DNA from: a virus
Direction: 5' to 3' (one strand)
Length of the DNA stretch: 64,000 bases
Virus record (IMG/VR): IMGVR_UViG_3300023184_008416
Location: 1-64,000 of that record
Position 1 is the stretch's first letter; each line of letters begins with the position of its first letter. The notes beneath the pieces are model-generated. The model had not been told where the DNA came from. It saw only the letters and a list, made by a program, of their open reading frames with translations, and did no database searches. Shown here piece after piece: positions 1-64,000 of the stretch. A program made the translations under genes and the position numbers.

Positions 1-2799
1 TTGAGAATCCTGTGATATGGGGTTTAATCTCACGATATCATAAGATTTAGAATTATCACCAACTGGAATTATCGTTCCGCTGAGGATGACTTCACGGTGT
101 GAAAAATCGTAGTGCCTTTGTCCTGTAAAGCTGAAATTATCAAGGTACTTGTTTCTATTTTCTTTTATGAGTCCAAAAGTAACACAAGGTCCACCAACGT
201 CAACAGCATCACACAAGTCTGTCGGTGCGGCCGCAGACATTATGATACCTTTTAAGAAATTGGTTAATTTAGTGGTTGCATTACCCACGCCAAATCCCAT
301 TCTTATAGGACAAGAAACAGTATATGTTGGTGCCATTGCTCCTAACGTGATAGTTCTTTCAAGTCCACCGGTTTCTGTGAATGTATTGGATCCATCAAAT
401 ACAAAAACGCCAGTACTGTCTCCAGATAAAACGTAATTTAAACTTGAGCTATAAGGCGAATCCTGCGTGAGAACGTAAGATGGACCCATTGGGTCAGAAT
501 TGGTTAAAGTATAAATTGTGGGTAAAACAAAAAGTGGATCATTGCTTACCTCATAAGTTCCAGAAGATTCAATGCATTCTTCAGGTGGTGGAGGTCCAGG
601 AGGAGGTTCACATGTGATGTTATATGTGCCGACCAGACCGTCGCTGCTTATCGTTAGAGTTCTGTTTAATCCACTATTTTCTGTAAAGACAGTAGACCCG
701 TCAAAAGTAAACGTTGATCCGTCGGAAGAATTAAAAGTTGTGCTTGCAATACCGTCTTGGGTTAAGATTAAAGACAATCCTCCCCCGGGGCCAGTGGTAT
801 AAAATTTATAGGTTTTTATTCCTGATAAACCAGAAGTTGTTCTAGAAAACCTTCCTGATTCAGGAACGCATTCATCAGGAGGAGGAGGAATACAAATATC
901 TTCACAAGTAATGGTAAAATGATGTGTTGGAGTTTCTGCTTCTAAATTTGTAACAGTTAGTGTGATGGTTCTTCCACTCCCACCATTTTCTGTGAAAATT
1001 CCTGCATCGTAAGAAGTCGGTGAAAAATCGAAAGTTCCGCTTCCGTCGCCACCCATTGCATAAGTTGTTCCAGAAACTAAAGTTAATGTATAGGTTTTTG
1101 AGGAAGGTGCGTCAGTATAAAGTGTATAAACATGTGTGCCAGAATCATAACTCCATGAAACTTGATCGTTTCCTGCGTCTGGAAGACAACGATCTTCAAC
1201 ACCATTGCATCTATTAATTTTTCTTGCAACCGTTCTGTCGTTGAACCATCCTGGGCCCGCAGCGAACGGCAATTCAACAATTACTTTTTCTAATAAGAAG
1301 GGTGATGATGAATCATTTTGGAAAATGATGGGTTGAATTTCGTTCTGATCAAACCCAAAAGCTGGGTCTTGAGTTGCATTTTCTGCCAAAACATATTGAT
1401 AAGCATCACTGACATTTTTTAGTGTTAAATCGCCTTGTACCCAAGGATGAGGCAACAAAAATGGGCTAACGTTGGTGGTAACTTGAGAATTATGAATTGT
1501 TGATATTCCCGCATTTCCACTTGCAACCTGTGTACCGAATGCTGTATAAAGTCTTGCGTCACCAAAAATTGCTAATGACGTTTTGGGATCTTGATCATAT
1601 CCTGCTTTTCTAAAAGATTTGGTATAGGAATCGTAGTAAGACAACGTAGCAGTTGTGGGCAACAATACATGAGGAGCTTGAATCGGTAGCTCATATTTTA
1701 TGATTGTTTTTTGACCCAAATTACCATCGAATCCCAGTCCAACGTCTTCGACTGCTGAACCTATTTTATAGAACGAAGTTTCTTTGATGTCTTGTTCGAA
1801 TAATTGTGTTTCTGAGAATGCACCAATGATACCTGGGTCTTTAGGAATCCACGGATCAACTGCGTCAGGTCTTAAAATGCCAGCTACTTCAATGTCAGTA
1901 TAGAGTGAAGCGTCTGGATTATCAAATGTTGATAATTGGCCAAATAATCTTGGTAGATGGGTGGGCATGTTAACAACGGTTTCACCAAAAACTAGTGATT
2001 TTCTGTCGTCAAATAATCCATTCACGAAAATTGGAGAATTGCTGTCTTGATTTCTTAATTCTAACCGAGGCAAGATTTTTTTGGTGTGCTCTGGTGGTGG
2101 AACAAAACGGTATAACGCACCAAAGACTGTCTTTCCCGGCCAGGATGTATTGTTAATAGCAACAGGAATGGAGATTCCTCCCGTTTGTCTTAATCCTCCA
2201 AACTTACTGTTTTGATTTTTAATTGACGGATCACACACTTCTATCGTTGTTGATGGTGAACTATTCCCATTGTCGTACCCAATTACGTAACAATTCGCGA
2301 CGCCTGACTCCGAATAATTAAAATAATCTCTTGTTGTTGTTAGAGAATCAAACGACGAGTATCCCCACTCTATCACACCAGATTCGTATATCATGCAATC
2401 AAATTCATATTGGATGATATTGATGTTGCTGGCTAAGAATCTCCACTTAACGTATGTTCCGCTCTGAGTATGACCTGCCCAGACACCACACTTTTTTAGT
2501 CTTTTGCCTAGGTTAATTTGATCTGCTACGTTTTTATCGGAGTAAAAATTAGGGGTATCGTAGCTCCATGGATATAAAGTTACTATACCTGTACCTCCGG
2601 GAGTATATAGGGTAACCCTTCCGTCGATATTTACGATTACGTAAGAAATATCTGCGTCACAAAATTTTGATTGGCAACTGACTGTGTGGGTCGGTGAAGA
2701 CGTGTCTAACCTGGTTAAAAGATCTTCATTGATGAATTTAATCCCAAATTTGGGACCCACTTGCGATTGAAAGACGTAATTCTGTAGGAGATTTGACAT
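1..2799 (-). CDS. Large virion/fibre-like structural protein with repeated domains (partial, C-terminus beyond the window)
   Basis: The minus-strand frame is open from an ATG at 2799 to base 1, giving at least 933 codons with no stop, so the C-terminus lies outside the window. The ATG overlaps the stop of the upstream gene by one base (TGATG), which fixes the start and suggests translational coupling. I do not recognise the N-terminal two thirds. From about residue 535 there are three successive beta-rich repeats of about 90-100 residues, each with a pattern like FDGS-x-x-FTENGG-x-x-RTITL and ending in an ITC-type strand. The first two joints are proline-rich linkers followed by a Glu/Asp-Cys pair (PPPPDEC, PPPPEEC). 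This resembles beta-sandwich adhesion modules of tail fibres. Its place at the end of the baseplate block supports a virion role. Function is inferred; the open frame is certain. Confidence 0.8.
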   Translation of the reverse strand, partial: MSNLLQNYVFQSQVGPKFGIKFINEDLLTRLDTSSPTHTVSCQSKFCDADISYVIVNIDGRVTLYTPGGTGIVTLYPWSYDTPNFYSDKNVADQINLGKRLKKCGVWAGHTQSGTYVKWRFLASNINIIQYEFDCMIYESGVIEWGYSSFDSLTTTRDYFNYSESGVANCYVIGYDNGNSSPSTTIEVCDPSIKNQNSKFGGLRQTGGISIPVAINNTSWPGKTVFGALYRFVPPPEHTKKILPRLELRNQDSNSPIFVNGLFDDRKSLVFGETVVNMPTHLPRLFGQLSTFDNPDASLYTDIEVAGILRPDAVDPWIPKDPGIIGAFSETQLFEQDIKETSFYKIGSAVEDVGLGFDGNLGQKTIIKYELPIQAPHVLLPTTATLSYYDSYTKSFRKAGYDQDPKTSLAIFGDARLYTAFGTQVASGNAGISTIHNSQVTTNVSPFLLPHPWVQGDLTLKNVSDAYQYVLAENATQDPAFGFDQNEIQPIIFQNDSSSPFLLEKVIVELPFAAGPGWFNDRTVARKINRCNGVEDRCLPDAGNDQVSWSYDSGTHVYTLYTDAPSSKTYTLTLVSGTTYAMGGDGSGTFDFSPTSYDAGIFTENGGSGRTITLTVTNLEAETPTHHFTITCEDICIPPPPDECVPESGRFSRTTSGLSGIKTYKFYTTGPGGGLSLILTQDGIASTTFNSSDGSTFTFDGSTVFTENSGLNRTLTISSDGLVGTYNITCEPPPGPPPPEECIESSGTYEVSNDPLFVLPTIYTLTNSDPMGPSYVLTQDSPYSSSLNYVLSGDSTGVFVFDGSNTFTETGGLERTITLGAMAPTYTVSCPIRMGFGVGNATTKLTNFLKGIIMSAAAPTDLCDAVDVGGPCVTFGLIKENRNKYLDNFSFTGQRHYDFSHREVILSGTIIPVGDNSKSYDIVRLNPISQDSQ

Positions 2800-3665
2800 C
2801 ATGTGTAAGTCATGCCTCCGAAAGCAAGCGAATCTGTTCCCAATTTTGTTCCATCATATACAAACCCTGTTGTATGTGAAACGTATCCATCGGGAACATA
2901 ACCATTATCACGATAGTTTAATTCATTTGTCACATTTGTTATCGGTCCACTTAACAGATTCTTGACAATTTGATTATTGTCGGTGTCAACGAACGGCAAA
3001 ATTCTATTTTTTTCCCAAAAAAAGATCCCGTTGCCGGGTTTACCGTAGCTGTCAGTTTCATTTCTATCAAGAAACGGGATGTTTCCACCAAATTTTATTT
3101 GAGACGTTGAAACAACAAAATCAGAAGATCTAGTGTGGCTTTCATTACCGTTACCCACAAGACCCCAAACGCCGTGAGCTTCATAAGGAAAATAAGTGGA
3201 ACGTAAACCTGCTACATCACGAATTGTAAGTGGCTCCATGGTCGCAAGTACGCTGCCATAAGGACCCAACATTTGATCCCCTGAATTTTTAATGCTGAAA
3301 GGATATGATAGTTCATTTTTAACGTGCTTTATTGGATCAAAAACTTCTCCATCAGTAAAGCTAGTATTATAAACCTGTGGTAGAACGTCATTATAGACGA
3401 CGTCTTGTCCAAAAGAAGTGCGACTTAACCTGTGGCCAGGTTCACCTGATAAAATTTTAGCATATCCTGCAACGTATCCCCTCATAGATCTTAATTCAAT
3501 GCCTTGATGAAAGGGATAAGCTTCTGTTAGATTGCTGTGAGGGGCTGAATTGATTTTTACTCTGGGTTTATTACAGTCATCAAAATATGATTTATCATCA
3601 ACTTTGCTTTCTTCAAGTTCAAGAGGTGAGTGATATGACGCTTGTAATGTTTGGCTTAAATTCAT
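2799..3665 (-). CDS. Putative virion structural protein of unknown fold
   Basis: A 288-residue protein with an ATG start, lying between the gp7-like gene (8-bp gap) and the large repeat protein (1-bp overlap). I do not recognise a family. It has no signal peptide or membrane segment, is rich in Asn, Gly, Ser and Tyr, and has few charged helices, which is typical of beta-rich phage tail or baseplate accessory proteins. The sequence suggests extended chain segments with repeated aromatic-glycine turns. Its location and strand place it in the same leftward late transcript as the wedge proteins, so a baseplate or fibre-attachment role is the simplest reading. That role is inferred only from context. 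Confidence 0.7.
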   Translation of the reverse strand: MNLSQTLQASYHSPLELEESKVDDKSYFDDCNKPRVKINSAPHSNLTEAYPFHQGIELRSMRGYVAGYAKILSGEPGHRLSRTSFGQDVVYNDVLPQVYNTSFTDGEVFDPIKHVKNELSYPFSIKNSGDQMLGPYGSVLATMEPLTIRDVAGLRSTYFPYEAHGVWGLVGNGNESHTRSSDFVVSTSQIKFGGNIPFLDRNETDSYGKPGNGIFFWEKNRILPFVDTDNNQIVKNLLSGPITNVTNELNYRDNGYVPDGYVSHTTGFVYDGTKLGTDSLAFGGMTYT

Positions 3666-3673
3666 AATTACTT

Positions 3674-6600
3674 TTAATATTTTTTAAGTACAACGTCGTA
3701 TGACCAACCGACTGGTTTAATTTTGGAAGGATCAAAATTTTGTGTTCGAAGACTGTAATTTTCAAAGTAATAATAATTGTGTTTTGATCTTTCTAACATG
3801 TGCGGTTCAACCATAAAATTGACACCCTTGAACCTTGTTTTCTTGGGCAATAATTGATCAATAAAAGTTGCAATTGAGGTATCAAACCATCTATAAAATT
3901 CAAAAAACTTTTCAAAATTAATTTTTGAAGATAAACGATTAAAATAAACGTCACGTAATTTTTCAATGTCAGGATATTCTGTGCTGAATAAAAGATTCGG
4001 GTCGCCTATGGCGTTATTTAACGTCTCGTAAGAAGCAAATAAATTTACAATATCTTTATTTAAAGAATCTACAAGAGAAAAATCAACTGAAAATCTAAGA
4101 TCATCGATTGGTTCATCATTTCTAGGAACGTAATAAACAGGCGCAGTTCGAGCCCACTTTGAATTTTCTACTATATTTTTATAATCCTGTAATCCTCGAG
4201 GTCTGACTTTGTCGCTAGTTGCAGTTTCGTCAAAATAGGGTGAAAGATTACTGTAATTTATAATTGATGTTTCAAAATTATTAGATCCCGTTAAGTAACC
4301 GGTTCCTGTCATTGAAAATCCATTTTGACTATAATCAAAAAGTGATATGAAACCCGTTGAGCCAGATGCCAATGTTTCTGGTTGTTTTTGAATACAATCG
4401 AGTCTTAATTTTTCAAAACTACCCGTTAATTTATTCACAAAATTATAATGAAGATTGGGTTGATCAACACCTCTAGATTTATGATTTTTTGTATGTTCTA
4501 GAAATTCTGTTTCAGATATTGATTTTGACCAGAATCTAACGTTTGAAATTGTTCCACTAAAATATGCAAGAGAAAAGGAGGGATCATTTAAAAATATTGA
4601 AGATAAATTTATGGTATCATTGGCTCCGATGGCGATATATGAACCTGAAGAATTATAATCCGGTGAAAGAGATCTAAACAAATTTTTGTATATTGTAGGT
4701 GTGTCAGGACTTTCATTAAAAAAGCTGGAGGTTTGATATAGGTGTGTAATTGTGCCGTTTAATTGTTGTGATGCTCTTACAAAGTAAGATGATGAAATTT
4801 CAGAATTAATTTCATCATTTCTGATGCAACCAAAAGAAATCAACCAATGATTTCCATCATATATTCCACTTCCTGATAAATTTAAGGGTAACGACAGCAT
4901 TGGAGCATTAATATCTCCATGAGGTCTAACATATAGAGTTATTTTACAATTATCAAAAATGTCGATCGGAGGAGAAACAATTAAGTTTGTTAGTAACCAA
5001 GGTCCTCCATTTAAAGATCCCGACGATTCAAAACGAACTAAACTTTGTGAAAGCGCTCCGTTCAAACCTGAATCATTTAATAAATCCGTTATAACAGAAT
5101 TACCATCGTTGGCAACATTTTGTTGTTTAAACAACTTATAATTTGATTCAAAAGTCCACGAACCTGAAGTTAAAAGTTTGTCGTTATTAGTGCCTTCTGG
5201 TAAAGGAAAACCGGGTTCTATCCTGGGTGATGATAAATATGAACTTGAGACCAAACTATTTTTATCAAATTTTAAAGCAAATCCAACTTCACTTCTTATA
5301 TCTCGTGTTGAATCAAGGGTTCTTTGTGTTACACCACCGTATTCTCGAATTCTAATTGAATTATCTGGGTCAATTCCCACAGCTCGCAAAAAAGCCTTAA
5401 TTGAATGTTGGGTTCCTTTTGATGCAATTATGTGAGGTAAGCTTACTAAGAGTCTTCTTGTAATTTGGTTCTGTATAAATTTAAGTGTGTATTGTGAAGT
5501 ACTAATGTCGTCTTCGATATTTTCGGCTTCAAGGTATTGTTCAAGTGTAGAATCTGTAAAAAGTGATGGTAAATTTAAACCAAGACTTTTAACTAAAAAT
5601 GGTAAAAAATTATCAGGAACAGTTTCGTTTAATTCATAATCAACAAAATTTAAAGTTTTAAAACTGTCAATGAATAATTTAATTTCATCAAAAAATTTTG
5701 CCCAAATATACAATAACGATAACATTAATTGTTGTGATCCAATTTTACCGGATCCAGGAATACTGTTACCTTCATATGGTTGTATGGCATTACCATCTAT
5801 GTCCAAACCGTATCCCTCTGCTGATGCCCCTTCAAGCAAATAGTGTGGCGGAATTAAACGTGTAATTAAATTTGGGTTTTCAATATCATATAAAGATGAA
5901 CTCATCAATAAATTTGTGTTTAATGAAACCACATCTGGGTGCATTGGAAAAAGAATGGGATTAAATAAATCTTTTTCATACATCATTACATTGTTGTTAA
6001 TGCTATCAAATTTTATTCTAAATGATCCTTGAAAATTTTCAACATAAGAGTGTAAAGAATTTCCAGAGCTGTCTAGAACTATATTATCAATACCACTACC
6101 AGAAAGGAAGGGTTCATTAAATTTATAATACAATTTTAATTCTGGTGTTGCAAAAATTCCCTTTTGAGAATATAAAGATTGTAATTTAGTATCTCGATTT
6201 GAGTGAAATAATCTAAGTTCATCAATCGTTCCAGAAAGTGTTAATTTGGGTGTAAATTTATCACCATTTGAATTTACAACAATTGATGATCCACTTCCTA
6301 TAATAAAGTTTGATGTATCAATATCAAGTTTTTTTAGTTTGTTCCCCGTGCCTGTTTCAGCCAGTGATTCATTGACATAAAACAGACTAGAATCTAGACC
6401 CATGTTAATGGATCTATCTAACGTAACACAAATATGATTATACTTTCCTTTTAAAATTTGGGCAGATGATGAAACGACATGGCTACCTGACACAATTACA
6501 AATTGGCAAGATGCTGAAACAGCAGATAGACTGGGTAATAGATGTAACGAAAATCCCTGTCTTTCGCCATTTATTTTTTGACAAATAATTGATTCGTCAT

Positions 6601-7117
6601 TTGATTCTGTCGGTAATTTAAGTTGCAGTTCAATTGACAAGGGTGTAAACTCATCAGGAGGATTTAGTACTGATACACCACTATTATTTTTTGAAAGATC
6701 GGGAAATAAAGTTCCGGGGGCATCAATAACTGAAATATAACTGCCACCGGTAAAGTGAAGTGAACCACGATTTTTAGGGAAATTTTCTAACACCCAGCGA
6801 TCAAATCCAGTAAGGTTATCTAAGAAAATTTGCACTTCTTTTTTTGAACCGTCAAAAGGAAATTTATTAATTAATTGTTCAAATGCTAAGTTTGTCTTTA
6901 CTTCAGCTGACATGAAAAACGTGTGATTTTCAAATTTTGACCAATCAACGTTTAATTGTTGTGTTGATTTAAGAGGATAACCTTGTGGATCATAAAAAAA
7001 CGATCCTGTTTCGCCAAGACTAGTATCTAAAACTAAGTCTTGAGTTAAGGAATTAAGGTATTTATTTCCGTCAAATTGTTGTTTTATTTTTGACGGTAAA
7101 AAATCTTTTGTTCCCAT
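3674..7117 (-). CDS. gp7-like baseplate wedge protein with two LamG-like domains
   Basis: This 1147-residue protein directly follows the gp6-like gene and one structural gene, as gp7 follows gp6 in T4 (gp7 is about 1030 residues). Residues about 465-590 hold a helical segment ending with RRLLVSLPHIIASKGT and then AFLRAVGID. This resembles the phage tail protein I family (P2 gpI/TIGR02242), which is considered the counterpart of the gp7 core. On either side are concanavalin/LamG-like modules: about 155-305 (KGKYNHICVTLD, then SGTIDELRLFHS) and about 700-875 (SGTISNVRFWSKSISETEF). The C-terminal 200 residues are unassigned. LamG modules bind glycans or proteins in other systems. I see this as a wedge protein with inserted carbohydrate-binding-type domains; the gp7 equivalence is inferred from position plus the short motif. 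Confidence 0.7.
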   Translation of the reverse strand: MGTKDFLPSKIKQQFDGNKYLNSLTQDLVLDTSLGETGSFFYDPQGYPLKSTQQLNVDWSKFENHTFFMSAEVKTNLAFEQLINKFPFDGSKKEVQIFLDNLTGFDRWVLENFPKNRGSLHFTGGSYISVIDAPGTLFPDLSKNNSGVSVLNPPDEFTPLSIELQLKLPTESNDESIICQKINGERQGFSLHLLPSLSAVSASCQFVIVSGSHVVSSSAQILKGKYNHICVTLDRSINMGLDSSLFYVNESLAETGTGNKLKKLDIDTSNFIIGSGSSIVVNSNGDKFTPKLTLSGTIDELRLFHSNRDTKLQSLYSQKGIFATPELKLYYKFNEPFLSGSGIDNIVLDSSGNSLHSYVENFQGSFRIKFDSINNNVMMYEKDLFNPILFPMHPDVVSLNTNLLMSSSLYDIENPNLITRLIPPHYLLEGASAEGYGLDIDGNAIQPYEGNSIPGSGKIGSQQLMLSLLYIWAKFFDEIKLFIDSFKTLNFVDYELNETVPDNFLPFLVKSLGLNLPSLFTDSTLEQYLEAENIEDDISTSQYTLKFIQNQITRRLLVSLPHIIASKGTQHSIKAFLRAVGIDPDNSIRIREYGGVTQRTLDSTRDIRSEVGFALKFDKNSLVSSSYLSSPRIEPGFPLPEGTNNDKLLTSGSWTFESNYKLFKQQNVANDGNSVITDLLNDSGLNGALSQSLVRFESSGSLNGGPWLLTNLIVSPPIDIFDNCKITLYVRPHGDINAPMLSLPLNLSGSGIYDGNHWLISFGCIRNDEINSEISSSYFVRASQQLNGTITHLYQTSSFFNESPDTPTIYKNLFRSLSPDYNSSGSYIAIGANDTINLSSIFLNDPSFSLAYFSGTISNVRFWSKSISETEFLEHTKNHKSRGVDQPNLHYNFVNKLTGSFEKLRLDCIQKQPETLASGSTGFISLFDYSQNGFSMTGTGYLTGSNNFETSIINYSNLSPYFDETATSDKVRPRGLQDYKNIVENSKWARTAPVYYVPRNDEPIDDLRFSVDFSLVDSLNKDIVNLFASYETLNNAIGDPNLLFSTEYPDIEKLRDVYFNRLSSKINFEKFFEFYRWFDTSIATFIDQLLPKKTRFKGVNFMVEPHMLERSKHNYYYFENYSLRTQNFDPSKIKPVGWSYDVVLKKY

Positions 7118-7118
7118 T

Positions 7119-8636
7119 TTATGACACTACCTTAAAAGTAATCGAAGAATTTTTATATATTGTTGATTCATTACCTTCAACTGTCATTATATCAATTGTG
7201 TATGATCTGTTTTGAATTAATGAAAATCCATCTAAATAAAAATACAATCCATTGGAATCTAGGGAAAGTTTTGTAGAATTGTAAGTGGTATCAAATGGGA
7301 TGACAGTGTTAGAACTATCTTCATCCCTGATACTGTAATAACAATTTTTTATAATTTTCCCATAATCATTGATAGCAAATTTAACACTTTGTAATAAAGG
7401 ATTTGTCTGATCAAAAATATGAATCCTGACTAGCATTTTTTCTGATTTTTTTAATTCAATAGGAACTCCATAACATGAAACAGTATATTTTTTTTTATTT
7501 AATGGTGAAGTAAATGTTTGTGGACCACTAAATTTTATTGATGATCCTGTGACAAACGAACTTGATTGATTCAAAGACATCCAAATTGGTGTGAATGTTA
7601 CAGAACCAGAAACATTAAGTTTTTTTTGTAATATTGGATTTAATGAAACATAAACGGGGGCTTGATAAGTTCCACTTAGTTCGAAATTTCCTCTTGAAAA
7701 TTGTGAACCTGTGAAAAAAATATCATAGTTTCCTCCCGATATGGGGGTTGTTAATTTAAGTAGCAGACAATTTGATCCTGTCAAATCATTTGATTCAAAA
7801 TTTATATTTCGGAGACCTTGAGAATCATAATTGTATAAAAACAAACTTCCAGATAGATTGAAATTCATTATTGAAGAATCATCAGAAATAGAATCGTCAA
7901 ATTTAACAATTAATTTAGGTCTGAGAGTCAGATCATAAGCATGTCTAGATGCAAATCTTTTGACAAAATATGTTTGTTGATTACTTTCCACACTTCCGAT
8001 GAAAGATAGTCTGTAACCTTCATCAGGCAATTTATTAATCAACGTAGCAGAAACAATTTTTGTGACATCAAACAATGCATCTTCAGAACCATTTTTGAAA
8101 GATTGTGTTATTTCAAAATTTATATTTTCAGATCCTATGATTCCATTTGTAAAATAATCACAAACATCACCTAATTGACCACCATAGTTTGCACCAGATA
8201 AAATCCATGCATCATTTTCTGATGCTGACAGAAAATTTGCTACATCAAAATCAGTTAGATAAACAATATCTTTACCAATTCCTTCACTAAATGATTTTGA
8301 AAGAGGTGATAAAATTAAACTAAAGTTATTGGGTGTTGTTTGACCACCGTAAACATCTTTTAGATTAACATAACACTTAAAACTTTCATGATTTATGTCA
8401 ATTTTTTTAGAATTTAACAAATTTTTTAAATCTGTTATACCTTCAAAATGTAATAGACTTCTTGAAATTTCTACATTTGGTGTTTGTGTAGCTCCACTGA
8501 TATTAGTAGTAATACCATACAATTTAAAAAGATCAAGAGTAGATGCATAACCTACTGAAGAATTAATACGTTTAACTCCGGATATTACTTTGTCTGTTAT
8601 ATAAGTGTCTTTGTCTGCATCAAATAATTTATACAT
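7119..8636 (-). CDS. Putative baseplate/fibre structural protein between gp6 and gp7 homologues
   Basis: A 505-residue protein with an ATG at 8636 that shares one base with the stop of the gp6-like gene (coupled), and a 1-bp gap to the next gene. It is beta-rich and full of FxxSGS and FTGS turns, as in the neighbouring virion proteins. Residues about 85-250 (YVNLKDVYGGQTTP through RPKLIVKFDD) have the layout of a DNRLRE-like or carbohydrate-binding jelly-roll domain: paired strands, an Ala-x-Leu-x-Asn-Lys-Leu stretch and a closing RPKLIVKF strand. The C-terminal half looks like repeated Ig-type strands. No catalytic motif is visible. T4 has no gene of this kind between 6 and 7, so this is an insertion relative to T4. 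Family assignment is tentative. Confidence 0.7.
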   Translation of the reverse strand: MYKLFDADKDTYITDKVISGVKRINSSVGYASTLDLFKLYGITTNISGATQTPNVEISRSLLHFEGITDLKNLLNSKKIDINHESFKCYVNLKDVYGGQTTPNNFSLILSPLSKSFSEGIGKDIVYLTDFDVANFLSASENDAWILSGANYGGQLGDVCDYFTNGIIGSENINFEITQSFKNGSEDALFDVTKIVSATLINKLPDEGYRLSFIGSVESNQQTYFVKRFASRHAYDLTLRPKLIVKFDDSISDDSSIMNFNLSGSLFLYNYDSQGLRNINFESNDLTGSNCLLLKLTTPISGGNYDIFFTGSQFSRGNFELSGTYQAPVYVSLNPILQKKLNVSGSVTFTPIWMSLNQSSSFVTGSSIKFSGPQTFTSPLNKKKYTVSCYGVPIELKKSEKMLVRIHIFDQTNPLLQSVKFAINDYGKIIKNCYYSIRDEDSSNTVIPFDTTYNSTKLSLDSNGLYFYLDGFSLIQNRSYTIDIMTVEGNESTIYKNSSITFKVVS

Positions 8637-10504
8637 TAGACGCTCTTTCCTATGATGTTTATGCTGGGATATTTCATTTCAAATATCCCTCCAGGTGGAG
8701 GGACAATTACACCTTTTTGTTTTAAAGTTCCTATCTTGAAATCATAATAAAAATCACTATAAATCTTGTTATTAATTGTGCCAACAAGATTTGTAAATTT
8801 TAATGCACCTGATTCAGGTATAGACAAAACACCATCTATTGAAAATAAGATACTTATTATTTCAGCTGTATAAATAGGTTTGTCTATCTGAGCATTAACA
8901 ACACTAAAATAATTCACAAGTTCAGTATTTATATTTTGTATTACTTGTTCTGTAACATACTCTGGATCTATTATGACAGAATATGACAATTGAAAGTTGA
9001 CTATTGGGCAGTCTAAAATTTCAATTGCGTCTGAAATTAATCTATAGGTGTTAAGATATTTTGCAAGATTTAATTTTAGTGTATCCGTTGTTGTTGTTAG
9101 ATCCCCGTTTTCATCTCTTCCAACGACATAAAGATTTGTACTCAAGGGATTGTCTATATTTTGTCTTATAGCTGCACGAAAAACCCTTCCAAAATTTGAT
9201 GGAATGGTATAAACTCTTGCGAGTAAATCTTCCTTTGTTACTATTCTTTCTTGAGAATTTTTAATTGCAGCTGCTAGATTTTTAAAATCATTAATTGAAG
9301 GAATATTTTCTCCGCCTCTAGCAGGTTCAAGATTAAGAACTTGTGTACTGTTGGTTACGGCTTGACCTAAATTGGGGTCTGGATTTTTGGGGAAAAACAT
9401 TCTGAGGTCAGTTATTTCTCCAATAGAATTTTCAGATACATTGTGTGATGTTCCTCCCCCATATCTATAAGATATTGTGAAGGTGGTGTTTGAAGAAGCT
9501 ACACCTAATGTTCTTGTTGTTAGTAAACTTTGCGGATTTATTCCTTTTCTATTAAATGAATTTGTATTTGGTAAAGGTATGGCAAATTCTGCTGGATCCG
9601 GTATAACGTCATCCTGCAATGAAAGTGCATCCCCACCACCAAATGTTAGGGTTGTTAATCTAGATGCTAAATCAAAGTTTTTTATAAATCTGTAGGGTGC
9701 GGGTATTAATTGAAGTGAGCTTGGTGAAGTATGTGAATCATATCCAAAATTAGGTGTAGCTTTATAAATAACGTCTTCCGCAAGATCATTTACTTCATAA
9801 TAAACGTTACCAAATCCATCAACAACTTTAACTATCTGATAGATGTCGGGGTCTGGTAAAATTATTTTCCTATACGAAACAAATGAACCAACACTGGTGT
9901 AAAATGATTTTTCATTTCCAGACAAAAACTTGCCAGTTTTAGAAACTATGAACGTTTGTACGATTTGATTATTTATCTTACCATTTTTTATAGTTGCGTT
10001 ATAATTTCCATCTGCTTTTTTTTGTGAAAAATCTATATTGTCTATTAATCTAAAACTTATTCCAGATTCTGATGTTACTACAGTTCCTTGTCTTATAATA
10101 GGTAAAGAATTTTCTAGTGGGATGTAAGTTTGATTGCCATTAGGATCTGCACCGATTATTGCAGGAACCTCTATATAAAACGTACAATTTACGCTAGAAG
10201 GAGAAGGTCCATATATTTTTACACCATTATTTTTTAATATGTTAACTATATTGTTAGTTTCAACAGCAGAATCTATATTTAATTCATTAAATTGATGATC
10301 TAAATAGAACGACATATTATCGCCTATAAAGGCTGCCATTTCAAGGAATAATCCTCCCAGGCTGTTTTCAGAAAAATCTGAATTTTTTTCTGAAAAGTAT
10401 AGTCTTGCATATGATAAAATATCTTGTCTTAATGCATCAAAATCTTTTGCAAGATAAGTTCTTTGACGAACTTGTTTTAACACTTCTGAAGGTTTTTTTG
10501 CCAT
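8636..10504 (-). CDS. gp6: gp6-like baseplate wedge protein (baseplate J family)
   Basis: At 622 residues this is close to T4 gp6 (660). The N-terminus has the gp6-type opening, AKDFDALRQDILSYARLYF, then NSLGGLFLEMAAFIGDNMSF and YLDHQFNELNIDSAVE. Established knowledge: gp6 dimers form the clamp ring that ties the six baseplate wedges together and triggers sheath contraction. The middle (about 395-440) contains ERIVTKEDLLARVYTIP followed by FGRVFRAAI, the conserved baseplate-J core. The C-terminus carries YTAEIISILFSIDGVLSI, also typical. An ATG at 10504 follows a GAGGTAAC Shine-Dalgarno. The next gene is coupled by a one-base overlap. Assignment is strong by motif, length and gene order. Confidence 0.9.
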   Translation of the reverse strand: MAKKPSEVLKQVRQRTYLAKDFDALRQDILSYARLYFSEKNSDFSENSLGGLFLEMAAFIGDNMSFYLDHQFNELNIDSAVETNNIVNILKNNGVKIYGPSPSSVNCTFYIEVPAIIGADPNGNQTYIPLENSLPIIRQGTVVTSESGISFRLIDNIDFSQKKADGNYNATIKNGKINNQIVQTFIVSKTGKFLSGNEKSFYTSVGSFVSYRKIILPDPDIYQIVKVVDGFGNVYYEVNDLAEDVIYKATPNFGYDSHTSPSSLQLIPAPYRFIKNFDLASRLTTLTFGGGDALSLQDDVIPDPAEFAIPLPNTNSFNRKGINPQSLLTTRTLGVASSNTTFTISYRYGGGTSHNVSENSIGEITDLRMFFPKNPDPNLGQAVTNSTQVLNLEPARGGENIPSINDFKNLAAAIKNSQERIVTKEDLLARVYTIPSNFGRVFRAAIRQNIDNPLSTNLYVVGRDENGDLTTTTDTLKLNLAKYLNTYRLISDAIEILDCPIVNFQLSYSVIIDPEYVTEQVIQNINTELVNYFSVVNAQIDKPIYTAEIISILFSIDGVLSIPESGALKFTNLVGTINNKIYSDFYYDFKIGTLKQKGVIVPPPGGIFEMKYPSINIIGKSV

Positions 10505-10519
10505 TGTTACCTCAACTAA

Positions 10520-11017
10520 TTATCCAATAATACGAAAGGCAACCAAAAGCTTTTTATTGGTTACACCTAATGTTGGAATATCATATGTAATATTTAAATT
10601 AATATTAGATACTCCCTTGCCTGTATTTTGATCAAAATTGATATTTGTTACAAGCGTTTGAGGAGTAACATAAGGCATCCATGATGAAATTGCTTTTCTT
10701 ATACGATTTATTGCGCCTGTTTCAAAATCTTCTTGTGAAAGATTAGAACTAACAAGTTCAGTTAATAACGGTCTTAAATTGGCACCGTAGCTATAATGAC
10801 CTAATCTTTCACCCCAATTTGTTTGTACTAAATTACGCAAATTATCTGTTATCTGGTCAGATAATAAAAAATTCATTCCTAAAAAATCTTCATGATCCGC
10901 CGTTCCCAATTTTACAGGAGTTTTTATTCCTACAGGAATTGAACCAGTAAACAAAGGTATGGTGGAAATAGTTTGTTGTAATTGAACACCTGAACTTTTA
11001 AAATTAAAGGAAGGCAT
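10520..11017 (-). CDS. gp25: gp25-like baseplate wedge protein
   Basis: At 165 residues it is slightly longer than T4 gp25 (132). It matches the GPW/gp25 family: an N-terminal extension, then ADHEDFLGMNFLLSDQI, then NLVQTNWGERLGHYSYGANL and LLTELVSSNLS, and a C-terminal strand pair INLNITYDIPTLGVTNKKL. In this family the Gly-Glu-Arg region and the following Tyr-Gly-Ala-Asn-Leu are the most conserved part. gp25 binds the gp6-gp7-gp53 wedge core and nucleates sheath assembly. The neighbours fit: gp6 homologue 15 bp downstream and the hub/spike genes upstream. The ATG is at 11017; no strong Shine-Dalgarno is visible. Confidence 0.92.
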   Translation of the reverse strand: MPSFNFKSSGVQLQQTISTIPLFTGSIPVGIKTPVKLGTADHEDFLGMNFLLSDQITDNLRNLVQTNWGERLGHYSYGANLRPLLTELVSSNLSQEDFETGAINRIRKAISSWMPYVTPQTLVTNINFDQNTGKGVSNINLNITYDIPTLGVTNKKLLVAFRIIG

Positions 11018-11043
11018 GATATATTTTTATGTATCAAACCTTG

Positions 11044-12897
11044 TCATTTTCTTGCATAATATTTTTCACCGTCTGATAACGTTATTGTAACAGGTTTATA
11101 TCTGTAGTGATCTTTCGAACTCGGTCCAGGATAATTTTCATAATTACCTTCAGGATGATGATGACATAAATAAATATTTTTTGTATCATTTATACCAATA
11201 ATGTCGGTTCTATTTCCTACAAAATGCATATGATCTTCATGCGACACGTATTTAAAAAACATGGGGGTTACACTACCCCATTTTAATTTTTTATACAGGG
11301 CTTGATGTTCAAAGTTCCATAACTCTCCAAAATTATGTTTGCACCATGCATTAAAAACTTTAAATATATTTTCTCCAACTAATATTCCCCCAAAGGGAGG
11401 ATTATTACCCGTAGTTAATTCCTGTACAATTATATTTTTTTGAATCAACTCTGGTATCCAATCATGAAATAACCACCGTGCCATTTCATACATGGCAGCA
11501 AAATCATGTGGTAATACCTGTCCTTCACCAATTTGTGCATCTGCGTATGCTTTTTTAAGATAATCTGGTTGTTGACCAGGAATGAGGAAGGGGATGTTGG
11601 GACTGCCATATTTATTACTGCTAGAGTTTCCACAACGATATGGTGTTTCGCCCGGTAAACCTTCTTCCATGTTTTGTGATATTAAATTATTTTCGATCCC
11701 AGACAACCACTTACCGTCTTGTTTCATTGGATATGCAGTATCAAAAGAAGCTCCTCCATGTGAGTGTGACCATTGATTATACCTCCATCCAAGACCACCT
11801 GCAGGTTCTTTTCTGGTAATATTTCCAACCTCTAATTTAAAAAATGAATTGGTGTTATCTTTTAAAGATATTGGGTTTTTTGATCCTTGAATGTTGTCTG
11901 TGAATGACATGTGTTCTGCCATTTTTTGTATTGTTTCAACCGTAAATGAATCACCATAATACGCTTTACGTTTTGTAAAATTGACAGTTAATTTTGAACC
12001 GTTATCTTGTAACCTAACCAGGTTATTAAGTGCGGCCTCTTGATCTTCTGACATTTTAGGTTCATTGTATTTAATATAACCACGATAGTTGCCTAAAATT
12101 TTTATTAAATTTGTTGCCCCTACAACTACATGTGCAGCTGAAACTGCTATGATGTCTGCTGTTACCGTTTTTATGGTAGCCAAATTTGTTTGATATTCAG
12201 CAAAATTATCTCCGGGATCAAGCAATAGATTCTTAGTAATTTCTTGGACAATTTGACATGAAGCTTTAAATAATTTTTCAGGTGTAAAGTTTAACCACCA
12301 ATTTTCCTTACCAATTACTGAAATTAATTTTGAAAAAATTTGTGGGACGGCACCAATAATAAATTTTGAATTAAACTCTTGTAAGCTAGCAAAATTTTCT
12401 TGTCCCTGTGGCGGTTTACCGGTAATTGTCGTGGGTTGAGGATTTATTAATCCAATTAAATTGCTATTAAAAGCTATAACTTCAGGCGGAGGTACCAATA
12501 ACAAATTTGCAACCACGGGTATCGGCATTGCAAAGGCACCAATCATTCCAGCTAATCCTAAATCTATTTTAGGTCTACTTAAAACGTCGGCTACTCCTGT
12601 TGGATCAAATACTTTAATTAAAAACGATCTTTGATTAATTGATCTATCCAAGGTATCTAATAATGAAGAAAACACATCATCAATCCATCTTTTATGCCAA
12701 TCAGGGTATAAATCTTTATTTGCTAAATTTGGATTATAAAAAGGATCAGGTTTAATGTTTGGAACACATTCAAAATTTAAATTTATTTTTCCTATTTGAG
12801 AAAATTGTTGATGATAATCAATGATACGCTTTCTTGCGATATCTGACACTGATCCATCAGAATTTCTGACACCAAAAGTTGTCATCACAGTTTCCAT
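11044..12897 (-). CDS. Baseplate-module protein with putative C-terminal zinc metallopeptidase motif
   Basis: I place the start at the ATG at 12897 (617 residues), 6 bp after an AAGGTG Shine-Dalgarno; a GTG at 12903 is the alternative. The first half (to about 340) is helical with a hydrophobic Ala/Pro/Val-rich segment around 115-150 and matches nothing I know. The C-terminal half holds WSHSHGGASFD (about residues 375-385) and HEDHMHF (about 552-558). Paired His/Asp motifs of this sort, with a closing HxDHxH, are the zinc ligands of LAS-type peptidoglycan peptidases (M15/M74, as in MepA). The spacing of the first motif is off by one from the classical HxxGxxxD. Lying between gp25- and gp5-like genes, it could be the cell-wall-cutting enzyme of the tail, replacing the lysozyme domain of T4 gp5. 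That function is an inference. Confidence 0.65.
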   Translation of the reverse strand: METVMTTFGVRNSDGSVSDIARKRIIDYHQQFSQIGKINLNFECVPNIKPDPFYNPNLANKDLYPDWHKRWIDDVFSSLLDTLDRSINQRSFLIKVFDPTGVADVLSRPKIDLGLAGMIGAFAMPIPVVANLLLVPPPEVIAFNSNLIGLINPQPTTITGKPPQGQENFASLQEFNSKFIIGAVPQIFSKLISVIGKENWWLNFTPEKLFKASCQIVQEITKNLLLDPGDNFAEYQTNLATIKTVTADIIAVSAAHVVVGATNLIKILGNYRGYIKYNEPKMSEDQEAALNNLVRLQDNGSKLTVNFTKRKAYYGDSFTVETIQKMAEHMSFTDNIQGSKNPISLKDNTNSFFKLEVGNITRKEPAGGLGWRYNQWSHSHGGASFDTAYPMKQDGKWLSGIENNLISQNMEEGLPGETPYRCGNSSSNKYGSPNIPFLIPGQQPDYLKKAYADAQIGEGQVLPHDFAAMYEMARWLFHDWIPELIQKNIIVQELTTGNNPPFGGILVGENIFKVFNAWCKHNFGELWNFEHQALYKKLKWGSVTPMFFKYVSHEDHMHFVGNRTDIIGINDTKNIYLCHHHPEGNYENYPGPSSKDHYRYKPVTITLSDGEKYYARK

Positions 12898-12906
12898 GAT
12901 CACACC

Positions 12907-14331
12907 TTATTTTATAGGACTAGTTGAACTAACAACTAAAATTTTACTAGCAAACATCCCTTGACCTGCAACTCCTACACCAACAGAAGAATTTGCAGTT
13001 GTACGAATGGGTTGTGAAATAACGGATCCATTATTTTGGATGGCCGGGATATCTGTGCATAGAACTGCTTTATCTGCTGTATCACCACCTAATTTTATAT
13101 ATCCCGTATCACTAGGTTTAAAAATAATATCTCCGTTGGTCTTTATAACAACTGCAGCATAACTGCCGGGCACCCCACTGTCATTATTATTAACAAGTAT
13201 TTCAACATCTTTCCTCGCAATCAATCTCAATTTATCAGTTTTAATGACAATTGCAGGATCACCATCTGCTGAATTTTCAAATGAAAATTGGCCATTAAAA
13301 CTTTCTAGATTAAAAATTGAATCTATGTTTGTTTTTTCTGAAATTCTAATTCTGCTAGAATCATTGATTGGATCTGGATCACCTTCTGATTTTTGATAAA
13401 CTTTAGGTGATTTATTTAATTCTGTATATCCTAATTCATTAATTACTGGAAGACCTCCAGTTTCTGGAGTTTTTCCTCTGCCCGCAACAATATCAATTGT
13501 TCCATATGGAAAATCACTGGTAGGCAAAGAAGGTATGTTTATATTTCCTTTATTTTCATTTTGTAAATTAACACTATTGTTTTTGAGAAATATACTGACG
13601 GGAGTAAAATTAGCTACTGGGCCTTTGCGATCGGTTCCTAAGGATATTAACGTATTATTTGAACCTTCTAAAACTATGTCTCCTGGTCTTTTTTTGTAAC
13701 GTGGAACAGAAGCTGGAACCTTTAAATTACTGGCGTTGAATTGTTGAGAATTTCCTAAAATTCCTCCTGATGATATCCCCGATATAAAAGAAAAAACATA
13801 TTCATTATTTTCTTTGCTAACAAGATCTCTATAGGCATTACTCCCATTTTTAATAAAGTTTGATCCTGGCAGTATTCTTCTAACACCTTTATCGTAGGCA
13901 GGAATCCCGTTGTTAAATTCAAACTTATCTTCTAAATCAGGATTTGAATAAGAAGGTTCATAAGACCTGGGAGGATGTGTATGATTTAAATCATCGGTGG
14001 TTAAAATTTCGGTTATTCTACAAAACCAATAACCTATGTCTTGTCTATAGTTATCTCCCTCGGACACCAAGGCCCAAACGTGTTCCCCCGGATTACAAGG
14101 TAAAGAAAGATGAGGAGGAAAAAAGGGGGCAAAAAACATAGCCTGATCAAGACCTCCTTCTCTATCTAATATTCTTCTTCCCAAGATTGTGTTTCTTGGT
14201 AAAACTAATTTTTTATTAATTTTAAATAAATCATACTTTTTTTGATAAATTTCTATTAAAGCATCAGTAACCATTGATGGATCAACAATTACATCAAGAA
14301 CGACTATTCGAGAAAAAGCCTGATCTATCAT
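12907..14331 (-). CDS. gp5-like baseplate hub / central spike protein
   Basis: A 474-residue protein with an ATG at 14331. Residues about 55-130 resemble an OB-fold hub domain: LPCNPGEHVWALVSEGDN then IGYWFCRITEIL, the PGE-x-V-W / GYW-x-x-R pattern seen in gp5-type hubs of large T4-like phages. The C-terminal part (about 335-445) is beta-repetitive: AIVIKTDKLRLIARKDVEIL, VVIKTNGDIIFKPSDTGYIKLGG in two pieces, then ADKAVLC, which matches the needle/beta-helix part of spike proteins. No lysozyme domain is present, unlike T4 gp5 (575 residues); the adjacent metallopeptidase-like gene may supply that role. Good confidence for a hub/spike role, moderate for one-to-one gp5 equivalence. Confidence 0.72.
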   Translation of the reverse strand: MIDQAFSRIVVLDVIVDPSMVTDALIEIYQKKYDLFKINKKLVLPRNTILGRRILDREGGLDQAMFFAPFFPPHLSLPCNPGEHVWALVSEGDNYRQDIGYWFCRITEILTTDDLNHTHPPRSYEPSYSNPDLEDKFEFNNGIPAYDKGVRRILPGSNFIKNGSNAYRDLVSKENNEYVFSFISGISSGGILGNSQQFNASNLKVPASVPRYKKRPGDIVLEGSNNTLISLGTDRKGPVANFTPVSIFLKNNSVNLQNENKGNINIPSLPTSDFPYGTIDIVAGRGKTPETGGLPVINELGYTELNKSPKVYQKSEGDPDPINDSSRIRISEKTNIDSIFNLESFNGQFSFENSADGDPAIVIKTDKLRLIARKDVEILVNNNDSGVPGSYAAVVIKTNGDIIFKPSDTGYIKLGGDTADKAVLCTDIPAIQNNGSVISQPIRTTANSSVGVGVAGQGMFASKILVVSSTSPIK

Positions 14332-14332
14332 A

Positions 14333-14695
14333 CTATTGTTCCTTTATCATATTAAACATATCATCAGGATCAATTGATTCGTTGCTACGATCTGCCTTGG
14401 CAATAAGTTCAGCAAGTTTTATAAGTTGATCATTGGCGCGGCTCATTCGCTCAATGAAAGTTGATAATGTTTTACCATGAATTGCGTGTTCAGTGCTCTT
14501 GCCCTTCACAATTTGACTGAGCTCAAGAAACATAGCATATGCATGTTGTCTGTCAATGATTGCATTTTCATAAATTTCTTTCCACAATCTTTTCTTTTTA
14601 TCGCTCAATGTTTCAATTTGATCCAAGAGTGTAGAGAAATCTTTTACCTTTTCATTTATTTCTCCCCATGAAACATCGGTCGTATCATTACTCAT
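14333..14695 (-). CDS. Small coiled-coil protein of unknown function
   Basis: A 120-residue, almost wholly helical and charged protein (heptad-like runs such as TLLDQIETLSDKKKRLWKEI, and a second helix around residues 85-105). There is no membrane segment, signal peptide or catalytic motif. The ATG at 14695 overlaps the end of the late sigma factor gene by 8 bp and its stop is 1 bp from the spike gene, so it is co-translated between transcription control and baseplate genes. It could be a tail assembly factor or a sigma/co-activator partner (T4 gp33 is also a small helical protein of 112 residues), but there is no motif to support gp33. Unknown. Confidence 0.7.
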   Translation of the reverse strand: MSNDTTDVSWGEINEKVKDFSTLLDQIETLSDKKKRLWKEIYENAIIDRQHAYAMFLELSQIVKGKSTEHAIHGKTLSTFIERMSRANDQLIKLAELIAKADRSNESIDPDDMFNMIKEQ

Positions 14696-15458
14696 TTTGT
14701 GCCATCCTCAATCTTTTATAATGTCTTTTTATTGTTTGCATGGCAGTCGTCAATTGCTTGGGACTTAAACCAGATAATTCTCTCATGTAAAGAAGAATGG
14801 CACTCTTGTTGAGTAAATCTATCGAATCTATGTTTTCAAAAATTGTGATGACAGAGTTTATGCAAGATAATTCATTTTCAGTTTTTAATGATGATCTAAT
14901 TTCATGTAACAACTTCACCGTTCCTTCTGCATCACCAAACATTGACACAAAAGAATCCTGTGTTGGTACAGTATTGTAGTCTTCAACAATTTTTTGATCA
15001 TTGTTGGACATCGATTCTGTGTAATCCAGACTAACACTCTTTTTAGAGTACAAACTTTTTTGTTTTGTTTTTATGATTAACCAATTTTTAGCAACAACAT
15101 TAAAATATGAAAAAGCGTTAGTTCCACGCGTTGCATCAAACTTATAAATTGTTTCAAACAAAAAATTTATACAATCGTTTTTTAGGTCATCGTAAGAATC
15201 GTACAATCCGACAAATTTGTGTATGTTAATTAGATTTTCTACTAACTTGCGAAACGCAGGTAGAATTTCTTTCATATACAAATCATCTTTTTCAATCTTG
15301 CTCGCGGCACTTTGGTAAGCTACAATGGCTGCTTGCGTTTGTTGATTGAAGTACATTCTTTCCGTTCGGGAATCGATGACTTCTGGTGAATCAGAAGACC
15401 TTCGTCGTCTACGTAATTTTATTTTTTTAGTTGTATCATTGATTTGTATTTTTTGCAT
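14688..15458 (-). CDS. gp55: gp55-like late-transcription RNA polymerase sigma factor
   Basis: A 256-residue protein, longer than T4 gp55 (185), with a basic N-terminus (KLRRRRRSS at about 14-22). Residues about 95-135 carry the sigma region 2-like core: YDDLKNDCINFLFETIYKFD, then NAFSYFNVVAKNWLIIKTKQ, which matches the FDxxxGxxAFxYFxxxxxN pattern of gp55-type sigmas. The C-terminal SGLSPKQLTTAMQTIKRHYK looks like a helical recognition or tail segment. Known role: gp55 directs host RNA polymerase to TATAAATA late promoters, with sliding clamp and gp33. Two exact TATAAATA boxes occur in this window at gene-block starts, which supports the assignment. Start ATG at 15458, overlapping the upstream membrane protein gene by 23 bp. 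Confidence 0.85.
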   Translation of the reverse strand: MQKIQINDTTKKIKLRRRRRSSDSPEVIDSRTERMYFNQQTQAAIVAYQSAASKIEKDDLYMKEILPAFRKLVENLINIHKFVGLYDSYDDLKNDCINFLFETIYKFDATRGTNAFSYFNVVAKNWLIIKTKQKSLYSKKSVSLDYTESMSNNDQKIVEDYNTVPTQDSFVSMFGDAEGTVKLLHEIRSSLKTENELSCINSVITIFENIDSIDLLNKSAILLYMRELSGLSPKQLTTAMQTIKRHYKRLRMAQNE

Positions 15459-15741
15459 CGTTGTCGCTCGAAAAGTTAGTTATCTTGTTTGCAATTATTA
15501 ATAAAGCATCACGTGAGGTGGCTATGTCTTTGACCACACCCTTAATGACAGGTTCATCATAGAGAACCGGCACTTGTGAAGCTTCCGAGATCCTGCGATA
15601 ACAACCGTCGATTATGTCCAACGATTCTTCAACCTGATCTTCTAATGAAAAAATTAATTTACTTAACCTATACGTCATCATCCCAAGACCGATTGTGGTG
15701 GCAAAAAAAATAACCGCAATCAGTGACATCAGGATTAGCAC
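15436..15741 (-). CDS. Small single-pass membrane protein of unknown function
   Basis: A 101-residue protein with one N-terminal hydrophobic helix (about residues 1-25, LMSLIAVIFFATTIGLG) and a cytoplasmic-type tail containing VPVLYDEPVIKGVVKDI. The GTG start at 15741 is chosen because AGGAG lies 7 bp before it on the minus strand (AGGAGAATATTTGTG); an ATG at 15729 is the alternative without such a site. It overlaps the preceding glycosyltransferase by 7 bp and the following sigma gene by 23 bp. I do not recognise the family. Position next to the sigma factor is the only functional clue. Confidence 0.75.
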   Translation of the reverse strand: MLILMSLIAVIFFATTIGLGMMTYRLSKLIFSLEDQVEESLDIIDGCYRRISEASQVPVLYDEPVIKGVVKDIATSRDALLIIANKITNFSSDNDAKNTNQ

Positions 15742-16907
15742 AAATATTCTCCTATTTCATTATCCAGGTAACCATTGATTGCTTCTTGAGAATATTCCTG
15801 AATCAATCGAGGAGCCAGTTCACCGGCCCAACCAAGAGGAACGGATTGGGATTCAATGAATTTTTTTGCTTTTCTTTTGAAATCTTCTTCAGAAGGTGTT
15901 GCCCACTTTGCTCCTTGAACAAAAATTTTACCATCAACCCGACTGGGATGAATTTCTTCCAATTTATGATCAATAGAAATAAATTTACCTTTATTCAAGA
16001 AATCAAGATGTCCAGACCATCCCGTTGCAATTACTGGTAATCCGGCTACTGCTGCTTCCAATAATGGTAAACCATAACCTTCTCCGCGAGTAAGTGAAAC
16101 CAAGGCTTTGATTTTAGGATGTCTATATAATGAGTTCATTTCCTCGTCAGACATTGAACCGTGCAAGAGATGGATTTTAGGAAATTGTTTGTTTCCTCTG
16201 ACCTCTTTTAAGAGTTGATCAACTAAATTCGTGACAGCTTTTTTATCAATAGTTGTATTACGACCAATGTTTGTTTTTAATACAATTCCTACATCACTGC
16301 GATCAGCAAAGGTTTCACAAATCCATTTTATTGCAAAAAACGTATTTTTTCTGTCAGAGAACGGATTATTTCCCGTTATTTGAGCAACAATAAGAAAATT
16401 ATTTTCAGCTTTTAAAGATAAATTAAAAGGGGTAACGTTCAATGAATTTTTTAACGCTTCAGGATAAGCTTCAGGAACTACGGAAATTTTTGTTTTTGTT
16501 TGCCCCGTTTGCTCAAAAGTTCTTTTTGAAAATTGAGAAGGAACAACAACGTGTGTCATAGCGTCACAGCATTTTAACCAATCAGGATTACATACATTGG
16601 TTTCTACACCTGCAGTTAATCCGATATTTAATTTCCCAAGATTTGGATTCCATTCATTAGGAAGTTGTAATTGAAGTGTCACATCTGCATCCGACACAGA
16701 ATTATTTGGAACTGTTTTTTCCATTATTTGACCGATCAGACCATCACATGAATCTCTGTTTAATAACCAAGGTGTATCACCCCACATGACTGGTGAGATT
16801 TTTAAATCTATGTTTTTCTTGGTCAATAACCATTTTGTTATTTGACGAGCGTGGACGCCGTATCCTGACTGCGTCAATACAGGTGCAACAAATACAACTG
16901 ATTTCAT
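15735..16907 (-). CDS. Glycosyltransferase family 4 (group 1)
   Basis: A 390-residue GT-B fold enzyme. The donor-site signature is clear: LVSLTRGEGYGLPLLEAAVA followed by GLPVIATGWSGHLDFL, the EGxGLPxLEA motif of retaining GT4 transferases. The N-terminus begins MKSVVFVAPVLTQSGYGVHA, the glycine-rich acceptor-side loop. The substrate cannot be read from the sequence. The ATG at 16907 has a GAGGTGGTG Shine-Dalgarno and overlaps the next transferase upstream by 4 bp. It is the last (most promoter-distal) glycan gene before the sigma factor. Confident for family, unknown for sugar. Confidence 0.9.
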   Translation of the reverse strand: MKSVVFVAPVLTQSGYGVHARQITKWLLTKKNIDLKISPVMWGDTPWLLNRDSCDGLIGQIMEKTVPNNSVSDADVTLQLQLPNEWNPNLGKLNIGLTAGVETNVCNPDWLKCCDAMTHVVVPSQFSKRTFEQTGQTKTKISVVPEAYPEALKNSLNVTPFNLSLKAENNFLIVAQITGNNPFSDRKNTFFAIKWICETFADRSDVGIVLKTNIGRNTTIDKKAVTNLVDQLLKEVRGNKQFPKIHLLHGSMSDEEMNSLYRHPKIKALVSLTRGEGYGLPLLEAAVAGLPVIATGWSGHLDFLNKGKFISIDHKLEEIHPSRVDGKIFVQGAKWATPSEEDFKRKAKKFIESQSVPLGWAGELAPRLIQEYSQEAINGYLDNEIGEYLC

Positions 16908-18151
16908 AACACCACCTCAGACCATTTGGATTTCTGAGACCACGAGTTCATAGTATCTTGTAAGGTTCTGTCCCATTCACCAATCAATCTGTCTATTGAA
17001 AATTCTTTCATTGCATAATCTCTGCCTCTTAAACCGAGAGTTTTTCGACCTTCTGGACCCATATTGTAAACTTTCATAATTGCATCAGCATAGGTTTTGT
17101 GAGACACAAAATCTTCATAAATGTATGGTACCATTTGATTGCCGACCAAAGAACGAACTTCGGGATCAAGCCCGACGCCATATTCTTCTCCTGTTTCCCA
17201 ATTAATGACTTGACGTGTTAATCCACCTGTCTTGATCGTAATCATCGGTTTACCACAATACAACCCTTCAAGGGTTGACAGACCAAACCCTTCATTGCAA
17301 GATCTATTAAGAACAACGTCAGATGTGTTGTACAACGAAACCATTTCTTCAAATCCAACTCTGTCTTTAGAAAAGAAAACATTACCTCTTAGACCAAAAA
17401 GATCTATGACGTGGTGAAGATTAGGTCCTTCATGATCATTTGGATCTGTGTGCATTACAAGTGTCGCTTTTCTGTGACCGTGGGTTGCTTCAAGTTGGTC
17501 CAAAAATATTTTCCAAGATTGAATAAGATCACTTGGCATTTTTCTACGAGCATTACGGCTGACATATAATCCAACAAAATGATCTGAACGAGCATCACCT
17601 AGCAATTTTCTTTTCACATCTAAGGCTTTGTCTTCAGGAAACGGTTGATAAATGTCTGAGGGTAGTGCGTGAGGAATAAAATTGGTTTTTTCGGGGAATC
17701 TTTCATGAACCATTTTATAAGTTGGATAGTTGATGCAATTGATAAGATCTGTTGATTCATATAATACTTTATTAAAATCTGGCCATGGATCATTGTCCCA
17801 TAGATGATTGTAAACAATAGGACAAATTTGATGAATTTCGTCTTCCATTTCCCATGTCCAAATGAAAAATCGTGGATCAGTAAATAGAAATAGTGCATCT
17901 GGCTTTTCGGTAGCCAGTAAAACTCTTAGCATATTTCTATCACCAAATCCATCGATAGGTTTAATGATGAAGTCAGGATTTACGGACACAGTTTGGTAAT
18001 CGTTGTGTTTTACTGCTGCCCCTAAACACCTGAAAGTATATTTCCCTGTGTTTAATAAACCATTAATTAACCATCTGGCTTGAATTCCAACGCCGCTTGT
18101 CGATAGTGGGTGATCACTAATAAAGAGAATCTTTTTCTTTTTTTCTGTCAT
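16904..18151 (-). CDS. Glycosyltransferase family 4 (group 1)
   Basis: A 415-residue GT-B transferase. It opens with KKILFISDHPLSTSGVGIQA (glycine loop) and carries a donor-binding signature, LNRSCNEGFGLSTLEGLYCG then KPMITIKTGGLTRQV. The linker HFVGLYVSRNARRKMPSDLI is the usual hinge strand-loop of GT4. It is paired with the shorter GT4 downstream through a 4-bp overlap (ATGA), so both are likely to act on the same glycan. An 80-bp AT-rich gap separates it from the nuclease gene upstream; I see no certain promoter there. Confidence 0.9.
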   Translation of the reverse strand: MTEKKKKILFISDHPLSTSGVGIQARWLINGLLNTGKYTFRCLGAAVKHNDYQTVSVNPDFIIKPIDGFGDRNMLRVLLATEKPDALFLFTDPRFFIWTWEMEDEIHQICPIVYNHLWDNDPWPDFNKVLYESTDLINCINYPTYKMVHERFPEKTNFIPHALPSDIYQPFPEDKALDVKRKLLGDARSDHFVGLYVSRNARRKMPSDLIQSWKIFLDQLEATHGHRKATLVMHTDPNDHEGPNLHHVIDLFGLRGNVFFSKDRVGFEEMVSLYNTSDVVLNRSCNEGFGLSTLEGLYCGKPMITIKTGGLTRQVINWETGEEYGVGLDPEVRSLVGNQMVPYIYEDFVSHKTYADAIMKVYNMGPEGRKTLGLRGRDYAMKEFSIDRLIGEWDRTLQDTMNSWSQKSKWSEVVL

Positions 18152-18230
18152 TTTAGATAGTTGTTAATATCGGTTGTTAAAATCAATTGTATATAAAACA
18201 TCGTGCGTTTTTGATAATTTTTTGTTAAAA

Positions 18231-19040
18231 TTAACCACAATGTTCTGTGTTGTGATAGTCACAATAAGTGCAAGATGACCTGTTTTTTAGTGCAATACCT
18301 CGTTTTACAGAAGTCACCATATCATTTACTAATTTTAAATTTCTTTTAATTGTAACATCACCTACAGAAATTGGAAAAAGCTCACAGTGTTTTCCGGGTT
18401 TAGCTGACTTTTTGAGGATGACAAATGCACATCTAATTTCTTTCAGGTTTATATTGTGTTTTTGAGACCAAAAACTCTTATAAAGAACTAATTGGGCTGA
18501 TGTTAGTTTGTCCTGTCTTTTTTGACGTAACCAACCTCTATTTGAGGTTTTCCAATCTAATAACCAAACTAAATCTTCACCCCGTTTACCTTTGGATTTG
18601 ATGACACCGTCAATGAATCCTTTGAATGCGTGTGGATGAGGATTGATTGATTCATAAAGTTGTTCTTCTGCGGCTATAAATTCCCAATCAGGAAATTCTG
18701 TTCCCATGAAATTTGGAATTTCTGCCAAAATGGCAAGACTTTCAGTCTTAGCCCTTTGTAAAGAGGTTTCATCAAATCCCTTTACGCCTTCATTTTTCTT
18801 CCACGCTTCTTCTAACATTGAAATGGTGATTGTCGTGTCCATCACCTTTGTTTTTAAGAAATTTTCACATGCTGCGTGAACGGCAGTTCCAAAATCAAGA
18901 TAAATGCTTGGTTTAAATAAATCTATCTTTTTTACGTGTTGTAACTGATGTCTGTAAGAACACTCGGCCCATGATTTAATTTCAGAGTAAGATACATGTG
19001 GCTTTCCCGTAGGAAGCAACTCAAAAGAGTGATTATTCAT
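18231..19040 (-). CDS. RecB-like PD-(D/E)XK nuclease with Cas4/AddB-type cysteine set
   Basis: 269 residues from the ATG at 19040 (a TTG at 19058 is possible). The nuclease motifs are in order: SYSEIKSWAECSYRH at the N-terminus, His55 (GTAVHAAC), Asp144 (GFIDGVI), Asp162-x-Lys164 (LLDWKTS) and Gln183-x-x-x-Tyr (QLVLYK). There are four cysteines in the arrangement that binds a 4Fe-4S cluster in Cas4/AddB nucleases: Cys27 near the N-terminus and Cys257, Cys260, Cys268 at the end (CTYCDYHNTEHC). Known members are DNA exonucleases acting on ends. It lies between glycosyltransferase genes, an odd place for a DNA enzyme. Role in this phage (recombination, host DNA degradation) is inferred. Confidence 0.88.
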   Translation of the reverse strand: MNNHSFELLPTGKPHVSYSEIKSWAECSYRHQLQHVKKIDLFKPSIYLDFGTAVHAACENFLKTKVMDTTITISMLEEAWKKNEGVKGFDETSLQRAKTESLAILAEIPNFMGTEFPDWEFIAAEEQLYESINPHPHAFKGFIDGVIKSKGKRGEDLVWLLDWKTSNRGWLRQKRQDKLTSAQLVLYKSFWSQKHNINLKEIRCAFVILKKSAKPGKHCELFPISVGDVTIKRNLKLVNDMVTSVKRGIALKNRSSCTYCDYHNTEHCG

Positions 19041-19084
19041 TGTATCTAGACAATACAATTGATTTGACGATTAGATCAAATTTT

Positions 19085-19891
19085 TTATTTGTTGATGCTT
19101 TGCATGACCCTAGAATATTCTTGAGCAACAAAATTTATATCTATGTGTTGCAAGTTCCAAGGATATTCTGGCCTTATCCATGAATCATTGGGACAAGTCG
19201 TACCGTATGCCCCAACAACCTCGGGTACACCTGGTTGATTGTTGTGAATGATTGGTGTACCTTGAGACAAGGACTCTAAAATTTCATAAGGACAAGACAC
19301 TCGCGTTGAATGACAAATTGTCCAATTTGACATTGAAAACAATTCTAATCTTTCTTGACGAGGTAGACTCGGTACAAAAAAAACATCATTTCCTTTTGCC
19401 TGTCTTAGATCGCCGTCACCATGTAGTATTAAACACGAATTTGGGTTATTGGATTTTAAATTTTTATATGTTTCAATAACTGTTTTTAAAGAATCATCTG
19501 TTGACCAGGCTGGCGATGAAGCTATAAAAATACTCTGATAATCTTTGTGTATTGAAGCAAGTCCATCATTCAAATTCGTTGGTTTGACATTAATATCAAC
19601 TGCTTCATGTATTGTGAACGTATTTTGGTAATTTAAATCATTGCTATTATGTGTTGAAAAAATAACTGCTCTGGGATTAAATCTTAATGATTCTTTGTTA
19701 CAGGTTTTGTCCCATCTTAATAAGACATTATCAGAATTGTTTAATTCAGAATCATTACCAAATGATAAAAGTATGTCAGGATCTTTGTCTACAATTTTAT
19801 GTCCCAGTCCTGAGAGTTGAGGAATCAAAAGTTGTAGAAATAGTCTAGTGTCAGGTTGGGTTAGAGATTCACCAGCTAATTTATAATTCAT
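19085..19891 (-). CDS. Putative GT-B glycosyltransferase (group 1-like)
   Basis: At 268 residues it is short for GT4. The C-terminal donor domain is recognisable: SSPAWSTDDSLKTVIETYKN (hinge), then NWTICHSTRVSCPYEILESL followed by SQGTPIIHNNQPGVPEVVG, the usual E-x(7)-G-x-P-I/V pattern with cysteine-proline in place of the common G-F/Y-G. The N-terminal domain is reduced. The ATG at 19891 overlaps the upstream small gene by 4 bp. It is likely part of the glycan island; substrate unknown. Confidence 0.78.
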   Translation of the reverse strand: MNYKLAGESLTQPDTRLFLQLLIPQLSGLGHKIVDKDPDILLSFGNDSELNNSDNVLLRWDKTCNKESLRFNPRAVIFSTHNSNDLNYQNTFTIHEAVDINVKPTNLNDGLASIHKDYQSIFIASSPAWSTDDSLKTVIETYKNLKSNNPNSCLILHGDGDLRQAKGNDVFFVPSLPRQERLELFSMSNWTICHSTRVSCPYEILESLSQGTPIIHNNQPGVPEVVGAYGTTCPNDSWIRPEYPWNLQHIDINFVAQEYSRVMQSINK

Positions 19892-20253
19892 GATCGTTTT
19901 TTGACTGTTTCAATTACGGGCACTGCGTATGGTGTACCTTTTAACATCACTGCTAACAATGCTAGTTCTTTTGTTTCTACATTTTCAAGTGAAGCACGTT
20001 GGGTAAAAATATTGGGATCCAATTCTTGGGTGTTGTTTATTGCTACTGAATCATAATAAGCTTGTGCTATCCAATTCAGCGATTCATTTGAAATTTTTAC
20101 CTCAGATGAAACAAACACTTCTTGTAATGATTCAAAAATTGTTCCATAGATTGAAATACACGTCTCTTTGTTTAAAGATTTATCTTTGTATTTAGTGAGT
20201 CTTTCCACCAATAATTTTGAAACAGATTCATGAAAATTTCCATGTTTGCTCAT
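19888..20253 (-). CDS. Small protein of unknown function in the glycan island
   Basis: A 121-residue, mostly helical soluble protein with ATGA overlaps at both ends (with the nucleotide-sugar dehydrogenase upstream and the short glycosyltransferase downstream). It has no motifs I recognise. Acidic and hydroxyl-rich helices (HESVSKLLVERLTKYKD near the N-terminus; LALLAVMLKGTPYAVPVIE near the C-terminus) suggest a small helical bundle. The tight coupling to the dehydrogenase suggests a shared transcript but not a specific function. Confidence 0.65.
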   Translation of the reverse strand: MSKHGNFHESVSKLLVERLTKYKDKSLNKETCISIYGTIFESLQEVFVSSEVKISNESLNWIAQAYYDSVAINNTQELDPNIFTQRASLENVETKELALLAVMLKGTPYAVPVIETVKKRS

Positions 20254-21215
20254 TTGTCATTAACTTTCTTTGTAACTGCTCTGCCAAGCATATGTTCCCA
20301 ATCCCTATTATTTTCAGGTCTTATTTCAAGATTTTTATCCCAAGCTGCCTGTAACATGGTAATCTTGACACCAAGGTCTTTACTGAGACTTTTTAATGCG
20401 TTCAAGTCCTTCGGGAAACAGTGACCTCCAAACCCGCGGACATAGCGACCATCATGAGTTGGAACAGGGCCGGGAACAGACCAATGAGAAGTGCCAAGGC
20501 GTGTGTCAAATTTAGCATATTCAATGACCTTATCATAATCAATGTTTAAACCCTTACCATCGAGCGCCTCACAAATTTGTGCAATTTCATTGGCAAAAGA
20601 AACCTTGACAGCAAGAAACGTATTGATTGTGTACTTCACCATCTCTGCAGTTGTTGACGAAGTTTTGATCAATGGTACCTTTGGGAAGGCAGCCTGGAAA
20701 ACCTGCTTCACCTCGTTGATCCATGGTCGAGGACCACCAAGAATAATGCGATTTTGATTGCGCATGTCATCAAGCGCGTTAGCTTCTGTTAAAAATTCAG
20801 GATTAAATACAACATACAGACCTTGCTCGTTAAATCTTCTATTCCAACGCTCTGTTGATCCAGGTGGAACTGTAGACTTTATGACGGCAATTCTATCTCC
20901 AGGAACTTTTGCTAATTCTTCAAGAGCACCCTCTACAATGGAAAGATCAGCTGATCCATCCTCATGCATTGGTGTTGGTAGACACACGAAGTAAATGTTA
21001 GAAAAACCAGGTGTTCCACCATCTTCATTGTCAAGAATTAATTCTTTGACTGAATCCGGATAACCTGCTACCGGATCTGAATGACTTGGTAGAGCACCTC
21101 TGGCGTATTTACCTGCTTTATCATAAGCATATACATCAAATCCGCGTTCAGAAAACACCGTTGTTAGAGTTCCGCCAACAAAACCTTGACCAATGACGGC
21201 AATTGATTGCTTCAT
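20250..21215 (-). CDS. UDP-glucose/GDP-mannose-type 6-dehydrogenase (short form)
   Basis: The family oxidises the C6 of a nucleotide sugar to a uronic acid with two NAD+. Seen here: Rossmann loop GQGFVGG (9-15), FVCLPTPM (76-83), STVPPGST (114-121), FNPEFLTE (137-144), Lys204 in the central helix and the catalytic Cys266 in GFGGHCFPKDL. The protein stops at 321 residues, about 80-120 short of the usual length, so most of the C-terminal nucleotide-sugar-binding domain is missing. Start ATG at 21215 overlaps the fcl stop by 4 bp. It may still be active with a reduced domain, or act on a different substrate. The base composition looks richer in G+C than the transferase genes further upstream in the operon. 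Confidence 0.88.
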   Translation of the reverse strand: MKQSIAVIGQGFVGGTLTTVFSERGFDVYAYDKAGKYARGALPSHSDPVAGYPDSVKELILDNEDGGTPGFSNIYFVCLPTPMHEDGSADLSIVEGALEELAKVPGDRIAVIKSTVPPGSTERWNRRFNEQGLYVVFNPEFLTEANALDDMRNQNRIILGGPRPWINEVKQVFQAAFPKVPLIKTSSTTAEMVKYTINTFLAVKVSFANEIAQICEALDGKGLNIDYDKVIEYAKFDTRLGTSHWSVPGPVPTHDGRYVRGFGGHCFPKDLNALKSLSKDLGVKITMLQAAWDKNLEIRPENNRDWEHMLGRAVTKKVNDK

Positions 21216-22132
21216 TTAATTCCTCTTAAGTTTAAATAATTCTTTTCAAAGAATTCTATTGTTTCCACTAGGCCTTGTTCAAGAGGAGTATAGATAATTT
21301 TGCAACCTAGATTTTTTAGTTTTTCGTTGCTGCTTGGTTTTCTGTGTTGCCCATTTGGTTTGGTGGTATCAAATTTGATGTTGCCATTAAATCCTATTAT
21401 TTTTCCGATGAGAGAAGCAAGGTCACCAATTGATATTTCGTCTGTGCAACCGATGTTTATTGGAAATTCATCATTGTAGTTTTCCGCCAACCACCAAATA
21501 ATTTTTGCTGCATCACGAGCAAAAGTGAATTCACGAAGAGGAGTTCCATCGCCCCACAAGACGACATCCGTGCCATCACGTTTGGCTTCATAAAACTTTC
21601 TAATTAGAGATGGGATTACATGTCCACTATTTAAATCAAAATTATCGTGAAGCCCGTAGAGGTTATTTGGGACGATGGTGATATAATTGCATCCCCATTG
21701 TTGTCTATAGGCTCGTGATTGAACGTCGACCATTCTTTTGGCGTATGCGTAGCCAAAATTAGATTGATGAGGTGGGCCGTTATGAAGTTGATCTTCGGTT
21801 AGTGGATATGAAACATATGCAGCGTCGGGATAAATACAGGTGCTTAAAATAGAAATTAATTTTTTTACTCCGCACTCTTTGGCGCCCTGAAAAACGTTGT
21901 TATTGATGGCTGAGTTAATTTTATAAAAATCTGCAACATAATCAGTGTTGACTTTTACTCCGCCTACTTTTGCGGCGCAATTAATCCATACATCGTTGTT
22001 GCTAGAAATTGCCTGGTGTAATTCTAAGTTTAATCCGTAAGAAGTGGGGGCATAAATTTCTGTTTGTTTTGGTCTTTCACAAATAATTTCATGTCCCAAT
22101 AACCCAAATCCACCAAAAACCGTTGCTTTCAT
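21212..22132 (-). CDS. fcl: GDP-L-fucose synthase
   Basis: 306 residues; an extended short-chain dehydrogenase/reductase that epimerises and reduces GDP-4-keto-6-deoxymannose to GDP-L-fucose with NADPH. Motifs: nucleotide loop GGFGLLG (7-13), [10 protein letters not shown] (49-58), LSTCIYP (96-102) with the active-site Ser/Cys, and Tyr128-x-x-x-Lys132 (GYAYAKRM). The ATG at 22132 overlaps the gmd stop by 4 bp, the usual gmd-fcl pairing. Together the two genes make GDP-fucose from GDP-mannose, feeding the GT11-type fucosyltransferases encoded upstream on the same strand. Confidence 0.93.
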
Positions 22133-23094
22133 TTTAATTCTCTTTGAAGATCAGCTTCATACATCATTTTTATTAAATCGTTAAAACTTGTTTTTGGTGT
22201 CCATCCCAATTTTTTTCTTGCTTTGCTGGCGTCACCTTGAAGAAAAGGAACTTCATGAGGTCTATATAATCTTGAATCTATCTCAAGATATTTCTTGTAG
22301 TCTAAGTCGGCCAATGCGAATACTCTTTCCACAAATTCTTTGACTGAATAACATTCTCCTGTCGCAATCACATAGTCGTCGGGTTGATCCTGTTGCAACA
22401 TGAGCCACATGGCTTCAACATAGTCTCCTGCAAATCCCCAATCTCTTTTTGCATCCAGGTTACCTAGAAATAATTTGTCTTGCTTACCAAGTTTAATCCT
22501 AGCAACGGCTCTGGTGATTTTTCTGGTGACAAATGTTTCACCTCTGCGAGGGCTCTCGTGATTAAAAAGGATACCAGTAGATGAATGCATTCCATAACCA
22601 ACTCTATAATTTCTCACGAGGTTATGAGAAAATAGTTTTGCGCATGCATAAGGAGATGCGGGAGTCATTCTTGTTTCTTCATTTTTCATGGGATCCATGT
22701 TATCCCCATACATTTCTGAAGATGATGCTTGATAAAATCTAGCATTCGGAACCACATTTCTACAAGCTTCCAATAATCTCATGACTCCCATGGCTACGGA
22801 ATCAACCGTTTCTTCTGGGACATCAAAAGATGTACGAACGTGTGATTGAGCTGCTAAATTATAGATTTCATCTGGTCTATATTCTTGAAGAATTCGATAC
22901 ATGGACCCAACGTCATTCAAACTTCCGTACTGGAGTTTTAAATTTGGATTGTCATATAAATGATCAATATTTGACGTATTGATTACGGATGTTCTTCTTT
23001 TTAGACCAACTACTGTATAACCCTTTTGAAGAAGAAATTCTGCGATGTAAGAGCCGTCTTGACCGGTGATACCAGTAATTAAAGCCTTTTTCAT
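22129..23094 (-). CDS. gmd: GDP-mannose 4,6-dehydratase
   Basis: 321 residues, slightly shorter than typical bacterial enzymes. It converts GDP-mannose to GDP-4-keto-6-deoxymannose, the first step to GDP-fucose. Motifs: GITGQDGSY (8-16), the RRTS segment (33-36) for NADP phosphate, SSSEMYGD (124-131) and the catalytic Tyr149-x-x-x-Lys153 ([11 protein letters not shown]). The C-terminal [20 protein letters not shown] is also standard. Start ATG at 23094, 4-bp overlap with the upstream gene. High confidence by motif and by pairing with fcl. Confidence 0.95.
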
Positions 23095-24089
23095 GATAAA
23101 ATCTTTTTCACCGCAATGGTTTTTAACTTATTATAGGTTTCCGTAGTAAATGAAAGATAATTTGAGCCCGATTTATAGTGAAGAATAAAATGTTTATCTG
23201 AGCCTGCTTCAGCAATAAATGCAATGTGATATGGATCTGGTAAGTTTGCTTTCTTTTCTTTTATTAAAGAAAGAATTTTTTTTACCATGTCGGAAGTATA
23301 TACATCATATGAACAATAATCCTTTTCATATGGAAAGGATTTCATTTCATTAAACTTTTGGCCGCCAGTGTGTTTAAAATCAACTAAATTCATTTTTTTG
23401 TCAAAATCTAAATGGTAATTTATATTCCCATTTAAGATGTAATGTATTTTTGTTCCAAATTCATTATTAATTTCATCACGAATACTATGTTCTTCTAACA
23501 AAAGAAAATTTAACATTTTATTTTTTAAATAAAAGTGAGTTAGTGCTCCAACGTCCATATTTTCATTATGGATTGGCGCTGGTGTCCATTCAAGATTTTT
23601 CAAATCAGGATTTTTTTCTAAATTTAGAATTACAAAAGCATTCCACATATAGTGAATTTGATGATTTTGTCTATACTGTGGTATGTAGACGACGTCTTTA
23701 TCTACAATTAATTTTTCTAGGTCGACATAATCGATGAAAAACATATCCGAATCAATGATACAAATTTTTTTTTCATTAGTTACATAGTGTTTAAAAGACC
23801 ACATTAATGGATATGAACATGCGACATTTGGTGTAGTGTACCTATTTCCAATAAAATTGGTGACCCCCTGGGTCACTTGCATTTTGGTATCTAGTTTTAT
23901 GTCTACGCATTTAATGTTAAGATTATTGCATACTTTTTTTATTTGTTCATATTGAACTTCATTATCAACAGCATTGTTAAATACTACAAATTCGTAATCA
24001 CACTGCAAATATTTTTGCATTGATTCATACTGCATTTCAATAAAATCGGGTCTTTTATGCGCGTATGTGAATATTGTTATTTTGCTCAT
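23091..24089 (-). CDS. Putative GT-A type glycosyltransferase
   Basis: A 332-residue protein that begins [20 protein letters not shown], as in GT-A transferases and related nucleotide-diphospho-sugar enzymes. It contains an acidic metal-binding motif, [17 protein letters not shown] (about residues 107-123), which is a DxD-like site. It has no close family that I recognise. The end of the protein (residues 280-332) appears to be a small beta-rich extension. ATGA overlaps on both sides place it in the glycan operon next to gmd. Glycosyl transfer is likely; donor and acceptor unknown. Confidence 0.75.
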
Positions 24090-24934
24090 TTTATCATATG
24101 CCTATAAAGATTTAAATTTTCTAATATGTATGCAGGATAGCTGCTGTCTATGTCAACAATATTGAGTCGATCTCTAAAGAATGGATCAATGTTGTTAACC
24201 ATATTATTTTCTATAGAATTTAATACGTGTGGATTTAACATATCACGTGCAGAATAACTGGTCAATTTTGTCTTAACCATGTCTTTTCCTCCCATGAAAC
24301 TAAAATGCCATCCCCCATTTAGTATTTTTGTGCTTATTTTTTCATCTCCTCTTACTTCGTTAAAAGAAAGATTCTTTAATTTTTTATATGTTCCAATTTT
24401 TGTTCCGTACCAATCGGTTTGTTTTAAAACATTAATATAATAATAATATGTTTTTTGATTTAAAGAATAAATGGTATTTGTATCAAAACTTTCTTTCTGT
24501 TTGATAAGATCAGGATTTGGAATTTCATCTGCGTCTGAGAGCATTATTATATCTTCATCATTACATCCAACTAGAGCTCTTCGTACGCTTTCTTTTTGAA
24601 AGAAATCTCTCCCATAATCAGGTTGTGTGTGTACGTTAAAACGATTTTTTTGTGTCTTAACATAATCATGTATTTGTTCTAAAACAGGATCATTTGTTTT
24701 TGCAAGATTAGCAAAATCAATTGGATTGTCTTCTATGTGATAAGAAATTATTTTTGGTAAAAACCTTGCAAATCGATGTTTATTTTCTTCAAAGAAATAA
24801 GGTTTTGGTTCACCTGAATGTTTGAGGTTTGATTCGACAATCACGAAGTGATCTACTACCTCATCAAGTATGTTTAGTCTCATTTCGAGAATGTCAAGCT
24901 CATTAAAGAAATTAAAACAATCGTATACTTTCAT
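24086..24934 (-). CDS. Glycosyltransferase family 17-like protein
   Basis: I choose the ATG at 24934 (282 residues) because the residues from it, MKVYDCFNFFNELDILEMRL, are the conserved GT17 beginning, and because it leaves a 4-bp gap to the upstream gene; a longer frame reaches 25003 inside that gene. Other GT17 features: DEVVDHFVIVESNLKHSGE, then the DADEIPNPDLI metal-binding segment (about residue 155 on) and GGWHFSFMGG near the end. GT17 enzymes include beta-1,4-N-acetylglucosaminyltransferases acting on mannose; the precise sugar here is not known. Family assignment is strong. Confidence 0.88.
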   Translation of the reverse strand: MKVYDCFNFFNELDILEMRLNILDEVVDHFVIVESNLKHSGEPKPYFFEENKHRFARFLPKIISYHIEDNPIDFANLAKTNDPVLEQIHDYVKTQKNRFNVHTQPDYGRDFFQKESVRRALVGCNDEDIIMLSDADEIPNPDLIKQKESFDTNTIYSLNQKTYYYYINVLKQTDWYGTKIGTYKKLKNLSFNEVRGDEKISTKILNGGWHFSFMGGKDMVKTKLTSYSARDMLNPHVLNSIENNMVNNIDPFFRDRLNIVDIDSSYPAYILENLNLYRHMIK

Positions 24935-24938
24935 AGAT

Positions 24939-25616
24939 TTATTTGCATTTCTTGTTAAACATAAGAATGTTACAACCGCAACCAACGTTTGTATAACTTT
25001 CAATTTTTTCTATAAATGAATCATTAATAGTTGTTAAAAGCGGAGCGCTCTCTGTATTTGTTAATGGGTGATTGATGTCTTTAACAAAATAAAATTCATG
25101 GGATGTTGCATACGTATCACATATATTTTTTATGTTTGTTTTTGAACGATCCCAAACTTGACCATACTCAAACTGAATATATTTTATATTATTTATTATT
25201 TCCGTGTAACACAGGATTTCTGGTTCACAACCTTCAATATCCATTTTTAAGAAGTCGATATTTTGGATATTTTTCTCAATAAGAATTTCATCAAATTTAC
25301 GAATATCACACTCAATTATATTTCCCCAAGGGCGATATATTGATTCGCTTGCTTCACCGTACTTAACTTTGGCATTTTTGTTTGATAATCCGATGTTATA
25401 AAGATTTATTTTGTGTTTTAGTGAGGAAATTGTGTTGATTAATTTATCAACATGTTTTTGATTGATATCAAATAAATGAAAATTAGCATTTGGTTTAATG
25501 AAATAATAATCTAGATTATCTCGACATCCTATGTCAACAACAACATCAATGTTATTCTTAAATTTTTCAAATAAACTTAATTCATAAGAATTTTGTTTAA
25601 TCATAAAATTACTCAA
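24939..25616 (-). CDS. FkbM-family methyltransferase
   Basis: 225 residues with the class I SAM-binding fold. Motif I is VVVDIGCRDN (about 25-34), then FHLFDINQKHVDKL, and the FkbM-defining IDFLKMDIEGCEPEIL (about 119-134). FkbM enzymes commonly O-methylate sugars or polyketides, so methyl decoration of a glycan is the likely role in this context. The start ATG at 25616 overlaps the upstream gene stop by 4 bp. A C-terminal Cys-x-Cys pair (GCGCNIL) is noted but its meaning is unknown. Confidence 0.87.
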   Translation of the reverse strand: MSNFMIKQNSYELSLFEKFKNNIDVVVDIGCRDNLDYYFIKPNANFHLFDINQKHVDKLINTISSLKHKINLYNIGLSNKNAKVKYGEASESIYRPWGNIIECDIRKFDEILIEKNIQNIDFLKMDIEGCEPEILCYTEIINNIKYIQFEYGQVWDRSKTNIKNICDTYATSHEFYFVKDINHPLTNTESAPLLTTINDSFIEKIESYTNVGCGCNILMFNKKCK

Positions 25617-26269
25617 AAATTAAAATCGAATTTTTTGATAAAGACAATGCTACGATAAAGGTGAACAAACTCTAACATTTTTTCCCAATCATTTAATGGA
25701 TTGGTGAATAGATTATTTTGAATGTAGTGTCGATCATTATAAGAGTTTTTAACATCTGCATTACCACACTTACCGTTTGCATTAGTAACATCTAGAAGAT
25801 TTCTCAACATAGACATAAAAGAATATCCACCAGTTAAATCTGGCCAATAACAACAATGTAAATCTTCAACTACATATAATCCCCCAAGTTTAAGAAGAGG
25901 AAACATGTATTTGAAGGTGGTACTCATGTGATAACTAATGTGAGATCCGTCATCAATGATGATGTCAAATGGGCCATATTTTTCATTAATTTCTTGCAAA
26001 CGCTGAGTGTCAGTTTGATCACACTGAACAATGGTGATTCTATCTTCACCGAACCTAGAACAATCTACGATGTCTAAGCCATATATTTCACTATTAACAA
26101 AATAGTCTTTCCACATTTTGAGAGAATGACCGTTTTGCACCCCAATCTCAAGGATTTTAAGTTTTTGATTTCTTAATGGCTCAAAATACTGTTCATAACG
26201 AACAGTATAATTATGTATGTTACTAGCCTTATCGGTCCCATACTTTAGTCCAATTTCATCTAATTTCAT
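25613..26269 (-). CDS. Class I SAM-dependent methyltransferase (cephalosporin-hydroxylase/MycE-like group)
   Basis: 218 residues. SAM motif I is KILEIGVQNGHSLKMW (about 39-54), followed by IYGLDIVDCSRFG and FDIIIDDGSHISYHM, then GGLYVVEDLHCCYWPD. The DIIIDDGSH and YVVEDLH motifs are typical of the macrocin/mycinamicin sugar O-methyltransferase group (metal-dependent Asp-Asp and His). Start ATG at 26269, 11 bp after the stop of the next upstream gene. It probably methylates a hydroxyl on a sugar in the phage-made glycan. Confidence 0.85.
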   Translation of the reverse strand: MKLDEIGLKYGTDKASNIHNYTVRYEQYFEPLRNQKLKILEIGVQNGHSLKMWKDYFVNSEIYGLDIVDCSRFGEDRITIVQCDQTDTQRLQEINEKYGPFDIIIDDGSHISYHMSTTFKYMFPLLKLGGLYVVEDLHCCYWPDLTGGYSFMSMLRNLLDVTNANGKCGNADVKNSYNDRHYIQNNLFTNPLNDWEKMLEFVHLYRSIVFIKKFDFNF

Positions 26270-26280
26270 TGTAACCTCTT

Positions 26281-26913
26281 TCAGTAATCAACTAATTCAA
26301 TATCAAAGTCACCAAAAACTATTGCACCCGTTCCAGAAACGTGTCCCAATTTTGTTATATCATATTTCTTTTGACTTACGCTAGAAAACCAATTTATCAT
26401 TTGATGATTTAATAGAATGTCATCACACAATACTATTCCATTAAAATTAGCCTTAACAAGCTTTTGTATAAAGGCATGTTCAGTTTCACCATCATGACTA
26501 ACATTTAGAAAAATAAGACTAGTTGATTTAATCAAGTCATCTTCAATTGACAGTATGTTAGAATTATGAAATTCAATATTTGGATATTGAGAACCTATTG
26601 GAGTGTGTTGTAATGAGTTTCCTACGTATTCAAAAAAATTATTTCTATTTACGGTATAAAAATCATAACTATGAACTTTATTAGTTGGATTGTTGGCTAG
26701 GCATACAGCAGATATTCCTTGATGTGTACCGGCGTCAATTATGACTGAATTTTGAAATTGTTTAGCAAAATATGCTAACAATTTATAATGTTGAATTTGA
26801 GGATATACAACTGTCTGAGCTGTTTCAACATGACCGTGTTTATTGTATATGTTATATAAAAACGTACAATCAGTATTTAAGACGTCCATTTTTACTATAA
26901 TTTTATTTATCAT
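26281..26913 (-). CDS. Putative class I SAM-dependent methyltransferase
   Basis: The ATG at 26913 (210 residues) makes an ATGA overlap with the GT11-like gene and is preferred over a TTG at 26919. The SAM-binding region is VIIDAGTHQGISAVCLAN (about 57-74) followed by KVHSYDFYTV; later LIFLNVSHDGETEHAFIQ and GIVLCDDILL echo the Asp-His and Asp-Asp elements of the downstream methyltransferase. The family is less certain than its neighbours and no catalytic residue can be assigned with confidence. Its place between glycosyl- and methyltransferases supports sugar modification. Confidence 0.75.
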   Translation of the reverse strand: MINKIIVKMDVLNTDCTFLYNIYNKHGHVETAQTVVYPQIQHYKLLAYFAKQFQNSVIIDAGTHQGISAVCLANNPTNKVHSYDFYTVNRNNFFEYVGNSLQHTPIGSQYPNIEFHNSNILSIEDDLIKSTSLIFLNVSHDGETEHAFIQKLVKANFNGIVLCDDILLNHQMINWFSSVSQKKYDITKLGHVSGTGAIVFGDFDIELVDY

Positions 26914-27851
26914 TTCCAATAATCCTTATTTTGATTCTCATAGTCGAGCTTTTGCTGTAGACACTGTTCATACGTATAAAAGTTGCCGTCTCTATGCGCA
27001 TAATTCCAATTTGGAATTAATGAATCACCACAGGACCAGTATCCATCACTTCCTTTATAATCGCCCCAATACATGGGGGCGATTACATTAACATTGTCAT
27101 TTAACCAAATAGGCCAAAAGCTGAAACTGGATGCTGATATAATCACATTTTTTGCGTTATATAGGATTGTCCAATCCATCCATGTTGGCCCTCCTATATG
27201 GTGTGATGCTTTTAAATTATCTTTTAACTGAGTTGTTGATCCACCTACAATTGGAACGCCGGGACAAACATTGGAGCAGTATAGTGGATCGTCAGTTACT
27301 GCCACAAACTTAATACGTGAATTTTTTTGTAACATTTCTTTCATTCCACGCGTGTAGTATTCTCTAAGCAAAAATGCACTGCTACCTAGAAAATCTCCAC
27401 CCCTAACGTGGATAACGCAGATATCTTTATCTGACCATTCTGTTATATTGTGACTTATTTTTGGTTTAATCCATTCTTTCAAATCATTACGAAAATTTTG
27501 AATATAATTGATCGATTGCATAACTCCATCGATCTTTGTGTTGTCTTTTATTTTTAAAAGGTTTTCATCCAATTTTCCAATAAAAATTTTTGTTCTTGGA
27601 TGTGTGTGTCCCTTTTCTCGATAATAAAAATTTATCTCGTTTGGCAGGGTATGAGGTGGACCACCTTCAGGACCATTTCCTCCCACTACTTTCATTCCCA
27701 TGTCAATTTCTAAAAATTCACTACCTTTGTATTTATGTTGGCTTTGAATACCAAAATTAAAACCTCTTAGCTTTGCAACACACCTTGTAACTGCATAACA
27801 CCACAATTGATTTCCCAGGCCTTGACCATCATAAAATTCTGTTATTATCAC
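26910..27851 (-). CDS. GT11-like (alpha-1,2-fucosyltransferase type) protein
   Basis: 313 residues. It carries the three marks of the fucosyltransferase superfamily: GQGLGNQLWCYAVTRCVA at the N-terminus, CVIHVRGGDFLGSS (the HxRGGD donor-site motif) in the middle, and VIISASSFSFWPIWL near the C-terminus. It is more diverged than the GT11 at 30711-31481. The start is a GTG at 27851, which forms the end of a short inverted repeat (CACTTATCAAGTG); no good Shine-Dalgarno is visible. A 43-bp gap separates it from the upstream gene. Transfer of fucose would fit the Gmd/Fcl pathway downstream in the same transcript. Confidence 0.85.
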   Translation of the reverse strand: MIITEFYDGQGLGNQLWCYAVTRCVAKLRGFNFGIQSQHKYKGSEFLEIDMGMKVVGGNGPEGGPPHTLPNEINFYYREKGHTHPRTKIFIGKLDENLLKIKDNTKIDGVMQSINYIQNFRNDLKEWIKPKISHNITEWSDKDICVIHVRGGDFLGSSAFLLREYYTRGMKEMLQKNSRIKFVAVTDDPLYCSNVCPGVPIVGGSTTQLKDNLKASHHIGGPTWMDWTILYNAKNVIISASSFSFWPIWLNDNVNVIAPMYWGDYKGSDGYWSCGDSLIPNWNYAHRDGNFYTYEQCLQQKLDYENQNKDYWK

Positions 27852-27894
27852 TTGATAAGTGTACTAAATTTAGTCTTTAATGTTTACTTTAATA

Positions 27895-28695
27895 CTATTT
27901 TTTTACCATATGAGCATCCCACCAATGTTTGGGAATTTTATCCCAAAATACAGGGAGAACAACGTTTTTATTACAACCACTTAACCACCAAGAACACTCA
28001 TTAAAAGTAGTACCCAATGTAAAAACCATTTTTTTACACTTAGATAGTAAAATCATTTCTACTAAAGCTTGCATGTTTTGATCATAATCAATTGTATATC
28101 CACTATCTATTATTTCTTTTCTTTCATAGACTAAACATCTATTTTTGTATTTATTTTTATAATAATTTTTTACTGATAAATCGTCTGATGCTAGAAAAAA
28201 TGTTTCTTTAGTGTTTTTTATTTCATCCTCAAATCCTTGAAAATTGATAAAATCAAGTTGTTGAAAATCATTTCTACGATACCTAATATTTAAACAAGTC
28301 ATATTATCAAAATCCCAATCTTTTGATAATTCATCAACTTTTTCAATAATTTTTTTGTTTATATTTATTTTTAGTGTATCCCATATTGGGAGATACTTTT
28401 TGATAAAGTAGTTGGGCGTATCATTAAATAAAAAATCAATTGTTCTATATTTTTCAATATATTCTTCTTCTTCTGGATCTGCTAAAAGTTGCCATACAGC
28501 ACCAGTGTTTGGGTATTTTTTGATATCATCACTAGTCGCCAATTTTAAATTATCAAAAAGTAAAGCATCTGCTGGATGTTCAATTAAAATTTGATCCCAT
28601 CTTGCCAAGTGCGATACATATGACTTTAATCTATTTCCCATGCCTGCTGATTTTAACACAACAAACGTTCCTTGATTTTTTATTTTTTTAATCAT
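27895..28695 (-). CDS. Putative fucosyltransferase-superfamily protein
   Basis: A 266-residue protein with an N-terminal strand-loop FVVLKSAGMGNRLKSYVSHL, resembling the GxGNRL/Q acceptor loop of fucosyltransferases. A middle motif, CLNIRYRRNDFQQLDF, matches the HxRRxD type of NodZ/O-fucosyltransferase enzymes, with Asn-x-Arg in place of His-x-Arg. Near the C-terminus is KKMVFTLGTTFNECSWWLSG, equivalent to the S-S-F-S-x-W motif. The divergence in these motifs lowers confidence in the activity. ATG at 28695, 4-bp overlap with the FkbM gene upstream. Confidence 0.7.
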   Translation of the reverse strand: MIKKIKNQGTFVVLKSAGMGNRLKSYVSHLARWDQILIEHPADALLFDNLKLATSDDIKKYPNTGAVWQLLADPEEEEYIEKYRTIDFLFNDTPNYFIKKYLPIWDTLKININKKIIEKVDELSKDWDFDNMTCLNIRYRRNDFQQLDFINFQGFEDEIKNTKETFFLASDDLSVKNYYKNKYKNRCLVYERKEIIDSGYTIDYDQNMQALVEMILLSKCKKMVFTLGTTFNECSWWLSGCNKNVVLPVFWDKIPKHWWDAHMVKK

Positions 28696-29312
28696 AAATT
28701 TTTATTTTTTAATAAAACGTCCGTTTTGAAATCATACACTAGTTCCCAACTATCACCTAATAATGATAAAATTTTTGATAAATTTGCTTGTTGAGCATAA
28801 TACTCTTCATTTGAATATTCTGTATAAAAATATTTGACATTTTTTTCAAATGAATTTTTACCACTCAAAATTAAGTCTTCTTCTGCACCTTGAACGTCGG
28901 CCCAAATAAAATCAATATACTCAATATTATTTATTTCACAAAAAGTATCTAATTTGGTTGAATTTACTTCTATTTGTTGATCAAATTTAATAAAAGGCCA
29001 AGTCTCTATGTGCTTTTTAGGCTTTTTTATGCTGCCAGAATAACACAAGTCATCTGGATTATCAGATCTTGATCTATTAAAGATTAATTTTCCATCAATA
29101 TTAGAAACAACTCCCTCATAAAGATGATGTTTTGAATACTTTATGTTATCTTTGACAATCTTTATGTTTTTGGGTTCAGGCTCAAAACAATAAATTTCAA
29201 CATCATTAAACGTATTAATAAATTCTTGTGTATCTTTACCATCAGCACAACCAATTTCAAAAATAACTGGGTTATCTTTTTTTAAAAGATGTTTAATCGT
29301 TTGTTTATTCAT
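28692..29312 (-). CDS. FkbM-family methyltransferase
   Basis: 206 residues. Motif I is VIFEIGCADGKDTQEFI (about 17-33), followed by VEIYCFEPEPKNIKIV (the acidic loop that binds the SAM ribose) and IDFIWADVQGAEEDLI, the FkbM D-x-x-G-x-E signature. It differs clearly from the FkbM protein at 24939-25616, so the island holds two separate members. Start ATG at 29312, 4-bp overlap with the upstream gene. Probably a sugar O-methyltransferase. Confidence 0.87.
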   Translation of the reverse strand: MNKQTIKHLLKKDNPVIFEIGCADGKDTQEFINTFNDVEIYCFEPEPKNIKIVKDNIKYSKHHLYEGVVSNIDGKLIFNRSRSDNPDDLCYSGSIKKPKKHIETWPFIKFDQQIEVNSTKLDTFCEINNIEYIDFIWADVQGAEEDLILSGKNSFEKNVKYFYTEYSNEEYYAQQANLSKILSLLGDSWELVYDFKTDVLLKNKNL

Positions 29313-29971
29313 TTCTTGAACCTTTCATAATAAAAATTTTTACCATGAAATCCAAAAGGAACTATTCCTTCAATTTCAGGTATTTTTGTTTCGTGAGAAA
29401 AATATTTTGCAATATCAATGTTTGCAAAATTACAACCATTTTGTTCATAAATGTGTCGATAATTACAGGTAATGAATCCATCTTCATTATAAAAGCCATG
29501 GAATGGCTTCCATTCCAAATTTATATTGTTGGGTAAATCAATTAATTTTTTACTTCTTAAAGAAAAGCCACCATTACCTACCCTAATCAAATTTTTATTG
29601 ATATCTCTATAAGAAAAATTATCTTTTGGAATAGGCCATGGTGCACCTATGTAATCATAATTTAAAAATTCATTAATCCAAGCACTTGGGTTAATTACAA
29701 AACCATCATATTGTACAGTAAGTGCATAAGGTGTTTCTATGTACTTACCTAAAGAATAAATCATATGGTAACTGTATTGATCTATATTTTCAATTTTTTC
29801 AATTTCATTAAATTGAATTTTTGTAGGCAAATTAGACGGCAAATTATGAGTTATTAATTTGATGTCAGCAAAGTTTATTTGCTCACAACTTTTTTGTAAT
29901 GCAAAAATTGTTTCATCTATCTTTACAGAAGATAAAGCAACCAGTGTAACATCTTTTAAATTCAGCATCAT
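29309..29971 (-). CDS. DUF5672-like putative glycosyltransferase
   Basis: 220 residues, beginning DVTLVALSSVKIDETIFALQ. The middle has TPYALTVQYDGFVINPSAWI (about 77-96), then YDYIGAPWP and GNGGFSLRSKKLIDL. This is the layout of the DUF5672 family, thought to be GT-A transferases; the QYDGF motif probably takes the place of DxD and GNGGFS is the acceptor loop. A 29-bp gap separates it from the upstream GT2 gene. Family recognition is good; sugar and acceptor are unknown. Confidence 0.82.
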   Translation of the reverse strand: MMLNLKDVTLVALSSVKIDETIFALQKSCEQINFADIKLITHNLPSNLPTKIQFNEIEKIENIDQYSYHMIYSLGKYIETPYALTVQYDGFVINPSAWINEFLNYDYIGAPWPIPKDNFSYRDINKNLIRVGNGGFSLRSKKLIDLPNNINLEWKPFHGFYNEDGFITCNYRHIYEQNGCNFANIDIAKYFSHETKIPEIEGIVPFGFHGKNFYYERFKK

Positions 29972-30000
29972 TTGATTATATTTTTTATCAATGAATATGT

Positions 30001-30714
30001 TTAAAATATTTTATTTGAAAAAGTCTGAAATTTGGACATAACATAAAGCAATTCTTTTCTTTTTGTTTCCTCAGATATAAAATTGCTCAATTGAAAGCTT
30101 GATGTTCTATTCACCACGGTTATTTCATTTAAAATAATTGGATCACCAAATTTTTGGTGCAATCTTTTGTAATATTCGACATCCATTAACCACACCAAAT
30201 TTTCATCAAAAAATATTAAATTAGGATTATTTCTAATTGTTAGAACACTGGGTGAACTTATTGTGTTATTTCCTAAGTGTATTTGATCATGGTATTTTGG
30301 AAAAAATTTTCTGGTCATCTGGTGACCGTCTGGGCTGTGTTCGCAAGCGCTAATTAGCCAATCCCCGGTTAGTTGTTTCTTTATTTCATTTGTAGTGTTT
30401 TCTAATGAATTAGAATTGAATAAAAAATCATCCTGAAACAGGATTTTTATCCAATCACCGTTGCAATGTCTAACTGCATTATTAATGTTAGATGATGAAT
30501 TTCCTATTTTTTCTTCATTTTTAAGATATTTAATTTTTAATTTTGTTGACCATAGATCACATAAATTTTTAATTTCATTATCTTTACTGTGATCTGAAAT
30601 GATTATTTCAAAGTCATGAAAAGTTTGTTCTAACAATTTTTGAAAACTAAATTCTAAAAATTCTTTACCTTTTCCATGCATCTCGTAAGTTGGAATTGCA
30701 ATTGAAAGTTTCAT
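30001..30714 (-). CDS. Glycosyltransferase family 2
   Basis: I choose the ATG at 30714 (237 residues), which overlaps the upstream stop as ATGA; a GTG at 30726 is less likely. It opens MKLSIAIPTYEMHGKGKEFL with the standard GT2 first strand, then FEIIISDHSKDNEI (the second acidic site), GDWIKILFQDDFLF (DxD equivalent, Gln-Asp-Asp) and NLVWLMDVEYYKRL near the acceptor site. This is an inverting GT-A enzyme; donor sugar unknown. It is one of three GT2 modules in the island. Confidence 0.88.
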   Translation of the reverse strand: MKLSIAIPTYEMHGKGKEFLEFSFQKLLEQTFHDFEIIISDHSKDNEIKNLCDLWSTKLKIKYLKNEEKIGNSSSNINNAVRHCNGDWIKILFQDDFLFNSNSLENTTNEIKKQLTGDWLISACEHSPDGHQMTRKFFPKYHDQIHLGNNTISSPSVLTIRNNPNLIFFDENLVWLMDVEYYKRLHQKFGDPIILNEITVVNRTSSFQLSNFISEETKRKELLYVMSKFQTFSNKIF

Positions 30715-31481
30715 ATTGTTAACCACCCATCAGGAAACAAGTCTTGTGTATCTTTTGGACCTTTTGGACCAAACCAGTTTAATGGTGCAACAATTTTTCC
30801 ACCATTTTGATGTGGTCCGAGGTATGCTCCCCACCAAGAAAATGAAGAATTTGCTATGATTGCATTACGACATTTTGACATTAAAAGTAGATCAGTTACG
30901 TCATCATAACTAAATTCATTAGCAAACACTATGTTTAATGAATGATTTATTATTTCATTTATAAATGTTTGTTTACACCACATAATGTCGTCACTAAATA
31001 CTATTACTTTTTTAGGATCAATCGCCGAGATAGCTTTCCTATAATAATCAAGTTCTAAATTTGTGTGATAATCAGATTTATTTAAATAATCTGTTCTTCT
31101 AACATGTAGGAAACAATTATCTTCACAAACTTTTTGTAGATTGTTGTCTATCGCACTTTTAAATTCAAATAATTTTAAAATTTCATCTTCGCAGTGATCC
31201 CAATACTTTTTTGTTTGAAAATAACCCTTGATGTCAATGTTGTCTGGAGTTTTTTCAAAAAATTCAGAATCAAATGAAAACTGTCTTTCTTCTATTCTGG
31301 TCTTTGGAAGATCAGAATACTGAACACTTTTTTTATCATGCATTTTAAAAACATCAAAAAGTCTTCCACCCGGTGAGTAATAATCATATTTTTTATGATT
31401 TGCTATACCTACCAGTGAAGCATATTGAAACATTTGATTTCCAAGTCTGCCGTTACTTCCTATTGATAGGGCTGTTATCAT
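30711..31481 (-). CDS. GT11 alpha-1,2-fucosyltransferase
   Basis: 256 residues with the full GT11 motif set: NGRLGNQMFQYASLVG near the N-terminus, FLHVRRTDYLNKSDYH (HxRRxDY, GDP-fucose binding), VIVFSDDIMWC, and AIIANSSFSWWGAYLG near the C-terminus. It would transfer L-fucose from GDP-fucose, which the gmd and fcl products downstream in the same operon supply. Start ATG at 31481; 4-bp overlaps with both neighbours. This is the most secure fucosyltransferase in the window. Confidence 0.93.
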   Translation of the reverse strand: MITALSIGSNGRLGNQMFQYASLVGIANHKKYDYYSPGGRLFDVFKMHDKKSVQYSDLPKTRIEERQFSFDSEFFEKTPDNIDIKGYFQTKKYWDHCEDEILKLFEFKSAIDNNLQKVCEDNCFLHVRRTDYLNKSDYHTNLELDYYRKAISAIDPKKVIVFSDDIMWCKQTFINEIINHSLNIVFANEFSYDDVTDLLLMSKCRNAIIANSSFSWWGAYLGPHQNGGKIVAPLNWFGPKGPKDTQDLFPDGWLTI

Positions 31482-32152
31482 TCAACACCATAAATTATTT
31501 TATACCATGTTGCAAGAGATCTGGGGATATTAGGATTGTACGTGGGATTTGGAACGTGTTTATATGTCACAAGTGCTTCACTTAAATTTGATAATTTAAA
31601 CCACGGCAAGCATCTCATCCACAAATCAAAATCTTCTGCAAGATTAAATAAATCAAAATATCCTGCACACTTTTCAAGAATTCTTTTTCTAAAGATCACA
31701 CTTGGATGACCAATAGAATTAGATCCGGATAACATTTCTTTTGCAATCAAATCATGACTTAAAGGATAGGAGGTATTATACAAAAAATTATTGTTTTGAT
31801 CAACTACCTTTAATTGAGTGCCCAAAATATCAATTTCTTGATTTAAATTTAAGTATTCAACTTGTTTGATCAATTTATTGTTATGCCAAATATCATCAGC
31901 ATCTTGACGTGCTATTAAATCTCCCCTAGATTCTTTAAGACCTAAATTTAAAGCGGGTACAATGCCAGGGCTTGAATGAAAAATTTTAATTCTTTCATCA
32001 TTTAATTCTTTAATTTTATTTTCAGTGTTATCTGTTGTTCCATTAACAATACATAATATTTCAATATCATTGACATTCTGGTCAATGACGGATTGAATTG
32101 ATTGTTTAATTGTATTTTCTGCATTTTTTACAGGTATGATAACAGATATCAT
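31478..32152 (-). CDS. Glycosyltransferase family 2
   Basis: 224 residues, classic GT2: MISVIIPVKNAENTIKQSIQ, ILCIVNGTTDNTENK, then DLIARQDADDIWHNNKLIKQ with the Asp-Ala-Asp metal-binding DxD, and GHPSVIFRKRIL in the acceptor part. The C-terminus LAEDFDLWMRCL holds the conserved ED catalytic-base region. A 1-bp gap follows the large fusion transferase and a 4-bp overlap precedes the GT11 gene. Sugar not identifiable. Confidence 0.92.
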   Translation of the reverse strand: MISVIIPVKNAENTIKQSIQSVIDQNVNDIEILCIVNGTTDNTENKIKELNDERIKIFHSSPGIVPALNLGLKESRGDLIARQDADDIWHNNKLIKQVEYLNLNQEIDILGTQLKVVDQNNNFLYNTSYPLSHDLIAKEMLSGSNSIGHPSVIFRKRILEKCAGYFDLFNLAEDFDLWMRCLPWFKLSNLSEALVTYKHVPNPTYNPNIPRSLATWYKIIYGVE

Positions 32153-32153
32153 T

Positions 32154-34040
32154 TTAATGATTCACTTTTACTTTAATATGTGGTGTTTTTGTTCCATCCC
32201 ATTTCCTGTGCCAAACCCATCCACCGATGTTTTCTAATCTATTTGCTAGTTCTTGTATTTCTTCATCTGTAACATCTACCCAAGGTTTATCAAAAAACAT
32301 ATTATTTTCTTTTGTATCTATTTGAGGAATGTTGTACATGCTTTCCCAAAATCTTGACCAGTATTTTTGGTATGTTTTTATTTTTCTTGGTAAATTTTGC
32401 CAGCTATAATGGACAACATGGGGTAGATTATCTATGACCTGATTGATCCAATTTTCATAAGCACTTAATGCATTTTGATCGCCGTTTAGTGCCAAATGTC
32501 TAATTTTTTCTGATTCTTGAGATATGAAAGTTGCATGAGGAACTCTTTCTCCAGAATCTTCATAAATCATGTCACATGAGTCTGTTCCTGTGGCTGCATA
32601 TAACTTTCCTTCTTCATCATATCTACGTAACTCTTTTGGAATGCCATGAGTAATATTTTTAGAATTTCTGCTTAATCTCCATTTCCATGGAGTAACGTCT
32701 ATTCTAACTTTTCCATTTTTACCCCAAAGATCTATTACGGGTAATGATATGATCTCAAGATTTTTTGACATCTTTTTTGCTAAATCTACAATTTTAGCTT
32801 CATATCCATCTGGCACAATTTCATCTGAATCCATTTGCCAGCAAAAATCGCTGGTACACATTTTTCTAGCCTCGGCCTTCAACAGACCATCAACTTGAAC
32901 AGCAAATCTTTTGTCATTAAAATCTTTTTTGCTGACCTTAAGTTTTAATTTACTTTCTTTTTCAGATAACTCTTGTAATTTTTCTATGGTACCATCTGTA
33001 GAACCACAATCTACTACACATACTTCATCACAAAAGTTTAACATTGATTTAACGCATTGCAAAAATGGGTACTCCCCATCAATGCAATTGTATGTTGTAG
33101 TATACCCACTTATAGTTGGCTTATAATCCATTATTTTTTTAATAGCTGACCAAAACATTTCGGGAGCGCTGTAAAGATAATTGTAAATTTCATCAAATGA
33201 TCCATTGAACCATTCTTCTTTTGAATGTTGTACGTAATCGTTTAATTCAAGTTTACAACCAAGAAGTTTAGCTTCAATAACCATTCTAGGACACGTATCA
33301 GCACCAGACGGCAAATAAACAAATCCTTCTGCAAAAGCCATTTTAGCAAGCATTTCATCGTAAGATACGTTCCATACTACTTCGTAGTCTTTTTGATTGT
33401 CTTTGCACCACTTTTTTGCTGTTTCTGCACCCTTTACCCAAGAATTTGAACCCAAAACTATCCAACCTTTTTTGGAATCTTGAGATGAAATTACTTGATG
33501 TTTCAATAATTTTATTTTTGCGAGTGTCTCTTTGCTAAAAATGCTGGATATTACGATATTGTCTTTTTCATATAAAAATGGAAAGTTTGTAATATATCTA
33601 ATTTTTTGAGACTCTGACATCCACCAGATGCTCTGTGCACCTTGAAAGAAGGCAGAAATAATCTTTCCGTTGAGTTGATTGTGGCAATCACATGGAAGAC
33701 CGGTAATATTCTCGTGCTTTTCTGGTGACCTATAACTGCAATATTTGTAGTCATATTCCAACACAGAATATTTCATGTTTCCGACTATCGTTGGAATTAA
33801 GTTGGAATTAAGTTGAGCAAAATTTCCAAAAATCCAGTGACAATGTTGTCCGGATCTCAAAATATCAATATTAATCTGTGAACTTTTGATTTTTACGTAA
33901 TTTACAGGACATGAATCAATTAATGCCTGAGTTGTTAACTCAGCTCCTCCAACATAATCTTCTATAAAAAAATCAGAAACAAATACTACTTTAGTTTCAT
34001 TGGTAATTTGAGGAGTTACTTGAAATGGACTTTGATTCAT
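32154..34040 (-). CDS. Two-domain glycosyltransferase (GT4-like N-terminus, GT2 C-terminus)
   Basis: 628 residues; the first gene of the leftward block. Residues about 1-290 look like a GT-B protein: VVFVSDFFIEDYVGGAELTT, GWIVLGSNSWVKGAETAKKW, then FVYLPSGADTCPRMVIEAKL (compare P-S-x-x-E-x-x-P-x-x-x-x-E-A). Residues about 310-500 are GT2: SGYTTTYNCIDGEYPFLQCV, CVVDCGSTDGTIEKL and CWQMDSDEIVPDGYE, with DSD as metal site. The last 100 residues form a Trp-rich tail. The fused organisation implies two sequential sugar additions, or one domain used for binding only. A TATAAATA late promoter core lies about 72 bp upstream of the ATG at 34040. Confidence 0.87.
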   Translation of the reverse strand: MNQSPFQVTPQITNETKVVFVSDFFIEDYVGGAELTTQALIDSCPVNYVKIKSSQINIDILRSGQHCHWIFGNFAQLNSNLIPTIVGNMKYSVLEYDYKYCSYRSPEKHENITGLPCDCHNQLNGKIISAFFQGAQSIWWMSESQKIRYITNFPFLYEKDNIVISSIFSKETLAKIKLLKHQVISSQDSKKGWIVLGSNSWVKGAETAKKWCKDNQKDYEVVWNVSYDEMLAKMAFAEGFVYLPSGADTCPRMVIEAKLLGCKLELNDYVQHSKEEWFNGSFDEIYNYLYSAPEMFWSAIKKIMDYKPTISGYTTTYNCIDGEYPFLQCVKSMLNFCDEVCVVDCGSTDGTIEKLQELSEKESKLKLKVSKKDFNDKRFAVQVDGLLKAEARKMCTSDFCWQMDSDEIVPDGYEAKIVDLAKKMSKNLEIISLPVIDLWGKNGKVRIDVTPWKWRLSRNSKNITHGIPKELRRYDEEGKLYAATGTDSCDMIYEDSGERVPHATFISQESEKIRHLALNGDQNALSAYENWINQVIDNLPHVVHYSWQNLPRKIKTYQKYWSRFWESMYNIPQIDTKENNMFFDKPWVDVTDEEIQELANRLENIGGWVWHRKWDGTKTPHIKVKVNH

Positions 34041-34111
34041 TATGGAATGAATTTAAGATTATTACTTGAGATGTACAACAGAATTTTTGTATGTTTTTTT
34101 ATTTGAAAACA

Positions 34112-34119
34112 TATTTATA
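34112..34119 (-). promoter_or_regulatory. T4-type late promoter core (TATAAATA)
   Basis: On the minus strand these eight bases read TATAAATA, an exact match to the T4 late promoter -10-like box recognised by gp55. It sits in the 96-bp gap between divergent genes, with start ATG at 34040 about 72 bp downstream, and heads a block of leftward genes that are nearly all overlapping or closely spaced down to the left window edge. A gp55-like sigma is encoded in that block. Function is inferred from the exact match and position. Confidence 0.7.
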
Positions 34120-34136
34120 AACGGGAGATTTCTTCT

Positions 34137-34487
34137 ATGAAGACTTCAGCGGCTAAAACCATCGAAATTGATGATGAGCAAACACCTTCAAGTCAAATTG
34201 AAGATAAACTAAGTCAGCTTTTAGCTGAAGTTAGTCAAAAACTAACTGAAACTTCTACTTTAGAATCTAAGTTTGATAGAATTATATTTAAAGTAGAAAA
34301 GATAGAAGAATCCCAGAATAAGATTCTAGATCAAATATCTGATATACATGAAACAATGTACAATCCGGACAAGGGAATTTTTTCTAGAATTAAAGAAGTT
34401 GAACAAAAAGACAGCAAAAATGTTTTAATATTGGAACAATCAATATCTGAAATCGGTAATTCTCAGGAAGAAGAAAAAAAAAAGTAG
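34137..34487 (+). CDS. Coiled-coil protein, zero-frame product of a putative -1 frameshift gene
   Basis: A 116-residue, highly charged, helical protein (residues about 20-110 with heptad-like spacing, e.g. IEDKLSQLLAEVSQKLTE and FDRIIFKVEKIEESQNKIL). The ATG at 34137 follows GGGAG. The frame ends GAA GAA GAA AAA AAA AAG TAG. The last seven sense bases are A_AAA_AAG, the slippery heptamer used by E. coli dnaX, placed directly before the stop. The -1 frame after it is open for 63 more codons and adds coiled coil plus a membrane helix. As read, the short form is soluble and the long form would be membrane-anchored. The family is unknown; the shape resembles XhlA/holin-associated proteins. Confidence 0.7.
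   Translation: MKTSAAKTIEIDDEQTPSSQIEDKLSQLLAEVSQKLTETSTLESKFDRIIFKVEKIEESQNKILDQISDIHETMYNPDKGIFSRIKEVEQKDSKNVLILEQSISEIGNSQEEEKKK
34478..34484 (+). promoter_or_regulatory. Putative -1 ribosomal frameshift site A_AAA_AAG
   Basis: The heptamer A AAA AAG lies in the zero frame exactly before TAG at 34485-34487, inside a run of ten A. A -1 slip moves reading to GTA GAG AAC and on through 63 codons. The run could also cause transcriptional slippage, or be a one-base assembly error. No obvious stem-loop could be confirmed by eye in the AT-rich sequence downstream, but the site is strong and purine-rich sequence lies upstream (GGAAGAAG). Confidence 0.5.
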
Positions 34488-34675
34488 AGAACTTTGAATT
34501 AATTCTTCATGATCACAAAGAAAATATTAAAAATATTGAACAAAAAATATCTGATTTTGAAAAAATCAGATCACACTTATCTTCATCAATAAAATGGATG
34601 ATTATAACATTGTTATCGGGAGCCGGCGGTTTATTTTCAAAAGTCATTTATGATCGTATAGGTAAACTTTTTTAA
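34484..34675 (+). CDS. -1 frame extension of the 34137 gene: coiled coil plus transmembrane segment
   Basis: Reading from the G of the slippery site gives VENFELILHDHKENIKNIEQ and so on for 63 residues to a TAA at 34673-34675. The first 35 residues continue the helical, charged pattern of the upstream frame; then comes SSIKWMIITLLSGAGGLFSK, a single membrane helix, and a short basic tail ending GKLF. The segment has no start codon of its own near the joint, and its pattern continues the upstream coiled coil, so it is best seen as the second half of one gene (179 residues in all). The layout (charged coiled coil, one C-terminal membrane span) is like XhlA-type lysis-associated proteins, but that is only a resemblance. 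Confidence 0.6.
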   Translation, partial: VENFELILHDHKENIKNIEQKISDFEKIRSHLSSSIKWMIITLLSGAGGLFSKVIYDRIGKLF

Positions 34676-34711
34676 AGTGTACTTTTAAAGAAATTAAACT
34701 ACAATTTAATT

Positions 34712-35833
34712 GTGATAAATTCTGTAGTAGCACAAGCCGTAAGAATGTTAGAATCAAATGTAATTTTTGAAGGAAAGATATTAAAATTTCCTGCAAATTT
34801 TGCATCTTTAAGATTCAGTGATAAAAATCATTCTTTACACCATCAAATTTTATTAGATGCTTGTCTAAAAGCAGAAAAAATTTTTCCTGGAGGTTCTACA
34901 GAGTTGGTTAGGATTTTAGCCTCCTCCAGAGTTTTTGACACAAAACAAAATCATCTTTTTTACCAGCCGAACAGACAACAATTGTTTGATCATTTGACCT
35001 CTTTAGGTCATGATGATTTTATTTTTAACTTATGTATGACAGCATTAGATTTTGCTGGGTCAAATGGAAAAATAATCATTGAAAAAACTCATTCTAATGA
35101 AACAAGTTTAGAATTACGTACTGGGAGTCAATTTGAAATAAATTCTCCTCTCGGCAATTTTGAAATAAAGGATCCCAGAATTGTTATTTTTGATGGATTT
35201 GTAGAATCAGTTTCAGAAATTCACCATTTGTTGACCCAGGTTTCTGACACTGGAGATGATGTAATTTTAATTGCAAGAGGTTATCATGATGATGTTTTGT
35301 TAACTCTTTCTTTAAATCTTAAACGTGGACTTGTAAAAGTTAGACCAATCACAGTCAAGTTTGATGAAACTGGAATTAATACGTTGAAAGATATGTGTGT
35401 TGTTACCGGTTCAAGTATGATCACAAGTGATATGGGATTATTACTTACAGGAATAAAAATATCAGAATTTCCAAGAATAAAATCTTGTCAAGTAAATGAT
35501 AAAAAGATTTATTTGGAAAATCCATCCCAAAATTACAACATCCAGTTACACTTTCAAGATTTATTGAATCGTATTAAAGATTCTGATACCGAGATGCATT
35601 GTGAACTCTTAAAACTAAGAGCCCAAAGTCTTTCAACCAGACAAGTAACAATTAGATTACCTAATAAGATTTCCGTGGCAGTAATTAGACAGTCTTTAGA
35701 TTCTTGTTTTAGACAAATTTCTCACATTACAAAAAATGGAATGTGTGTTGATAAACAAACATTTATTCAATCTGCACTAAATAATCTGATAGATCAAGTT
35801 AAAATTTCTCTTGATTCATTAATAATTGAATAA
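34712..35833 (+). CDS. Divergent GroEL-like protein lacking most of the ATPase (equatorial) domain
   Basis: 373 residues from a GTG at 34712 (ATG at 34745 possible). Residues about 110-325 align by eye with the GroEL intermediate and apical domains: ALDFAGSNGKIIIEKTHSNE against AMDKVGKEGVITVEDG; DDVILIARGYHDDVLLTLSL against the KPLLIIAEDVEGEALATL strand; then KRGLVKVRPI and TLKDMCVVTGSSMITSDMGL against RRKAMLQDIATLTGGTVIS. Upstream, residues 43-70 follow GroEL spacing, but the ATP-site DGTTT is replaced by GGSTE. The C-terminal equatorial half stops about 45 residues after the second hinge (GroEL has about 140). Hence it probably cannot bind or hydrolyse ATP as GroEL does. It may bind substrates or modify the host chaperonin. 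The family call rests on ordered motif matches, not a search. Confidence 0.75.
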   Translation: MINSVVAQAVRMLESNVIFEGKILKFPANFASLRFSDKNHSLHHQILLDACLKAEKIFPGGSTELVRILASSRVFDTKQNHLFYQPNRQQLFDHLTSLGHDDFIFNLCMTALDFAGSNGKIIIEKTHSNETSLELRTGSQFEINSPLGNFEIKDPRIVIFDGFVESVSEIHHLLTQVSDTGDDVILIARGYHDDVLLTLSLNLKRGLVKVRPITVKFDETGINTLKDMCVVTGSSMITSDMGLLLTGIKISEFPRIKSCQVNDKKIYLENPSQNYNIQLHFQDLLNRIKDSDTEMHCELLKLRAQSLSTRQVTIRLPNKISVAVIRQSLDSCFRQISHITKNGMCVDKQTFIQSALNNLIDQVKISLDSLIIE

Positions 35834-35875
35834 AACCATTTTATTAAATCTTAAAATTTAAGATAATATTTGACT

Positions 35876-36118
35876 ATGACAAATGATAAGTTAAAAATCG
35901 TCAAATCTACAAAAAACATTTTTGAAAACGCAAGAGACGTAACCGTTTCAAAATTAGTAGAAATGACCAATCAAGGTGTCATAAAATTAGACAGAGATCA
36001 ATTGACAAGAGTTATTCAGGTAGTTCAGACAACCTTAGATAATTCTTATCAAAATAGTATAAAATTTCACGAAAGAGAAATTACAAATGCTTTAGAAGAA
36101 GCATCTAAAAAAAAGTAA
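35876..36118 (+). CDS. Small helical protein of unknown function
   Basis: 80 residues from the ATG at 35876 (a TTG at 35870 adds two). It is Lys/Asn/Thr-rich and helical with no cysteine, membrane segment or known motif; the C-terminus is a run of lysines. The upstream 40 bp contain TTATTA and TAATAT 17 bp apart and a near-palindrome (TCTTAAAATTTAAGA), a possible promoter. It lies between the GroEL-like and zinc-site genes on the same strand. Confidence 0.6.
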   Translation: MTNDKLKIVKSTKNIFENARDVTVSKLVEMTNQGVIKLDRDQLTRVIQVVQTTLDNSYQNSIKFHEREITNALEEASKKK

Positions 36119-36140
36119 ATTTACTCTGGAATAAATTTGT

Positions 36141-36602
36141 ATGTATGGTCAAAAACATTTGGTAAAATGTAGGTGTATCTTACCTCAATTTAAGAATAAA
36201 GTAGATCCTCCTACCCATCAATTTATAGTTTTTTCAACCTTAGATGATGAGGGAAATCCAATTATTAAATTTTCTCAATGTAATAATTGTGGAATAATTC
36301 ATAAAATTACTGATATCTGTACCTCAGATATCATCGGTGGAAAAGAACAATTAAATTCAATTGTCACAATTGATGACATCAGACCAACTCTAAACATTAA
36401 TCTTGTGGGAATATTAGAAAAAAACATGGCTGATCTTCCCACTTGGGAAAATGCAAAATTTATTATTGAAAACAAGATGTGGGGCCAAAGAATAACTCTT
36501 TCCCCTGAATCACAAGACGGCTTACGTATGGGAAAGGTTTTGACCATAATGGGAGATTCACAGTTTAAAGTTGATTCCTTTGCAAAGGAAGAAACAATAT
36601 GA
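36141..36602 (+). CDS. Putative zinc-site protein of unknown function
   Basis: 153 residues with an ATG at 36141. The N-terminus has KCRCILPQF (Cys-x-Cys) and residues about 47-50 give CNNCGIIHKITDIC, so four to five cysteines could form one zinc knuckle. The rest is mixed alpha/beta with Trp-rich segment LPTWENAKFIIENKMWG. There is no known enzyme motif. The start of the next gene overlaps its stop by 4 bp (ATGA), so the two are coupled. Function not known. Confidence 0.68.
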   Translation: MYGQKHLVKCRCILPQFKNKVDPPTHQFIVFSTLDDEGNPIIKFSQCNNCGIIHKITDICTSDIIGGKEQLNSIVTIDDIRPTLNINLVGILEKNMADLPTWENAKFIIENKMWGQRITLSPESQDGLRMGKVLTIMGDSQFKVDSFAKEETI

Positions 36603-36868
36603 ACCAAGAAATATACGGTCAGTTAAATTCAGAAAAATTAGCACTTGAGAATCAAAAATGTCGACAAATTGTCAATGAAATACTAGATTTTGGTGTTAAT
36701 CAACGTCAACTAATGATGATTATTTACTTGTTATCTCTTAACGTTGAAAACATAGAAACAGCACAAGAATTATCCACCGTAATCAAGGAATTATCACCTG
36801 AAATTTTTGTCGGTCGTAATGAAGACAATAACACCTTAGAAAGGATCGAATTGTATGGGAAGACCTAG
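36599..36868 (+). CDS. Small helical protein of unknown function
   Basis: 89 residues, ATG at 36599 overlapping the upstream stop. It is helical (NQRQLMMIIYLLSLNVENIE in the middle, not long enough to be a clear membrane span) and ends 14 bp inside the clpP gene. No family is recognised. Its double overlap puts it in one translational unit with the zinc-site protein and ClpP, so it could be an adaptor or regulator, but nothing in the sequence proves that. Confidence 0.65.
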   Translation: MNQEIYGQLNSEKLALENQKCRQIVNEILDFGVNQRQLMMIIYLLSLNVENIETAQELSTVIKELSPEIFVGRNEDNNTLERIELYGKT

Positions 36869-37460
36869 ATCAGATTCATCTATTGAATCTAAAACAAGAG
36901 TTTCAGACGGGGGAGATAGTCACAATCCTCTCAATTATGGTCACAGTGAAGACGCTAGGATAGTTTATCTAGCTGGAGAGGTTAGTGAAGCATCAATCAC
37001 TAACGTTATTGCACAATTGTTAGGTCTTGCAAGCATTAGCAACAAACCAATACAGCTTGTCGTTTCAACTTATGGTGGTTCTGTAGATGAAATGTTTAGT
37101 CTTTATGACGTGATGAAATTTCTATCTTGTCCAGTTCACACTGTTGGCCTCGGCAAGATCATGTCGGCAGGTATTCTTCTTTTATCTTCAGGCAAAAAAG
37201 GTGCCAGATTACTTGGCAACAACGCTCGTCTAATGATTCATCCCATTGCTGGTCATGCTTTTGGGAAAATGTTTGATTTAGAAAATGAAGTTGCAGAGTG
37301 CAGAAGAATGCAAAATTTAATGATTGAACTCTTGAAAAAAGAGACCAAAATGACAAAAGCCGACATTGACAAGATCATGAATTTAAGCCATGATTTTTAT
37401 TTGACACCTCAACAGGCACTGAAATACGGAATTGTTGATAAAATCATTGGTGCAACTTGA
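36855..37460 (+). CDS. clpP: ClpP-like serine protease (S14 family)
   Basis: 201 residues, as usual for ClpP. It has the ClpP/crotonase fold marks: IVYLAGEVSEASITNVIAQL, then STYGGSVDEMFSLYDVM (oxyanion loop GGSV), the nucleophile Ser104 in GKIMSAGILLLSSG, His129 in ARLMIHPIAG, and an acidic candidate at Asp180 (SHDFYLTPQQALKYGIVDKI). The first 30 residues are polar and probably disordered or propeptide. ClpP forms a barrel that needs a Clp ATPase; no such ATPase is in the window, so it may join a host ClpX/A, or act in head maturation. ATG overlaps the upstream gene by 14 bp. Confidence 0.9.
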   Translation: MGRPRSDSSIESKTRVSDGGDSHNPLNYGHSEDARIVYLAGEVSEASITNVIAQLLGLASISNKPIQLVVSTYGGSVDEMFSLYDVMKFLSCPVHTVGLGKIMSAGILLLSSGKKGARLLGNNARLMIHPIAGHAFGKMFDLENEVAECRRMQNLMIELLKKETKMTKADIDKIMNLSHDFYLTPQQALKYGIVDKIIGAT

Positions 37461-37461
37461 A

Positions 37462-37490
37462 TTGAAATACCTGTCAAACTATGTTATAAA
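37462..37490 (+). promoter_or_regulatory. Putative sigma70-type promoter before the helicase gene
   Basis: TTGAAA (37462-37467) and TATAAA (37485-37490) are separated by exactly 17 bp, close to the host vegetative consensus. Transcription would begin at about 37497, only a few bases before the ATG at 37502, so the message would be nearly leaderless, or the site serves a downstream message. It is the only good -35/-10 pair seen in this stretch and would allow early expression of the helicase and small genes downstream. Confidence 0.45.
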
Positions 37491-37501
37491 ATTACAATAC
37501 G

Positions 37502-39127
37502 ATGGGACAGGTAGACTACGATCAATTTTTTCCATTTGAAAAAATTAGATCTGAACAAAGAAAAGCTATTGAATTTGCCCTTGACTCAATTGAAGTTGAG
37601 GGCAAAAAGTTTGTGCTACTCGAAATGGGTGTAGGTTCTGGTAAATCAGCAACCGGTGTAACGATTGCCAGATATCTTCTTTCAAAATTAGAAGGTAAAG
37701 AATCAGGTTCTTATTTCCTGACAACACAAAAAGTTTTGCAAGATCAATACATGAAAGACTTTGGCCCAAATTCCTTGGGTCTCATGAGAACAATAAAGTC
37801 TAGTTCAAATTATAGATGTGCATATCATCCTGCACAATCTTGTGCTGAGTCTAGAAGAGTCCTACCACACCTACGTCAAGTTGAAGAAGCAAAAGATTTT
37901 GTTAAAACATGCAATGAACTGTGTCCTTATTCAAAGGAAAAATCATTTTTTATTCAATCGCAATTAGGAGTAACTAATTTTTCTTATTTCTTAGCAGAAA
38001 CAATGTATGCTGGGAAATTGGAGCCTCGTCGACTCTTAGTCATTGATGAAGCTCACAATATCGAAGCCGAATTATCAAAATTTATTGAGGTCACATTTTC
38101 TGAAAAATTTGCAAAAGATGTATTGAAGTGTAAGTTTACAAACGATACGTCTCAAATTGGTGTTTTTAGTTGGATTAAAAAAGTTTATTTGCCAGCTCTA
38201 AATAAGCACATAAAAAAAACAGAATCATTGGTAAAAAAAGAAATGAATGCTGGTGATTCTATTGATGAATCAAGCAAACGTTATGAAATGCTTGACAAAC
38301 ACGTTTGCAAGGTCAATAGATTCACTGGTATGTATCAACCAGATAAATGGATCATGAATTGTGTTGAAGTAAATAACAAAGGCAATATCCTTAGAAAATT
38401 TGAATTTAAACCAATATCGGTGGCCGAATATTCTCATGAACAACTTTTTAAATTTGGAGAAAAAGTTATCATGTTGTCCGCTACAATATTAAATAAGTCA
38501 GCTTTTTGTCGGTCAATTGGATTAAAAGAATCAGACGTTGCTTTTATAAGCATCCCGTCACCATTCTTGGCACAGAATAAACCAGTTCATATTTTACCCG
38601 TAGGTTCAATGTCTGTTAACAACATTAATGACACTCTTCCTAAAATGGTACATGTTGTTCGTGAAATTATGAACCAACATTCTAATGAAAAAGGAATAAT
38701 TCATGCTGTGAATTACAAGGTTGCAAATTACTTAAAAGAAAATTTGAACGATTCAAGAATATTGACTCACGATTCATCGAATCGTGATTTAGTTTTACAA
38801 CAACACGTGAATAGTAAAGAACCGACTGTATTGTTGTCACCTTCTATGATGGAAGGCGTAGATCTTGCTGATGATGCTAGCAGATTTCAAATCTTGTGTA
38901 AGGTTCCATTCCCATATCTTGGTGATCTTGTTGTCCAAAAAAGGATGAAAAATGATGATCTCTGGTACCCTTATCAGACAGCTAAATCCATTATCCAATC
39001 ACTTGGAAGATCGATTAGAAATGAAGATGATTATGCAATATCCTATTTATTAGATTCTGATTGGCAAAATTTTTATAGAAAACACTCTAACATGTTTTCT
39101 GAAGATTTTTGTAAAGTATTAAAGTAG
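37502..39127 (+). CDS. DinG/XPD-like Fe-S superfamily 2 DNA helicase
   Basis: 541 residues. Walker A is MGVGSGKSA (42-50), Walker B/DEAH is VIDEAHN (180-186). Between them are four cysteines (Cys106, Cys114, Cys137, Cys141; CAYHPAQSC and CNELC), the iron-sulphur cluster of the XPD/DinG group. The second RecA domain shows VIMLSATILN, EKGIIHAVNYKVANYL, MMEGVDLADD and the final motif QSLGRSIRNEDDYA. These helicases unwind DNA 5' to 3' and act in repair or on R-loops. The start ATG is near a predicted promoter; there is no Shine-Dalgarno. Helicase assignment is strong; the exact phage role is unknown. Confidence 0.92.
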   Translation: MGQVDYDQFFPFEKIRSEQRKAIEFALDSIEVEGKKFVLLEMGVGSGKSATGVTIARYLLSKLEGKESGSYFLTTQKVLQDQYMKDFGPNSLGLMRTIKSSSNYRCAYHPAQSCAESRRVLPHLRQVEEAKDFVKTCNELCPYSKEKSFFIQSQLGVTNFSYFLAETMYAGKLEPRRLLVIDEAHNIEAELSKFIEVTFSEKFAKDVLKCKFTNDTSQIGVFSWIKKVYLPALNKHIKKTESLVKKEMNAGDSIDESSKRYEMLDKHVCKVNRFTGMYQPDKWIMNCVEVNNKGNILRKFEFKPISVAEYSHEQLFKFGEKVIMLSATILNKSAFCRSIGLKESDVAFISIPSPFLAQNKPVHILPVGSMSVNNINDTLPKMVHVVREIMNQHSNEKGIIHAVNYKVANYLKENLNDSRILTHDSSNRDLVLQQHVNSKEPTVLLSPSMMEGVDLADDASRFQILCKVPFPYLGDLVVQKRMKNDDLWYPYQTAKSIIQSLGRSIRNEDDYAISYLLDSDWQNFYRKHSNMFSEDFCKVLK

Positions 39128-39178
39128 TTTTTACTCTTTATGAACTAGATATATTGTATTCATATCGGAGGATTTCTC

Positions 39179-39391
39179 ATGAAGGATGTCGTAAACCAAC
39201 AACTACTTGATCACTGGCACGAGCTTCGCACTATGGTTGACGCTCTTGAACAAGATGTCAATAAAAATGCTCGTGGTGTTTCAGCTGCTGGTGTTAGAAC
39301 ACGCAAAGGTGCAAGAACCTTAAAGAAGAAATTAGCAGAACTTGCAAAAGAAAGCCTGTTGATGGAACACTCAAAGAAAAGCGAAGGGTGA
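39179..39391 (+). CDS. Histone H1-like (Hc1-type) small DNA-binding protein
   Basis: 70 residues with a strong GGAGG 9 bp before the ATG. The pattern LRTMVDALEQDVNKNARG, then SAAGVRTRKGARTLKKKL matches the Hc1/histone H1-like family (L-x(7)-LE-x-D-x-x-K-x(2)-x-G-x(2)-A-G-x-R-x-R-K-x(3)-L-K-K). In chlamydiae and some other bacteria these small basic proteins bind and compact DNA. The chlamydial Lys/Ala-rich tail is absent. In the phage it might condense DNA or modify host nucleoid structure. The match is by eye over a short protein. Confidence 0.75.
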   Translation: MKDVVNQQLLDHWHELRTMVDALEQDVNKNARGVSAAGVRTRKGARTLKKKLAELAKESLLMEHSKKSEG

Positions 39392-39400
39392 GGTTTACAT

Positions 39401-39709
39401 ATGCCTTCACGTCGACCGATTCTAATGGAAATTGAGAAATTAGGTCTTTCTCATCACGAATCTCACACAGCCTCTAGTCTGTCTTCTTTCAAGGGAAAAC
39501 AAGTCAAAGAAAAAAATGTTGAAATTCAACCCCAGGTAGAATTAACTTTACTTAAAGTTGAAGAGCTACCTAAAACCGAAGAAGTTAAAACTGAAATTAA
39601 GGTTGAAGAATCTTTACCTCAAGTTTTTGAGGAAGTTGAAGTTCAAAATTCCGTGGTGGAAGAATCAACAAAAAAGGAAAAAGGATTTCGCAAGAAAAAG
39701 AAGGATTAA
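39401..39709 (+). CDS. Low-complexity acidic/basic protein of unknown function
   Basis: 102 residues, ATG at 39401 following GTGAGG. The N-terminal 30 residues look ordered (LMEIEKLGLSHHESHTASSL), then a Glu/Val/Lys-rich disordered stretch (VEELPKTEEVKTEIKVEE) and a basic tail FRKKKKD. The stop overlaps that of the convergent minus-strand gene by 4 bp. No family. It may be a short-lived regulator or a virion-linked disordered protein; both are guesses. Confidence 0.6.
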   Translation: MPSRRPILMEIEKLGLSHHESHTASSLSSFKGKQVKEKNVEIQPQVELTLLKVEELPKTEEVKTEIKVEESLPQVFEEVEVQNSVVEESTKKEKGFRKKKKD

Positions 39710-39960
39710 CACAATTCTTTTATTTTATTAAGTATCTTTTTTTCAATTTGACAAATTCTCATTCTTGTTAAACCATAAACAGCTCCAACGTCCTGTAGGG
39801 TCCAGGGGCTGTTTTGTGCTCCTACTATTGAACAATTTTGATGTGATGCATCAGGAAACCAATTATCACAGTTTTTTCTTTGGCAAGGAGTCTTGTGCTG
39901 TTGGTGAACTGAAAAGCAGGTTTTACCTTGTAAGACTGTGAGTTTTTTATTGTTTTCCAT
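39706..39960 (-). CDS. Small sigma-region-4-like DNA-binding protein with a Cys cluster
   Basis: 84 residues, the only clear minus-strand gene on the right half. Cys15, Cys26, Cys31 and Cys43 form a possible zinc site (CFSVHQQHKTPCQRKNC then a later Cys). The C-terminus TLQDVGAVYGLTRMRICQIE is very close to the region 4 helix-turn-helix of sigma70 factors (T-x-Q-E-V-G-x-x-x-G-V-T-R-E-R-I-R-Q-I-E). There is no region 2, so it is not a complete sigma. It may bind -35-like DNA as a regulator. ATG at 39960, facing away from phoH with a 54-bp gap to the phoH ATG. Confidence 0.78.
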   Translation of the reverse strand: MENNKKLTVLQGKTCFSVHQQHKTPCQRKNCDNWFPDASHQNCSIVGAQNSPWTLQDVGAVYGLTRMRICQIEKKILNKIKELC

Positions 39961-40014
39961 TGATTATATATTACAGTTGATTAATTGTGGTGTATTACAT
40001 TACCTACTATTCTA

Positions 40015-41391
40015 ATGAAAAAAACATATGTTTTAGACACAAATGTGTTATTAAGTGATCCCGATAGCATTCAAAGTTTCGAGGACAATGATTTATTGTT
40101 ACCAATTCTCATTTTAGAAGAACTTGATAAACATAAAACAAGATCTGATGATGTTGGTAGAAATGCTCGTCAGGTTAGCAGAAATCTTGACGCCATGCGA
40201 AATCATGGAAATTTTCATGACGGCGTGATGACCCGAGGCGGAGGGATTTTAAGAATAGTTCCGTCCTCTGGGGATCCTCTTGCATTACTTCCAAAAGAAT
40301 TGCAAAAGGGTTCTTCTTTGGATAACATGATCATTGGTTTCATGTTAGAACATCGTGATCAAGACGTCGTTCTCGTATCAAAGGACATCAACATCAGAGT
40401 TAAGTGTGATTCACTCGGATTGAAATGCCAAGATTATCTTAACATGAGAGTATCCTCAGACGTTGAGGATCTGTATCGTGGTGTTAAAGTAATACACGTT
40501 ACCGAGGAAATTGTTGATACTTTTTATAAGGAAGGAAGCTTACCCCTCCAAGGTCTTACACAAGAAAACATATTCCCAAATCAAGTCGTTATCCTTAAGA
40601 CAATTGATGCTGAAGGAAACACTGTTAAATCTGCAATGAGTCGTTGTCACACAGGTGGCGTGTTAAAATCACTTCCCAAATTGGAGAGCGTATTTGGACT
40701 GCGACCAAGAAACAAGGAACAGACATTTTCACTCGATTTATTGTTAGATGAAAATGTCAAATTGCTTTCTCTGACCGGCAAGGCAGGTTGTGGCAAAACA
40801 TTACTTGCCATCGCTGCGGGATTAGAACAGTTAAATTCAATGGGATCTTTACCCAGATACCAAAAGTTAATTGTATCCAGACCAGTGCAACCTGTGGGCA
40901 AAGATATTGGTTATCTTCCGGGAACGTTGGAGGAGAAAATGGAGCCGTGGATCGCGCCCATCCGTGACAATCTAGATTTTTTGTTGGGCGCTAATGAAAA
41001 GAAACCCCAGGGCAATAGAAAGAAAAAATCTGATGAATTCTCGGTATCTTCCAATCCATATCTTGAATTGATGCAGCAGAAAGGTCTCATAGAAATAGAA
41101 GCTATCTCTTTCATCAGGGGTAGGTCTATTCCAAACGCTTTCATAATCATTGATGAAGCTCAAAATTTGACAATACACGAACTCAAGACAATTGTCACTC
41201 GGGTAGGTGAAGGAACGAAGATAGTCCTTACAGGTGACATAGAACAGATAGATAACGTGGACGTTGACATCTATACCAATGGTCTAACATATGCTATCGA
41301 GAAATTTAAAGAATATGACATATCAGGTCACGTGACCCTCTTGAAGGGTGAACGAAGTATTTTGGCTACTTTGGCTTCAAAGATATTGTAA
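40015..41391 (+). CDS. phoH: PIN-PhoH fusion (PhoH2/YlaK type) ATPase-nuclease
   Basis: 458 residues from the ATG at 40015; a longer frame to 39985 gives ten unlike residues before it. PIN domain: TYVLDTNVLLSDPDSIQSFE (Asp6), LILEELDKHK, then DNMIIGFM and VLVSKDINIRVKC. PhoH ATPase: LTGKAGCGKTLLAIAAGLEQ (Walker A, about 253-272), GYLPGTLEEKMEPWI and NAFIIIDEAQNLTIHELK (Walker B, about 377), TGDIEQIDN. The PIN domain is an RNase fold and PhoH2 proteins unwind and cut RNA. PhoH genes are common in marine phages. Likely role in RNA processing during infection; unproven. Confidence 0.92.
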   Translation: MKKTYVLDTNVLLSDPDSIQSFEDNDLLLPILILEELDKHKTRSDDVGRNARQVSRNLDAMRNHGNFHDGVMTRGGGILRIVPSSGDPLALLPKELQKGSSLDNMIIGFMLEHRDQDVVLVSKDINIRVKCDSLGLKCQDYLNMRVSSDVEDLYRGVKVIHVTEEIVDTFYKEGSLPLQGLTQENIFPNQVVILKTIDAEGNTVKSAMSRCHTGGVLKSLPKLESVFGLRPRNKEQTFSLDLLLDENVKLLSLTGKAGCGKTLLAIAAGLEQLNSMGSLPRYQKLIVSRPVQPVGKDIGYLPGTLEEKMEPWIAPIRDNLDFLLGANEKKPQGNRKKKSDEFSVSSNPYLELMQQKGLIEIEAISFIRGRSIPNAFIIIDEAQNLTIHELKTIVTRVGEGTKIVLTGDIEQIDNVDVDIYTNGLTYAIEKFKEYDISGHVTLLKGERSILATLASKIL

Positions 41392-41430
41392 TATTTTTGA
41401 TGTTCTAATATTTGTTATCGTGGTATTTGA

Positions 41431-42612
41431 ATGGGAATTTTAGAAAATAAACACAGAATAATTGATTCTACCATCACTCAAGAAGGCCGTCGTCAACTGG
41501 CTTCTGGAATGATGAAGATAGAATACTATTCATTTACCGACAGAGATGTCTTTTATCAAAGTTCTTCTCTTAAATCTGTTGTGACAAACTTACCGGTCGC
41601 GGACGACGCTGCTTCTCGTTTATATTTTGAATCACCCTATTCTCTTCCTGAAGATCAAATAACTCCAGAAGCAGATGATTCAGGTAGATTAAGAATTTTA
41701 GCCGGTGTGGGACAAAAAATTAAAGTTGTTGGCGGAAAGTTATTAGCTTTTGATGTAGACACTGTCACGCAAACTTCAGGAAGCAATGTTCCGTATCTTT
41801 TAATTTCAGGCAGTGCTTTTGCTTCTCAAATTGAAGGATTATTAACTTCTTCATTTGATAACTTTAAGCAACTTAATTTGATAAAATCTCAAGATAGATT
41901 TTTTGATTTTAATACTTCTGATACTGAGTTTGACTTATCAACAAATACACTAAATTTTAGTTCTTCAATAACAAACCGAGTATTTGGTGGTGGTCCAGAG
42001 TACTTTAATTTAAAAGTTGAAGATTATGCAGATTTTTTATCAGATATTAAATTTTCAAATTCAAAAAATTTTGAATTTTTACCACCCATAAAAAAATTAC
42101 CCGTTGGTACGCAAGTTAGTAATTTTACTGAAACACAACTAAATTCTAGTTATTCTTTAGGACCTTATATTAAGGTTCGGCAAGATTTAGTGCCTCCTCC
42201 GGGTAGTCCTAATCCTTTACCTACAAATACTTTAGATTTTAATACTTTAGATAAAACATTTTTACTTTCAGATCAAACAATTTTTTTATTAGGCAAAATT
42301 TCTCAAATAGTTGATACTGATAAAATAATAACTTGGGGCAATTACAGAGGTTTTAATAATTCAATTAGAAAAGGATTTTTAAAAAACGTTGACTTGTTAA
42401 CGTCTGCAATTTCTACTAAAATAGCTTCTCAAATTTTTGAAGTTGATGTAAAGAATAATACTGTAAAAAAACTGGACATTTTAGACATGGGAACTTTTAA
42501 CACTGGAGATAAAGACAGGTCAACTGCCCAGGTTTTTATGGCTGGTAAAGTTTTTGTTGATTCAAAAGGTAGGGATAAATTTTTTCATATTTTTACTCTG
42601 GTGTTTGACTGA
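41431..42612 (+). CDS. Virion structural protein with conserved N-terminal GR-x-x-LA motif
   Basis: 393 residues, first of seven large structural genes. The N-terminus ILENKHRIIDSTITQEGRRQ followed by LASGMMKIEYYSF shares a pattern with the protein at 49905 (D-x-x-L/I-T-x-x-GR-x-x-LA, then Y-x-F-x-D-x-x-x-x-Y), so the two genes are paralogous at that end. The rest is beta-rich. Similar N-termini are known in tail proteins of T4-like phages. Start ATG at 41431; it is coupled to the next gene by a 1-bp overlap. Tail location is inferred. Confidence 0.78.
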   Translation: MGILENKHRIIDSTITQEGRRQLASGMMKIEYYSFTDRDVFYQSSSLKSVVTNLPVADDAASRLYFESPYSLPEDQITPEADDSGRLRILAGVGQKIKVVGGKLLAFDVDTVTQTSGSNVPYLLISGSAFASQIEGLLTSSFDNFKQLNLIKSQDRFFDFNTSDTEFDLSTNTLNFSSSITNRVFGGGPEYFNLKVEDYADFLSDIKFSNSKNFEFLPPIKKLPVGTQVSNFTETQLNSSYSLGPYIKVRQDLVPPPGSPNPLPTNTLDFNTLDKTFLLSDQTIFLLGKISQIVDTDKIITWGNYRGFNNSIRKGFLKNVDLLTSAISTKIASQIFEVDVKNNTVKKLDILDMGTFNTGDKDRSTAQVFMAGKVFVDSKGRDKFFHIFTLVFD

Positions 42613-44930
42613 TGCCACTTTTAACTAAAGATTTAAAAACTGTTGTTAATGCAATCAAATTACCAGAAGATTGCATTTCAATTATTTCTATCAACCAAAA
42701 TGGAAATTATGATATTAAAATTTCTGTCTTGATGGATCTTGAAAAAATAATTTCAAATAAGACTTTTAAAGTTAATTTTAAAGTGTCTCAATCAAAAGAA
42801 TCTTTATTTTCAAGTGAATTAAAAAAAGTATATGACAGTGAAGACATCATTCGAATACAACAATTAAAAATAGACTTTATCAATGGTGTTTATAAGGAAA
42901 ATTATATTTTACAGCAAGAACTAGATTTAACTACTACAATTAATAATTTAAACGTTAATGGATCACTAAAAGAAATAACACCAAATTTAGGGTATAAGAA
43001 ATTTTCAAATTTTAGTGTAAATTCTAAAATAAACTTTCAAAGTGATGCAGAACAGTTTAAAAATGAATATCTACAAACTGAAAATTTGGCTAGCGTTTTA
43101 AAAAGTCAAAACAAAGATCCACTTTCAAAATTAACAAATATTCCATTTATTAGTTTGTTAGAGTCAACAAAAAGTATCGATGGAAATATCAGTGATGTAC
43201 CATCACTATCTGTTCAAGAATTACATTACATCAATGCGTATAAACAAACCTTTAGTAATTTAGACCTTGTTGCTGACGATTTGATACCAACAATTAATTC
43301 TAACTTAAGTTCTGTTTCTAAATTTGAAAAAATAATTTCTGTAAACCCCAATGGATTTGACACCAACAAGTTACAAATCTCTGCAGATTTAATTGATATT
43401 AATGGTCAAACTGTTCAAACAGAAGAAATTACTATTAATTTCCAAAAAATATTACAATTATTCAAATCAATTAATGACGCTCCTCTTATAAAAATTTCAA
43501 AAGCATCATTTCCTCCTAATTTTTTAGCAGTCGAAGTAAGGAGTAAATCAAACAGTTTAGATAAATGTGATCTTTACCTTAGAAATGAAGATCAGGGAAA
43601 TTATCAAAATCAAAAAATCACCCTAAATAATGGATCATTTTATTTTAAATTACCAATGATAAAGAGTAATTTGAATATAAAAACAAATTATTCTTCAATA
43701 GAGGGCAAATCAAATCAAGGATTTAAATTTAGTTCATCAACATTTTCCAATCCAAGACAAAAAACGCTAGTTGGATTTGTGACTGCAACACAAGCAAAAA
43801 AGGATATTTTTGTTTCTGCAAGAAACCTGCACCCGCTTACAACGGGCGTAACATTCTATGTTATAGATAAGACATTAAAATCAAATCCTAGAAAAATTAA
43901 TGCATCTACTGTTACAAATGGGGTAGTTACACAAACAGCTATACACGTAAATCCATTTCCACGACATGTGTATGAATACTATTGTGTTTCTCAATTGTCA
44001 GACGGCACTCATGTTAAGAGCAAATCTGACATTATAGAGTGTTTTTCTTTTTATGATTGTGGAATTGAATTGGGATACAATAATCTGTCAATAACAACTA
44101 ATGATGTTTCTTTTAGTGTGAATTTAAAAAATATTGACACAGTTACCGATAAAATATTTAATTTTGTAAGGTTAAGAGGTCTTGAATCATATTTTACTGG
44201 TGATTTTTCAAATCAAATTTCATCAATTAAGAAGTTACTATCATACCACGTTCACAGAGTCAATGTTTCCAAAGGAAACAGAGATTATTTAGGATTTTTT
44301 GTTGACGGCGAATCATTCTCAGACTCAAGTGCCGTTAGTCTTCAAGGTGCAACCCAAAGATTACAAACAGAAAATTACATTTATCAAATTTTTGTAACTT
44401 TGACAGATTCATCAACTCTCTTTGACAATCAAACAAATCAAGTTTTTTCTGATGATAAAATGCAAAGCTATTCTTTTAATTCACAAAAATTTAAAAATTC
44501 ATTCACAAGACTTAATTCAACATTAATAACACCCAGAGGTATAAAGAAAAAAATACCTGGAACTTTATTTTCTCATGATGTCATAGCTTCAATTAACATC
44601 ATTGTTCCATCGGCAAACAATCTCTCAAGTAATCTTGGGCAAATTAAAATTGACAGAGTTTACAATGATGGAAAAACACTCTTGTCTCTTAAGTGGTCTT
44701 CTTTCAATTCACCTAATATTGATTATTTCTTGTTAAGTAAAGTAGTCTCAGGAAGATTTAATTTTATAGGAAGATGTATAAATCTTTCACGGGGGTCAGA
44801 GTACGTTGATGTTGTTGATCAATATGGAAATATTCACTATTTCATAACCCCTGTTTATTATAATGGAACTTTTGGAACCCCTCTTTCAACTTCAATAGTA
44901 GTTAATCCTCCGATGGAACAGGTGATATAA
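42612..44930 (+). CDS. Large virion structural protein with Ig/FN3-like modules
   Basis: 772 residues. The N-terminal third (Asn/Lys/Ile-rich) is unassigned. Residues about 390-470 (ISVSARNL-like strands ending YEYYCVSQLSDGTHVKSKSD) and the last 90 residues (TLLSLKWSSFNSPNIDYFLL through IHYFITPVYYNGTFGTPLS) look like fibronectin type III modules, the second ending in the typical Tyr-x-Val-x-Pro-x-Y strand. No enzyme motif. Start ATG (TGATG) overlaps the upstream stop by one base and the stop overlaps the next start, so three genes are translationally coupled. Neck or tail-associated role is inferred from context. Confidence 0.72.
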   Translation: MPLLTKDLKTVVNAIKLPEDCISIISINQNGNYDIKISVLMDLEKIISNKTFKVNFKVSQSKESLFSSELKKVYDSEDIIRIQQLKIDFINGVYKENYILQQELDLTTTINNLNVNGSLKEITPNLGYKKFSNFSVNSKINFQSDAEQFKNEYLQTENLASVLKSQNKDPLSKLTNIPFISLLESTKSIDGNISDVPSLSVQELHYINAYKQTFSNLDLVADDLIPTINSNLSSVSKFEKIISVNPNGFDTNKLQISADLIDINGQTVQTEEITINFQKILQLFKSINDAPLIKISKASFPPNFLAVEVRSKSNSLDKCDLYLRNEDQGNYQNQKITLNNGSFYFKLPMIKSNLNIKTNYSSIEGKSNQGFKFSSSTFSNPRQKTLVGFVTATQAKKDIFVSARNLHPLTTGVTFYVIDKTLKSNPRKINASTVTNGVVTQTAIHVNPFPRHVYEYYCVSQLSDGTHVKSKSDIIECFSFYDCGIELGYNNLSITTNDVSFSVNLKNIDTVTDKIFNFVRLRGLESYFTGDFSNQISSIKKLLSYHVHRVNVSKGNRDYLGFFVDGESFSDSSAVSLQGATQRLQTENYIYQIFVTLTDSSTLFDNQTNQVFSDDKMQSYSFNSQKFKNSFTRLNSTLITPRGIKKKIPGTLFSHDVIASINIIVPSANNLSSNLGQIKIDRVYNDGKTLLSLKWSSFNSPNIDYFLLSKVVSGRFNFIGRCINLSRGSEYVDVVDQYGNIHYFITPVYYNGTFGTPLSTSIVVNPPMEQVI

Positions 44931-47900
44931 TGCCCGACCTCTCAGACTTATCTCCCGTAATTTTAGCAATTTCTGAATACAGAAATCTTTCAGATAATAA
45001 GGGTTATGATGTAACCGAATCCTCCTTTGGACTGGATGACAAGAGCATTTATCCATCTATTAATTCTTTAGGCGAATATTTTGATCTTCAAATTCAATCA
45101 AAATACATTGATTCATTGTTATACGATAAAATTTTTGACAACTTATCAGGCAGTTTACAACAACTTAGTGATTCAAATAAAAAATTAATCTCCCCCACTC
45201 TAACCAATTTAATTGATACGATAGATTCAATTAAAAATTATACTGTTATTGCCAAGTCTAGCCTTGACCTGACTCTTAATTCTCAAAATGATATTGCAAT
45301 TAGAGAAATAATTGATCCACAACACAGTTTTATTGATAAACCCAACATCACATCAACCAAAATATGGTTGCAGGCTATTTCAAATATACGTGCAAATTTT
45401 TATGGATTTATTCCAGATTATGCGAAATTAAGTTCACAAGAATCAAAGATTCTTGGATTAGGTTCTGCATATCAAGATCCTCTTAAATGGAATGATACTT
45501 ACACTTTTTTGCAAGGAAATCCCCAATACGCAGAATTCGGTCCTCTCGCACGTGTGATTATTTTACCTAATATTTTAGTACCATTTCAAGATATTCAATA
45601 TGATTCAAAAAAGAATATTGTTGAATTTAGCGGCAAAGAAAGAAAATCAAATGAATTTTTAAGTGCATATGGAAACAATTCATTATATCAAATTTTTAAT
45701 TTTTCATTTGTAGGAAATCGTGCTTCAGATGATTATAAAAAATTCTTATTGTATTTTTCTTGGATTTATTTGCTTTCAAAACTAACACCTGACACATCCT
45801 CCCTTGAAAATCTTAACAATAATTTAACTAATATTTTTGATGATTTTACTCTTCCCAATACACTTTTTAAGTTTGCTTACGACAAATCAAGCGATTTTAA
45901 AAAAGTCCTTACCCTTGAAAATGATTACATACAATACGTGCCAGAAAATAATAAGATTTTAAAACCAGGCACGGCAGAATTTTTTGATGATGCTTTTATA
46001 AATCCAGACAAATTTAAAAAATTACAAACAAAAGTGAGTGAAACCACGGGTTTGCTTCAATTTTTAAAATCAACAATTTCTGACACGGAAAATCTACCAC
46101 TTTTAATGGTAAACACTGACAAAAGAATTGCTGAGATTGTTGGTGATCCATTACAAGGGCGGGTGCCAATTTCTCTTAAAAAAGATAGAATTGGGGTAGG
46201 ATTGTATCTTACTAAACAGGCAGACGTTGTAGGTAAAAATGCCGAATATACTGTTGATCCAATTAGCGAAACTAAACAAATTCAATATGAGTTACAAGCG
46301 TTAGACTTGTTTTCATTTTGTTACAATCAAGTAGTAGTACCAACGGGTAATTTTTTTACGGATGGAGAAAATCCACCAAATTTTCTATTAATTTTAGGAT
46401 TATTTGATTTTATTTCTAAATATGTAAAAAATGGCGATCCATCACCTTCAGAAGCACTGCAATATTTGTTATTTGTACAGTCACAATTTAATAGCGGGAT
46501 TCTAACAATTCAGGGTGGATCTAATGTACCTGTAACTAACCTTTTCGACAATTTGTTAACAACAAGTGATGATTTTAAAGGTGCGTGGTCTACTGCCGCC
46601 GCTGGATCAGAATATAACACTGGAGAACAGAATTCTCAGGCTCAGGCATCAGGTTGGACGGGTCAAGATGCGTTGTTAAAAGCATGCGACAATATTTTTA
46701 AAAGTAACTTATTGAAGTCATTTAAAGATCTTTATACTGAAGCAAATACCATGTTAGATACTGTCTGTATAGATAATAGAACAAAAGTTGGAAGTATACC
46801 AAAAGATTTTATTTTATTTAAATTATTTTTACAGCAGTTGCAATATGTTTTTACTACCGTATCTGGTAAATTTAGGTTCCCCAATCAGAATGAAATAGAT
46901 AAATCTGAATCTGATGCAAATCCACATTTGGGATTTAATGGTGAATTTATTACTAATTCAAATAAAAAATTTATTGAGGATCTGGTCATCAATAAATTAC
47001 AAGCATTTATTGATAAGTTTTCAGAGATAGAGACGGCAATAAATAATTTTGACCAGTATGTTATTAGCCCCGCCACGGGCGGTTTACAAAAAGTAAAAGA
47101 CTATGTTCAACCATTAGGAATTAGTCAAGATACCGCAGCAATGAATGCATTATTTTCAAATGGACAGTTGAGTCTGCTTAGGTCTAGGTTGGAATCAATG
47201 TATGATTACACAGTTGTTTACCCAGATTCAAAGGTACAAATCTTAGACAATTCGATGATAAGATCAACCCAGTCAAAGGCCGCAATCTTTAACATGGATA
47301 CTCACAATTTTGGTAAAGAAGAATTTTTTGACAAGTTTGACATTTTAACCGTGGGTTTACCCAGATTTTTTCATGATTTATTTAGATCTAGATTTAAAAT
47401 CTCAAAATCAAAACAATCATTTCCTATTGGTTTTCAACAATTTAATCAAAAAAAATCAAAACAAGTTGACGTTTTTAAGATAGTAGTTCTTAGAACTGAT
47501 GAATTATATCCAGACATAAAATTTAAACCCATTGAATTTATATTTGATTTTAGCATACTTCCTAATAATCTTCATTACGGTCCTAAAATTAGTGATGTTG
47601 GTTTGTCAGATCCTGAAAATCCAACTTTAATAACTGATCCGAATAGCCCAAAATCAGCTTTAAGTTTTTCTCTTTATAAAAATGTATTAGGTACACAAAA
47701 AGAAGAAGTTTTAAATAATCTTGCAAAGGTTCTTTATAATCATCAAACAAGTCATTTATTGGGTTTATATTTGACAAATTTAACTGGGATTGAAATGAAT
47801 GAACATTCACTTTACACAATTGATGACATTAAGAATGATAAAATTTTAAGAACCAACGCAATTATTACTAGTGTGATTCAACAAAATCAAAAAAGTTTAA

Positions 47901-48178
47901 AATCAAATTTATTGAAAGCTTCAAACAGTTTAATTCGTGGAATTACATCTTTGTCAGATCCAACAGTGATAAATGATTATGCATTAAGACCCAGAGCATT
48001 TGATCGGGTTTATAACATACCCGTTCCTAAAAGGTTTGAATTAGAATCTTTACCACAAAATCCCAAATACTCAGGATTAATTGATTCCATACAATCTTCA
48101 AATTATCTAAGTAGGAGTGCACCGTCAGTCGCACAATATCAAGTTTATGTTCAATCAATCAATGATTATAATAAGTAA
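44930..48178 (+). CDS. Giant virion structural protein of unknown type
   Basis: 1082 residues, one of the two longest complete proteins apart from the gp7-like one. It is predominantly helical with many Leu/Phe/Asp segments (e.g. YTFLQGNPQYAEFGPLARVI; IQYELQALDLFSFCYNQVVV) and has no signal or membrane span and no catalytic motif that I see. The C-terminal 80 residues, including LIRGITSLSDPTVINDYALR, look like a structured tail. In size and position it could be a tail tape-measure-like or large baseplate protein, but it lacks the repetitive coiled coil of tape measures. Unknown; structural by context. Confidence 0.7.
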   Translation: MPDLSDLSPVILAISEYRNLSDNKGYDVTESSFGLDDKSIYPSINSLGEYFDLQIQSKYIDSLLYDKIFDNLSGSLQQLSDSNKKLISPTLTNLIDTIDSIKNYTVIAKSSLDLTLNSQNDIAIREIIDPQHSFIDKPNITSTKIWLQAISNIRANFYGFIPDYAKLSSQESKILGLGSAYQDPLKWNDTYTFLQGNPQYAEFGPLARVIILPNILVPFQDIQYDSKKNIVEFSGKERKSNEFLSAYGNNSLYQIFNFSFVGNRASDDYKKFLLYFSWIYLLSKLTPDTSSLENLNNNLTNIFDDFTLPNTLFKFAYDKSSDFKKVLTLENDYIQYVPENNKILKPGTAEFFDDAFINPDKFKKLQTKVSETTGLLQFLKSTISDTENLPLLMVNTDKRIAEIVGDPLQGRVPISLKKDRIGVGLYLTKQADVVGKNAEYTVDPISETKQIQYELQALDLFSFCYNQVVVPTGNFFTDGENPPNFLLILGLFDFISKYVKNGDPSPSEALQYLLFVQSQFNSGILTIQGGSNVPVTNLFDNLLTTSDDFKGAWSTAAAGSEYNTGEQNSQAQASGWTGQDALLKACDNIFKSNLLKSFKDLYTEANTMLDTVCIDNRTKVGSIPKDFILFKLFLQQLQYVFTTVSGKFRFPNQNEIDKSESDANPHLGFNGEFITNSNKKFIEDLVINKLQAFIDKFSEIETAINNFDQYVISPATGGLQKVKDYVQPLGISQDTAAMNALFSNGQLSLLRSRLESMYDYTVVYPDSKVQILDNSMIRSTQSKAAIFNMDTHNFGKEEFFDKFDILTVGLPRFFHDLFRSRFKISKSKQSFPIGFQQFNQKKSKQVDVFKIVVLRTDELYPDIKFKPIEFIFDFSILPNNLHYGPKISDVGLSDPENPTLITDPNSPKSALSFSLYKNVLGTQKEEVLNNLAKVLYNHQTSHLLGLYLTNLTGIEMNEHSLYTIDDIKNDKILRTNAIITSVIQQNQKSLKSNLLKASNSLIRGITSLSDPTVINDYALRPRAFDRVYNIPVPKRFELESLPQNPKYSGLIDSIQSSNYLSRSAPSVAQYQVYVQSINDYNK

Positions 48179-48183
48179 AAAAA

Positions 48184-49821
48184 ATGACTATACCTGATTC
48201 CATATTTTTTAATGATTCAACTCAAACGGGTAATTCAAATCCTGTTTACTCTTTATATATTTCACCGTCTACGACCATAAATGCTGAATTTAAATACTTT
48301 TTCTTTGTTAAAGATGAAAAAGTATCGCCTGCTGTTTACAATCAACAGAATAAATCTTATCCAAGATATATAAAAATTAATTTAAAAAGTAGTTGGAAAG
48401 GACCCGTAGTTAAGGGTATTGTCAATAAAAGTATTCCACCAGCCATAACAGAAAACTTAAATAATAATTTTGTTCCCATTGAGTTACAAAATTTTAATTT
48501 ATTGCCCAACATAAAGATTCAATTAAGTGGCTCATTTTTAGGTTTAGCAGGTGTAGTGAAGAGATCACCGTTACCCCCAATAACACCAAGAATTTTAAAT
48601 TCTATTAATAACTCTGTAATTAATTTTTTAACAGGTGTTAGTATCAATTTTAGCCCAAACAACAATATTAATTTGGGGAGTTTGTCTGACTTAGAAAAAC
48701 AATTTTTTTCAACAGCAATCAACTCATCATACGCAAAAAGCTTAGTTAATTCTGCCAATTTTGTTACTAATAATGCGTTTTTTTCTGGAACTTTAAAGCA
48801 ATATGAAAATGTTTCCCCCAAGGATAAATATAACATTCTTACTCCGTATGACATACCTAAAAAAATTCCATTGGGACAAGTCCCCAACATGGAAATAGCT
48901 TTTGCTGGATTTTATTTAGATAAATATTCTGTTGATGATTTAGACAATTTTACCTTTATAAAATCATTTCTCATTGAAAATGACTTCTTTGAAGACAAAG
49001 AAGTACTCTATGGAAAAAAGTATGCGTATCGAGCAAGAGAAATTTATTCAATGCCGTTGATTACGCCGGCGCCGGATTTTGGATTGAATTTTAGTCATTA
49101 TCTTGTTGCCGTCAATTCAACAAATTTTCAATTTGTAGAAAGTATTATAAATGTTTCCCCTCCACCTCCGGTCGATCTTGACTTTATTTTTGATTATGAA
49201 AATGAAGGTCTCGTATTAACCTGGAATTTTCCGACGTACTCGATTGAAGATATTAAGGGGTTCTTAATCTTTAAAAGATTCAATATTGACGAGCCGTATC
49301 AACTCATAAAAATGTATAGTTTTAATGATGATGTATTGCCCTTACCTTTACCAAATTATCTTTTAGATCCAGAGATTACAGAAATTTTAGACAATCCTAA
49401 GATTACTTTTTTTGATGCTGATTTTAATAAAAATGGTTCTCAAATTTATTCTATTGTTGCTTATACTTCTCATGGTTATTACTCAAATTTATCTCCCCAA
49501 ATTAACGTGACTTTTGATGTATCAAGAAATAAAATAAAGAAAAGTTTGATTTCAAATTTAGGTGCTCCCCTATCGTATCCAAATCTTTATTTTAAACAAG
49601 ATCTGTTCAAAGATTTGATGTTTGTTGAAGGTTATTCTAGGCTCAGGGTTTCTTTTGATCCGGCCTGTAGAAATGTTTCTTTTTCAAACAATTTGCCGTC
49701 ACAAAAATTATATGTTTCAACAAAAGATAATTCTGAAAACAAATATGTAATGACGATGTTAAATGTTGACAATCAATCTTTTCAAAAAATGTCAGTTAGT
49801 ATTTTTGACAATGAAACCTAA
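48184..49821 (+). CDS. Virion structural protein with FN3-like domain
   Basis: 545 residues. Residues about 330-435 give an FN3/Ig-like module: NVSPPPPVDLDFIFDYENEG, LVLTWNFPTYSIEDIKGFLI and QIYSIVAYTSHGYYSNLSPQ (the Ser-x-Leu-S-P-x end is typical). The N-terminal part is Pro/Asn-rich. FN3 modules often decorate phage tails and bind surface polymers. The ATG at 48184 is 5 bp after the upstream stop; an A-rich run without clear Shine-Dalgarno precedes it. An 83-bp gap follows, holding a possible upstream region for the next gene. Confidence 0.74.
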   Translation: MTIPDSIFFNDSTQTGNSNPVYSLYISPSTTINAEFKYFFFVKDEKVSPAVYNQQNKSYPRYIKINLKSSWKGPVVKGIVNKSIPPAITENLNNNFVPIELQNFNLLPNIKIQLSGSFLGLAGVVKRSPLPPITPRILNSINNSVINFLTGVSINFSPNNNINLGSLSDLEKQFFSTAINSSYAKSLVNSANFVTNNAFFSGTLKQYENVSPKDKYNILTPYDIPKKIPLGQVPNMEIAFAGFYLDKYSVDDLDNFTFIKSFLIENDFFEDKEVLYGKKYAYRAREIYSMPLITPAPDFGLNFSHYLVAVNSTNFQFVESIINVSPPPPVDLDFIFDYENEGLVLTWNFPTYSIEDIKGFLIFKRFNIDEPYQLIKMYSFNDDVLPLPLPNYLLDPEITEILDNPKITFFDADFNKNGSQIYSIVAYTSHGYYSNLSPQINVTFDVSRNKIKKSLISNLGAPLSYPNLYFKQDLFKDLMFVEGYSRLRVSFDPACRNVSFSNNLPSQKLYVSTKDNSENKYVMTMLNVDNQSFQKMSVSIFDNET

Positions 49822-49904
49822 ATTTAATCATTTAACCTAAGCAATATTGTTGATATTTTGAGGTTAAAATAATCGAAAAATTGTATTTAAGGTAACAGGA
49901 CAAT

Positions 49905-50603
49905 ATGGGATTTTTAGACAATACAACAAATAACATCATTTTAGATGCTGTTTTAACAGACACGGGAAGACAATTTTTGGCCAAAAATGATGGATCATTT
50001 TCTTTATATAAATTTGCACTCGGTGATGATGAGGTAAATTACAACATAATAAATAAATACGGAAGAACTGTTGGAATAGAAAAAATTCAAAAAAATATAC
50101 CGATTTTTGAAGCAATAACAAATCAAAATTATGCTCTAAAATACAAACTAGTGAGTGTTTCAAATCGATCCTTGACATATTTACCCACCCTCAGATTGTC
50201 TCAAACACAAACTATTCGTTTAAATCTTGCACAAACAGGAAATAGATCTCAGAATTTAATTGTCAATCAGGTTGCCGGTGGAAATGGTTCTGTTGTTGTT
50301 GAAAATGATCTACAAGATTCGTTTTATATTATTGAAGTGAATGATTTATTCATTGATCTACAAGGTGCAAGAAATAACTTACAATTTGTAGATGCTCAGC
50401 AAAAAGCAACTTATAAATTTTTGAGTACCGAATCAAACAGCGACAGAGGGACGGGAGTTAGATTCACGGTTGCTACTAAACCTATATCAACACAGTTGTT
50501 TTCTATTTACGGAAAAAATAATGTGATTACAACTTATGTTAAAGTTACTGGTGGCTTATCTGGGGCTGTTTTAGAATTTCCGGTTTATATATCACTTGCT
50601 TAA
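49905..50603 (+). CDS. Virion structural protein with GR-x-x-LA N-terminal motif (paralogue of 41431 gene)
   Basis: 232 residues. GFLDNTTNNIILDAVLTDTG then RQFLAKNDGSFSLYKFALGD matches the N-terminus of the 41431 gene in order and spacing (D-x-x-LT-x-x-GR-x-x-LA, then Y-x-F). The rest differs and contains regular beta strands (LPTLRLSQTQTIRLNLAQTG). It follows an 83-bp gap with AAGGTAACAGG before the ATG. The shared N-terminus suggests a common docking element for tail proteins. Virion location is inferred. Confidence 0.78.
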   Translation: MGFLDNTTNNIILDAVLTDTGRQFLAKNDGSFSLYKFALGDDEVNYNIINKYGRTVGIEKIQKNIPIFEAITNQNYALKYKLVSVSNRSLTYLPTLRLSQTQTIRLNLAQTGNRSQNLIVNQVAGGNGSVVVENDLQDSFYIIEVNDLFIDLQGARNNLQFVDAQQKATYKFLSTESNSDRGTGVRFTVATKPISTQLFSIYGKNNVITTYVKVTGGLSGAVLEFPVYISLA

Positions 50604-50615
50604 TAGGAAAATGAA

Positions 50616-51809
50616 ATGACACTGTTTAAAAATTTAGAAGACGTTGATATTTCCGCCGCAAAATCTTATCTAAACCAATTAATTGACGTTCTTCAAGAAG
50701 ACATCAGTGGTTCAGCATCAAGAAGAAAATATCAACATTATGTCACTGGGGGTATTGGACCAGGTGTTACTTCTTCTTTGTTTCAAACCGTGTATGATCA
50801 AGACTTTACTCTGCAAACAGCCAATCCAATTTTTGATATTACAATCGGTTTAAATCCTGACAGTAATACTATCACAACAGTCCAAAGTGGCGTTGATTCC
50901 AATGGAAAAGAATTATTTCCGTCAACCACACTTATGATGCGTGAAAAGATGGACAATTATCGCCAATTTTCTCAAGCTCTTTTAGGAGATTCTTCCAACA
51001 AATTTAAGTTTCCGCCAGACTCAAACACGGATGATGACATTGCAGATGTTGCTATGTTCATCTCATTTAAAAGACTATTCTATCGTGACAGAATAAAAGA
51101 TCAAACATACGTCATGAATTTTTATTCTTCAGGTTCTTCAGGTTCTTTGCTTGGACCAAATTTGAACGTAACTTCCATTAATGGCTCGCATTTTTATACT
51201 GATTTTGGAACAAGTTTAAACAAGAACATTGGCGTGGGCGGCTCATTTGCAAACTTAATTGATGCAGCAGATAAGAACGTATCGGTTGGCCAAATTTATT
51301 ATGACAGAGGAATTGTTGTTTGCGACCTTAAAAAGATAATGTCTGGAACAGAACATGCAAGTGGAACAATTTCAACTGTTAATGATGCTTCGGGTTATAT
51401 ACAGATTGGTAATGCATTAGGCAATCCAGAAGCAACATTTATCAAAGATTTTATGACATCAGGTTCAATAGATGATGTGTTGGACCACATTTGTAGCTGC
51501 AGATTTCAAGCGGGGTCATTAACTTCAATGACATTCCAGAACATCACTAATATCAATTCTACACTAATTTTCTGTAAAGCTGCTGCTGATGAATTCAACT
51601 ATTCTCAAAATCCTACATATTTAGATGCCAACAACAGAATAGTAGTAATTGAACCAGGACAAGAGGATACTCAACAATCTTTTACTTTCATTACGACCAT
51701 AGGCTTGTATGATATTAACGATAATCTTTTGGCAACTGCTAAATTGTCTCGTCCAATTTATAAGGACGTAAAGACAGATCTTACCTTTAGATTACGTTTG
51801 GATTTCTGA
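50616..51809 (+). CDS. Virion structural protein, C-terminal paralogue of the following gene
   Basis: 397 residues. The last 45 residues, FITTIGLYDINDNLLATAKL then SRPIYKDVKTDLTFRLRLDF, share a pattern with the end of the next protein (ITGVNFHDNNLNVIARSKLAQPIIKRDRSKI in parts): G-x-x-x-x-D-N-N/D-L-x-A-x-x-KL-x-x-P-I-x-K-x-x-x-x-D/x-x-F-(K/R)-x-(K/R)-x-DF. The start of the protein has a helical segment (FKNLEDVDISAAKSYLNQLI). A 12-bp gap precedes it. The common end suggests the two bind the same partner. Structural by context. Confidence 0.78.
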   Translation: MTLFKNLEDVDISAAKSYLNQLIDVLQEDISGSASRRKYQHYVTGGIGPGVTSSLFQTVYDQDFTLQTANPIFDITIGLNPDSNTITTVQSGVDSNGKELFPSTTLMMREKMDNYRQFSQALLGDSSNKFKFPPDSNTDDDIADVAMFISFKRLFYRDRIKDQTYVMNFYSSGSSGSLLGPNLNVTSINGSHFYTDFGTSLNKNIGVGGSFANLIDAADKNVSVGQIYYDRGIVVCDLKKIMSGTEHASGTISTVNDASGYIQIGNALGNPEATFIKDFMTSGSIDDVLDHICSCRFQAGSLTSMTFQNITNINSTLIFCKAAADEFNYSQNPTYLDANNRIVVIEPGQEDTQQSFTFITTIGLYDINDNLLATAKLSRPIYKDVKTDLTFRLRLDF

Positions 51810-51813
51810 TGTT

Positions 51814-54177
51814 ATGTCAATCTTCAAGGTTGATCCTAGCGATGTTGAGACGATTACCTTAACGACCAATCCTAATACTTTTTTTGCATCAAGCTCTAAC
51901 GGTATAACCGGGTCATTAAAAGTTTTTCCTCGTAGATCTCACTCTTTAAAAGAAAGCCTCACTTTTACTACGTCTTCATATTTTGAAGATAAGTTAATAA
52001 ATGTGGACTACGGTGACGAACACTTAGCGGAAGTTTATATACAAAACGTCGGAAAACTTGTAACATATGATCCTTCCTTAGTAATAAATCGATTAGTACC
52101 CCAATATTCAGGACCATTGTCCTACGTTAATTACTTAAAAAAGGTAATATCAGGTACATTAATGCCTCATTATCGAGTTCACTACTCAGATTGTGAGATG
52201 TCATATACAAATTATAATTCTATTAATTTCGTTTCGTCTAGCACAATAGCTCCAGGTACTGCTCTTTTATACCCAAACGTGGGTGTAAATCAACCCAATC
52301 AAATTGGGTGTTATGAAATTCCAGGAGCATTTACTTTTGATTTTCATATTAATGTTCGTAACAAATATGCAAATCCTCGTCCTGGAACAATTCTTCATTT
52401 AAAACAAAGCTATGCTTTAAGTGTCGTATCTGGAACGATTAGAGATGAAAATGGGCTGTGCAGTAAATACGGATTACAATTACAACTTAGTCATAGCGCA
52501 GGAACAATCCCAACAAATGCGGCTCCGGGAGATTTAACATTTAGATTTGACAATGTTTTAAACCATAATTCGTGGCACCATGTCACGATAGCGTGGGGTA
52601 CAAATTCCATTAATAATGGTACTGGTAGCGTTTTAATTGATGGTAACAGCGTAGGTAATTTTATTGTTCCTTCATCTTCAATTTTAAATAGTGCGCAGCT
52701 TCCTCCTGCTCTTGTTGTGGGAAATTATGATGATGCAATGAATACGCAAACATTTTTTAACTTTGCAACGAATTATTTCGGTCCAGTTAGATCTAACGCT
52801 TTTGGAATTAAATCAATAACATCGCCTGATACTTTTGGTAATGATTTTTCAGGAAGAAATAATGTAGGGTATTTTGAATTACATGATTTATCAATTTATC
52901 GAGAGTACAGTGATAAATTAAATTTGTCTTCTTCGTCACCAATACAATTATCAAAAAATTGTATTTTTTATCTACCTCCATACTTTGCAACTTCATCTTC
53001 ACTAAAAACGGGTGATGCCACTTACGGATGCATTCCTCTTACACCTCAAGAAGCCAGTCAAGGATCCACGAGTACACCATTTAATTTGTCTTTGGCAATG
53101 TCTTGTGGTGGACACTACATTAATACTGAAAATTATTTACTTGATTTTGCAAACAATAGTTTTCCAAAACAGTTGGATCTTGTCTATAAACAAGACCCAG
53201 GTGCAATTTCAACGTTGTCTTTAAACGATTATTTTTATCAAGATTATCCCGTTAGAGGCAGAAATTTATTGATTCTTCCTTGCGATGATGGAAACTTTTT
53301 AAATAGTGCACCACTTTCAAGCATTATTCCTGTTTTTAATAATGTTACATTAACTAACTTTGTTAGTGGTTCATATCAATACAATCTTAACATTAATCCT
53401 CCAATAGTATCAACTTTTGCCGATCCTTTACCTGGAATATACGGAAATGGTGAGCAAAGTGAATTTGATAAAATTCGATTTGGTCTTGGTATTACACCTA
53501 ATACCCCATTTAATACTTTTAATCTAGGCATTGATGCTTGGAAAAGCAGCAACAATAGTAAGATATCAAATAATGTTTACCTGTCACAAGATGATAGGTT
53601 ACAACCTGTTGCTTGGTATTGGAAGTATCTGGATAAAGACTCTACACAAGTAGTAATATTTGATGTTAGCAACTTATATTATGGAAATCAAATTGAACCT
53701 GGCACGCTCACTTTGAGTGATTCTTCATTAACTGGATCAAACGGTCAAGTTTCAGTGACGATTAAAGATAATGGATTAGGTGGTCTTTATAGGGCTGATA
53801 GCTCTACACCACATGCAGTGTGGAATGACGTAGGAAACATCTTCTACAACGAAGGTTTGATATTCATAAAAAATCCTTCTCTCTATTTTTTGGGTAAAGA
53901 TCAATATGAAATTTCATTTAAGGGAAACAGAAACATTCACGTATTGAAAATTGAAGCAACTGCGCCACGAAATTATGTCAATTCATCTTCTAATCCTACG
54001 TATAAAGAGCTAAGAGCAAATCAAAATCAAGTTGATGCTGATGATCATTTTGTGTATATAACTGGTGTTAATTTTCACGATAATAATCTTAATGTGATTG
54101 CACGTTCCAAGTTGGCTCAACCCATCATCAAACGTGATAGATCAAAGATAGTCTTTAAAACCAAGATAGATTTTTAA
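51814..54177 (+). CDS. Virion structural protein with LamG-like domain
   Basis: 787 residues. Residues about 165-310 form a concanavalin/LamG module: GAFTFDFHINVRNKYANPRP, GLQLQLSHSAGTIPTN, VLNHNSWHHVTIAWGTN (the HHVTI-x-W strand is characteristic) and the loop GSVLIDGNSVGNFI. The C-terminus shares the G-x-N-F-x-DNN-L-x-x-IARSKLAQPI end with the preceding gene. LamG modules also occur in the gp7-like protein on the left side. Carbohydrate binding during host attachment is plausible. Start ATG at 51814, 4 bp after the upstream stop. Confidence 0.8.
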   Translation: MSIFKVDPSDVETITLTTNPNTFFASSSNGITGSLKVFPRRSHSLKESLTFTTSSYFEDKLINVDYGDEHLAEVYIQNVGKLVTYDPSLVINRLVPQYSGPLSYVNYLKKVISGTLMPHYRVHYSDCEMSYTNYNSINFVSSSTIAPGTALLYPNVGVNQPNQIGCYEIPGAFTFDFHINVRNKYANPRPGTILHLKQSYALSVVSGTIRDENGLCSKYGLQLQLSHSAGTIPTNAAPGDLTFRFDNVLNHNSWHHVTIAWGTNSINNGTGSVLIDGNSVGNFIVPSSSILNSAQLPPALVVGNYDDAMNTQTFFNFATNYFGPVRSNAFGIKSITSPDTFGNDFSGRNNVGYFELHDLSIYREYSDKLNLSSSSPIQLSKNCIFYLPPYFATSSSLKTGDATYGCIPLTPQEASQGSTSTPFNLSLAMSCGGHYINTENYLLDFANNSFPKQLDLVYKQDPGAISTLSLNDYFYQDYPVRGRNLLILPCDDGNFLNSAPLSSIIPVFNNVTLTNFVSGSYQYNLNINPPIVSTFADPLPGIYGNGEQSEFDKIRFGLGITPNTPFNTFNLGIDAWKSSNNSKISNNVYLSQDDRLQPVAWYWKYLDKDSTQVVIFDVSNLYYGNQIEPGTLTLSDSSLTGSNGQVSVTIKDNGLGGLYRADSSTPHAVWNDVGNIFYNEGLIFIKNPSLYFLGKDQYEISFKGNRNIHVLKIEATAPRNYVNSSSNPTYKELRANQNQVDADDHFVYITGVNFHDNNLNVIARSKLAQPIIKRDRSKIVFKTKIDF

Positions 54178-54578
54178 TGGTTTCACAAAATCCTAAAAAG
54201 AGAAAAAGACGAAGGGGTTATCATAGAGGAACCTACATTTCTCCCGTGGCAGGCGAGTGTAAATATCGCAGTGGTTGGGAAGAAAAGTATATGAATTATC
54301 TGGATTCAAATGCAGATGTGGTTTCCTGGTCCTATGAAAATCTTGTGATCCAATATGTTTCCAATAAATCAACGGGAAAATTAAGAAAATATTATCCTGA
54401 TTTTTATGTTGTGATGAATGACGGTACCAAATTTGTTGTTGAAATTAAGCAAAAGCGCAAATTAAATCAAGCCATCGTAAAAAAAAAGACCAAGGCTGCA
54501 GAGCAGTGGTGTTTGATGAACGGTGCCACTTATAAAATTTTGACTGAAGTAGAATTAAAAGATATGGGTCTACTGTAA
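54177..54578 (+). CDS. gp4-like head-completion nuclease / TnsA-N-type PD-(D/E)XK protein
   Basis: 133 residues. KYRSGWEEKYMNYLDSNADV followed by VVSWSYENLVIQYV, then KYYPDFYVVMNDGTKFVVEI and KQKRKLNQ. This is the TnsA-N/VSR-like nuclease layout: an N-terminal Glu (WEEK), Asp in YYPDF and Glu-x-Lys in VEIKQK. T4 gp4 (head completion, about 150 residues) has the same series of motifs (YRS-x-WE, then YYPDF, then IE-x-K). The ATG shares one base with the upstream stop (TAATGG). It is predicted to trim DNA at the packaged end or act in resolution; the gp4 equivalence is likely but not proven. Confidence 0.78.
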   Translation: MVSQNPKKRKRRRGYHRGTYISPVAGECKYRSGWEEKYMNYLDSNADVVSWSYENLVIQYVSNKSTGKLRKYYPDFYVVMNDGTKFVVEIKQKRKLNQAIVKKKTKAAEQWCLMNGATYKILTEVELKDMGLL

Positions 54579-54617
54579 AATGATTTTATCTAGTGACACG
54601 AGTGTTAATAGTTGATT

Positions 54618-55175
54618 GTGCCACAATTAATTCTAGGGTTAGACGTTTCAACATCAGTGACAGGTGTTTGTATCTTAAATTCTGACATTATACCTGATGA
54701 AAAAGGTTCGCACATCTTACATCTAGACAGGATTGAATTTAAAAAGTGTAAAACTTTGTGGGAAAAAGCTGACGTTGTTGCGTTGGAATTGTCAGACTTA
54801 TTGAAAAAATTTCCCGGAGACTATCACGTTTTTTTGGAAGAACCATTGTTGGGGTTTCAAAAAGGAATGTCGTCAGCGACCACAATAACCACTCTCATGC
54901 GATTTAATGGAATAGTTTCATACATCTCTAGGGAAATATTCAAAGTTGATCCTGATTATATCTCTTCGTCCCACGCAAGGAAGGTGTGTGGAATAAAGAT
55001 GCAACGAACAGCAATTGCTGGAATGAGTGGTAAGGAACAGGTCTTCAAATACATGTCAGAACATGATTTAAAGCACGTACAGTGGCCAACAAAGAAAAAT
55101 GGCGCAGCTGTTGATTGGTCTCGAGATGCCACTGATAGCTATGTCATTGCTCGAGCTGCATCATTGAAAATGTAA
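54618..55175 (+). CDS. RuvC-like Holliday-junction resolvase fold protein
   Basis: 185 residues from the GTG at 54618 (TTG at 54612 possible). ILGLDVSTSVTGVCILNSD is the RuvC/RNase H first strand with catalytic Asp; YHVFLEEPLLGFQKG gives the catalytic Glu; and SRDATDSYVIARAASL near the C-terminus the final Asp pair (D-A-x-D). Order and spacing match small RuvC-family resolvases. Similar proteins in T4-like phages of marine bacteria are found near primase genes, as here. Resolution of recombination intermediates before packaging is a likely role. T4 uses an unrelated endonuclease VII. Confidence 0.83.
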   Translation: MPQLILGLDVSTSVTGVCILNSDIIPDEKGSHILHLDRIEFKKCKTLWEKADVVALELSDLLKKFPGDYHVFLEEPLLGFQKGMSSATTITTLMRFNGIVSYISREIFKVDPDYISSSHARKVCGIKMQRTAIAGMSGKEQVFKYMSEHDLKHVQWPTKKNGAAVDWSRDATDSYVIARAASLKM

Positions 55176-55215
55176 GATGTACAAAAGTTGTTTGAGGTAG
55201 TCCAATCTATTTGTA

Positions 55216-56166
55216 GTGCAATCGCTGACAGAAAAAGTGAGATTCATCGAGTCAATTTTTGGCCGATGCCAGATGTCTCGTGATGAAAAAAACGTTGCAG
55301 TAAGATGTCCCATTTGTGATCCTAAAGATCCAAATAAAAAAAAGTTGATTATCAGGACAACGGATGACGTCACTCATTGTTGGGTTTGTGGTTGGTCATC
55401 AAGGTCTCTCTTACCTTTAATCAAAAAATTTGGTTCTCGTGACCAATTAAAAAGGTACGCAGAATCTCTGGGATTGCGTGAAAAAATATCTTTAGACGAT
55501 CAACCCACGGTAAAAAAGTTAGACGCTCCCGAAGATGTGTGTTTACTGGCATGTCATGATTCATTTAACCCAGATGCAAGTGCAGTATTGAAATACTTGA
55601 AATCTCGAGGAGTTTCAGAAAAAGATCTTTGGTACTACAGGTTAGCTTTTTCAAATGAGCCTAAGTGGAATCGTCGAGTTATCTTTTTATCATATGATAA
55701 TAGCGGTAACATGAATTATGTCACTGCCCGGGCAGTCGATCGTGACAAGCAACCAAAATATGTGAACTGTGACGTTGAAAGAACGACTGTTGTTTTTAAT
55801 GAACACAACATTTCTTGGGACATTCCGTTGGTATTGTGTGAGGGTCCGTTTGATCTGATCCATTGTGGAGAAAATGCAACTTGCTTGTTGGGATCAGAAC
55901 TCAGCGAGTCTTCTCTATTATTTGACAGGATCATATCAAACTCTACGCCCGTTATTGTTGCCCTTGATTCTGATACCCACAAAATAAAACGTCCCAAATT
56001 AATCAAAAAATTGGTTGAATATGACATCGAAGTTAAAGTGGTCGATATTGGTGATTATTCCGATCCCGGCAGTGCACCGGTTGATTTTATGTTAAAAGCA
56101 ATTAACGATGCAAAACCTGTGGATTGGATGTTTAACTTTTCCAATAAATTGTCTTTTATAATGTAA
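55216..56166 (+). CDS. DnaG-like DNA primase (gp61 role)
   Basis: 316 residues (T4 gp61 is 342). The zinc-binding domain is present: VRCPICDPKDPNKKKLII then THCWVCGW (Cys-x-x-Cys ... Cys-x-x-Cys, about residues 30-57). The middle contains NRRVIFLSYDNSGNMNYVTA, and the TOPRIM part shows PLVLCEGPFDLIH (catalytic Glu, about 209) and PVIVALDSD (Asp-x-Asp). The start is a GTG at 55216; no close Shine-Dalgarno is visible. The adjacent resolvase and recombination nuclease genes fit a replication cluster. No replicative helicase is in the window. Confidence 0.87.
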   Translation: MQSLTEKVRFIESIFGRCQMSRDEKNVAVRCPICDPKDPNKKKLIIRTTDDVTHCWVCGWSSRSLLPLIKKFGSRDQLKRYAESLGLREKISLDDQPTVKKLDAPEDVCLLACHDSFNPDASAVLKYLKSRGVSEKDLWYYRLAFSNEPKWNRRVIFLSYDNSGNMNYVTARAVDRDKQPKYVNCDVERTTVVFNEHNISWDIPLVLCEGPFDLIHCGENATCLLGSELSESSLLFDRIISNSTPVIVALDSDTHKIKRPKLIKKLVEYDIEVKVVDIGDYSDPGSAPVDFMLKAINDAKPVDWMFNFSNKLSFIM

Positions 56167-56213
56167 GTTCTAAACACTTGATACACAAGTTATTATAGTC
56201 TTATGGATTATTC

Positions 56214-59200
56214 ATGCGAATAGCACACATAGCAGACGTACATTTTAGGTCTTTAAGTCGCCACGCAGAGTACAAAGAAGTATTTGAAGCATTTGCAAGT
56301 GATTGTGAAACACGAGGCGTAGATCAAATAGTCGTTTGTGGCGATATCTTTCATACAAAGACAACAGGTCTTTCTCCCGAATATATTGATGTCCTAACGT
56401 GGTGGATGAAAAGGTTGAGTTCTGTTGCAACTCTGCACCTTACGTTAGGTAACCATGATGGAAACTTGACGAACAGAAATCGTCAAGATGCGGTGACACC
56501 CATCTATGAAGCGGTTAAAAAGAACAGTGACCTAAAAAATAACATCTTCTTGTATAAGAACAGTGGTGTCTATCCAATTGATGACAAACACAATCTCTGT
56601 GTTTTCAGTCTTTTTGATGAAGAAGGTTGGGATTCAGTTAAACCCGAATTAGGAAAATATAACATCGCAATCTATCATGGTTCGGTTGACACAGCTTTGA
56701 CAGAAACAGAGTGGGTGCTTAAATCACACATAAAAGTTGACACATTTAAAGATTACGATTTAGCCCTGCTTGGTGACATTCACAGAACTCAATTTTTGGG
56801 ATATCGTGAGTTAAACGGCAAAAGTGTGCCGTGGATTGGTTACCCAGGATCTACTCTGCAACAGAATTATGCTGAAGCGATAGATCATGGCTATCTATTA
56901 TGGGACATCACCCCCAAGGGCCACGATGTTTCATTTATTAAATTACCAAATCCTCAGCCTTATGTAACCATTAATTGGTCTGATGATTTATCTAATGTCA
57001 ATCTTCCAATCTCTTCAAGAATCAGGGTTAGACACACACGCCCTCTTACCCAAGCAGAGATAAAAGCAACAATGGGTTCTCTGCAGTCCCGGTTTAAGGC
57101 GACCGAGGTAATTTTTAATCTAGATTCAAAGGCACAAATTCGAGAGTTGGTGTCTAAAATTCCTTCTATAAAAGAGAATTTTCACAACGCAGAATCTCTG
57201 TTATCGTTATTACAACGATACGACTCTACACGAAAATTTTCCGAATCAGACTGGGAGTCAATAAAATCAACACTGGTTAGGTACCTCCTTGAATGTAAAG
57301 ATGACATCTCAGCCAGAAATGTCAAGTGGTCTCTGCGAGAATTGAAGTGGGACAATATCTTGGGTTACGGCTCAGGAAATAAAATCAATTTCACAGCACT
57401 TGATGGAATTGTTGGAATATTTGGCCCGAACAGGGCTGGAAAGTCTTCTATCATCGGTGCATTGTTGTACTGCATGTTCAACACATCTGACAGGGGTTCA
57501 ATCAAAAATCTTGACTTGATCAACGTAAGAAAAGATCACTCATATGCTCGTGCAGTGCTAGATGTTAATGGTGAAACTCATGTCATTGAAAGACAATCTG
57601 TCAAAAATACAACCAAAAAAGACATCACTGCGTCGACATCTGTAAATCTTTATAAAATAATTGATGACAATGCAATTGAGTTGAATGGAGAACAAAGGGT
57701 CGATACCGATAAAATCATTCGTTCAATTGTGGGTTCTTCTGAAGACTTCATGTTAATGTCTTTGTCCACACAAGGAGACATTGACAGATTTGTGAGAGAT
57801 GGTTCTACACATCGCAAACACACACTTGCAAGATTTTTAGATCTTGATTTTTTTGATAGGCTCCATGAGATTGCAAAATCAGAAGTTACTTCATTAAAGG
57901 CAGAAATAAAAACTCTACAGTCTTCAAAAATTATTGATCCCTCTCTTCTTGCAACTGCACGAAAAGAGAGTAAGGATGAAATTTCTACACTGTTGAATCA
58001 ACGTGATGAATTATCAGAAAACGTACAACGTCTTGTTTCTGACGTTAAGATGTCAGGATTCCAGGAGATTGAATCGCAGTTTCGAAAAAAAGAAAATGAG
58101 TTAAACTTACTTCGTAAAAACTTTAGTGATGTTGAGAGTGAATTAAAAACTTATCGTGAGGTTCTGTTCAAAACAGAAAGAAGACATGATGAATGCCTCT
58201 CAGAATTCAACTCATTTGATCTGCAGGCTTTAAGAGAAAAATATACAAAGATAAAGGAATTGAAGCAAGTTTCTCTTACTGCAAAGCATGCTGTTGAAAA
58301 GTGGGAACTAGAGCTTCAACGAAAGAAAAAATCAATTAGTGTCCTGTCTGAAGTCCCGTGTGGTGATTCGTATCCAACTTGTAAATTCATAAAAGACGCC
58401 CATCTTGACAGAGGGGCGTTAGATAATACAACCCAAGAATTGTCATTAGCAACTGAAAACTTATCAAACATTACTCTGTCGTTACAAGAACTCGAATCTT
58501 CAGGACTAGAAGTCTTGATTCGTAAGGCAGATGAGCTTAGAACAGAGTCTAGAGATCTTGAATTGTCGCTTCACAAGTTACGTTTAAATGTTTCTGATCG
58601 TGAAGAAAAATTTTCTACTACACGAGACAACCTTGCTAATTGCGAAGCTGAGCTAAAAAAATTAGATGGTCGTCTCAAAAAATCAAAGTCAGCAATAAAA
58701 AATGGAACAGTGGATACTCTACAGGAATTGAAGTCTGAACTTCGTTTGGTCGAAGAAAAATTATCCGCTCTTCATGCTAAGTTGGGAGCTCTTGATGAAC
58801 AAATGCGTCAATCATCTGAAATAACAAATTTGGTTGATTCAAAAGTAAAAGCATTGTCTGTGATAGAATACGTCATGACATCCTTTTCTAAGCGAGGAAT
58901 ACCCAGCAAAATTTTGTCAGAGCAATTACCCGTCATCAATTCTGAGATTTCTAGTGTTTTAGCTGGAATTGTCAATTTTAACGTTGAATTAGAGTGTAGT
59001 GACAATAACAATCTGGATGTTTTCATCAATTATGGAGACTCTCGTAGAATCATGGAACTGTGTAGTGGCATGGAAAAAATGATTAGTTCAATTGCAATTC
59101 GAGTTGCTTTAACTAATGTTTCTACAATGCCTAAATCAGATGTTTTTATAATTGACGAAGGTTTTGGAACCTTAGATGATGCAAATGTTGATGCTTGTAA

Positions 59201-59336
59201 AAGACTATTAATGTCGCTAAAAAAGTATTTTAAGTCTGTTTTAATTATCAGTCACGTACCTGCAATTAAGGACGTAGCTGACATTATATTGGAGGTGCAA
59301 CGTGTTGAAAATGATTCCAAAATGTGTTACGGATGA
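56214..59336 (+). CDS. Fused Mre11-Rad50 type recombination nuclease/ATPase (gp47+gp46 in one chain)
   Basis: 1040 residues. The N-terminal about 300 residues are a gp47/SbcD-type phosphoesterase: Asp8-x-His10 (HIADVHF), GDIFH (Asp44), GNHD (80-83), IYHGSV and LGDIHRTQ. From about 375 a gp46/SbcC/Rad50-type ATPase begins: GIFGPNRAGKSSIIGALLY (Walker A, about 401-420), long coiled coils, a hook-like Cys pair CGDSYPTC (about 716-723), then MELCSGMEKMISSIAIRVAL (signature) and DVFIIDEGFGTLDDANVDAC (Walker B and D-loop, about 977-996). In T4 these are two genes, 47 and 46. The complex processes double-strand ends for recombination-driven replication. The single open frame is unbroken. Confidence 0.93.
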   Translation: MRIAHIADVHFRSLSRHAEYKEVFEAFASDCETRGVDQIVVCGDIFHTKTTGLSPEYIDVLTWWMKRLSSVATLHLTLGNHDGNLTNRNRQDAVTPIYEAVKKNSDLKNNIFLYKNSGVYPIDDKHNLCVFSLFDEEGWDSVKPELGKYNIAIYHGSVDTALTETEWVLKSHIKVDTFKDYDLALLGDIHRTQFLGYRELNGKSVPWIGYPGSTLQQNYAEAIDHGYLLWDITPKGHDVSFIKLPNPQPYVTINWSDDLSNVNLPISSRIRVRHTRPLTQAEIKATMGSLQSRFKATEVIFNLDSKAQIRELVSKIPSIKENFHNAESLLSLLQRYDSTRKFSESDWESIKSTLVRYLLECKDDISARNVKWSLRELKWDNILGYGSGNKINFTALDGIVGIFGPNRAGKSSIIGALLYCMFNTSDRGSIKNLDLINVRKDHSYARAVLDVNGETHVIERQSVKNTTKKDITASTSVNLYKIIDDNAIELNGEQRVDTDKIIRSIVGSSEDFMLMSLSTQGDIDRFVRDGSTHRKHTLARFLDLDFFDRLHEIAKSEVTSLKAEIKTLQSSKIIDPSLLATARKESKDEISTLLNQRDELSENVQRLVSDVKMSGFQEIESQFRKKENELNLLRKNFSDVESELKTYREVLFKTERRHDECLSEFNSFDLQALREKYTKIKELKQVSLTAKHAVEKWELELQRKKKSISVLSEVPCGDSYPTCKFIKDAHLDRGALDNTTQELSLATENLSNITLSLQELESSGLEVLIRKADELRTESRDLELSLHKLRLNVSDREEKFSTTRDNLANCEAELKKLDGRLKKSKSAIKNGTVDTLQELKSELRLVEEKLSALHAKLGALDEQMRQSSEITNLVDSKVKALSVIEYVMTSFSKRGIPSKILSEQLPVINSEISSVLAGIVNFNVELECSDNNNLDVFINYGDSRRIMELCSGMEKMISSIAIRVALTNVSTMPKSDVFIIDEGFGTLDDANVDACKRLLMSLKKYFKSVLIISHVPAIKDVADIILEVQRVENDSKMCYG

Positions 59337-59640
59337 AAATTTAAAAAATCTTGAATGGAAAGATTATTTGGGGGACAGGGTGATAGCATTTCATCCATCT
59401 GGATTTCACGTTATAGTTCCAAAAGACTGTGATCCTGCTGTACCTCTATTTTGTCCCGTTTGTCAATGCGCATTATCAACGGGTGAAGATGTCTCAACGT
59501 GTAGAGATTTTGGATGTTGTGATCACTGCAAAGATCGTTGGTATTACCCAAACAAAGAACAATGGTCAACAGGTTGGAGACCAGTTCAGGAATCACGGTG
59601 TGAGCATAAAAAAACCGTAATAGTTGATGTAGCTCGATAA
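59302..59640 (+). CDS. Zinc-ribbon-like small protein of unknown function
   Basis: 112 residues from the GTG at 59302, chosen because GGAGG ends 6 bp before it; ATG at 59311 is possible. It overlaps the end of the fused nuclease gene by 35 bp. Many cysteines: LFCPVCQCALSTGEDVSTC then FGCCDHCKDRWYYPNKEQW, giving at least two Cys-x-x-Cys pairs. The end carries a further Cys-x-His-Lys. Zinc binding is likely; the role is unknown. Its coupling to the recombination gene suggests a partner of DNA processing, which is a guess. Confidence 0.7.
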   Translation: MLKMIPKCVTDENLKNLEWKDYLGDRVIAFHPSGFHVIVPKDCDPAVPLFCPVCQCALSTGEDVSTCRDFGCCDHCKDRWYYPNKEQWSTGWRPVQESRCEHKKTVIVDVAR

Positions 59641-59654
59641 TTAGACAAAAGACT

Positions 59655-60071
59655 ATGAAAGACACCCTAGACCCAAACATTAATGTTTTTGACCCCGAGA
59701 TAGACGTTAATGCCCTGGGACAAGCCTTGGATTCAACGTGGGGAAGAACAACTACACCAAAAACATCCCAGTATTCAGTTAAATTTTCTTTAACTGGAGG
59801 TTGTTTGCAGGCTTCTTACGCAGCTATCGTGAACTTTGCGTCTGAGCGTGAAATGATCATGATGAAAAGAAGATACGAAGAAGAAGCTCGCTCCGTGATT
59901 GAAAGCGTAGCAAAAACAATTTCTAAGACTTACAAAGAAATTTGTGGTAAAACTTTAAAACTTAAATCACGCTTACACACTGATTCTGTTGAAGTCATTA
60001 GCAATTCTTCTAACAACCCCAAACGAACTGCCTACTATCGTAGTAAGTGTCTCTTTGACATGGTGGGTTGA
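59655..60071 (+). CDS. Conserved-looking protein of unknown function next to terminase
   Basis: 138 residues, ATG at 59655; the stop overlaps the terminase ATG by one base plus (TTGATGC). It is basic with mixed alpha/beta content: NINVFDPEIDVNALGQALD near the start, QYSVKFSLTGGCLQASYAAI as paired strands, and FASEREMIMMKRRYEEEARS as a helix. No small-terminase helix-turn-helix is obvious. Position immediately before the large terminase and its tight coupling make a packaging role (for example a small-terminase substitute) possible, but no motif proves it. Confidence 0.65.
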   Translation: MKDTLDPNINVFDPEIDVNALGQALDSTWGRTTTPKTSQYSVKFSLTGGCLQASYAAIVNFASEREMIMMKRRYEEEARSVIESVAKTISKTYKEICGKTLKLKSRLHTDSVEVISNSSNNPKRTAYYRSKCLFDMVG

Positions 60072-61708
60072 TGCCCAAAAATCACCTTTCATTGACCCGA
60101 GAAGAACAGGTCAGAGAAATCGTGCGTTGTGGCAAAGATCCAACGTACTTCACAAAAAATTACGTAAAAATCCAACATCCAACAAGGGGAACAGTACCGT
60201 TTGAAACGTATCCTTTCCAGGATGATTGCATCAGTGATTTTCAAAAGAATCGTTTCAATATTGTTTTGAAATCACGCCAGCTAGGCTTGTCAACCATCTG
60301 TGCTGATTATGCGACATGGGATGCCATATTTCACCGTGACAGAAACATACTAGTCATTGCAACCAAACTAGACACTGCAATCAACTTTATTAAAAAAGTT
60401 AAGGTAATGTTACAAAGTTTGCCTAAATGGTTATTGCTCCCCAAATTTGAAGACAACAAAAGATCTATCAGATTTAGTAACGGATCAGTTATAACTGCAA
60501 TTCCAACTTCGCCAGATGCAGGCCGTTCAGAAGCTTTGTCACTTCTCATCGTAGATGAGGCTGCATTTATTAGAGACTTTGAAGACATATGGACCGGTCT
60601 CTATCCAACAATCAGCACCGGTGGTAATGCGATCATTTTATCTACACCAAATGGTGTCGGTGGACAATATTATAAATTATGGACCCAGGCTGAGGCAGGG
60701 TTAAATGAATTCAATCCAATTAGATTGCCTTGGCAAGTACATCCAGAACACGACCAGGAATGGTTTGATAAAGAAACTCGCAACTTACCCAAACGAAAAG
60801 TAAGTCAAGAATTTTTGTGTGATTTCATATCATCTGGTGACACTTACCTTCAAAGCGAGGTAATGGATAAAGTTCGAGACAATATCACCCCACCAACTGA
60901 AAAATCTTCTATTGATAGAAACATTTGGATCTGGAAAAAACCAGAACTTGATCATCGTTACGTCATATCAGCCGATGTTGCCCGAGGTGATTCAAACGAT
61001 TTTTCTGCATTTCACGTGATAGACGCAAATGCTTCTGAGGTTGTTGCGGAATATAAAGGTAAAACAACACCTGATCGCCTCGCAGATTTATTGGCAGACT
61101 TCGGTAAACAATATAATAATGCTTTGTTGTGTCCTGAAAACAATACGTTTGGTTATACGACTTGCATTAGGTTAAAAGACATGGGTTACCCTCGTCTCTA
61201 TTATTCTTCATTCAAGGGAGACCCCTTTGAACACAAGCTCGTTGATCCGGATGAAATACCGGGATTTTCTACGCAACAAAAAAGTAGGATTCAGATCCTG
61301 ACTCACTTGGAAGAAGTGATTCGTAATTCAACAATCAAGATACACAGTCAAAGATTGTACGATGAATTACAATCATTCGTGTGGCACGGCGTTAGAGCTC
61401 AAGCCTCAAAAGATGGTAATGATGATTTGATCATGAGTCTGGCGATCGGAGCCTGGTTGGCCCTTGGAACGACAGGTTCGACAACAGGTGCAATGGAAAT
61501 AGCCAATGCGTTGTTAAAGGCAACAGGAATAATCAGAACAGACACAACTCAAATGTCTGCTGGAATAAACCAGGTTGGTCCTCTTAAAAACCACTGGTCA
61601 TCAATGAATCAACATGCCAACTCAAGAAATTACTTAAAACCTAAGGACGCAGATTCTGTGGGAGGAAAAGATCCATCTATCCACGATTTTTCTTGGCTAT
61701 TGAGATAA
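60068..61708 (+). CDS. gp17: Terminase large subunit (gp17-like)
   Basis: 546 residues (T4 gp17 is 610). The ATPase motor has a variant Walker A, LKSRQLGLSTICADYATW (about 67-84), in which the usual lysine is Leu and the preceding Arg probably replaces it; Walker B is LLIVDEAAFIRDF (about 159-171), and TPNGVGGQYYKLW is the coupling motif (motif III region). The C-terminal RNase H-like nuclease shows VISADVARGDSNDFSAF (Asp pair), LLCPENNTFGYT (Asn/Glu) and DDLIMSLAIGAWL. Known role: motor that packages concatemeric DNA and cuts it. High confidence by motifs and by neighbouring portal. Confidence 0.95.
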   Translation: MMPKNHLSLTREEQVREIVRCGKDPTYFTKNYVKIQHPTRGTVPFETYPFQDDCISDFQKNRFNIVLKSRQLGLSTICADYATWDAIFHRDRNILVIATKLDTAINFIKKVKVMLQSLPKWLLLPKFEDNKRSIRFSNGSVITAIPTSPDAGRSEALSLLIVDEAAFIRDFEDIWTGLYPTISTGGNAIILSTPNGVGGQYYKLWTQAEAGLNEFNPIRLPWQVHPEHDQEWFDKETRNLPKRKVSQEFLCDFISSGDTYLQSEVMDKVRDNITPPTEKSSIDRNIWIWKKPELDHRYVISADVARGDSNDFSAFHVIDANASEVVAEYKGKTTPDRLADLLADFGKQYNNALLCPENNTFGYTTCIRLKDMGYPRLYYSSFKGDPFEHKLVDPDEIPGFSTQQKSRIQILTHLEEVIRNSTIKIHSQRLYDELQSFVWHGVRAQASKDGNDDLIMSLAIGAWLALGTTGSTTGAMEIANALLKATGIIRTDTTQMSAGINQVGPLKNHWSSMNQHANSRNYLKPKDADSVGGKDPSIHDFSWLLR

Positions 61709-61713
61709 TTCAA

Positions 61714-61721
61714 TATAAATA
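61714..61721 (+). promoter_or_regulatory. T4-type late promoter core (TATAAATA)
   Basis: TATAAATA on the plus strand, an exact match to the T4 late consensus, 5 bp after the terminase stop and about 22 bp before the ATG at 61743; the Shine-Dalgarno CAGGAG lies between. It would drive the 112-residue protein and the portal gene. With the box at 34112 it gives the gp55-like sigma two targets in the window. Confidence 0.75.
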
Positions 61722-61742
61722 ATCTATCAGGAGACAGCACCC

Positions 61743-62081
61743 ATGCCCAGCATTACTCAAAAAAGATTGCGACAAATTATAGCAGAAGAAGTCAAAGCAG
61801 CAGTGGAAGATAATTCTGCCAACGAAAGAAAGATGGTGCCTGCTATCTCAACAGCTGCCTCTAATTTTCTTGATGCTTTAATGACATTCAAAGAAAAGTG
61901 TCCCACCGATTGTCTGTCGTCTGTCTCCGGTCTAGAACAACTAGAAAAAACACTAGAAAATATGTTCATGCACCCAGGAGATTATTTGCCCCGCGCTTCT
62001 CGACCATCTGTCAGAGATGACGTTCAGGAACTGATGCCTAAAGAGCCAGAAGCAGATGAAGACGAAGAAGAACAAATTTAA
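61743..62081 (+). CDS. Small acidic protein of unknown function between terminase and portal
   Basis: 112 residues; the ATG is preceded by CAGGAGACAGCACCC. The N-terminal half is helical and positively charged (TQKRLRQIIAEEVKAAVED); the C-terminal 30 residues are strongly acidic and disordered (PKEPEADEDEEEQI at the end). A single Cys-x(3)-Cys is present (CPTDCL). It is expressed from the TATAAATA promoter with the portal. A head-assembly or packaging accessory role is possible (T4 gp16 lies in a comparable place but is unlike it); no family is recognised. Confidence 0.65.
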   Translation: MPSITQKRLRQIIAEEVKAAVEDNSANERKMVPAISTAASNFLDALMTFKEKCPTDCLSSVSGLEQLEKTLENMFMHPGDYLPRASRPSVRDDVQELMPKEPEADEDEEEQI

Positions 62082-62115
62082 CAATTATTATAAAAAACCA
62101 ATATTGATCTAAGGG

Positions 62116-62136
62116 CCGAACCTCGAAATAGGTCGG
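62116..62136 (+). promoter_or_regulatory. Hairpin over the probable Shine-Dalgarno of the portal gene
   Basis: The RNA can fold CCGA(A)CCT with AGGTCGG around a 6-base loop CGAAAU. The AGG of the 3' arm (62130-62132) is the best available ribosome site for the ATG at 62144. The stem is therefore positioned to limit portal translation. It is short, with one bulged A; function is inferred. Confidence 0.35.
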
Positions 62137-62143
62137 TGTATCA

Positions 62144-64000
62144 ATGGCAAATAAAGAATCACAAGAAAGCCTCTTTAAAAGATTAACTCGCCTCTTTCGT
62201 AGCGGACCGGTAGTAAAACGAAAGATCAGAACCGCTGATACGACCATCGCCGTTCCTGACAGGACAAAATCTTCTGGGGCTTTGCTTTTTCAAAAGAGTT
62301 TGTCACCTACATACGCAACTATCACTTCAAACGCTTATAACCTCTCAGAGCGCCTGATGAGGTACCAAGATTTTCAAGAAATGGAATATTCACTGGCAAT
62401 TTCTACAAAAATTGCTACGCCTGATGGATTCAAAACTATCGGTGAGTTGACGGAAGAGTGCGAAAAAGATCCGAACAAGACCTTCGTCGTTTATTCTTAC
62501 GACCATGTACAGAAAAAAATAGTACCCGCTTTAGGTAAACAAGCTCGTCAGACTTGCGTTGACCATGCGTGGAAAGTCAAATTTGATAACGGCAAGGAAA
62601 TAATTGCCAGCCCAGAGCATCGTTTGATGTTGCGAGATGGCACCTACAGGAAGGTTGAGGATTTGCAGCCTGGGGATTCCATGATGCCCTTCTATCGCAA
62701 GGATCTTTTTGAAGGTGCCAAGGAAGGTACCAGGGGATATTCTTGGATTTATACGATGGACGATAGGTTCCGTGGATGGACCAAAGAGCACCAGATGGTT
62801 GCCGAGTGGATTGCGGGTAGAAATTTGGCAGAAGATGAAGTGGTTCATCACATTAATTTTGTGAAGACCGACAATCGACCAGAAAATCTAAAAATTATGT
62901 CGAAGTCGGATCACGATTCTTATCACACAGCCTTAAATAATAATGTAAAATGGTCGCCTGAAAATGGGGAATGGATAGAAGACTTTAAAAAACGTCATTC
63001 CGCATGGATGCGTGACAATGCCCCAACCGCCCGCACCGACGTTACATTTTCTAGGATACTGGAAGTGGCCGAGCGCGTCGGTTTTAGCATGCCTGCGATT
63101 GCGTCGACCTTGGATGTGACCTGGAATTTGATATATTCCCGGCTGACAGCACATGGATTTGCCAATTTTGAGCAATTTGTCGAAGCTTATCGCGATGGAC
63201 AAAAAGATTCTCTGATCGATGGTCGTCCTGGATTGTTGACAAGAGACTTGACGTTAGATATGATACGTTCTGTAGTTCTTCCCGAGGACACAAAGCGATC
63301 TTTGGCCATTAAATTAGGTTGTACCACCAATGTGCTGGATAAATTTTTAGCAAAAAGAGAACGAATGACCTGGACACAGCTGAGGTCTTCTTTGGGATAC
63401 AATGATCAAGGAAGCACTGGCTTTCCAAACTTGCTCCGCCGTGGTGGAAGGCCTAAGGAAAAGAATAATCACGAAATAACATTTCAGCAAATATGTGACG
63501 CTTATCTACCCGGCCGAACTCTCCCCAGATTGGCTTCTTCTTTAGGTGTTAACAAGAACACTGTCATTTCTCGATTGGCGCAACAAGGTCACAAGAGGTA
63601 CAGCGATTTTGCTTCGGCTTATCAAAACTGTAAAGTGGAATCCATAGAATACATGGGAGTTATTCCGCTCTACGACTTAACCGTCGATGGATATAAGAAT
63701 TTTGCGACCGATTCAGTAATGTCTCATAACACACCGGAGTTGGCAGCTGCAATGGACATCTATGCAGATGAAACGGTCGCCTCTGATGAAAAGGGAAAGG
63801 TACTCCACGTTTACTCAGATAACCCTAAAATAAAACAGATTTTAGATGACCTATTTTATAATACCCTAAACGTTGAATTTAATTTGAGGTCATGGGCAAG
63901 GAATCTTTGTAAGTTTGGTGATTTCTTTTTATACAATGATGTGTCACCACAGCATGGCGTTATTAATGCTTTCCCCATCCCAGTCAATGAAATTGAACGT
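62144..64000 (+). CDS. gp20: Portal protein precursor (gp20-like) interrupted by an intein (partial at right edge)
   Basis: The frame runs from the ATG at 62144 to the window end (619 codons, no stop). Residues 1-82 (from MANKESQESLFKRL to RLMRYQDFQEMEY) are the N-extein. After a 447-residue intein (83-529) the portal continues TPELAAAMDIYADETVASD, then the helical clip and stem region IKQILDDLFYNTLNVEFNLR and FGDFFLYNDV. Joined, the exteins read RYQDFQEMEY-TPELAAAMDI, the conserved helix of gp20-type portals. Known role: dodecameric ring at the head vertex, docking the terminase encoded upstream. T4 gp20 is 524 residues, so about half of the mature protein is out of the window. Confidence 0.9.
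   Translation, partial: MANKESQESLFKRLTRLFRSGPVVKRKIRTADTTIAVPDRTKSSGALLFQKSLSPTYATITSNAYNLSERLMRYQDFQEMEYSLAISTKIATPDGFKTIGELTEECEKDPNKTFVVYSYDHVQKKIVPALGKQARQTCVDHAWKVKFDNGKEIIASPEHRLMLRDGTYRKVEDLQPGDSMMPFYRKDLFEGAKEGTRGYSWIYTMDDRFRGWTKEHQMVAEWIAGRNLAEDEVVHHINFVKTDNRPENLKIMSKSDHDSYHTALNNNVKWSPENGEWIEDFKKRHSAWMRDNAPTARTDVTFSRILEVAERVGFSMPAIASTLDVTWNLIYSRLTAHGFANFEQFVEAYRDGQKDSLIDGRPGLLTRDLTLDMIRSVVLPEDTKRSLAIKLGCTTNVLDKFLAKRERMTWTQLRSSLGYNDQGSTGFPNLLRRGGRPKEKNNHEITFQQICDAYLPGRTLPRLASSLGVNKNTVISRLAQQGHKRYSDFASAYQNCKVESIEYMGVIPLYDLTVDGYKNFATDSVMSHNTPELAAAMDIYADETVASDEKGKVLHVYSDNPKIKQILDDLFYNTLNVEFNLRSWARNLCKFGDFFLYNDVSPQHGVINAFPIPVNEIER
62390..63730 (+). mobile_element. Intein with HNH-type homing endonuclease motif in the portal gene
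   Basis: 447 residues. It begins SLAISTKIATPDGFKTIGEL (block A with Ser at position 1 instead of the usual Cys), then ASPEHRLMLRDGTYRKVEDL (block B, His of the N-splicing site), an HNH-like nuclease segment VVHHINFVKTDNRPENL (about intein residues 150-166), three helix-turn-helix-like repeats (e.g. LASSLGVNKNTVISRLAQQG) and the C-terminal block IPLYDLTVDGYKNF then SVMSHN, followed by Thr as the +1 residue. Ser1, His-Asn at the end and Thr+1 are compatible with class 1 splicing. The base composition is visibly more GC-rich than the flanking portal, a sign of lateral transfer. Confidence 0.88.

Follow-up and report, generated by a model that had tools for sequence, protein, structure and literature searches.

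A Ser1 HNH homing intein, probably a recent arrival, in the portal gene of an uncultured T4-like phage

Introduction

What is the 447-residue insert that separates EMEY from TPEL in the portal protein of an uncultured phage, and how did it come to be there? The insert lies near the end of a 64,000-nt stretch of DNA (hereafter, the window), which is part of a virus record of 161,915 bp (IMGVR_UViG_3300023184_008416). A sequence-only reading of the window had proposed a portal intein with an unusual first residue, an HNH nuclease and three helix-turn-helix (HTH)-like repeats, GC-rich relative to its host and hard to lose. Here, we describe the element, its empty and occupied alleles, and the evidence for its recent movement.

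Results

A complete intein in a T4-type portal gene

The interrupted ORF opens at position 62144 and runs beyond the window end to genome position 65521, encoding 1125 aa. Its C-extein alone matches Portal_T4 (PF07230) with E = 1.9e-72, and the large terminase gene lies immediately upstream, as in a T4-type portal locus; the host is an uncultured T4-like phage and the interrupted gene encodes a T4-gp20-like portal. The insert begins with Ser1 at precursor residue 83 (62390) and ends with Asn447 at residue 529 (63730), followed by Thr+1, exactly where the sequence-only reading had placed a complete intein with these residues (Table 1). It matches Pfam Intein_splicing (PF14890, E = 8.4e-15), TIGR01445 for the intein N-terminus (E = 5.8e-9) and TIGR01443 for the intein C-terminus (above its cut-off). 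A match to Pfam HNH_3 (PF13392, E = 3.6e-7, above cut-off) with an intact core agrees with the earlier assignment to HNH rather than LAGLIDADG nucleases.

The insertion is in frame and its junctions are exact against intein-free homologues. Together with Ser1, Asn447 and Thr+1, block B His77 and penultimate His446 make up the residues of a class 1 intein. Block F contains Asp429 and Lys-Asn-Phe, and the C-terminal end is Ser-His-Asn. One residue counts against this assignment: block F has Lys436 where the Ssp and Npu DnaB inteins carry His or Arg. No second intein was detected in the 162-kb record.

Table 1. Features of the interrupted portal gene (window positions)
Feature	Position	Strand	Basis
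N-extein of portal, 82 aa, ends QDFQEMEY	62144-62389	+	ORF, junction; 62-82% identical intein-free portals
5' co-conversion tract, 60 nt identical to L085/L086, 59/60 to empty L029	62330-62389	+	DNA comparison
Whole intein, 447 aa, Ser1 to Asn447	62390-63730	+	PF14890, TIGR01445, TIGR01443; junctions from intein-free alleles
N-terminal HINT splicing part, residues 1-104, block A Ser1	62390-62701	+	Profile matches, model, Foldseek
Block B Ser74-Pro-Glu-His77	62609-62620	+	Inside N-terminal HINT part
Homing endonuclease insert, residues 105-412	62702-63625	+	Profile match, alignment, model, omega
HNH_3 nuclease core	62789-62914	+	PF13392 above cut-off; invariant residues
HNH motif VVHHINFVKTDNRPENL, residues 150-167	62837-62890	+	Within HNH_3 core
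HTH-like unit 1, residues 214-278	63029-63223	+	hhalign with unit 3, 98%; helices 220-268 (model)
HTH-like unit 2, residues 283-345	63236-63424	+	hhalign with unit 3, 95%; helices 289-334 (model)
HTH-like unit 3, residues 356-412	63455-63625	+	hhalign, model
C-terminal splicing part, residues 413-447: block F YDLTV...KNF, block G SHN, Asn447	63626-63730	+	TIGR01443, model
C-extein of portal, Thr+1, TPEL..., on to genome position 65521	63731-64000	+	PF07230, E 1.9e-72
3' end of shared tract, 9 nt ACACCGGAG	63731-63739	+	DNA comparison

Splicing domain, nuclease and HTH-like units

We built an AlphaFold2 model of the intein from 25 portal inteins (mean pLDDT 81, pTM 0.58). The HINT fold is formed by strands at residues 1-104 and 413-447, and a Foldseek search with the model retrieved solved inteins with a probability of 1.00. 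Between the two HINT parts, the model has an HNH core of strands and a helix (~150-187), together with three units made of helices. All 25 aligned portal inteins retain His153, His154, Asn162, Asn166, His175 and His179, and omega against the inteins of contigs L085 and L086 is ~0.17-0.20 in the endonuclease insert and ~0.10 across the intein; judged by its codons, the endonuclease is under purifying selection. The three repeats noticed at first sight are substantiated by the modeled helices and by hhalign, which links HTH1 to HTH3 (98%) and HTH2 to HTH3 (95%), the HTH1-HTH2 comparison alone not being significant. By profile comparison, units 1 and 3 are duplicates and unit 2 is related to unit 3.

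These features suggest the following pathway. The portal precursor would be translated as one chain in which the HINT domain folds. As the conserved residues imply, Ser1 would attack the Tyr-Ser1 peptide bond, the ester would pass to Thr+1, and cyclization of Asn447 would free the joined portal, EMEY-TPEL; from their conservation in an essential gene we infer that the Ser1 inteins splice. The excised 447-aa protein would be an HNH homing endonuclease whose core cuts or nicks the empty site, while the HTH-like units probably read the portal DNA around it. Upon co-infection, repair of the broken empty allele from the intein-bearing one would copy the intein together with a short flank.

The site is often empty

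Intein-free relatives, proposed earlier as a check, are abundant: portals uninterrupted at this site occur in ~80 viral contigs (roughly 50-82% identical), and EMEYTPE is continuous in nearly all of them, the exception being L065, where a different intein interrupts the portal five residues upstream. A second scan was queried with the first 77 extein residues only and is thus unbiased for or against an intein. Among contigs with a readable site, 24 of 76 are occupied and 52 are empty; two of the empty-site portals hold a different intein five residues upstream. The occupied sites comprise 12 Ser1 and 12 Cys1 inteins, one of each cut by the contig end. On a tree of 66 portals, occupancy requires ~17 gains or losses, which is not below the value for shuffled labels (mean 18.0), and the well-supported branches alone force at least nine changes. 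The element is thus frequently absent, which lends no support to the initial expectation that it is hard to lose.

The same reading had put the insertion inside a helix. The position between EMEY and TPEL stands, but in a model of an intein-free relative the site falls in a turn between helices 65-80 and 83-96, a prediction of low-to-moderate confidence (mean pLDDT 59.6, ~71 near the site) that speaks against a location within a helix.

The intein at the upstream position (L065:2960-3997; also in L119, L120 and L225) belongs to a different HNH family with Cys1/Cys+1. It sits between QDF and EMEY and is 31-33% identical to the window intein.

Near-identical inteins in diverged portals

The inteins of L085 and L086 are 97.5% identical in DNA to the window intein (33 differences; dS 0.09, dN 0.009, omega 0.10), whereas the portal exteins share ~79% protein identity with the window portal and synonymous sites in the flanking extein are saturated. 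The match continues outside the intein for exactly 60 nt on the upstream side and 9 nt on the downstream side, after which identity drops to that seen elsewhere in the gene. In 582 other portal pairs of like divergence, these 60 nt are on average 78.5% identical and perfect in no pair, the next highest value (0.983) being window versus L029, which argues against chance conservation of the tract.

Contig L029 carries an empty allele. It is 98.7% identical to carrier L085 across 300 nt downstream of the site and ~86% identical further upstream. Because this empty allele retains 59/60 positions of the tract, the DNA comparison indicates that the tract belongs originally to the L085/L029 lineage and that the transfer most likely ran from there into the lineage of the window. 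GC3 of the intein (0.44) resembles that of donor-lineage portals (0.43-0.48), the window portal having 0.32. The GC-rich contrast noted earlier is present but modest (intein 44.1%, exteins 41.1%; GC3 43.6% vs 32.4%) and fits the L085/L029 lineage. In the portal tree the window groups with L178 (100/98), whereas in the intein tree its partners are L085/L086 (98/94); a portal tree constrained to unite the window with L085 is rejected (AU p = 2.6e-5). No relative of the intein was found in a genome-contig scan for a cellular origin.

Tree conflict, near-identical copies, the tract and the empty donor-lineage allele all point to mobility into empty alleles. Combined with the splicing and nuclease features, these comparisons make it very probable that the insert is a full-length class 1 homing intein whose window copy arrived recently from the L085/L086/L029 lineage. 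Homing has nearly been caught in the act here, in uncultured phages, with donor lineage, empty donor-lineage allele and recipient all represented. The 60 + 9 nt footprint probably brackets the cut site. Flank identity is also higher among carrier pairs than among empty pairs (upstream 30 nt, 0.833 vs 0.779), which is only suggestive because the pairs share history. A similar pattern of near-identical inteins in diverged exteins was read as recent local invasion in actinophage methylases (PMC9957025); those inteins carry a LAGLIDADG nuclease in a DNA methylase, whereas the present case involves HNH, a portal, a mapped tract and an empty donor-lineage allele.

The short tract marks where the exchange ended, not which enzyme began it; while the transfer can be read from the DNA, the enzyme's own role in it is something we infer. 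Phages recombine freely, and plain homologous exchange can also leave short tracts, so an intein that splices but has an inactive nuclease could simply have been carried along when co-infecting phages underwent ordinary recombination. We consider this unlikely, given HNH residues invariant in 25 inteins, the low omega of the endonuclease (0.17-0.20), and a tract of just 60 + 9 nt at one exact site whose occupancy flips ~17 times on the tree.

The insert could instead be a permanent extra portal domain that does not splice. This is very improbable: both junctions fit the intein-free protein exactly, the catalytic residues are kept while extein and insert come and go, and very similar phages are entirely without the insert. 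We give equally little credence to an assembly chimera, in which the assembler joined another phage's intein into this portal at a 5' boundary within DNA possibly common to two phages. With 33 differences from each of L085 and L086, the window copy is neither of these two sequences; moreover, both junctions are in frame, inteins occupy the same site in 24 independent contigs, and a scan for the exact junction outside the window returned L085 and L086 only. Residence since the common ancestor with L178, whose sister portal also has a Ser1 intein, is hardly credible, being already contradicted by the intein tree, where the L178 intein is far from that of the window, and by an intein dS of 0.09 against saturation in the extein. 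With recent homing as the preferred reading, the incoming copy may have replaced an earlier Ser1 intein of the window lineage.

Two further observations concern intein history. A run of six consecutive codons at 62524-62539 (intein nt 134-149, zero-based) shows only third-position differences from L085 and L086 alike, a pattern resembling a short patch converted from a different intein allele. In inteins at this site in L102, L103, L178 and others, intein GC3 tracks host portal GC3 from 0.29 to 0.88; this suggests long residence there, unlike the window copy.

Ser1 and Cys1 inteins share one codon

In the unrooted intein tree, a single branch (100/100) separates the Ser1 inteins (439-449 aa) from the Cys1 inteins (376-378 aa) of this codon. 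The Cys1 form is without ~70 aa, including HTH-like unit 2, and the two sets have no residue in common at 14 splicing-domain positions (1, 3, 10, 12, 56, 61, 73, 74, 76, 81, 89, 104, 414 and 422). The Cys1 inteins of L188, L189 and L250, all from uncultured phages, are ~50-55% identical to the window intein and share its HNH domain, HTH units 1 and 3 and Asn/Thr+1 end; they differ from it in Cys1, the shorter length, the missing unit and the separating positions.

Ser1 is indeed a minority first residue, yet an established one: 58 Ser1 inteins with Ser+1 or Thr+1 have been counted (Pasch et al., PMC10189870), and the oddity lies elsewhere. According to the same study, a critical 'NX' histidine preceded by Arg/Lys is common to Ser1/Ser+1(Thr+1) inteins and missing from Cys1 inteins, and C1S mutants of several Cys1 inteins are inactive. 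All 11 distinct Ser1 members at the portal site have Ser or Thr at +1. However, 22-23 residues ahead of the block B His, where an NX histidine following Arg/Lys would be expected, the Ser1 clade has none; Arg53-Gln54 occupies this place in the window intein, in all Ser1 members and in nearly all Cys1 members. The register was taken from PI-PkoII (2cw7: R72-H73, block B H96) by sequence alignment, not structure superposition. His59 was considered as a stand-in and discarded as unconserved (Ser59 in L093).

The window intein resembles PolB16 OarG, PI-PkoII/Tko Pol-2, Psp Pol-1 and Aes123 PolB1 (PMC10189870) in the block B His and in combining Ser1 with Thr/Ser+1, and would therefore use the oxyester chemistry of that class. 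Unlike the class, it is not cysteine-free (Cys24, Cys56) and has Arg53-Gln54 in place of the NX histidine, so that, as aligned, it departs from the reported need of Ser1/Thr+1 inteins. Having orthologous inteins of both types at a single codon offers a direct test of what permits a change of first nucleophile. We see an even chance for a broader proposal: that one intein lineage, while circulating at a single codon, changed its first nucleophile from Cys to Ser or the reverse through few active-site changes (candidates 56, 61, 73, 74 and 76) and with no NX histidine, and that the portal gene of large T4-like phages is a major hotspot for inteins.

Other inteins in portals and other phage genes

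The fetched portal ORFs contain 18 candidate insertion positions, or ~14 once neighbors within two residues are merged; the junctions come from an automated search and were hand-checked in part. Candidates cluster near residues 72-98, 218-238, 295-306 and 353-359 (spliced window portal numbering). Several portals contain two or more inteins, and a huge-phage portal (LR756508) contains three. Few phage genes may be as heavily invaded by inteins as the portal of this clade, and the ~14 candidate sites also bear on portal annotation in metagenomes. We found no description of this insertion site or of a portal hotspot in the literature searched, which left preprints and most subscription journals outside.

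Mycobacteriophage cluster C1 inteins (PMC5050341) also interrupt a phage portal, likened here by description and belonging to another portal family and phage group. Haloarchaeal MCM inteins a-d (PMC10643990) likewise occupy several close sites in one essential gene with signs of flank co-conversion, at four sites in a helicase as against ~14 candidate sites in the phage portal.

The three inteins of LR756508.1, a 484-kb uncultured phage (ORF from 2989), lie at other portal sites; two of them (~141-150 aa) lack a nuclease, and the third (458 aa) has an HNH domain. Related HNH inteins occur in other phage genes (L089-L092): ribonucleotide reductase (LR756501), RcKickapoo DNA polymerase, SP-15 gene SP15_022 (annotated hypothetical) and CL131 dCTP deaminase.

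Neighboring genes

Behind the major capsid gene of the phage, segment L002 contains three likely free-standing endonuclease genes (genome 72786-76171), which encode a TnsA-like nuclease, a protein carrying a weak NUMOD3 motif and a small HNH protein (L002 positions 12787-13647, 13703-15133 and 15798-16172). The probable major capsid gene itself (L002:10781-12682, genome 70780-72681) has a GC content of 55% and a GC3 of 63%, much higher than its neighbors (~38-41%), and was possibly acquired from a GC-richer phage.
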